A program made the translations under genes and the position numbers. Source: an uncultured Sphingomonadales bacterium (lineage in GTDB: Bacteria; Pseudomonadota; Alphaproteobacteria; Sphingomonadales; Sphingomonadaceae). Taken from it: a stretch of 11,071 bases of DNA. The DNA lies in contig CAITOD010000097.1 of NCBI GenBank assembly GCA_903893935.1, forward strand, positions 1-11,071, written 5' to 3'. A model generated the notes under the pieces. It worked only from the letters and a program-made list of their open reading frames with translations, was not told the origin of the DNA and ran no database searches. Of this stretch, positions 1-11,071 are shown one piece after another; within the stretch, counting starts at the first letter, position 1; every line of letters begins with the position of its first letter.

Positions 1-1775
1 ACGCGACGCGCGAACTGGCCCTTCGCGCCATCCGGCGCGGGATGGGCTTTGCCGGGCTCGAAGCATCGATCGGCGGAACAAAGCGCACGTTTGTGGCCGA
101 TTGCATGGCAATGTCGGGCGGCGCCAGTCCGGTTCTGCATCTGCACCGGCAAGCGGGCGGCGCGCTCGATTATGATGCGGCGCGCGGTGCGTTTCTGCCC
201 GGCGCCGGGCGGCAGAACCACACCACCGTGGGGGCTGCGTCGGGCGAACACGATCTTGCCGCGCTGTTGCCGGCAGCCTTGGTCAATGATCCGCTCGGCG
301 CGGCAACGCCGGCCGCACCGGGGCCGGTCTGGCGCGACGAAGCGCCGGGCAAGGCGTTTGTCGACTTCCAGAACGATGTGACGACGGGCGATCTCGCGCT
401 GGCACAGCGCGAAGGCTATGTCTCGGTCGAACACACCAAGCGCTATACAACGCTCGGCATGGGCACCGATCAGGGCAAGACCGCCGCAATGGTGGCGCTG
501 GCGCAAATGGCCGATCTGCGCGGGGTCGATCTGCCCGAGGCCGGGCTGACCACTTTCCGCCCGCCCTATACGCCGGTTACGCTGGGTGCGTTTGCCGGGC
601 CGATGACGGGCGACCATGCCTCACCGATCCGCCGGCTGCCGCTTGCTGCTGCGCACGATGCTATGGGTGCGCTGTGGGTGCCGGCAGGGGCGTGGATGCG
701 CCCGCGCGCCTATCTTCAGCCGGGTGAAACGCTGGGTGAGGCGAGCTTGCGCGAAGCGCGCATGGTGCGCGAAAGCGTGGGCGTGGTCGATGTATCGAGC
801 CTTGCCAAATTCGAGATCGCCGGTCCCGATGCGCTCGATCTGGTCGCGGCGGTCTGCGCCACGCCGGTGGCGAAGCTGGCGGTGGGGCGCGGGCGCTACA
901 CACTCATGCTGCGCGAAGACGGCATGGTCATGGATGATGGCACGCTGTGGCGGCTCGCAGAAGATCGCTGGCTGATCACCAGTTCGACCGGCGGTGCAGC
1001 GCGGATGAGCCGGCATTTGTCTTATGTGACCGATGTGCTGCTCGGCCATCCGCGCGCGGCGGCGGTTGATGTGAGCGAGCACTGGGCAGGGCTGGCCTTC
1101 GCCGGTCCGCGCGCGGCCGATTTGCTGGCCTGCTTGATCGGCACGGCAGCGCTCGCGCATATGGGGCTGATCGACGCCACGCTGGCCGGCGTTCCGGTGC
1201 GCGTGCTGGCGGCCAGTTACAGCGGCGAACGCGCGTTTGAAGTGCACGTGCGCGGGCACGAAGCCGAGGGCGTGTTTGCAGCCCTGGTCGATGCCGCGCG
1301 CAGCGCAGGCGGCGGGGTCTATGGCCTCGACGCGATGGACCATTTGCGCGTCGAAAAAGGCCATGTGGTGATCGGTGCCGAAGCCGACGGGCGCATGACC
1401 CCGGCCGATCTCGGCCTTGGCGGCATGCTGCGCAAGGCGGGCGGGTTCATCGGCTGGCAGGCGCTGACCCGGCCCGCGCTGCATGATGCCGCGACCCGGC
1501 GGCAGCTGGTCGGGCTGACTTCGCTTGACGGCACCGCGATTGCCGAAGGCGCGATGCTGGTCTTGCGCGAAGGCAGCGAGCCGCTTGGCCATGTCACCAC
1601 TTCGGCGCCGCGCGTGGCCGAACCCGGTGCGATTGCGCTCGGCCTGTTGCAGGACGGCGCGGCGCAACATGGGGCGGTGGTGCTGGCATGGTCGCCGACC
1701 CGGCGCAGCAGCATGCGCGTGCGTGTCGGCCCGCCGCTGTTCTATGATGCCGAGGGGGCGCGCTATCGTGAGTGA
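1..1775 (+). CDS. soxA: Sarcosine oxidase alpha subunit, C-terminal part (5' end outside window)
   Basis: Alpha subunit of heterotetrameric sarcosine oxidase, which oxidatively demethylates sarcosine to glycine in the cytoplasm and passes the C1 unit to tetrahydrofolate. The frame is open from the left edge (first whole codon at 3), so about 590 C-terminal residues of a roughly 1000-residue protein are visible; the methionine codon at 42 is internal. Seen in order: the end of the FAD/NAD-binding domain; a linker with the family blocks FVDFQNDVT (near 357), KRYTT (near 438), TDQGKT (near 466) and TTFRPPYTPV (near 549); then a GcvT-like folate-binding domain (about 640-1480) with MLREDGMVMDDG (near 906) and the acidic pair typical of the folate site; then the GcvT C-terminal barrel ending in FYDAEGARY. 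The N-terminal ferredoxin-like region and dinucleotide motifs cannot be checked. soxG overlaps its stop codon. soxB and soxD are expected upstream, as in the usual soxBDAG order. Substrate could be another N-methyl amino acid; the family is secure. Confidence 0.93.
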   Translation, partial: ATRELALRAIRRGMGFAGLEASIGGTKRTFVADCMAMSGGASPVLHLHRQAGGALDYDAARGAFLPGAGRQNHTTVGAASGEHDLAALLPAALVNDPLGAATPAAPGPVWRDEAPGKAFVDFQNDVTTGDLALAQREGYVSVEHTKRYTTLGMGTDQGKTAAMVALAQMADLRGVDLPEAGLTTFRPPYTPVTLGAFAGPMTGDHASPIRRLPLAAAHDAMGALWVPAGAWMRPRAYLQPGETLGEASLREARMVRESVGVVDVSSLAKFEIAGPDALDLVAAVCATPVAKLAVGRGRYTLMLREDGMVMDDGTLWRLAEDRWLITSSTGGAARMSRHLSYVTDVLLGHPRAAAVDVSEHWAGLAFAGPRAADLLACLIGTAALAHMGLIDATLAGVPVRVLAASYSGERAFEVHVRGHEAEGVFAALVDAARSAGGGVYGLDAMDHLRVEKGHVVIGAEADGRMTPADLGLGGMLRKAGGFIGWQALTRPALHDAATRRQLVGLTSLDGTAIAEGAMLVLREGSEPLGHVTTSAPRVAEPGAIALGLLQDGAAQHGAVVLAWSPTRRSSMRVRVGPPLFYDAEGARYRE

Positions 1776-2259
1776 AATGACCGTCAGCCCGGCCGGCGCC
1801 TTGCTGGCGCTCGATGTGTGGAACCCCGCTGACGGGCCTGCGGTGTCGGCAGCGCTGGGCCTGACTTTGCCCGGACCGGGGCGCGCGGAAAGCGGCCTGG
1901 CCGGTGCCGCGCTGCGGCTCGGGCCGCGACGCTGGTGGCTCGACGGGGCAGGCTTTGTACTTTCCGCGCTGGCAGGCACCTTGCAGGGCCTCGGTACCGT
2001 CACCCCGGTCGAAGGCGGCTGGACGCGCGTCTCGCTCGCAGGCGCCGGCTGGCGCGATCTGATCATGGAAAGCGGCATGATCGATGCCGAAAGTGCGGCA
2101 TTCGGCCCGGGTTCGGTCGCGATCAGCCTGCTGTGCCACGCGCGTTGCGTGATCCATGTGTGCGCAGCAAACCGGTGCGAAGTGTTTGTGCCGGCCAGTT
2201 ATACCGACCATTGCCTGACGCAGTGGCGCGCGACGGGATGGCAGCATATCGCCGCCTGA
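1768..2259 (+). CDS. soxG: Sarcosine oxidase gamma subunit
   Basis: Small gamma subunit of heterotetrameric sarcosine oxidase, a structural partner of the alpha subunit with a fold related to the GcvT C-terminal part. The protein is 163 residues from GTG at 1768, or 160 from ATG at 1777. I chose the GTG because a GAGGGGG tract (1752-1758) sits 9 bases upstream and the 8-base overlap with the soxA stop fits translational coupling; the ATG three codons later remains possible. Family-like features are the GWRDLI segment (residues 94-99), the acidic stretch followed by FGPGSVA (112-118), and CHARCVIHV then VPASYTDHCLTQW near the C terminus, which correspond to the conserved C-terminal block of SoxG. 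The N-terminal third is low in conservation, as usual for this family. The position directly after soxA supports the call strongly. Confidence 0.88.
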   Translation: MSEMTVSPAGALLALDVWNPADGPAVSAALGLTLPGPGRAESGLAGAALRLGPRRWWLDGAGFVLSALAGTLQGLGTVTPVEGGWTRVSLAGAGWRDLIMESGMIDAESAAFGPGSVAISLLCHARCVIHVCAANRCEVFVPASYTDHCLTQWRATGWQHIAA

Positions 2260-2333
2260 CCGGCGCGGTGAAAAGGTTTGGTATGCAAAGACCTGGCGCG
2301 TTACAGCCGGGCTTTTGGGGGAAGAAACAAAAG

Positions 2334-3692
2334 ATGGCGCAACAACAGGCTCCCGCGGTCCGCTCCGGCTGGTTTGCCGGATCGGGTATCGATCAGATGA
2401 CCGCGCGCCAGTGGTATGTGCTGATCGTGCTGTCGCTGGTCTATGCGATCAACATCGCCGACCGTTATGTCATCAGCACGGTGATGGAATCGATCAAGCA
2501 CGATCTGCATGTCACCGACAGCGAGTTGGCCTGGCTTACCGGCACCGCGCTGGCGGTGTTCTACGTGTCGGCCGGCATTCCGATCTCGGCACTCGCCGAT
2601 CGTTACAGCCGCCGCAATATCATTTCCGCCGCCTTGGTGATCTGGTCGGCGCTGACGGTGTTCACCGGGCTGTCGCGCACGTTCGCGCAGATGTTTGCGG
2701 CACGCGTCGGGGTCGGCGTTGGCGAAAGCGGGGGTACGCCGCCTTCAACTTCGATGCTGGCCGACTGGTTCAAGCCGCACCAGCGGACGTTTGCGCTGAC
2801 GTTCTGGGCGCTCGGCGCGTCGCTCGGGGCGTGGATTGGCGCCGATGTCGCGGGAAGGATCGCCGATGCATTCAGCTGGCGCGCGGCGTTCTATGCGATG
2901 GGCGTGCCCGGGCTTGTCATGGGCATCCTGATTTTCCTCACCATCCGCGAACCGCAGCGCGGAATGATGGATGGCGTTGACAGCGAGACCGCGCGCGCCG
3001 CGATCAAGCGGGCGCAAGTGAAAGTGCCGATCGTCTCGGCCTTGCGCACGATCCTCTCGCAACCCGCGACCGTCCACCTGATGATGGGCAGCGCCATTAC
3101 CGCGCTGTGGGGCTGGGGGCTGATGTGGTGGACACCGACGTTCCTGCAACGCAGCTATCACCTGACGGCGGGCCAGGCCGGCGAAATTCTGGGGCCGATG
3201 TATCTTGTCGCGGGCAGCGCTGCCACTGTCGGTACCGGGCTGCTGATGGCAACCAGTGTGATGACCGATCCCAAGCGTGTGCTGTGGCTGATGGCGCTGG
3301 TGGTCGGCGTGGTCACCGTGCCGTCGTTCATGATCTATTGGACCGACGATCTGGCGGTCGCCAAAATCTGCCTGTGGATTCTGGTGCCGGCGATGTATTT
3401 TTATATCGGGCCGTGTTTTGGCCTGCTCAACAATATGGTGCCACCACAATTGCGCGCGATGGCCTCGGCGGTCACGCTGCTGCTCGCCAATATCGCCAAT
3501 CTGGTGATCGCCCCGCAATTCGTCGGGTTCGTCTCGGACTATGTGGCGGGGCCGGGCGGGGCCGATGCCGCGTCGCTGCGGTTTGCGTTGCTGTTGCTTG
3601 CCCCGACCGGATTCTGGGCGACGTTTCACTACATCGCCGCGACGCGCAAGATTGATGAGGAAATCGCCCGCGTGCGCAACGCGCAGTTCTGA
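2334..3692 (+). CDS. Major facilitator superfamily transporter, Spinster-like
   Basis: Inner-membrane secondary transporter of 452 residues with about twelve hydrophobic helices, the usual MFS length. ATG 2334 is chosen because a GGGGGAAG Shine-Dalgarno-like tract (2317-2324) lies 9 bases upstream; an in-frame ATG at 2283 lacks one. Visible marks are NIADRYVIS in helix 1 (residues 40-48), the loop 2-3 motif A variant ALADRYSRRN (86-95), RVGVGVGESGGTPP in helix 4 (124-137), SWRAAFYAMGVPG (181-193) and a charged central loop (about 204-232) separating the two six-helix halves. These fit the Spns-like branch widespread in sphingomonads and related bacteria, whose members have very different substrates, so the substrate cannot be read from sequence. 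It follows soxG by 74 bases on the same strand with no evident terminator, so co-transcription with the sarcosine oxidase genes, and import of sarcosine, a methylated glycine or a related compound, is a reasonable inference only. Confidence 0.9.
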   Translation: MAQQQAPAVRSGWFAGSGIDQMTARQWYVLIVLSLVYAINIADRYVISTVMESIKHDLHVTDSELAWLTGTALAVFYVSAGIPISALADRYSRRNIISAALVIWSALTVFTGLSRTFAQMFAARVGVGVGESGGTPPSTSMLADWFKPHQRTFALTFWALGASLGAWIGADVAGRIADAFSWRAAFYAMGVPGLVMGILIFLTIREPQRGMMDGVDSETARAAIKRAQVKVPIVSALRTILSQPATVHLMMGSAITALWGWGLMWWTPTFLQRSYHLTAGQAGEILGPMYLVAGSAATVGTGLLMATSVMTDPKRVLWLMALVVGVVTVPSFMIYWTDDLAVAKICLWILVPAMYFYIGPCFGLLNNMVPPQLRAMASAVTLLLANIANLVIAPQFVGFVSDYVAGPGGADAASLRFALLLLAPTGFWATFHYIAATRKIDEEIARVRNAQF

Positions 3693-3705
3693 ACCGGCGG
3701 GTTCA
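3690..3705. terminator. Small perfect hairpin at convergent gene junction, possible terminator
   Basis: TGAACC-GGCG-GGTTCA forms a perfect 6-base-pair stem with a 4-base loop. Its left arm contains the stop codon of the transporter gene. It lies in the 38-base gap between two convergent genes, where a bidirectional terminator would be expected. No T tract follows on either strand, so an intrinsic terminator is not proven. Confidence 0.35.
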
Positions 3706-3743
3706 GATCGGGCGGATAAGATCGGGCGGGTCAGATCGGGCGG
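3706..3743. repeat. Three tandem copies of GATCGGGCGG, 14-base period
   Basis: The 10-mer GATCGGGCGG occurs at 3706-3715, 3720-3729 and 3734-3743, spaced by ATAA and GTCA, giving a 14-base period. The third copy lies inside the convergent PilZ gene and encodes its last residues. The array looks like recent slippage or a duplication at the junction; no function can be assigned. Confidence 0.8.
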
Positions 3744-4135
3744 GCTGGTCCATACCGGGGGGTTTGGACGCGGTGGAGTTTGCTGACGCGCCAGTTGGCT
3801 TCGTCCTTGATCCGCGCGATTTCATTGCGAATGGCGGTGGCAAGCTCGACGGTATCGACCGCGTCGCTGAGCAGAACGCCAAAGTCGGTGCCGCGCACCC
3901 ACCGCACGACGCCATCGAGTTCGGGTGCTCCGGGCAGCGTGATCACCACTGCTTCGCCGCGCAGAGGCGGCTTTTCCTTGCAGGTCACACCCAGACCGCG
4001 CTCGGACATGTTGCGGATGATGATCGGGAGCGCTTTGCCGCCGCCCCATTGCAGCGTGCCGCGCACGAGATGAGCGCGGCGGTCCTCGCGTTTGGGCGTG
4101 TCAGAGACCAAATCGCGGTCCGAGAACGTCATCAC
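3731..4135 (-). CDS. Single-domain PilZ protein (c-di-GMP receptor family), copy 1
   Basis: Small cytoplasmic protein of 134 residues consisting of one PilZ domain. PilZ domains bind cyclic di-GMP and transmit it to motility, surface or envelope processes; the partner here is unknown. The two binding motifs are both present: RxxxR as R16-E-D-R-R20 and [D/N]xSxxG as N42-M-S-E-R-G47. The beta-barrel continues through ITLPGAPELDGVVRW (65-79). The start is GTG at 4135, or the adjacent ATG at 4132; an in-frame TAG lies two codons upstream of the GTG, so no longer form exists. A weak GGGA precedes it. The GTG puts the upstream repeat element exactly as far away (81 bases) as in the neighbouring paralog. 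About half of the aligned residues match the protein at 4327-4722. The last residues are encoded by a copy of the junction repeat. Confidence 0.87.
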   Translation of the reverse strand: MMTFSDRDLVSDTPKREDRRAHLVRGTLQWGGGKALPIIIRNMSERGLGVTCKEKPPLRGEAVVITLPGAPELDGVVRWVRGTDFGVLLSDAVDTVELATAIRNEIARIKDEANWRVSKLHRVQTPRYGPARPI

Positions 4136-4326
4136 CAGCTATCCCGTCATCAAATGGGCGAGACACCGACGCGCCTGCCTCGGCTTGATTCCCCATCCGC
4201 GATCATAAGAACCGCTGGTAAACGGATCGTTTACCGCAAGGCTGATTTGCCTTTCGAAAGCGCAAAAAGCGCCGGATCGAGTATTAAAACGAGACAGTCG
4301 CTCCAATCCGGGTCATCCAAACCGGC
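4136..4326. other. Intergenic region between the two PilZ genes, rich in dyads
   Basis: This 191-base stretch is richer in A/T than its surroundings and holds no convincing gene. Besides the dyad at 4217-4235 it contains AAGGC-TGATTT-GCCTT (4238-4253) and the perfect palindrome CTTTCGAAAG (4251-4260), then a duplicated GCGC around an A5 run. This is where the copy 1 promoter should lie if it is transcribed alone. I could not identify -35/-10 boxes with confidence. Confidence 0.6.
4216..4235 (-). promoter_or_regulatory. Putative operator: perfect dyad GGTAAACG-GAT-CGTTTACC
   Basis: Positions 4217-4235 read GGTAAACG-GAT-CGTTTACC, a perfect 8-base-pair inverted repeat with a 3-base spacer, typical in size for a dimeric regulator's binding site. 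The 18 bases 4216-4233 match 4803-4820 upstream of the other PilZ gene at 16 positions. The element lies 81 bases from the GTG start of copy 1. A transcription-factor site is inferred; a transcribed hairpin is the alternative. Confidence 0.55.
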
Positions 4327-4722
4327 TCATATTGTGCGCCGCGAGCCGGTCGAGCTGTTGGTCGCCACGTGGTGCAGCCGGCTGACGGTCCAGTCGGGAC
4401 CGTGCAGCGAGCGCGCGAGTTCGACACGAATCGTGGTGGCGAGCGCTTCCAGATCGACCGCGTCGCCCAGTTCGATGCCGATATTGGCGCACGATTTCCA
4501 GCGAACCACGCCGTCGAGTTCGGGCGATCCGGGCAACGAGATCTTCACCGCCCGATCGAGCGCCGGCGGGTTGGCAAGGCAACGGACACCCAGCCCGCGC
4601 GTTGAGAGATTGCGCACCACCAGCGGGATAACGGCGCCGCAGTCCAGTTTCAAACTGCCCCGGATCAGCCTTGCGCGTCGATCTTCCCGGATTGCCACGT
4701 CGAACTGTTGCCCATGGTCCAT
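4327..4722 (-). CDS. Single-domain PilZ protein (c-di-GMP receptor family), copy 2
   Basis: Paralog of the neighbouring PilZ gene, 131 residues, one PilZ domain, no signal peptide or membrane segment. Both cyclic di-GMP-binding motifs are intact: R12-E-D-R-R16 and N38-L-S-T-R-G43; ISLPGSPELDGVVRW (61-75) nearly copies the other paralog. The reading frame could begin 15 codons earlier at 4767, but ATG 4722 is preferred: an AGGTGA Shine-Dalgarno (minus strand, 4728-4733) lies 5 bases away, and this start gives an N terminus matching the length of the paralog. The last residues (about 118-131, polar and serine-rich) do not align with the paralog and may be unstructured. Gene and upstream element appear to have been duplicated as one unit. 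The effector partner is unknown. Confidence 0.87.
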   Translation of the reverse strand: MDHGQQFDVAIREDRRARLIRGSLKLDCGAVIPLVVRNLSTRGLGVRCLANPPALDRAVKISLPGSPELDGVVRWKSCANIGIELGDAVDLEALATTIRVELARSLHGPDWTVSRLHHVATNSSTGSRRTI

Positions 4723-4834
4723 TTTCGTCACCTGTTCGATCCCTCCGATTTCGCGGCCCTGGGGCAAAACCCCCCGACTTGCCGGCGCGTGTTACCCGGG
4801 AATGGTAAAGGGATCGTCTAGAGCGGGCTTGCGG
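4723..4834. other. Leader region of PilZ copy 2 and 3' flank of the acyl-CoA operon
   Basis: This 112-base gap separates the end of the catabolic operon from PilZ copy 2 on the same strand. It holds the AGGTGA ribosome binding site at 4728-4733, a GGGG-CAAAA-CCCC mini-hairpin (4761-4773), and the shared 18-base element at 4803-4820. I see no strong rho-independent terminator after the operon, so read-through into the PilZ genes is possible. Confidence 0.55.
4803..4820 (-). promoter_or_regulatory. Second copy of the element upstream of a PilZ gene
   Basis: TGGTAAAGGGATCGTCTA matches 4216-4233 at 16 of 18 bases and starts 81 bases from the ATG of PilZ copy 2, the same spacing as in copy 1. The two differences break the internal dyad seen in copy 1, but a different half-site pair, TTACC-7-GGTAA (4792-4808), overlaps here. 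Conserved position suggests a shared regulatory site; duplication without function is the alternative. Confidence 0.5.
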
Positions 4835-5704
4835 TCATTGCCCGATCACGGCGCTTGCTTCCATTATCACGCGCTGATCTTCTGCGCAGGCCGCCAGGGC
4901 CAGCCCGTCGGAGGTTTGGCGCAAGGCAAGGTTCAGTGTCTCTCCGGCAATTGCGGGAGAGAGCGCACGGAACCGGAACGACGCCAGGCGGTTGTCGCCC
5001 AGACGGCGCCGCGCCAGATCGAGCAGCAGGCTGGCGGTCAGCGGCCCGTGCACCAGAAGCCCGCGATAGCCTTCGGCATCGCGCGCATAAGCCAGATCAT
5101 AATGTATGCGGTGGCTGTTGAATGTCAGCGCCGAATAGCGGAACAGCAGCACGCTCGATGGCACGATCGCGCGCGTCAGTGCCCAGCCAGACGGATCGAA
5201 CCGGGCCGGTCCGGGCGGCGGCGGAACCGGTGCAGCACCGGCGGGCGCGGCGTCGCGATAGACCACGGTCTGGGTTTCCGACACCAGCAATGCGTCGCCC
5301 GCGCTGGTCCGGTGTTCGATATCGACAAACACCAGTGGACCGCCCGCGCCCTTGCGCGCGGTAATCGCCGCGATCCGCGACACGCGGCGAACGGCGGCAC
5401 CGGCGGGCAGCGGGGCGTGAAATTCCATCGCGCTCGATGCCCACATGCGGCGGGGCAGCGCGACCGGCGGCAGGAAACTTGCGGCGCTGTCGTCGCGAAG
5501 CGGGTGGCCATCGGGGCCGAGTGCCGCGGTTGCCGCGTCGGGCAGGCCGAGGCACCAGTGCAGGCCTTGCGGTGCATGTCCGTCGGCGGGGGCAGTGCGG
5601 TCAAATGTGGCGCACCAGCGCGCGACCAGCCGGGCATCGACCCGATCTTCGTGCGATTGCTCGCGCCCGATGCAGCTATCCCATGCGTTGATCAATTCCG
5701 GCAT
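4835..5704 (-). CDS. meh: FAS1-like/MaoC double-hotdog hydratase, mesaconyl-C4-CoA hydratase-like
   Basis: Enoyl-CoA hydratase of 289 residues, predicted cytoplasmic, from the HTD2/mesaconyl-C4-CoA hydratase group. In that family the enzyme adds water to mesaconyl-C4-CoA to give citramalyl-CoA (or acts on itaconyl-CoA). The N-terminal hotdog half carries FLPPVALPRRMWA (residues 77-89), close to the group's signature, followed by a GGPLVFVDIEHR strand (121-132) and ETQTVVYR (143-150). The C-terminal half has the signature LLFRYSALTFNSHRIHYD (186-203) with the conserved histidines, then EGYRGLLVHGPLTA (211-224). Start ATG 5704 shares one base with the upstream stop (TGATG), so translation is probably coupled. 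It is the last gene of the operon, next to Mcd-like and two genes after the Mct-like enzyme, which supports this substrate over generic R-hydratases. Exact substrate is inferred. Confidence 0.78.
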   Translation of the reverse strand: MPELINAWDSCIGREQSHEDRVDARLVARWCATFDRTAPADGHAPQGLHWCLGLPDAATAALGPDGHPLRDDSAASFLPPVALPRRMWASSAMEFHAPLPAGAAVRRVSRIAAITARKGAGGPLVFVDIEHRTSAGDALLVSETQTVVYRDAAPAGAAPVPPPPGPARFDPSGWALTRAIVPSSVLLFRYSALTFNSHRIHYDLAYARDAEGYRGLLVHGPLTASLLLDLARRRLGDNRLASFRFRALSPAIAGETLNLALRQTSDGLALAACAEDQRVIMEASAVIGQ

Positions 5705-7287
5705 CAGTTCTGATTGGCCAGCAGCCCGCGCGCGATCACGTGCGCCTGGATTTCGGCCGCCCCTTCGAAAATGTTGAGAATGCGCGCATCGCACAGCACG
5801 CGGCTGATCTCGTATTCGAGCGCATAGCCATTGCCGCCGTGGATCTGCAACGCGGCGTCGGCATTGCTCCACGCGGTGCGCGCGGCGAACAGTTTGGCCA
5901 TGCCTGCTTCGATATCACAGCGCTTGCCGGTCACTTTGGCGCGCGCGGCGGCATATGTCAGCTCGCGCGCCATGACCAGATCGACCAGGCTCATTGCCAG
6001 CTTGTCGGCCACGCGCGGGAACGCGACAATCGCTTTGCCGAACTGCTTGCGGTTCTGCGCGTAGTCGAGCCCGAGTTCGAGCGCGCGGCGCGCCACGCCC
6101 ACCGCGCGCGCTGCGGTCTGGATGCGCGCCCCTTCAAAGGTGCGCATCAGGTGCTTGAACCCCTGGCCCTGCTCGCCGCCAAGCAAAGCATCCGCCGGCG
6201 CGGTCAGGCCGTCGAACTGGAGCGCATATTCGCGCATCCCGCGATAGCCGAGCACTTCGATTTCGCTGCCGGTGAGGCCTTTGGCGGGGAACGGATCGGC
6301 TTCGGTGCCCCGCGGTTTGGGGACGAGCAGCATCGACAGGCCGCCATACCCGGTCTGATCGGGCAAAGTGCGCGCGAGCAGCGTCATCAGGTCCGACCGG
6401 CTGGCATGCGTGATCCAGGTCTTGGCGCCGTCGATCACCCATTGGCCTTCGATCAGGCGCGCGCGGGTCTGCAAGGCGCCGAGGTCCGATCCGGTGTCGG
6501 GCTCGGTGAACACGGCCGTGGGCAGCACTTCGCCGCTGGCAATGCGCGGCAGCCAGTGCGCCTTTTGCGCTTCGGTGCCGCCGAGCACGATCAGTTCGCC
6601 CGCGATTTCCGATCGCGTGCCAAGCGAACCCGCGCCGATCCAGCCGCGCGACAGTTCTTCGGTGATTACGCACATCACGAGCTTGTCGAGCCCGAGCCCG
6701 CCGTATTGTTCGGGAATGCACACGCCGAACGTGCCAAGATCGGCCATTGCCGCAACCGTGGCATCGGGGATCAGCGCATTGGCAAGGTGCCACTTGTGCG
6801 CATGCGGCACGATTTCGGCGTCGGTGAAGCGGCGGAACTGGTCGCGAATGGTATCGAGTTCGGCATCGTGAAAGCTTTCGCCCGGCCATTGCCCTGCGGC
6901 CAGCAGCGCGGCGAGATCAGCACGCAACGGCGCGCAATCGGCTTCGACCAGATTGGCCACCGCCGCGCGCAGGCGCTGCGCGGCCTCGGTCAGGCCGAGA
7001 TCGGCGGGGCGCACCAATTCGTTCTGCCCCATCGGCAATCCGCCCAGCATTTGCGCCAGCGTTTCGGCAAAAGCGAGCTGCGCGACCAGCGCATCGACCG
7101 GGTTCTCGCCGTTCTGCGCCAGCCACGCGCTGACCGCTTCGAGCGCGGCGACGCTGGTGGCGATCCAGGCAAAGCCATGCGCCGCGCGCTGTTCCTGGTC
7201 GATCGACCGCGTGGCGAGCCGCGCGGCCAGCGCCGTGCGCGCTTCGCCAAGATAGGCGTGCGCCGCTTCGAGCGCCGCCGCACTCAT
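5704..7287 (-). CDS. mcd: Long acyl-CoA dehydrogenase, methylsuccinyl-CoA dehydrogenase-like
   Basis: FAD-dependent acyl-CoA dehydrogenase of 527 residues, about 140 longer at the N terminus than ordinary family members. That extra helical domain, with RAAHGFAWIATSVAAL (34-49) and GGLPMGQNELVRPADLGL (82-99), is characteristic of methylsuccinyl-CoA dehydrogenase, which oxidises (2S)-methylsuccinyl-CoA to mesaconyl-C1-CoA in the ethylmalonyl-CoA pathway. The catalytic core begins near 143 (LDTIRDQFRRFTD, 144-156), with FGVCIPEQYGGLGL (187-200), FTEPDTGSDLGAL (260-272) at the flavin, ITHASRSDLM (292-301), FEGARIQTAARAVGVARRAL (384-403) and the C-terminal IFEGAAEIQ (506-514) with Glu508 as the likely catalytic base. 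Start ATG 7287 overlaps the thiolase stop (ATGA); a longer in-frame start at 7332 lies inside the thiolase gene and is less likely. Electrons would go to electron-transfer flavoprotein. The identification rests on recalled family similarity. Confidence 0.83.
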   Translation of the reverse strand: MSAAALEAAHAYLGEARTALAARLATRSIDQEQRAAHGFAWIATSVAALEAVSAWLAQNGENPVDALVAQLAFAETLAQMLGGLPMGQNELVRPADLGLTEAAQRLRAAVANLVEADCAPLRADLAALLAAGQWPGESFHDAELDTIRDQFRRFTDAEIVPHAHKWHLANALIPDATVAAMADLGTFGVCIPEQYGGLGLDKLVMCVITEELSRGWIGAGSLGTRSEIAGELIVLGGTEAQKAHWLPRIASGEVLPTAVFTEPDTGSDLGALQTRARLIEGQWVIDGAKTWITHASRSDLMTLLARTLPDQTGYGGLSMLLVPKPRGTEADPFPAKGLTGSEIEVLGYRGMREYALQFDGLTAPADALLGGEQGQGFKHLMRTFEGARIQTAARAVGVARRALELGLDYAQNRKQFGKAIVAFPRVADKLAMSLVDLVMARELTYAAARAKVTGKRCDIEAGMAKLFAARTAWSNADAALQIHGGNGYALEYEISRVLCDARILNIFEGAAEIQAHVIARGLLANQN

Positions 7288-8513
7288 GCGCGCTCGAACA
7301 CCGCTGCGATCCCCTGACCGCCGCCGATGCACATCGTTTCAAGCCCGTAACGCCCACCCCGGCGCACCAGTTCGCGCGTGAGATTGGCAAGGATGCGACC
7401 GCCGGTGGCGCCGATCGGGTGCCCCAGCGAAATGCCCGACCCGTTGACATTGAGCATGTCGAGCCGGCTGTCGTCCGCGCTCCAGCCCCAGCCTTTGAGC
7501 ACGGCGAGCACTTGCGGGGCAAACGCCTCGTTCAGTTCGACCAGATCGATCTGGTCCCAGCTCAGCCCGGAGCGCGCAAACAGCCGTTCGACCGCGGGGA
7601 CCGGGCCCATGCCCATCCGGCTCGGGTCGCACCCCGCTGCGGCCCACGAATGGAACCACGCGATCGGTTCGAGCCCAAGTTCGTGCAGCTTGTCTTCGGC
7701 CACCACGAGGCAGGCGGCGGCGGCATCGTTCTGCTGGCTGGCATTGCCCGCGGTCACCACTGCGCCGGGGATCGTGGCGCTTTCGATCGCGCGCAATTTG
7801 CCAAGCGTCGCCATGCTGGCATCGGGACGATAGCCTTCGTCGTGATCGAACAGCACCGGATCGCCCTTTTTCTGCGGCACAGGCACCGGCACGAGTTCAT
7901 CGGCAAACAGCCCTTGCGCCCAGGCTTCCGTGGCGCGCTGGTGGCTGCGAACGGCATAGGCATCGCATTCCTCGCGCGTGATGCCATAGTCGCGGGCGAG
8001 ATTTTCGGCGGTTTCGATCATCCCCGAAATCACCCCGAAGCGTTCGATCGGCTGCGACATCAGCCGCCCGCGCGTGAGCCGGTCGTGCAGCACCAGATTG
8101 CCCATGCGCGCACCGTGACGAATGTCGGTGGAGTAATGTTCGACATTCGACATCGATTCAACGCCGCCCGCGACCACCACATCGGCAGCACCCGTCTGCA
8201 CCATCATCGCCGCGTTGACGACGGCCTGCAGCCCCGATCCGCAGCGCCGGTCGACCTGGTAGCCCGGCACATCGAGCGGCAGCCCGGCGGCAAGCCACGA
8301 CCAGTGGCCGATCGCCGGCGCTTCGCCGCTGCCATAGCCTTGCGCAAAGATCACATCATCGACCCGCGACGGATCGACCCCGCTGCGCTCGATCAGCGCC
8401 TTGAGGATCACCGCGCCGAGCGGCCCGGCGGTGAGCGGCGCGAGCGCCCCGCCGAACTTGCCGACCGGGGTGCGCAAAGGCGAAACGATGGCGGCGCGGC
8501 GTAATTGGGTCAT
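7284..8513 (-). CDS. Thiolase family protein (acetyl-CoA C-acyltransferase)
   Basis: Degradative-type thiolase of 409 residues, which cleaves 3-oxoacyl-CoA with free CoA to acetyl-CoA (or propionyl-CoA) and a shortened acyl-CoA. The full catalytic set is present: nucleophile Cys91 in DRRCGSGLQA, NEAFA at 328-332, His365 in GHPIGATGGR, and Cys395 in CIGGGQG. Other family blocks are AGGVESMSN (115-123) and TAGNASQQNDAAAA (254-267). The last differs from the GNASGxNDGAAA of biosynthetic thiolases and is closer to the FadA5-like degradative branch. ATG 8513 overlaps the preceding stop (ATGA) and has AGGA 8 bases upstream (minus strand, 8522-8525). It sits between the Mct-like and Mcd-like genes, so it may supply methylsuccinyl-CoA by splitting a methyl-branched 3-oxodicarboxylyl-CoA; this is inference. 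A role as an acetoacetyl-CoA thiolase cannot be excluded. Confidence 0.9.
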   Translation of the reverse strand: MTQLRRAAIVSPLRTPVGKFGGALAPLTAGPLGAVILKALIERSGVDPSRVDDVIFAQGYGSGEAPAIGHWSWLAAGLPLDVPGYQVDRRCGSGLQAVVNAAMMVQTGAADVVVAGGVESMSNVEHYSTDIRHGARMGNLVLHDRLTRGRLMSQPIERFGVISGMIETAENLARDYGITREECDAYAVRSHQRATEAWAQGLFADELVPVPVPQKKGDPVLFDHDEGYRPDASMATLGKLRAIESATIPGAVVTAGNASQQNDAAAACLVVAEDKLHELGLEPIAWFHSWAAAGCDPSRMGMGPVPAVERLFARSGLSWDQIDLVELNEAFAPQVLAVLKGWGWSADDSRLDMLNVNGSGISLGHPIGATGGRILANLTRELVRRGGRYGLETMCIGGGQGIAAVFERA

Positions 8514-9709
8514 CTGGCGGTTCCTACAAGTCCGGAGTCGATCAGGCGGGCGATCGCACCCGACGCGAGGCCGAGGCGTTCGGCAAGCACCATTTCGCTG
8601 TGTTCGCCATTGCGCGGGGCAGGGCGGGGTGCCTCGCGCGGGGTGGCGGGCAGCGTGGCAAAGGCGCCTGCGGCGGGATATGTCGCGCCGCTGGGATTGG
8701 CAGCGGCACCAAACAGCGGGTTTTCGGCCACCAGCGCGGGGTCCATCGCCGCTTCGTGCATCGTCCGGTAAGCCGAATGGACAATTCCGCCGGCATCGAA
8801 GGCTGCGGCCAGATCGCTGTGACGGCGCGCGCCGATCGCTGCTTCAAACAGCGGATAGAGCGCATCGCGATGCGTATAGCGCAGGCCGTCGTCGGCCGCG
8901 AACGCGACCCCGCGCGCCGCTTCGATGGCGCCGATCGCTTCGCCCAGCCCGAGCGCTGCGACCAGATTGGCCCATTGCCGGTGCGTCACCACCACGATCA
9001 TTGTGCGCACGCCGTCGGCGGTCACGAAATCGCGGCCGAACAGCCCGAACACGGTGTTGCCCAGCCTTGGCCGGTCGGCACCGGTGGTGATGACTTCGGC
9101 CAGACTGCCGAGATTGGCCACCGTTCCGATGGCAACGTCGGACAAGGGCAGGCGCACTTCGCCGCCTTCGCCACTGGCAGCGCGGCGATGCAGCGCCGCC
9201 ATCAGCGCAAAGGCAGCATAAGCCCCGGTGAGCAAGTCCCACGCCGGCAGCACATGATTGACCGGATCGGGCCCGGCGCCGGTCAGCATCGGATAGCCGA
9301 CCGCGTTGTTGACGGTGTAATCGAGCGCCGGGCTGCCATCGGCCCAGCCCATCACGCGCACAGTGATCAGGTCCTTGCGCCCTTCGGCGAGCGTATCGTG
9401 CGCGAGAAAGCCTTTGGCGGGGAAATTGGTAACGAATTGCCCGGTTGCACGCACCAATGCCTGCAGCAGTTCGCGCGCTTCGGGGCGGCCGAGATCGAGC
9501 GCCAGCGAGCGTTTGGCGCGGTTGAGATTTTCCCAATAGAGCGAGGCGTTGTCGGCGGTCACCGGCCAGCGGTGGTAATCGGGGCCGCCGCCGATCTGGT
9601 CGACCCGGATCACTTCGGCGCCCATTTGCGCAAGATAGAGCCCGCACGTCGGCGCGGCGACGAACGACGACGCCTCGATCACCGACAGGCCGGCGAGCAG
9701 CGGGTACAT
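8510..9709 (-). CDS. mct: Family III (CaiB/BaiF) CoA-transferase, mesaconyl-CoA C1-C4 transferase-like
   Basis: Family III CoA-transferase of 399 residues. The sequence resembles mesaconyl-CoA C1-C4 CoA transferase (2-methylfumaryl-CoA isomerase), which moves CoA within mesaconate from C1 to C4. Matching blocks are LSVIEASSFVAAP (8-20), LAQMGAEVIRVDQIGGGPDY (26-45) followed by HRWPV, FVTNFPAKGFL (92-102), ALDYTVN (128-134), NHVLPAWDLLTGAYAA (151-166) and GNTVFGLFGRDF (217-228). Asp158 aligns with the catalytic aspartate of the family that forms an acyl anhydride intermediate. The C terminus has the usual APRNGEHSEMVL block (364-375). The frame is open further upstream, but ATG 9709 is chosen because it matches the family N terminus and lies 5 bases after the preceding stop; GAGG precedes it at a short distance. 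Nearby Mcd-like and Meh-like genes handle the enzyme's expected substrate and product, strengthening the specific call. Confidence 0.8.
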   Translation of the reverse strand: MYPLLAGLSVIEASSFVAAPTCGLYLAQMGAEVIRVDQIGGGPDYHRWPVTADNASLYWENLNRAKRSLALDLGRPEARELLQALVRATGQFVTNFPAKGFLAHDTLAEGRKDLITVRVMGWADGSPALDYTVNNAVGYPMLTGAGPDPVNHVLPAWDLLTGAYAAFALMAALHRRAASGEGGEVRLPLSDVAIGTVANLGSLAEVITTGADRPRLGNTVFGLFGRDFVTADGVRTMIVVVTHRQWANLVAALGLGEAIGAIEAARGVAFAADDGLRYTHRDALYPLFEAAIGARRHSDLAAAFDAGGIVHSAYRTMHEAAMDPALVAENPLFGAAANPSGATYPAAGAFATLPATPREAPRPAPRNGEHSEMVLAERLGLASGAIARLIDSGLVGTAR

Positions 9710-9714
9710 TGGCC

Positions 9715-10890
9715 TCAGCCCAGCCCGGCGGCGAAATCGCGCAGCATCTGCTTGGCGATCACCAGTTGCATGATTTGCGTGGTGCCTTCGTAAATGCGAT
9801 AGATCCGCGCATCGCGGAAAAACCGTTCGGCTTCGTATTCGGCGAGATAGCCCGCACCGCCGTGGATCTGCACGCAGCGATCGGCGACACGGCCGCACAT
9901 TTCCGAAGCGAACATCTTGAACGCGGCGGCTTCCTTGAGGATTTTGGTGCCCTGATCGGCTTTGGCTATGGCGTCGCGCATCATGCATTGCGCGGCATAG
10001 ATTTCGGCATAGCTGTCGGACAGCATCGCCTGGATCAGCTGGAAATTGGCGATCGGTTCGCCAAACGCCTTGCGCTCGGTGGCATAGCGCGTCGCGGTAT
10101 CGAGCATGCGGCGGGCATAGCCGGCGCTGGCTGCTCCCACCGACAGCCGCCCGTTGTCGAGGCTCTGCATGGCGGTGGCAAACCCTTTGCCCTCTTCGCC
10201 GCCGAGCAGCGCGTCGCCGGGCACAAACACGTCGTCAAACATCAGATCGCCGATGTGGCTGCCCGACTGGCCCATCTTCTTGTCCGATTTGCCGCGCGAC
10301 ACGCCCGGACTGTCGAGCGGGACCAGAAACGCCGAGACATGCGCGTTCTTCGGCAGGTTTTCCTTCGACGTCCGGGCCATGATCAGCCCCACTTTGGCAA
10401 ACGGTGCATTGGTGATGTAGCGTTTGGTGCCGTTCAGCACATAGCCGTTGCCGCTGCGCACCGCGCTCGTCTGCAACCCGGCCGAATCCGATCCCGATCC
10501 GGGCTCGGTCAACCCGAACGAAGCGACTTCGCCCGCGGCCAGACGCGGCAGCCAATACGCCTTCTGTTCCGCCGTGCCGGCATTCCTGATCGCCGAACAG
10601 ACCATGCCGAGGTTGATCGATATCAGCGAACGATAGGCGGGCATCGCATAAGACAGCGTGTGGATCGTTTCGATATATTGCGACACGTTCATCCCGGCGC
10701 CGCCGTATTCTTCGGGCATGGTCAGACCGAACAGGCCCATATCGGCCATTTCCTGCCGAAGCGCCTCGGGAATGGCGTCACTGGCAATCACTTCGGCTTC
10801 GGCCGGCACCAGCCGCTCGCGCACATAGCGTTCGAGCTGCGCGTGGAACTGGGCGAAAATTTCCGGGTCCATGCCGGGGTTGGTGGTCAT
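9715..10890 (-). CDS. Acyl-CoA dehydrogenase, short/medium-chain type
   Basis: FAD-dependent acyl-CoA dehydrogenase of 391 residues, normal family length, introducing the alpha-beta double bond of an acyl-CoA and passing electrons to electron-transfer flavoprotein. Visible blocks are MGLFGLTMPEEYGGAGM (51-67), FGLTEPGSGSDSAGLQ (125-140) at the flavin, NGTKRYITNAPFA (153-165), GEEGKGFATAM (231-241), RKAFGEPIANFQLIQ (273-287), CVQIHGGAGY (339-348) and IYEGTTQIM (366-374), where Glu368 is at the catalytic-base position used by short/medium-chain dehydrogenases. ATG 10890 is chosen for the GAGG (minus strand, 10899-10902) 8 bases upstream; ATG 10872 lacks one. It follows the upstream gene by 10 bases and precedes the Mct-like gene by 5. 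It lacks the N-terminal extension of the Mcd-like enzyme, so it probably acts on a different, earlier intermediate. Substrate not determinable from sequence. Confidence 0.92.
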   Translation of the reverse strand: MTTNPGMDPEIFAQFHAQLERYVRERLVPAEAEVIASDAIPEALRQEMADMGLFGLTMPEEYGGAGMNVSQYIETIHTLSYAMPAYRSLISINLGMVCSAIRNAGTAEQKAYWLPRLAAGEVASFGLTEPGSGSDSAGLQTSAVRSGNGYVLNGTKRYITNAPFAKVGLIMARTSKENLPKNAHVSAFLVPLDSPGVSRGKSDKKMGQSGSHIGDLMFDDVFVPGDALLGGEEGKGFATAMQSLDNGRLSVGAASAGYARRMLDTATRYATERKAFGEPIANFQLIQAMLSDSYAEIYAAQCMMRDAIAKADQGTKILKEAAAFKMFASEMCGRVADRCVQIHGGAGYLAEYEAERFFRDARIYRIYEGTTQIMQLVIAKQMLRDFAAGLG

Positions 10891-10900
10891 CGCTCGCGCC

Positions 10901-11071
10901 TCAGATCGGGTCGTAGGGAAACACGTCGGCCGAAACTTCGGTGGCGCGCGCGAAATCGGGGCGGAATGCCGGGATCAGATCGTCGGCGATCGTCTGCGCG
11001 GTCCAGCCTTCGCTGCGCGTCATCGATCGCACCGGGCGGGGCTTGTTGAACAGCACGATTTCGTTGAGATC
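10901..11071 (-). CDS. C-terminal end of an unidentified protein, first visible gene of the operon
   Basis: The last 56 codons of a minus-strand gene run off the right edge in an open frame and stop with TGA at 10901-10903. The stop overlaps the GAGG that probably serves the next gene, 10 bases before its ATG, so the two are almost certainly co-transcribed. The visible peptide contains NKPRPVRSMTRSEGW and ends ADVFPYDPI; codon use matches the neighbouring genes. I do not recognise the family. It does not resemble the C-terminal ends I can recall of citramalyl-CoA lyases or crotonyl-CoA carboxylase/reductase. No function is offered. Confidence 0.7.
   Translation of the reverse strand, partial: DLNEIVLFNKPRPVRSMTRSEGWTAQTIADDLIPAFRPDFARATEVSADVFPYDPI

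Follow-up and report, generated by a model that had tools for sequence, protein, structure and literature searches.

Five genes on the minus strand of DNA from a Novosphingobium-like bacterium, in the order ACAD1-Mct-thiolase-Mcd-Meh, probably encode the end of a beta-oxidation-type pathway that would break methylsuccinyl-C1-CoA down to pyruvate and acetyl-CoA. We infer the reaction steps from gene content and order, homology, active-site residues, co-occurrence across genomes, and the missing genes of the ethylmalonyl-CoA pathway in the genomes sampled. Throughout, the window is the whole 11,071-nucleotide stretch that was analyzed.

A five-gene run and its neighbors

The run opens in the window with ACAD1 (9715..10890, minus strand), a short-chain-type acyl-CoA dehydrogenase of 391 amino acids. 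On the same strand follow Mct (8510..9709), a CaiB/BaiF transferase of 399 amino acids with Asp158; a thiolase of 409 amino acids (7284..8513); Mcd (5704..7287), a 527-amino-acid dehydrogenase of the (2S)-methylsuccinyl-C1-CoA type with an N-terminal extension; and a Meh/Ich-like hydratase of 289 amino acids (4835..5704), the proposed mesaconyl-C4-CoA hydratase. By their coordinates, ACAD1 and Mct are 5 nt apart, Mct and the thiolase overlap by 4 nt (8510-8513), the thiolase and Mcd overlap by 4 nt (7284-7287), and Mcd and Meh have 1 nt in common (5704). An earlier sequence-only reading had placed a long acyl-CoA dehydrogenase, a CaiB/BaiF transferase with Asp158, and a hydratase in one operon, and this holds: all three are minus-strand open frames with abutting or overlapping junctions. 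As a three-gene module, however, its list was incomplete, omitting both ACAD1 and the thiolase that lies inside the interval it described. No lyase gene was found in the window, and Pfam and NCBIfam scans detected neither a family I transferase (such as itaconate CoA transferase) nor an MmgE/PrpD gene among the 10 open reading frames scanned.

Gene order proved conserved in related genomes, a comparison that the same reading had suggested. The 120 related loci represent 112 distinct Mct proteins (8 pairs repeat), and 33 of the 112 distinct loci carry all five genes as a group on the same strand; given this conserved togetherness, the grouping is more than chance. Because 27 of these loci span less than 15 kb, neighbor counts are lower bounds. 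The home-made open reading frame caller used in parts of the analysis sometimes errs on start or strand, and gene identities were taken from blastp and tblastn labels. ACAD1 (at least 45% identity) was found on the Mct strand in 71 of the 112 distinct loci and the thiolase in 76. A short-chain dehydrogenase-type (SDR) gene accompanies the cluster in many relatives, extra dehydrogenases (ACAD9 and ACAD36) stand beside it in some loci, and two related clusters hold a second CaiB-type gene.

Assignment of the enzymes

The best solved relative of the window Mcd is Paracoccus Mcd (6es9; 611 bits, 59% identity), with the next at 294 bits. The structure paper describes 11 active-site residues, comprising three carboxyl-binding arginines, the methyl-pocket Ala/Phe, and the catalytic Glu with its neighbors (PMC5798300). 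All 11 are kept in the window protein and are invariant in 88 of 88 alignment rows (which include the window protein, repeats, and Ccr-linked Mcds), whereas the next PDB relative, 8ciw, examined as a control, keeps 8. The N-terminal extension is present: the 6es9 alignment spans residues 18-523, and the core Pfam domains start at 143. In the tree, the dehydrogenase falls inside the Mcd clade suggested by the sequence-only reading, beside the Paracoccus enzyme and the Ccr-linked Mcds; the branch that separates these 31 Mcd rows from other dehydrogenases has support of 87/86, below the tool's star level, and the outgroup branches are very long. By match, residues, and clade, the window dehydrogenase is of the Mcd type, with putative (2S)-methylsuccinyl-C1-CoA activity.

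For Mct, the best solved relatives are Chloroflexus Mct (8apq, 338 bits) and 7xkg (334 bits), and the next kind scores 90 bits. The Mct of Novosphingobium sp. Fuku2-ISO-50 is 87% identical to the window protein. D158, R47, and Y131 of the window protein correspond to Chloroflexus Asp165, Arg47, and Tyr136, and the catalytic Asp and Arg47 are invariant in all 112 distinct homologs. The tree groups the transferase with Chloroflexus Mct at 100/100 (23 rows versus 5 other CaiB proteins; the full set of 121 rows includes repeats and the window protein). Among the seven models listed, TIGR04253 (2-methylfumaryl-CoA isomerase) scored best, at 356.5 bits, below its cut-off of 725. Leu/Ile43 is said to be conserved throughout the intramolecular transferases (PMC9813914, excerpt); at this position the window protein has Pro in place of Leu43, as do 87 of the 112 distinct homologs. 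The proposed Mct-type identity thus agrees with the catalytic Asp, Arg47, Tyr, and clade, but not with the published feature at position 43.

The hydratase contains PF13452, and its best solved relatives are 8huc and 8khg (∼167 bits each, E ∼5e-48), the latter named itaconyl-CoA hydratase; many close homologs carry the JGI name 3-methylfumaryl-CoA hydratase. The two structural matches are compatible with the suggested Meh-like kind, and we propose a Meh/Ich-like enzyme that would act on mesaconyl-C4-CoA. ACAD1 has Pfam acyl-CoA dehydrogenase domains, and its best solved relative is human short-chain acyl-CoA dehydrogenase (262 bits); no NCBIfam model reached its own cut-off. We propose that ACAD1 may start a beta-oxidation round. 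The thiolase, recognized by Thiolase Pfam domains, exceeds the cut-off of one NCBIfam model only, PRK06205 (687 bits; cut-off, 551), which bears the generic name acetyl-CoA C-acetyltransferase. Models did not decide its substrate: PcaF (359 bits; cut-off, 597) and BktB (363 bits; cut-off, 725) were both tried. Its proposed role would be the release of methylsuccinyl-C1-CoA and acetyl-CoA.

Proposed origin and fate of methylsuccinyl-C1-CoA

In the pathway that we propose, ACAD1 would act together with a hydratase and a 3-hydroxyacyl-CoA dehydrogenase (compare the SDR gene in relatives) to oxidize a branched dicarboxylyl-CoA, and thiolase cleavage of the 3-oxoacyl-CoA would release acetyl-CoA and methylsuccinyl-C1-CoA. 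Mcd would convert the latter to mesaconyl-C1-CoA, Mct would shift the CoA intramolecularly from C1 to C4, and Meh would turn mesaconyl-C4-CoA into (S)-citramalyl-CoA. A CitE-type lyase, encoded elsewhere in the bacterium's own genome and inside the cluster in some relatives, would then yield pyruvate and acetyl-CoA. Most speculative is the upstream substrate; 4-methyladipyl-CoA (from 3-methyladipate) is put forward because every gene would then have a role. A limited literature search found no description of the proposed route and, among the papers listed and judged by titles and the openings of abstracts, no bacterial 3-methyladipate route.

We surveyed 296 genomes of the order Sphingomonadales for Mcd (E ≤ 1e-120), Mct (E ≤ 1e-60), and crotonyl-CoA carboxylase/reductase (Ccr; E ≤ 1e-80). 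Mcd was detected in 87 genomes: 24 also had Ccr, and the other 63 all had Mct, with the two genes not within 12 kb of each other in 28 of the 63. Ccr, present in 27 of the 296, was absent in this survey from all 63 genomes of the window's family with both Mcd and Mct (the window's own genome is 82% complete). Mct would not always be fed by this Mcd, because 54 of the 118 genomes with Mct gave no Mcd match at E ≤ 1e-120; among nine Mcd-less Mct loci inspected, four read ACAD1-Mct-Thl-Meh. Other ethylmalonyl-CoA pathway genes were sought in 50 genomes. A mutase query that we take to be ethylmalonyl-CoA mutase (Ecm), from its position beside Ccr, had matches of at least 70% identity in all seven Ccr genomes tested and a partial 73% match in genome G014; no match exceeded 41% in 42 genomes of the window's family. 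A PF19315 match by itself was rejected as a sign of mesaconyl-C1-CoA hydratase (Mch): short MaoC proteins produced one in 50 of 50 genomes, and Mch was therefore counted only if the match covered most of the profile. Full-length Mch was found in five of the seven Ccr genomes and in none of the 43 Ccr-less genomes, where short single-domain MaoC proteins might still do the Mch step.

For lyases, whole-genome presence was dropped as evidence, because an HpcH/HpaI-type gene turned up in all 40 genomes tested, whether or not they have Mct; proximity to the cluster alone was counted. A CitE-type lyase lay within or adjoining the cluster in 6 of the 112 distinct loci (all of them open frames, 5 in the same orientation as the cluster), and 106 had none nearby; 27 of all 112 loci are under 15 kb. 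The cluster-linked lyases are of three types, 31 to 37% alike. In Sphingobium estronivorans AXB, one strand reads Mct-Thl-Mcd-Meh-CitE-3-hydroxyacyl-CoA dehydrogenase-two enoyl-CoA hydratases; Sphingobium psychrophilum AR-3-1 likewise has a CitE-type protein encoded at its cluster. An estimate of 7 lyases in 120 loci versus 1.5 expected by chance is a guide only, as it joins two differing search methods and ignores shared ancestry. Three full-length CitE-type genes are present in the genome from which the window comes, and their products score 133 to 166 bits, below the RipC/Ccl cut-off of 375. Taken together, gene order, the coupling of Mcd to Mct in 63 of 63 genomes, the absence of other ethylmalonyl-CoA genes from the sampled genomes, and CitE genes in some clusters support the earlier suggestion that Mcd, Mct, and Meh would be wired via the C4 isomer to citramalyl-CoA. 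The "distinct C5-dicarboxylate route" that it envisaged probably holds as regards a place outside both carbon-assimilation cycles; rather than a stand-alone line, it would be the tail of a beta-oxidation operon.

The survey also bears on a variant ethylmalonyl-CoA pathway, in which methylsuccinyl-CoA would come from ethylmalonyl-CoA, acetyl-CoA would be assimilated, and Mct and Meh would replace the methylmalyl-CoA branch. An Mcd inside the Mcd clade with all published residues would suit this, and a generic acetyl-CoA C-acetyltransferase-type thiolase could supply acetoacetyl-CoA. However, Ccr occurs in 0 of the 63 family genomes with Mcd and Mct, Ecm matches reach at most 41% in the 42 family genomes, and full-length Mch is found in 0 of 43 Ccr-less genomes, and we consider this the least probable alternative; the searches for Ccr, Ecm, and Mch disfavor the ethylmalonyl-CoA pathway as source, although ethylmalonyl-CoA might be made by another carboxylase, or an unrelated mutase might act. 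Of low probability too, if the highest among the alternatives, is the second half of the 3-hydroxypropionate bi-cycle, in which methylmalyl-CoA, formed from propionyl-CoA and glyoxylate, would be converted to mesaconyl-C1-CoA, which Mct, Meh, and a lyase would take on to pyruvate and acetyl-CoA. Both enzymes, Mct and Meh, have been described in the bi-cycle (PMC9813914, excerpt), Kentron symbionts are reported to have part of it (PMC6593406, excerpt), and the 54 Mct genomes without Mcd could be accounted for. Yet it gives no role to ACAD1, the thiolase, or Mcd, which occurs in the window's family only with Mct (63 of 63), and the 43 Ccr-less genomes have no full-length Mch, a step that single-domain MaoC proteins might do.

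Were free methylsuccinate, mesaconate, or itaconate degraded in pseudomonad fashion, a CoA transferase would activate the acid before Mcd and the hydratase act. The end products would be identical, and for the pseudomonads, degradation of methylsuccinate by their cluster is proven (PMC12290011, excerpt); Pro43 could mean that the transferase is not strictly intramolecular, and the second CaiB-type gene in two related clusters would fit. We nevertheless consider this very unlikely: family I transferase and MmgE/PrpD genes are absent from the window, ACAD1, the thiolase, and the SDR would be left without a role, and the pseudomonad dehydrogenase acts on the C4-CoA ester, so that intramolecular transfer by Mct is unneeded there (PMC12290011, excerpt). 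We give the same slight chance to a different, larger dicarboxylyl-CoA, with misleading Mcd, Mct, and Meh names. Its precedent is ThnP of anaerobic naphthalene degradation, which carries CoA from one carboxyl to the other within the same molecule and lets an acyl-CoA dehydrogenase continue (PMC11659651, excerpt); ACAD9 and ACAD36 at some loci and Pro43 are compatible with it. Against it, Mcd keeps all 11 specificity residues, among them the methyl pocket and three arginines that bind carboxyl groups; ThnP belongs to the family I transferases and not to the CaiB type; and CitE-type lyases suit citramalyl-CoA.

If methylsuccinyl-C1-CoA is indeed degraded at the end of beta-oxidation, then Mct and Meh in a sphingomonad genome are not evidence for the 3-hydroxypropionate bi-cycle, nor is Mcd evidence for the ethylmalonyl-CoA pathway; one sphingomonad genome paper puts Mct and Meh under carbon fixation (PMC9967899, excerpt). 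Methylsuccinyl-C1-CoA would gain a thioester-keeping exit to pyruvate and acetyl-CoA, and synthetic CO2-fixation and C5-dicarboxylate work could draw on more Mct and Mcd homologs. Which branched dicarboxylate sphingomonads with the operon degrade also becomes a testable question. We see an even chance that this is a widespread, as yet undescribed Sphingomonadaceae pathway in which dicarboxylates with methyl branches, such as 4-methyladipyl-CoA derived from methylated cyclic or isoprenoid-like compounds, would give acetyl-CoA and methylsuccinyl-C1-CoA and the latter pyruvate and acetyl-CoA; it would reuse Mcd and Mct outside both carbon-assimilation cycles, and several lineages would have recruited CitE-type lyases of different kinds.

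Comparison with known systems

The operon resembles the ethylmalonyl-CoA pathway at the Mcd step (same clade, an N-terminal extension, and all 11 residues). That pathway sends mesaconyl-C1-CoA to methylmalyl-CoA, whereas here it would go to the C4 isomer, and the genomes of the window's family examined are without Ccr, Ecm, and full-length Mch. With the 3-hydroxypropionate bi-cycle of Chloroflexus and Roseiflexus it shares the Mct clade, the catalytic Asp, Arg47, and Tyr, and the proposed passage from mesaconyl-C1-CoA through the C4-CoA ester to citramalyl-CoA. In the bi-cycle, however, mesaconyl-C1-CoA comes from methylmalyl-CoA, while here it would come from Mcd; Leu43 there is Pro43 here, and here the genes stand with a thiolase and dehydrogenases.

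Pseudomonas reinekei MT1 degrades 4-methylmuconolactone by the mml pathway, where a thiolase probably turns 4-methyl-3-oxoadipyl-CoA into methylsuccinyl-CoA and acetyl-CoA, much as proposed here; an acetyl-CoA hydrolase/transferase then takes over the methylsuccinate, and the pathway is not known to involve Mcd-Mct-Meh. The itaconate/methylsuccinate cluster of Pseudomonas and Cupriavidus relies on a dehydrogenase for the C4-CoA ester, made from the free acid by itaconate CoA transferase, in contrast to the C1-type Mcd and Mct of the operon described here (PMC12290011, excerpt). ThnP/ThnO of anaerobic naphthalene degradation differ in involving a family I transferase, a cyclic C9 diacid, and no citramalyl-CoA, but the logic is alike: beta-oxidation leaves CoA on the wrong carboxyl, and an intramolecular transferase relocates it (PMC11659651, excerpt).

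An operon of five genes and its neighborhood

The window is the entire contig (C97) of a 3.25-Mb genome that comprises 755 contigs and is 82% complete. On its minus strand we observed a run of five open frames encoding a short-chain-type acyl-CoA dehydrogenase (ACAD1; 10890 to 9715), a CoA transferase resembling mesaconyl-CoA C1:C4 transferase (Mct; 9709 to 8510), a thiolase (Thl; 8513 to 7284), a dehydrogenase resembling (2S)-methylsuccinyl-C1-CoA dehydrogenase (Mcd; 7287 to 5704), and a hydratase resembling mesaconyl-C4-CoA hydratase (Meh; 5704 to 4835). The junctions comprise three overlaps of 1 to 4 bases and one 5-base gap. The sequence-only reading had described an operon of overlapping Mcd-, Mct-, and Meh-like genes: all three are present in one run, but it has five genes, of which only these three were named. 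On the plus strand, a sarcosine oxidase alpha-type gene (42 to 2259; SO_alpha_A3 and GCV_T domains) is truncated at the contig start, with a SoxG-type gene next; an MFS transporter gene adjoining the operon (2337 to 3692; TIGR00893, 158 bits versus a cutoff of 395) is a possible candidate importer. Downstream of the operon, the minus strand carries two mutually similar small ORFs, one (3731 to 4135) with a marginal PilZ match (21 bits versus a cutoff of 22.5) and one (4327 to 4767) without a match in a Pfam scan.

Across 112 distinct loci, same-strand neighbors of Mct (identity of at least 45%) were the thiolase in 76, ACAD1 in 71, Mcd in 67, Meh in 54, and an SDR in 41. All five window genes lay on a single strand in 33 loci, in keeping with the gene-order conservation expected in relatives, and an IclR-type regulator gene was on the opposite strand in 28. 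Seven loci carried an SCPx-type thiolase and an HMG-CoA-synthase-like protein with the operon thiolase absent; the two thiolase types (each at >70% identity) occurred together in none of the 112. This exchange fits a required thiolase step. In two loci (L036 and L060), the run extends farther upstream of ACAD1: ahead of the SDR it adds an HpcH/HpaI (CitE-type) lyase, a second CaiB-type transferase, a gene of the L-lactate dehydrogenase type, and a GlcD-like FAD oxidase. A short distance upstream of the Sphingobium psychrophilum cluster (L158, 2630 to 4299) lie the alpha and beta subunits of a Rieske ring-hydroxylating oxygenase, which might point to the upstream substrate.

Assignment of the dehydrogenase, transferase, and hydratase

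The closest solved structure to the window Mcd was that of Paracoccus denitrificans Mcd (6es9; 611 bits, runner-up 294). Residues reported for Mcd bind the carboxyl group (Arg252, Arg376, Arg421, Ser248, Thr418, and Glu380), form the methyl pocket (Ala285 and Phe287), catalyze (Glu535), or lie close to FAD (Trp318 and Thr320) (PMC5798300). All 11 were conserved in the window protein and in 88/88 Mcd rows from fetched loci (a set including the window, repeats, and Mcds linked to crotonyl-CoA carboxylase/reductase [Ccr]); the control 8ciw, the next relative, retained 8. Phylogeny separated 31 Mcd rows, the window protein among them, from 8ciw and other dehydrogenases with support of 87/86, a value under the tool's star level in a tree with very long outgroup branches. 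Within this clade, 14 operon-type rows grouped with the window protein at 95/97, and operon-type rows L041, L046, and L050 were placed outside.

For the transferase, the closest structures were Chloroflexus Mct (338 bits) and Roseiflexus Mct (334 bits), the next scoring 90, and in the tree a 23-row group joined Chloroflexus Mct at 100/100 versus five other CaiB proteins. TIGR04253 was the top-scoring model, yet far under its cutoff. Key residues reported for the Chloroflexus enzyme, Asp165, Arg47, Tyr136, and Leu43 (PMC9813914), correspond to D158, R47, Y131, and P43 of the window protein. The Asp and Arg were invariant in 112/112 distinct homologs, and the Tyr position held Tyr in 94 and Phe in 16. 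Pro predominated at position 43 (87 homologs), followed by Leu (16), Gln (7), and Ile and Ser (1 each); since Leu or Ile there is stated to be conserved in intramolecular transferases (PMC9813914), the window protein lacks one published Mct feature. The trees support the Mcd and Mct types proposed from the sequence, and the catalytic Asp158 is present. The hydratase was closest to structures 8huc and 8khg (E of about 5e-48), the latter named itaconyl-CoA hydratase (Ich), an activity reported to double as mesaconyl-C4-CoA hydratase (PMC12290011); by similarity, we consider it Meh- or Ich-like.

Distribution of the genes and the ethylmalonyl-CoA pathway

A search of 296 genomes from the order detected Mct in 118, Mcd in 87, and Ccr in 27. 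Mcd and Ccr co-occurred in 24 genomes, where they are adjacent by coordinates. The remaining 63 Mcd genomes all belong to the window's family (f1), and each carries Mct and none Ccr; Mct and Ccr shared only one genome (G098). Mct and Mcd lay at most 12 kb apart in 35 of these 63 genomes and not within 12 kb in 28, so their coupling exceeds linkage. Mcd was lacking in 54/118 Mct genomes; of nine loci examined from these, four (L038, L040, L042, and L044) carried ACAD1-Mct-Thl-Meh, three (L048, L065, and L067) a thiolase with ACAD1 present or absent, one (L053) Mct and a weak Meh, and one (L043) Mct alone. L047 and L052 also show the four-gene arrangement, with Mcd elsewhere in the genome. Going by record titles, Mct homologs also occur outside Sphingomonadales, in Caulobacteraceae, Phenylobacterium, and other alphaproteobacteria (L149 to L157, L160, and L161); several adjoin genes for a dehydrogenase of the ACAD9 type and a protein resembling enoyl-CoA hydratase.

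An ethylmalonyl-CoA mutase-like gene adjoins the Mcd/Ccr pair in the loci examined. Using this protein as the query against 50 genomes, we detected matches of at least 70% identity in 7/7 Ccr genomes and a partial match (73%) in G014; no match in 42 family f1 genomes exceeded 41%. Full-length mesaconyl-C1-CoA hydratase was found in 5/7 Ccr genomes and in 0/43 others. Judged by gene content, the ethylmalonyl-CoA pathway is missing from the family f1 genomes sampled.

Proposed route, its lyase, and precedent

Taken from the sequence comparisons, the operon most likely works as a Mcd-Mct-Meh-lyase route downstream of beta-oxidation. Beta-oxidation would yield methylsuccinyl-C1-CoA, which Mcd would convert to mesaconyl-C1-CoA; Mct would move the CoA to C4, Meh would produce (S)-citramalyl-CoA, and a lyase would release pyruvate and acetyl-CoA. 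On chemical grounds, 4-methyladipyl-CoA is a hypothetical substrate that would give use to every gene.

CitE-type genes, all with open frames, lie within or next to the cluster in 6/112 distinct loci, on the cluster strand in L036, L060, L066 (= L119), L158, and L054 and divergently in L155. Those of L060, L158, and L119 share 31 to 37% identity. In Sphingobium estronivorans AXB (L119), one strand encodes Mct-Thl-Mcd-Meh-CitE-3-hydroxyacyl-CoA dehydrogenase-two enoyl-CoA hydratases, and ACAD1 was not found in this stretch. Outside the window, the window's genome holds three full-length CitE-type genes and one fragment; among the encoded proteins, one shares 56% identity with the L060 type found in a cluster. 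A separate cluster in this genome (L002, contig C523, 73 to 3678) encodes a thiolase, a single-domain RipB/Ich-like MaoC protein, a CitE-type lyase, and an acyl-CoA dehydrogenase, and may supply the citramalyl-CoA lyase.

Databases already name single genes 2-methylfumaryl-CoA isomerase and 3-methylfumaryl-CoA hydratase, and a sphingomonad genome paper places both names under carbon fixation (PMC9967899). No description of a Mcd-Mct-Meh route was found in those parts of the open-access literature searched, which is weak evidence of absence. ThnP, reported to shift CoA inside a dicarboxylic acid during beta-oxidation, offers a precedent for the CoA shift proposed here for Mct (PMC11659651).
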